Source: Planctomycetota bacterium
GTDB taxonomy: Bacteria; Planctomycetota; Phycisphaerae; Sedimentisphaerales; Anaerohalosphaeraceae
Assembly: GCA_003644175.1 (NCBI GenBank)
Contig: QNBS01000021.1
Location: forward strand, 1 to 14,353
Reading direction: 5' to 3'
DNA: 14,353 nucleotides
Shown here: positions 1-14,353 of the stretch, in pieces
Layout: the number at the start of each line of letters is the position of its first letter
Numbering within the stretch: position 1 is the stretch's first letter
The notes under the pieces: model-generated
What the model saw: the letters and a program-made list of their open reading frames with translations, nothing else
The model's database searches: none
Told to the model about the DNA's origin: nothing
Translations under genes and position numbers: made by a program

Positions 1-2951
<2,951 letters not shown>

Positions 2952-3022
2952 CGCAGCCGGTGTCGAAGAAGCCGATAGCAAAAGGTTGGATTTATTGACG
3001 GTTAATCGGAGTTGGTCATAAA

Positions 3023-6000
3023 ATGGTAGAATCGATTTACGATCGCATTAACGATTATGGTTCGGTAAAGATATCGCTGGCGAGCCCGACTGATATACGA
3101 AGCTGGTCTTTCGGCGAGGTGCGCAAGCCCGAAACGATCAATTACCGAACGTACAGGCCGGAGAAAGACGGCCTGTTCTGCGAGCGGATTTTTGGGCCGG
3201 AGCGAGACTGGGAATGCGCTTGCGGCAAGTACAAAGGGACCAAGTTCAAAGGCATTATCTGCGATCGCTGCGGCGTAAAGGTAACCCACAGCCGGGTCCG
3301 TCGCAAACGGATGGGGCACATTAACCTGGCGGCGCCCGTTGTGCACATCTGGTTTTTCAAGGCTCTGCCAAGTCGCCTGAGTACGCTTATCGGAATGAAG
3401 ACGTCGCACCTTGAGAAGGTCATTTACTTCCAGGATTACGTCGTGACCGACCCGGGACAAAGCCCGCTCCTTGCCAAACAACTGCTGACAGAGGACGAAT
3501 ACCGCGAGGCGTGCAACAAGTACGGTAACTGCTTCCGCGCGCTGATGGGCGCCGAAGCCGTAAAAGAGTTGCTGAACAGGCTTAATCTTGACGAGCTCAG
3601 TGCCGAACTTCGTCTGGCCGTCACCAAAACCTCCAGCAAACAGAAGATCAAGGATCTGACCAAGCGGCTCAAGATCGTTAACAGTGTTCGCCACAGCGCC
3701 AACAAGGCGGAATGGATGATACTCGAGGTGGCCCCGGTAATCCCGCCGGATCTGCGCCCGCTGGTCATGCTGGAAAGCGGCAACTTCGCAACGAGCGATC
3801 TCAACGACCTCTATCGAAGAATTATCAACCGCAACAATCGCCTCAAAAAGCTCATCGATTTGAACGCGCCTGAAGTGATTATTCGCAATGAAAAGCGCAT
3901 GCTTCAGCAGGCGGTGGATTCGCTTCTGGACAACGGCAGATGCCGACGTCCGGTTCTGGGCAGCAACAATCGACCGCTGAAAAGCCTGACGGACATGATC
4001 AAAGGCAAGCAGGGTCGTTTCCGTGAAAACCTGCTGGGCAAACGTGTGGACTACTCGGCCCGTTCGGTTATCGTTGTCGGTCCGAGTCTGAAACTGCATC
4101 AATGCGGCCTTCCCAAGAAGATTGCACTGGAGCTTTACCAGCCGTTTATAATCCGAAAGCTCAAGGACCGCGGTCTCGCCGACACGATCAAGAGCGCCAA
4201 GAGAATGCTCGAGCGCAGAGAAGAGCACGTGTGGGATATCCTGGAAGAGGCGATACATCAGCACCCTGTGCTTTTGAATCGCGCTCCGACGCTTCACCGC
4301 ATGGGGATTCAGGCATTTGAACCGGTACTGGTCGAAGGGAATGCAATCATGTTGCATCCGCTCGTTTGCCAGGGATTCAATGCAGACTTTGACGGAGACC
4401 AGATGGCCGTCCATTTGCCCTTGAGCATCGAGGCTCAGGTGGAGGCGCATATTCTGATGCTGTCGACAAACAGCATTTTCTCGCCACAGAGCGGCGCGCC
4501 GATGCTCGGGCCTTCGCAGGACATGGTCCTCGGCAATTACTATATCACATGCATGCGCCCGAATCAGAAGGGCGAGGGGATGATCTTCAGGGATGCTTGT
4601 GAGGCGATAACGGCCTATGAAATGGGGAAAGTCAACGTGCACGCCAGGGTAAAAGTTCGTTTGCCGGCCGATAAGGTGATAGTTGCCGACTCCGGCAAGA
4701 GCGTCGGCGGGGTGATAGAGACGACGCCGGGCAGGTGCCTGTTTAACGACATCCTCGACGAGCGGATGCCTTTCTACAATATGCTGATGAACAAGAAGAA
4801 ACTGGGCATGGTTATTCAGGATTGTTATGAAATCACCGGCGGCGGACCGACTATCGATCTGCTTGACGATATTAAGGATCTGGGCTTCAAACAGGCGACA
4901 TTAGCGGGATTGAGTTTCGGCATAAAGGACTTGCGTATTCCCAAAGAGAAGCAGGATATTATCGAGAAGACACAGAAGCGTGTTGACCGTGTTCAAAAGA
5001 ACTATCAAAGCGGCGTGCTCACCGAGGGCGAGCGCTACAATCAGGTCGTCGACGCCTGGACCCACGCCCGCGTGATGGTGACCGGCGCCATGATGAACGC
5101 CATGCAGAATGATATACGGGACGGTACGCCGTATCTGAACCCCATCTGGGTCATGCGTGATTCGGGCGCCCGCGGCAGCGTTGATCAGATTCAGCAGTTG
5201 GCCGGTATGCGCGCCTTGATGGCCAAGCCCAGCGGCGAGATCATCGAGACGCCGATCAGGTCCAACTTCCGCGAAGGGCTCAATGTGCTGGAGTACTTCA
5301 GTTCGACGCACGGCGCCCGAAAGGGTCTGGCCGACACCGCGCTGAAGACGGCCGATTCGGGATACCTGACACGAAAACTTGCCGATGTCGCGCAGAACGT
5401 GATGATTACACAGGTTGACTGTTCAACGCTCCAGGGGATAACCAAGACGACGGTTTACAAGGGTGAGACGGTGGACGTTCCACTGAGGCAGTTAATCATC
5501 GGCCGGACGGCAAGGGACAACATTCGCAATCCGATCGCCGATGAGATGATCGTTTATGAGAATGAAGTGATCACGCCCGATGCCGCCGAGAAGATCGAGC
5601 AGTTGGGACTTGATTCGATTCGGGTTCGCAGTGCGCTTACCTGTGAAAGTGAAATGGGCATCTGCGCAAAATGCTACGGCTGGGATTTGAGCACCGGCAG
5701 GCTTGCCGAGGAAGGTCTTGCCGTCGGCATTATCGCCGCCCAGTCAATCGGGGAGCCGGGAACACAACTCACCATGCGGACCTTCCATACGGGAGGCATT
5801 GCAGAGATTACGATTCTGGAGTCCGAACGGATGGCGCCGCGAGCGGCTTTTGTCAAGTACGAAAACCTGAATGTCGTGCCCGATCCTGATGCGCAGGGAG
5901 CTTCCAGGGATGAAAAATCCCGGTCGGATGCTTCAGACGAGAAGGAAGATGCCACAAAAAAGAGACCTGCCACATCAAAGGGTATTGTGTTGAAGCGCAG

Positions 6001-7363
6001 CGGGGAGATGCTGCTTGTTGATGATAAGGGGCGCGAGCTTGACCGGTTCAAAGTCCCCTATGGCGCTATTACCCAGGTGGAGGACGGCCAGTTTGTCGAG
6101 AAAGGTAAAAAACTTTATTCATGGGACCCCCACAGGGTGCCTATCCTGGCGGAAGTCTCGGGCCTTGTGCGGCTCGTCGATGTTCTCGAAGGTGAGACAA
6201 TGCGGGTCGAAGAGGAACGCAAGGGGCAGATGGGACGGCCGGTGGTTATTGAGCACAAGGGAGATAAGCATCCGCAGGTCATTATCGAAGACGGCGAGGG
6301 CAAGATCCTTGACGTTCACTATCTGCCCGCCAAGGCGCGAATCGAAGTCGATGAGGGGCAGGAAGTCGAAGCCGGCAAGTTGTTGGCTCGCCTGCCGAGA
6401 GGCACCGGCGGGACGCAGGACATTACCGGCGGTCTGCCGCGTGTTACGGAAATTTTCGAGGCGCGCAAGCCAAAGGATCCGGCGGCGATGGCGGAGATCA
6501 GCGGCATTGTGGAACTGAAGAGTGATAAGCGCCGCGGCAAGATGACCATCACCATTCGCAGCGAAAGCGGGATGGAAAAAGAACACCACGTACCGCGAGA
6601 CAGGCATCTGAACTTCCATACGGGCGACCGGGTCGACGCCGGTGAAGCGCTGACCGACGGCCCGCTTGTTCCGCATGATATCCTGCGAATCAAGGGCGAA
6701 GAGTCGCTGCAGCGGTATCTGCTGCGGGAGATTCAGAACGTGTATCGGGCCCAAAGTGTGAATATCAGCGACAAGCACATCGAAATCATTGTTGCCCAGA
6801 TGATGCACAAGGTCGAGATCGAGTCGGTCGGCGACAGCAACTTCCTGCCCGGCGAGATCGTCGACAAGCTGGTATTCCGCAGTGCCAATGAGGAACTCGG
6901 CAGGAGTGTTCGGATAACGGATACGGGCGATACGGACCTGGCGGTGGATCAGGTTATTACGAAGAAGGAACTCGAAGCGGCCAACGAAAAGGTCGAGGTT
7001 TTGGGCGGAACGCCCGCCAAGGGCAAAAAGCCGCGTCCGGCTTCGGCAAATACATTGCTGTTGGGGATCACCAAGGCCTCGCTGCAGTCGGAGAGTTTCA
7101 TTTCCGCGGCGAGTTTCCAGGAAACCACGAAGGTGTTGACAGAGGCGTCCTTGTCCGGTAAAGTGGATAATTTGCGGGGCTTGAAAGAAAACGTAATCCT
7201 CGGGCATCTGATTCCCGCAGGAACGGCATTTAAGCCCCATCTGGAATTGCGAGTCAAACACCTGGTCGAGCCGCCGGTGCCCAAACAGCTTGAAGAACTC
7301 AGAGAGGCCAAAGAAGCCGAAGCGGCGGCAGAGCAGGCTGTCAAGGCCGCATTGGGGCTGTAA
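3023..7363 (+). CDS. rpoC: RNA polymerase subunit beta'
   Basis: This is the catalytic beta' subunit of RNA polymerase, complete at 1,446 residues. The N-terminal zinc site is C65, C67, C80 and C83. The catalytic Mg-binding loop NADFDGD is at 453-459, with D455, D457 and D459. The bridge helix lies around 715-741. The second zinc site is C800, C874, C881 and C884. The trigger loop, with the MRTFH motif, is at about 918-922. About 206 residues are inserted between HTGG (ending at 925) and the DITGGLPR motif (starting at 1133), equivalent to the SI3 insertion of Escherichia coli and absent in Bacillus. The C-terminal clamp segment is intact, followed by a charged Ala/Glu-rich tail. The ATG at 3023 has a CGGAG ribosome-binding site at 3007-3011, slightly far upstream. 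The gene follows rpoB in the same direction and precedes rpsL by 52 bases. Confidence 0.99.
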
Positions 7364-7415
7364 TGATGCGGTTGTCGGGCAAAGAGATAATTGAGATTGT
7401 TCATTTGGAGAAGTT

Positions 7416-7781
7416 ATGCCGACTATCAATCAATTGGTGCGGAAGGGAAGAAGAAAGAAGGGTAAAAAGCGTATTTCGGATATTACCGGATGCCCGCAGA
7501 AAAGGGGTGTCTGTCTGATTGTAAGAACGCAGACGCCCAAGAAGCCGAATTCCGCCTTGCGCAAGATCGCTCGTGTACGACTTACCAACGGCAAGGAAGT
7601 CACTGCGTACATACCCGGTATCGATCATAATCTGCAGGAGCACAGCACAGTATTGATCCGCGGCGGCAGGGTGCGGGACCTGCCGGGCGTGCGGTATCAC
7701 ATCGTTCGCGGTGTTCTCGATACAGCCGGTGTCGGCGGTCGCAGACAGGGCCGAAGCAAGTACGGCGCCAAAAAGTCTTAG
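7416..7781 (+). CDS. rpsL: 30S ribosomal protein S12
   Basis: Ribosomal protein S12 of the 30S decoding centre, 121 residues (the family usually has 123-137). The [11 protein letters not shown] segment and the NLQEHS and RDLPGVRYH segments are all present. The residue matching E. coli K43 is lysine (K42 here), the streptomycin-sensitive state. The aspartate before LPGVRYH, the site methylthiolated in E. coli, is kept. The N-terminal extension is unusually rich in Lys/Arg. The ATG is preceded by GGAG at 7407-7410 with good spacing. The gene is first in the str-type cluster, 52 bases after rpoC and 67 bases before rpsG, and is probably cotranscribed with both. A small CGGC/GCCG hairpin followed by T-rich sequence lies just after its stop; it is too weak to call a terminator. 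Confidence 0.98.
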
Positions 7782-7848
7782 GGTCGGCCTATGCCGGGCG
7801 TTTGTGTTTTTGAATCGTGAGGAATAAATAAGGTAAACAGGTGTACTA

Positions 7849-8322
7849 ATGGCGAAGAAGTTTACGGCATCGAGTTGGCAGTTGAAGCCCGATGCGAAAT
7901 ACAACAGCAAGCTGGTGGCCAAATTTGTCAATTGCCTGATGTTGGACGGCAAGAAGAGCATCGCTTTTAAGGTTTTCTATGATGCGATGGACATTATCGC
8001 CGGGCGGATCAAGGATACGCCGCCGCTGGAAGTCTTCGAGCAGGCTATAGCCAACGTCAAGCCCATGCTTGAGGTTCGCAGCAAGCGTGTCGGCGGCGCC
8101 AGTTATCAGGTTCCGATGCAGGTCAGACCCAGGCGTCAGCAGTCTCTTGGATTTCGCTGGATTCTGGCCGCCGCCCGAGGCAAGAAGGGAAAACCGATGA
8201 GCGTTCGCCTGGCTTCTGAGTTGATGGATGCTTATCGAAAGGAAGGCGCAGCCATGACGACTCGTGAAAACGTACACAGGATGGCCGAAGCCAACAAGGC
8301 ATTTGCTCATTTTGCATGGTAA
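7849..8322 (+). CDS. rpsG: 30S ribosomal protein S7
   Basis: Ribosomal protein S7, which binds the 3' major domain of 16S rRNA and nucleates assembly of the 30S head. The 157-residue length is typical. Conserved features are the [12 protein letters not shown] segment, the [15 protein letters not shown] motif in the middle, RWIL, and a C-terminal half ending in [11 protein letters not shown]. The start ATG at 7849 gives the standard N-terminus; only a weak purine-rich AGGTG lies upstream. In E. coli S7 represses its own operon by binding the rpsL-rpsG intergenic RNA; whether the 67-base spacer does so here cannot be told. A strong intrinsic terminator begins 15 bases after the stop, so this looks like the end of the transcription unit, instead of reading directly into fusA as in the classical str operon. 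Confidence 0.98.
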
Positions 8323-8336
8323 TTTTCCGCTGTTAT

Positions 8337-8377
8337 CTGCCACGGTTGTAGACGCAAACGACCGTGGCAGTTTTTTT
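8337..8377 (+). terminator. Rho-independent terminator after rpsG
   Basis: A perfect 10-bp stem, CTGCCACGGT (8337-8346) with ACCGTGGCAG (8361-8370), is followed at once by seven Ts (8371-8377). The stem can extend by three pairs including one G-T pair, leaving an 8-base loop. This is a canonical intrinsic terminator. It separates rpsL-rpsG from the accessory gene pair and fusA downstream. Confidence 0.93.
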
Positions 8378-8448
8378 GCAGCAACAGTCCAGTGTTGCCG
8401 GGAAATCGAGATACGGAACTTGTTATCCAGTCGCCCGTGAGCGTCAGG

Positions 8449-8455
8449 TGAGCAA
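8449..8455 (+). repeat. TGAGCAA, left copy of possible direct repeat flanking the module
   Basis: TGAGCAA here matches TGAGCAA at 10347-10353, directly before the fusA start codon. The two copies bracket the accessory gene pair with its ribosome-binding site. Seven bases can match by chance over intervals of this size, so a role as insertion footprint is only suggestive. Confidence 0.3.
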
Positions 8456-8464
8456 GCGAATAAA

Positions 8465-8469
8465 AGGAG
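8465..8469 (+). promoter_or_regulatory. Ribosome-binding site deciding the ATPase start
   Basis: AGGAG ends 7 bases before the ATG at 8477, which is ideal spacing. It ends only one base before the alternative in-frame TTG at 8471, which is too close. This fixes the start at 8477. Confidence 0.8.
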
Positions 8470-8476
8470 CTTGCCA

Positions 8477-9658
8477 ATGGAAGCTTATTACAGGTTGCCT
8501 TCAATCAGAGTGCAAGGATACCGTCCTTTTGATGACATTACCTTCAGCCTTCGTCCATTGCAGGTTATTGTCGGCGCCAATGGGTCGGGAAAATCAAGCT
8601 TGTTTGAGTTTCTCAAATTCATTCGGGATGCCTGTTACCAGGAGATTCCACCTGAGATTGTAGCAGGGACGATAGGGCAGCAAATTTTCCATAAACCCGG
8701 GCCTGATAAATTCTGGTGGAGTGCAGAGATTGATATTCGTGCAGGTGTGCCCTTGTATTATCAGGGACAACTGATGGGGCCCGTCGGATCGACGAAAATA
8801 GTATTTGAGAGGGTCATTACGAAAAAGCCATTACATGCGGATTACAAAACGGGCTACAAGTTTCTCGATCTAAGGAATGGGAAAGGCGTGGTTAGAGATC
8901 CTAAAGAGAAGCGATTCAGGAGAAAAGAGTGGGATTTGAAGAAACCAAATCAGTTGGGGCTTGGTGCAATCACAGATTCATCTCTGTTCACACTGTTTAA
9001 TCTTAGAGAATATATCCGAGGATGGCGCTTCTATAATTCCTTCAATATCAACAATGAGAGAATCAGAAAGTCTGTTGCCACCAGCCAGGAACCGGTCTTG
9101 CATGAGGATGCCGGGAATTTGAGTGCAGTATTGTTTAATCTGATGACTGAGTATCCGGAAGGTTTCGAAGAACTGAAGCGTGTTATAAGATCGGCGATTC
9201 CGGGCTTCAGAGATTTGAATGTCAAGGCCAGGGGTGGGCCGGGCGAAGTCATTGCTTTTTGGCAAGAGAAGAGTATAGACACGGATTTGAGTTTGGCTGA
9301 TCTATCGGATGGCACATTGCGGTTCATTGCCTGGGCCACGTTGTGTGTGATGCCGGCTCCACCCACTTTGATTTGTATTGATGAGCCGGATCAGGGAGTT
9401 CATCCAAGAACATTGCCGATTCTCGCAGGTCTTTTTGAGAAAGCTTCAGAAAGAACGCAGATAGTCCTGGCCACGCACTCATCGTATTTTCTTACACAAT
9501 TTGACATAGACAGAATTGCCGTGATGAAGAAATCGCTTGGCAAAAGCGAATTCATAAGAGTCAGTGACTCCCAGGCCCTCCTGGATAATCTTGAGGATTT
9601 CGGGAAAGATGAATTGGAGAAAATGCACCGCACTGACGAACTGGAGGGTATTTCGTGA
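8477..9658 (+). CDS. AAA_21/ABC-like ATPase of accessory two-gene module
   Basis: A 393-residue predicted cytoplasmic ATPase with an ABC/SMC-type head split by a middle region, as in AAA_21, OLD and RecF-like proteins. From the ATG at 8477, Walker A GANGSGKSS is at 33-41, the ABC-type signature LSDGTLR at 276-282, Walker B LICIDEPDQGVHP at 298-310 and the H-loop histidine H334 in LATHSSYF. The region from about 60 to 260 is the family-variable insertion. No nuclease domain is fused to it, so any effector activity is probably in the next gene. That gene starts inside this stop codon (GTGA overlap), indicating translational coupling and a shared complex or pathway. Sampled lines are more AT-rich than the ribosomal genes and AGA/AGG and TTG codons are more frequent, suggesting horizontal acquisition. 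No convincing promoter is visible. ATPase family: very likely. Defence role: inference only. Confidence 0.9.
   Translation: MEAYYRLPSIRVQGYRPFDDITFSLRPLQVIVGANGSGKSSLFEFLKFIRDACYQEIPPEIVAGTIGQQIFHKPGPDKFWWSAEIDIRAGVPLYYQGQLMGPVGSTKIVFERVITKKPLHADYKTGYKFLDLRNGKGVVRDPKEKRFRRKEWDLKKPNQLGLGAITDSSLFTLFNLREYIRGWRFYNSFNINNERIRKSVATSQEPVLHEDAGNLSAVLFNLMTEYPEGFEELKRVIRSAIPGFRDLNVKARGGPGEVIAFWQEKSIDTDLSLADLSDGTLRFIAWATLCVMPAPPTLICIDEPDQGVHPRTLPILAGLFEKASERTQIVLATHSSYFLTQFDIDRIAVMKKSLGKSEFIRVSDSQALLDNLEDFGKDELEKMHRTDELEGIS
9643..9647 (+). promoter_or_regulatory. Ribosome-binding site for the DUF4276-like gene
   Basis: GGAGG lies inside the last codons of the ATPase gene, 7 bases before the GTG at 9655. 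It supports the GTG start and the 4-base overlap. Confidence 0.75.
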
Positions 9659-10299
9659 GTGAGGTGTTCGTATATGTCGAGGGTCCGAGTGATCAGCTTG
9701 GTATGCGGGAGTTGCTTGCGGACATGATGGCTGAGGCTGAAAACAGGGGTAGCAGCCTGGATTTCTATCCGCTGGGAGGCAAGGATGCTTTGTTGCAAAA
9801 AGGTCCCGGCAAGGCGCTGAATATATTGAGAAATCGTCCAAACAGTTGGGTTTTTCTCGTGCCGGACCTGTATCCTGGCAATAAGTCTTTTGATCATGAA
9901 AGCTACGAGGAATTGAAGTCCGAGTTGTGCAGAAGATTCAAAACATTGCGCGATACGAAGAAGTGTAATTGTCGATTTGATGACCGCTTTTTTGTTCATT
10001 GTTTTAAGTACGATTTGGAGTCATTGCTCTTGGCGTCCGAAGATGTACTTCTGAGCAGACTGGGCAAGCGAAGATTCTCATTGTCATGGAAAAGACCCGT
10101 TGAAGATCAGAATCACACTAACCCACCAAAACGGATTGTTGAATCGCTTTTCGAAGATGCAGGTCTAAGATATAAAGGCACGTCGGACGTACCGTGGATT
10201 CTTAGTCGATCAAATCTCCAAGACCTTATGGCGGGATGTTCGCAGAACTTTAAGCCATTCATTGAAGATCTGCGTCGAGTTCTTGGAGTGGATGTTTAG
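9655..10299 (+). CDS. DUF4276-like protein, putative TOPRIM-type partner of the ATPase
   Basis: A 214-residue protein with no signal peptide or membrane segment. It resembles the DUF4276 family: an N-terminal strand ending in VEGPSD (E9, D13), a VPDLYPG strand-loop with D71, a HCFKYDLESLLL motif with H115 and E122, then NPPKR (157-160) and a C-terminal segment with RYKG and a conserved cysteine (C195). The VEG plus downstream Asp pattern is that of TOPRIM folds as in OLD, AriB (DUF4435) and RloB proteins, which suggests metal binding and possible nuclease activity. The fold is inferred; the motifs are seen. It starts on GTG, shares 4 bases with the ATPase stop and has its own GGAGG. Codon use matches the ATPase, so both probably arrived together. 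It could also be a regulator or sensor and not a nuclease. Confidence 0.8.
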   Translation: MSEVFVYVEGPSDQLGMRELLADMMAEAENRGSSLDFYPLGGKDALLQKGPGKALNILRNRPNSWVFLVPDLYPGNKSFDHESYEELKSELCRRFKTLRDTKKCNCRFDDRFFVHCFKYDLESLLLASEDVLLSRLGKRRFSLSWKRPVEDQNHTNPPKRIVESLFEDAGLRYKGTSDVPWILSRSNLQDLMAGCSQNFKPFIEDLRRVLGVDV

Positions 10300-10332
10300 G
10301 TTACGTTTCTCACAGAGTCAAGATGAGTACTC

Positions 10333-10348
10333 CAAATAAAGCTATTTG
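10333..10348 (+). repeat. Small inverted repeat just upstream of fusA
   Basis: CAAATA (10333-10338) and TATTTG (10343-10348) form a perfect 6-bp inverted repeat around AAGC, ending 5 bases before the fusA ATG. The palindrome GAGTACTC precedes it at 10325-10332. The stem is AT-rich and weak in RNA; a regulatory role is possible but unsupported. Confidence 0.35.
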
Positions 10349-10353
10349 AGCAA
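10347..10353 (+). repeat. TGAGCAA, right copy of possible direct repeat flanking the module
   Basis: Second copy of the heptamer at 8449-8455; it ends at the base before the fusA ATG. If the segment between the copies were removed, AGGTGA (8446-8451) would lie 4 bases before the fusA start. Confidence 0.3.
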
Positions 10354-12438
10354 ATGACAAGTGATCTGAAAAAACTTCGCAATATCGGAATTATGGCTCA
10401 TATCGACGCCGGCAAGACGACGGTCACCGAGCGGATTCTGTATTATTCCGGCAAGACGTACAAGATGGGCGAAGTGCATAACGGTACTGCGGTCATGGAT
10501 TATATGGAGGAGGAGCAGCAGCGGGGCATCACGATTACCTCGGCCGCCACCAGGTGCCCGTGGAACGAGTATGAGATTAATCTGATCGATACGCCGGGTC
10601 ATGTGGATTTCACGGCGGAAGTGGAACGGTCGCTTCGCGTTCTCGATGGTGCTGTGGCGGTTTTCGATGCAAGCGAAGGCGTCCAGGCCCAAAGCGAAAC
10701 CGTCTGGCGGCAGGGACACAAGTACGGGCTGCCCTGTATATGTTTTATCAACAAGATGGATAAGGTCGGCGCCGATTTTGAGATGTCCGTCGAGAGCATT
10801 CGCGACAAACTTCTTGCCAACCCCGTTTGTGTCCAGATGCCGATCGGCGCTGAGGCGGGTTTTCGGGGTCTCATAGACCTTGTCGCCATGAAGGCGGTTT
10901 TCTATGAGCAGGATGTGCTCGGGGCCAGATTCTCTGAAGAAGCCGTCCCGGCGGATCTGAGCGATGAGGCTGAGCACTATCGACATGAAATGATCGAGGC
11001 GGCGGCTGAATTCGACGACGAGCTGATGGCCGCCTATGTCCAGGATGAAGAGATCGATGCCCGTGTGCTGACCAGAGCGATTCGAAAAGGCACGCTGGCC
11101 AACAAGCTGAACCCGGTCTTTGTGGGGTCTGCGCTGAAGTACGTCGGGGTGCAGCGGCTGCTCGACGGGACAATCGCTTATCTTCCCTCGCCACTGGAAA
11201 AACCCGCCATTATCGGACACAAGCCTGACGACGCCAGGAAAACTATCAAGGTTCACTGCGACAAGACCAGGCCTCTTGTAGCCGTGGCGTTTAAGATTAC
11301 CAGCGACAAGCACGGTGATCTGTATTTTGTGCGGATTTACCAGGGGATTTTGAAAACAGGCAGCCGGGTGCTCAACAGCAACCGCCGGCGAAGAGAAAAC
11401 GTGACCCGCATTTTTGAGATGCACGCCAACAGCCGCAATATTCTGGATTCGGCTTCCGCCGGGGACATAGTGGCGGTTGTGGGGCTCAAAGACACGCTTA
11501 CAGGGGACACGCTTTGCGACACAAAACACCCGATTATTCTGGAGAGTATCACTTTTCCCCAGACTGTGATCAGCATGTCAATCGAGCCTCAAACGGCCGG
11601 AGAGCGTATGAAACTGGCCGATGCCCTGAGTGTATTGCGTCGCGAGGACCCGACGTTTGGGTGCAGGTACGACACTGAGACCGGCCAGACGATAATCAGC
11701 GGCATGGGCGAGCTTCACCTGGAGATACTGCAGCACAAGCTGACCCGCGATATGGGCGTCAATGTGCGGGTGGGCAAGCCGAAAGTGGCCTATAAGGAGG
11801 CAATCACGGGCACAGCCGAGGCGGAAGGCAAATTTGTGCGTCAGACCGGCGGCAGGGGCCAATACGGCCATGTCGTCATTCGAATCGAGCCGCTGCTGGA
11901 TGAGCAGGGTCATTATTGCCGTGAAAACGAGTTCGAGAACGCAATCATCGGCGGCAGCGTGCCCAAAGAGTACGTCCCGGCGGTGGAAAAAGGCGTACTT
12001 GACGGGCTTTCGGCGGGGACTGTCGCGGGCTATCCCCTTGTGGGTGCTAAGGTTACGCTCCTTGATGGTTCGTATCATGCTGTTGATTCCTCGGAGTTGG
12101 CGTTTGAGCAGGCCGGAGGCATTGCCGTCCAGGAAGTCGTAAAAAGGGCTTCGCCGATTCTGCTGGAGCCGGTGATGAAGATACAGATTGTTGTGCCCGA
12201 GGCCAATTACGGAGCTGTTCAGGGCAATCTGATCAGCCGGCGCGGAACGATCACCGACACGCATGTACACGGTAATATGCGGGTTATTGACGGGCGTGTT
12301 CCTCTGGCGGAGATGTTTGGCTATTCCGGCGAGATCCGCGGCGCAACGGCCGGTCGAGGGGCCTTTTCCATGGAGCCGCTGTGCTACGAAAAGGTGCCGG
12401 AACAAATTTGTGAAAAAATTCTTGTAAGTTATTATTGA
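10354..12438 (+). CDS. fusA: Elongation factor G
   Basis: Translational GTPase EF-G, which drives ribosomal translocation and, with RRF, ribosome recycling. It is complete at 694 residues. The G motifs are AHIDAGKTT at 15-23 (G1), [10 protein letters not shown] at 57-66 (switch I), DTPGH at 79-83 (G3), NKMD at 133-136 (G4) and GSA at 258-260 (G5). Domain III has [10 protein letters not shown] near 449-458. Domain IV has [10 protein letters not shown] near 498-507 and the tip histidine H575 in SYHAVDSS, equivalent to E. coli H583. Domain V ends atypically: TAGRG replaces the usual TQGRG and the FSHY motif is absent. The start context is poor, with only GAG 3 bases upstream, and no promoter or terminator is seen between the DUF4276-like gene and fusA. 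Location in the str cluster suggests it is the main EF-G, though an EF-G paralogue cannot be excluded. Confidence 0.97.
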
Positions 12439-12463
12439 CAGGTTTGAAAGTCTGTGATATAAG
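12435..12463 (+). promoter_or_regulatory. Strong sigma-70-type promoter for the S10 operon
   Basis: A perfect -35 box TTGACA (12435-12440) and -10 box TATAAG (12458-12463) are separated by 17 bases. The -35 box overlaps the TGA stop of fusA. Transcription would start near 12470. It is the best promoter match in the window and would drive rpsJ-rplC-rplD independently of the upstream genes. Confidence 0.75.
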
Positions 12464-12503
12464 GAAGCGTTTTACAGCCGAAGCGAGCACGGAAAGGAGT
12501 TCT

Positions 12504-12539
12504 GTGCGTATCGAGTTGGGCTGGTTCATGTCGAACTGA
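12504..12539 (+). CDS. Possible 11-codon leader peptide
   Basis: GTG at 12504 opens a short frame encoding MRIELGWFMSN, ending at TGA 12537-12539. AAGGAG (12494-12499) lies 4 bases upstream, a good ribosome-binding site though close. The site is the loop of a 7-bp hairpin, GCACGGA (12487-12493) with TCTGTGC (12501-12507), that buries the start codon. Its place about 34 bases into the predicted S10-operon transcript fits a regulatory upstream frame. Such a short frame could easily occur by chance. Confidence 0.25.
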   Translation: MRIELGWFMSN

Positions 12540-12645
12540 GAATGGTTCAGGGATGGTAGAAACGGCCTGCTGAGGCCAGAGGATCGGTTTTAGCCTCATG
12601 GGGGGGGGTGTTGATGGAGACTGATAGACGAGGCTGAATTCCAGG

Positions 12646-12670
12646 CTGTCTGGTTGGCAGGTATTTTTTT
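12646..12670 (+). terminator. Possible weak attenuator hairpin in the S10 leader
   Basis: CTGTC (12646-12650) pairs with GGCAG (12656-12660), including one G-T pair, and GTA plus seven Ts (12664-12670) follow. The same GGCAGG (12656-12661) is perfectly complementary to CCTGCC (12695-12700), which would disrupt this hairpin. The short stem makes terminator function uncertain. Confidence 0.3.
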
Positions 12671-12710
12671 AAGGAAGGCGCAAATCAGGCCTTTCCTGCC
12701 TAACGCAAAG

Positions 12711-12761
12711 CAAAAAAACAGGAGAATTGCGGAATTGCTGCCGTATTTTTTTGTTTTTTTG
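12711..12761 (+). repeat. A-tract/T-tract inverted repeat in the S10 leader
   Basis: CAAAAAAACA (12711-12720) is perfectly complementary to TGTTTTTTTG (12752-12761), 31 bases apart. Another seven Ts (12746-12752) sit just before the right arm. It could be a hairpin, a transcription pause region or curved DNA; the sequence does not decide. Confidence 0.5.
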
Positions 12762-12774
12762 GCGCGAAATGTAA

Positions 12775-12797
12775 GTATTATACGCTTTCGATAATAC
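12775..12797 (+). repeat. Inverted repeat upstream of rpsJ
   Basis: GTATTAT (12775-12781) and ATAATAC (12791-12797) are perfect complements around a 9-base centre that can add a C-G and G-C pair closing a CTTT loop. It lies 37 bases before the rpsJ start. It could be an RNA hairpin, an operator, or part of a second weak promoter, since TATTAT reads as a -10 box but lacks a good -35. Confidence 0.55.
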
Positions 12798-12834
12798 CTG
12801 TGTGGACGTTGTAGGTATATATTGAGGAATAGAG

Positions 12835-13149
12835 ATGTCGTCGGACACTGAAAGAATCAGAATACGGATGGAAGCATATGACCACCGGGCTCTTGACACC
12901 TCGGCCAAGGAGATCGTTGAGCAGGCCCGTCGAACCAATGCGCGCGTAAGCGGTCCGGTTCCGCTGCCGACGCGGATTGAACGCTATACTGTCTTGCGCA
13001 GCCCTCATATTGACAAGAAGTCGCGTGAGCAGTTTGAGATGCGCACGCATAAGCGTCTGATAGATATCCATGAAGCCAACGCCCGCACCGTTGAGGCCTT
13101 GAATCGCCTCGTTGTTCCCGCGGGCGTTTTTGTTAAGATCAAGGCGTAA
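12835..13149 (+). CDS. rpsJ: 30S ribosomal protein S10
   Basis: Ribosomal protein S10 of the 30S head (NusE, also a transcription antitermination factor with NusB and NusG in model bacteria). Its 104 residues are normal for the family. Recognisable segments are the N-terminal [20 protein letters not shown], the loop that includes [22 protein letters not shown] and the C-terminal AGVFVKIKA. The ATG at 12835 is preceded by GAGGA at 12824-12828 with 6-base spacing. It opens the S10 operon here, with rplC 61 bases downstream. Expression probably depends on the promoter at 12435-12463 and the long leader. Confidence 0.98.
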
Positions 13150-13160
13150 CAAAGCGATCA

Positions 13161-13191
13161 GGCGCCACGGGTGTCGGAGAAGACCGGCGCC
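13161..13191 (+). repeat. GGCGCC inverted repeat between rpsJ and rplC
   Basis: GGCGCC occurs at 13161-13166 and 13186-13191 and is self-complementary, so the copies can pair as a 6-bp stem with a 19-base loop holding a weak GTC/GAC pair. No T-tract follows, so it is not a terminator. It may modulate or stabilise the intergenic RNA. Confidence 0.4.
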
Positions 13192-13210
13192 GTAGTTGAA
13201 GGACGGATAC

Positions 13211-13864
13211 ATGGTAATGTTGCTTGGAAAAAAGATCGGCATGACCCAGGTTTACGACGAGTCGGGCCGGATTACGACTGTCACGGTCCTGCAGGTCGGG
13301 CCGTGCAGGGTCATGCAGGTCAAGACCGGCGAGACGGATGGGTATAGCGCTGTGCAATTAGGGTTTGAAGACGTCAAAGAATCGCGCCGCAAGCAGCCGC
13401 AGATCGGCCATGCCGCCAAGGCGGACACGGTCGCCAAGAGGTTCGTTCGCGAGTGTCGTCTCGCCGACGATGCCCGGGCGGAGTATTCGGCGGGCGATGA
13501 GGTTACGGTTTCGGCGTTTGCGGACGTCAAGTATGTCGATGTAGCCGGCACGAGCAAGGGCAAGGGCTATGCCGGCGTGATGAAACGCCATGGCTTCGGC
13601 GGTTTTCCCGCGTCGCATGGTACGGAGCGCAAGCACCGGGCGCCCGGTTCGATATCCAGTTTCGCCAGCGACGCCGGCCACGGCGGCAATCTGAAAAAAG
13701 GCAAGAAGATGGCCGGCCGAATGGGCGGCGTACGGGTAACGACGAGGAACCACGAACTGGTTTCCATAGACGCCGAGAGGAATCTGCTGGTGGTCAAAGG
13801 CGCCGTGCCCGGTCCGGCGGGCGGATATGTTGAGATTCGCCGTTCGAAAAAGGGCGGCAATTAG
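13211..13864 (+). CDS. rplC: 50S ribosomal protein L3
   Basis: Ribosomal protein L3, which binds 23S rRNA and extends a loop to the peptidyl transferase centre. Motifs are LLGKKIGMTQVYDESG at the N-terminus, the central TSKGKGYAGVMKRHGFGG, ASHGTERKHRAPGSI, the KGKKMAGRMG segment and the C-terminal NLLVVKGAVPGP. The start is placed at ATG 13211 (217 residues) because AAGGA at 13199-13203 lies 7 bases upstream; the upstream in-frame TTG at 13196 overlaps that site, and ATG 13217 would be too far. The loop between GSI and KGKKM is 14 residues (149-162) against 10 in E. coli, and lacks the glutamine that PrmB methylates there. It is the second gene of the S10 operon. Confidence 0.97.
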   Translation: MVMLLGKKIGMTQVYDESGRITTVTVLQVGPCRVMQVKTGETDGYSAVQLGFEDVKESRRKQPQIGHAAKADTVAKRFVRECRLADDARAEYSAGDEVTVSAFADVKYVDVAGTSKGKGYAGVMKRHGFGGFPASHGTERKHRAPGSISSFASDAGHGGNLKKGKKMAGRMGGVRVTTRNHELVSIDAERNLLVVKGAVPGPAGGYVEIRRSKKGGN

Positions 13865-13873
13865 GTAACAAGA

Positions 13874-13917
13874 CTTTTGCAAAAACATGTCAAATCGCAA
13901 TTTTGCAAAAGGCATGT
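13874..13917 (+). repeat. Paired palindromes between rplC and rplD
   Basis: TTTTGCAAAA, itself a perfect palindrome, occurs at 13875-13884 and 13901-13910, each followed by CATGT (13886-13890 and 13913-13917). With the flanking bases CTTTTGCAAAA (13874-13884) and TTTTGCAAAAG (13901-13911) form an 11-bp inverted repeat with a 16-base loop. The centres are 26 bases apart. This fits a two-site operator or an intra-operon RNA hairpin. No T-tract follows. Confidence 0.7.
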
Positions 13918-13947
13918 TAGGCAAGTGAGAATATCTGGAACTCTGAA

Positions 13948-14353
13948 ATGATTGACGTTGCAGTGCATAACAGAGAAGGCGCCGAGATCGACAGCCTTCA
14001 GGTCGATGAGAGCTTGTTCGGCACGAGTGTGAGGCATTCGCTGCTCAAGCAGGCGATCGTGATGTACCATGCCAACAAGCGTGTGGGCACGGCTGCTACG
14101 AAGAGTCGGGGCATGGTGGAGGGGTCATGCCGAAAGCTCTTTCGGCAGAAAGGCACGGGCAACGCGCGTGTGGGCAACAGCAGAACCGGCAAACGTGTCG
14201 GCGGCGGCGTTACATTCGCCAAGGTCAGGAGAGATTTCGGCAAGCGGATGCCCAAGAAGCAAAGGCGTCTGGCGAGAGATTCTGCGATCCTAGCGAAGCT
14301 TTTGTCGGGCGGCGTTGTGGTTGTTGACGATTTGAGTTTTGACGCGCCGAAGA
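13948..14353 (+). CDS. rplD: 50S ribosomal protein L4 (5' part, 3' end outside window)
   Basis: Ribosomal protein L4, a 23S rRNA-binding protein whose loop lines the peptide exit tunnel, and in E. coli the feedback repressor of the S10 operon. The frame opens at ATG 13948 (MIDVAVHNREG) and runs off the window after 135 codons; the full protein usually has about 200-220 residues. Identifying motifs are the RKLFRQKGTGNAR tunnel-loop start, GGGVTF, MPKKQRRLA and a DDL-containing segment near the end. The residues between GTGNARVG and GGGVTF lack the usual Pro-x-Trp/Phe. Only a weak TGGAA lies upstream. The gap of 83 bases to rplC holds the paired palindromes. Family identity is clear despite truncation. 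Confidence 0.95.
   Translation, partial: MIDVAVHNREGAEIDSLQVDESLFGTSVRHSLLKQAIVMYHANKRVGTAATKSRGMVEGSCRKLFRQKGTGNARVGNSRTGKRVGGGVTFAKVRRDFGKRMPKKQRRLARDSAILAKLLSGGVVVVDDLSFDAPK

Follow-up and report, generated by a model that had tools for sequence, protein, structure and literature searches.

A horizontally acquired ATPase-DUF4276 gene pair between rpsG and fusA of a Planctomycetota bacterium, a candidate HEC-01-like module

What are two non-ribosomal genes doing between rpsG and fusA, and how did they get there? The question is raised by a contig from a Planctomycetota bacterium of the order Sedimentisphaerales, of which a stretch of 14,353 nucleotides (hereafter the window) was analyzed as a whole. 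Its gene order, taken from the list of open reading frames and from Pfam, is rpoB-rpoC-rpsL-rpsG-[A-B]-fusA-rpsJ, in which rpsL, rpsG, fusA and rpsJ were confirmed by Pfam and rpoB and rpoC were named by position and length only. The pair proper, genes A and B, spans 8477-10299, between the end of rpsG at 8322 and the start of fusA at 10354. The features of the locus are as follows.

7849..8322, plus strand: rpsG, the upstream neighbor (Pfam Ribosomal_S7, 1.1e-57).
8337..8377, plus strand: intrinsic-terminator-like hairpin (8337-8370) and T-run 3' of rpsG, its stem kept in the spacers of relatives and unique in the genome.
8477..9658, plus strand: gene A, a 393-aa ABC-type (AAA_21) ATPase, HEC-01A-like (Pfam AAA_21, 2.5e-32; PADLOC HEC-01A, 5.4e-60), with ABC motifs kept in 40 aligned sequences.
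8573..8599, plus strand: Walker A motif GANGSGKSS of gene A, read from the translation; G33, N35, G38 and K39 are invariant in the alignment.
9655..9658, plus strand: GTGA, the bases in which the stop of A and the start of B overlap, read from the open reading frames; short overlaps occur in most other pairs.
9655..10299, plus strand: gene B, a 214-aa DUF4276 protein with a predicted Toprim fold, HEC-01B-like, a putative nuclease effector (Pfam DUF4276, 9e-14; PADLOC HEC-01B, 3.7e-9; AlphaFold2).
10354..12438, plus strand: fusA, the downstream neighbor (Pfam GTP_EFTU, EFG_III, EFG_IV and EFG_C).

Much of what the original prediction said about this layout was confirmed. Two non-ribosomal genes do lie inside rpsG-fusA and overlap by the four bases GTGA, the first carries its Walker A motif at the position claimed along with a signature, Walker B and H-loop, and the VEG...D pattern ascribed to the second is present as VEGPSD. 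The drop of about ten points in GC relative to fusA was also borne out, with 0.460 for both A and B compared to 0.557 for fusA and rpoC and 0.536 for rpsG; GC3 is 0.48-0.49 in the pair and 0.62-0.69 in the other measured genes, with rpoC, rpsG and fusA at 0.65-0.69, so that the composition of the pair looks foreign. The insert is thus real, but the start assigned to it, 8378, was wrong: this position lies just past the terminator-like hairpin of the rpsG-fusA spacer, and the pair itself begins at 8477.

The spacing was compared with that in near relatives, as had been suggested. We located rpsG in 56 of the 59 genomes searched (own genome counted) and examined the spacer of each of the other 55, as 29 loci and 26 further stretches. 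In 53 of these 55, fusA follows rpsG on the same strand at a distance of 75-303 bp (median 127, a few distances being extrapolated from partial alignments), and no match to A or B was found in the spacers of those 53 relatives. The 2031-bp spacing in the window is therefore not due to chance. In the two other genomes, G042 and G046 (one genus; loci L067 and L069), no fusA match lies within about 2.7-3 kb of rpsG, and the order there seems to be broken for another reason. Of the 53 spacers, 51 contain a perfectly paired stem of 7 bp or more close to a run of four or more Ts. The stem in the window, CTGCCACGG...CCGTGGCAG, is little changed across an order (window; relatives L009-L037 and L057-L082), the exact GCCACGG/CCGTGGC stem recurs in 24 of the 53, and the stem pattern has a single match in its own genome. 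Because such a hairpin is typical of the relatives' spacers and stands at 8337-8370 here, the pair is lodged between the old hairpin and fusA. That the stem sequence is conserved may point to a role beyond simple termination, for instance as a regulatory site. With a terminator-like hairpin between rpsG and A, the description of the site as a highly expressed locus is unproven. A search for sigma-70-like promoters in 8200-10500 returned none (2.9 expected in shuffles), and no Rfam match was found in 7000-10700.

A trivial explanation would be that a foreign contig was joined into the str operon during assembly, the genome being a draft of 405 contigs. However, rpsG with its locus-specific hairpin upstream and fusA downstream all lie on one contig, the protein cluster of B is listed with three member sequences on two contigs, and like cases occur in other assemblies. 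We consider an artefact of this kind highly improbable.

How the pair arrived can be addressed from its distribution. Presence at this locus across the whole class, which the original prediction had named as an argument against a mobile defense module, was sought and not seen. B-like matches occur in 3 of the 59 near relatives (own genome included), one of the three being a fragment with stops. At the level of the class, 9 of 397 genomes, again counting its own, have such a match at E 1e-6; the other eight B-like proteins are 33-38% identical to B and each lies beside an A-like gene. The close relatives that were found belong to other groups. Gene A is 83% identical to its counterpart in a Fretibacterium MAG (L087), where the best EF-G is 53% identical. 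The corresponding values for A and the best EF-G are 82 and 70% in a Sedimentisphaerales MAG (L088; EF-G from a frame with one stop), 78 and 50% in the bacterial genome at L089 (EF-G partial), 75 and 47% in an Acidobacteriota MAG (L090), 74 and 44% in a KSB1 MAG (L092), 62 and 47% in an Aminicenantes MAG (L091), and 62 and 52% in Sphaerospermopsis (L106). That A is more similar between these genomes than EF-G fits transfer, and by these sequence comparisons the pair reached rpsG-fusA horizontally. Flanks of up to 300 bp around the window pair and the six closest pairs contain no shared sequence, and the longest repeat between the two flanks in the window is 7 bases, about the chance level by our estimate. 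The viral-contig collection yielded 44 pattern matches, none of them a relative, and no relatives of B were found in the plasmid or phage collections. Relatives of A are present on 253 plasmid records, all below 60% identity and at 25.6-28.6% in the 15 rows listed.

The products of the two genes point to a defined type of machine. The best start of A is the ATG at 8477, with AAAAGGAG just 5' of it, and its stop ends at 9658. In the translation the Walker A is accompanied by LSDGT as signature, LICIDEP as Walker B and ATHSS as H-loop, and the residues of all four motifs are invariant in 40 aligned sequences, window counted. HEC-01A is the best PADLOC match of A and is covered over nearly the whole profile; weak matches to RecF/SMC_N and Rad50 profiles were also obtained, and its best PDB matches include Thermus OLD. 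Gene B begins with GTG at 9655 and stops at 10299. DUF4276 was its sole Pfam match up to E 1, and searches against PDB chains returned no sequence match up to E 10. Its AlphaFold2 model (pLDDT 94.2) matches the Toprim domains of OLD, PARIS and GajA, the nearest folds being PH0156 and then the Toprim domains of OLD, and B is predicted to fold like the Toprim nucleases of OLD and PARIS. The proposal of an ATPase with a Toprim-like partner is accordingly supported by the Pfam matches and the predicted fold. Among the Toprim-type motif residues, E9 and D71 of B are invariant, while motif II is D-x-Y in 40 of 43 sequences. The canonical form is D-x-D, so catalysis by B is not assured. The only PADLOC match of B is a weak one to HEC-01B, over profile positions 12-225 of 230, which makes HEC-01 the only system matched by both genes; five other related pairs scanned against PADLOC behaved in the same way.

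A joint system should be inherited as one, and the survey of homologous pairs that the original prediction had asked for indicates that this one is. A scan with the B alignment across genome contigs identified 67 loci spread over many phyla, with A directly upstream of B in 64 and B at or near the first base of the contig in the other three. Most loci show an overlap of a few bases between the two genes, and the GTGA of the window would provide translational coupling. Over 43 pairs with clean gene bounds, a set that includes the window and from which further Nostocales were dropped, the identity matrix of A is correlated with that of B (Mantel r 0.88, a value reached in 0 of 2000 permutations). 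The pair is therefore real and tightly coupled, its two genes conserved and co-inherited. The match to B is split in two at 5 of the 67 loci (L092, L135, L137, L140 and L152); these copies may be broken, or may reflect frameshifts, deletions or assembly errors. At 2121-4421 of L120, from a Planctomycetota MAG, the ATPase open frame reaches about 766 aa, perhaps through an extra N-terminal domain, perhaps because long frames stay open in a GC-rich genome.

The window is not the only place where such a pair sits among core genes. With gene names assigned from Pfam families and order, we found nuoF-[A-B]-PDDEXK_3-nuoG-nuoH in a Saprospiraceae MAG, nuoM/nuoN-like genes-[A-B]-hrcA at another locus, carB-[A-B]-glutamine amidotransferase (purF-like) in two Desulfarculus MAGs, and also glgC-[A-B], OAD_beta-[A-B] and accA-[A-B], the last with the B frame in two pieces. 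In Nostocales, ureA and ureB flank the pair, as judged by Pfam on L106. The PDDEXK_3 nuclease-like gene 3' of the pair within the nuo operon is at 11113-11490 of L133. Sites such as rpsG/fusA, ureA/ureB, nuoF/nuoG and the position after carB could suggest that the pair regulates its host operon, recoding the expression of its neighbors. These sites are unrelated to one another, however, and a control showed no general preference for operons. From the 67 loci, 24 were removed for unclean bounds or membership in a distant clade. Ten further Nostocales were represented by L106, so that 33 loci remained for comparison with 257 control genes. The upstream gene is co-directional in 24 of 33 loci (73%, controls 62%) and co-directional within 150 bp in 19 (58%, controls 47%); both neighbors are co-directional in 13 of 31 (42%, controls 38%) and both lie within 200 bp in 8 of 31 (26%, controls 27%). 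Operon targeting as a rule was rejected for lack of enrichment over the controls, on crude ORF calls, and a regulatory role seems to us very unlikely.

Neighbors of the related pairs were also scanned for known defense genes. PADLOC at 1e-15 on 136 neighbor proteins of 38 loci gave 18 models with one member each, of the kinds AbiEi, AbiEii, HEC-02B, mad3, PDC-S09 and SspA/DndA; the genes after the pair at L088, for instance, are of AbiEi type and probably of AbiEii type. Metabolic genes were commoner than known defense genes among the neighbors examined. According to the available portion of one study of E. coli strains, only 17% of known defense genes lie within defense islands by its definition (PMC13092281), so metabolic surroundings do not exclude defense. 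Searches of the open-access literature for urease operons with an ATPase, and for defense in housekeeping operons, turned up nothing resembling the pair.

The urease site allowed the fate of the pair to be followed among close relatives. A sample of 145 genomes was drawn from the family of L106, Nostocaceae, and ureA was found in 133. Gene A is present in 13 of the 145. B was likewise found in 13, complete in ten and as a fragment in three, and all 13 B loci are flanked by ureA and ureB; in G154, which bears A and was missed by the B search, A lies 72 bp from ureA. Ten genomes have both genes at full length. In three, A is intact and B is a C-terminal remnant (residues 171-218 in G138, 191-218 in G154 and 160-218 in G201), and in two both are mostly gone (B 12-49 and 197-218 in G173; A 1-27 and B 204-218 in G178). 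The reverse case, a full-length B without A, was found in 0 of 145. Decayed copies at ureA-ureB are at L172, L173, L174, L181 and L195. Among 30 ureA loci opened, 16 have an empty spacer of 18-65 bp and five stop short of ureB; as far as these loci and the A and B searches were read, the pair or its remains occur in 15 of 145 genomes. Intact, B-deleted, scarred and empty versions of one site thus form a natural series for studying cost, decay order and function. A tracks the identities of the urease genes moderately (12 loci; Mantel r 0.52, a value reached in 57 of 5000 permutations), and B evolves faster than A (mean identity 75 versus 89% in 10 genomes). The three copies of A without B have pairwise dN/dS values of 0.285, 0.075 and 0.152 to their nearest copy, compared to a median of 0.140 for A of intact pairs (45 comparisons). 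This purifying selection on A in genomes that lost B suggests that A may act alone. The decay order, three cases to none, fits B as the costly part, although the sample is small and the downstream place of B might favor its loss.

Loss of B before A in three Nostocaceae genomes, with full-length B never found alone, would suit a module that plays no part in phage defense, either a chromosomal toxin-antitoxin system or a selfish addiction module. The ATPase A would then be a proteic antitoxin and the nuclease B its toxin, the pair being kept since losing A frees B. The overlapping arrangement with A first is in keeping with this, PDB entries label AriA an antitoxin, and PARIS is treated as a toxin-antitoxin system in the accessible part of PMC11455837. 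On the other hand, the ATPase is more elaborate than a simple antitoxin, retention of its active-site motifs in 40 of 40 aligned sequences points to ATP-driven sensing, and the family is among the PADLOC defense candidates; we find this alternative unlikely, if worth keeping in view. The lasting stay inside a metabolic operon in Nostocaceae might instead speak for a nuclease of DNA or RNA repair or processing, a RecF/SMC-type ATPase with a Toprim partner and not an immune system, which would also accommodate the weak RecF/SMC_N and Rad50 matches of A and the failure to find a mobile-element link in the viral-contig, plasmid and phage collections. Such a role is improbable given that patchy presence in the family and the class (A in 13/145 and B-like in 9/397 genomes), transfer between phyla and repeated decay are all unlike core repair genes.

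The explanation that we favor, and hold to be fairly probable, is that the pair is a horizontally acquired, divergent HEC-01-like module of two genes, an ATPase sensor and a Toprim-fold nuclease that stops growth of the infected cell. A would sense an intruder-linked signal with ATP and restrain B; once released or activated, B would cut nucleic acid, either tRNA or other RNA by analogy to AriB or DNA by analogy to OLD and GajA, and this cleavage would halt growth of the infected cell. In PARIS, as described in the portions of PMC12409363 and PMC11455837 at hand, AriA sequesters AriB until a phage trigger frees it to cut tRNA. This analogy is the reason for casting A as sensor and restrainer and B as a Toprim nuclease; the nuclease activity of B, its control by A, its substrate and an anti-phage (or, as also proposed originally, stress-related) function of the pair are inferences. 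Several observations count against this explanation. No close relative of B was found in the phage, plasmid and viral-contig collections, unlike for many defense systems; neighbors are mostly metabolic, with few PADLOC matches among them; the HEC-01B match is weak; loss of B and not A rests on three cases to none; motif II of B is D-x-Y; A is conserved without B; and B is split in some loci.

A further and rather improbable idea is that the divergent HEC-01-like subfamily is a guest of core operons (rpsG/fusA, ureA/ureB, nuoF/nuoG, carB/purF-like) and not of mobile elements, borrowing their transcription, such that take-over or shut-off by a phage would shift the A:B balance and free the nuclease B. 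If true, core operons would be wired to an immune alarm. In any case, the locus shows that a defense-like ATPase-Toprim pair can establish itself and endure within very conserved operons, places that surveys of defense islands would pass over.

How does the pair relate to known systems? The original prediction pointed to PARIS and AbiL. As a whole its interpretation stands for the pairing, the horizontal arrival and a layout like that of PARIS and OLD, while membership in PARIS or AbiL is not supported. AbiL has a related ATPase (A versus AbiLi, 5e-26), but its second gene is RloB-like and B has no RloB match in Pfam or PADLOC, which rules out membership. MADS likewise has a related ATPase in mad3 (2.8e-24; NCBIfam MAD3 at 107.6 bits), yet A falls far under the NCBIfam cut-off of 420 bits and the flanks scanned here hold ribosomal genes and fusA. 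PARIS shares the ABC ATPase with a Toprim-fold partner, as predicted for B. However, AriB is a DUF4435 protein whereas B matches DUF4276 and no DUF4435 model, and membership is again ruled out. OLD and Gabija GajA also combine an ABC ATPase with Toprim, in one chain there and in two genes here, and the next gene here is fusA rather than the GajB helicase. The likeness to PARIS and OLD is thus one of domain layout and, for B, of modeled fold.

HEC-01 is reportedly among the Hma-embedded candidates of a 2024 preprint by Payne et al. (10.1101/2024.01.29.577857, as cited in PMC12988326). It shares with the window pair two adjacent genes on one strand, an AAA_21 ATPase followed by DUF4276, and both HMM sets match, that of HEC-01B weakly. 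Within the available text of the open-access literature, DUF4276 is nowhere mentioned and HEC-01 appears only as a detected system, listed for Desulfovibrio piger strains (PMC12724379); several HECs, with HEC-06 named, have antiviral activity according to the part of PMC12988326 at hand. The same genome also carries a second, classical HEC-01 pair (contig C10, L083:2999-4721, minus strand), next to which lie a HAD-like gene and a large gene resembling efflux pumps, both named by eye. Gene order and overlap are the same in the two pairs, but the second matches HEC-01A at 1.1e-126 and HEC-01B at 3.1e-78 where the window pair reaches 5.4e-60 and 3.7e-9, the third motif is HEFEA there and KYDLE here, and the two B proteins share 22% identity across 188 positions. 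Given the weak HEC-01B match, the strong second pair and this low identity, the window pair is, by sequence, a divergent HEC-01-like subfamily beside classical HEC-01.
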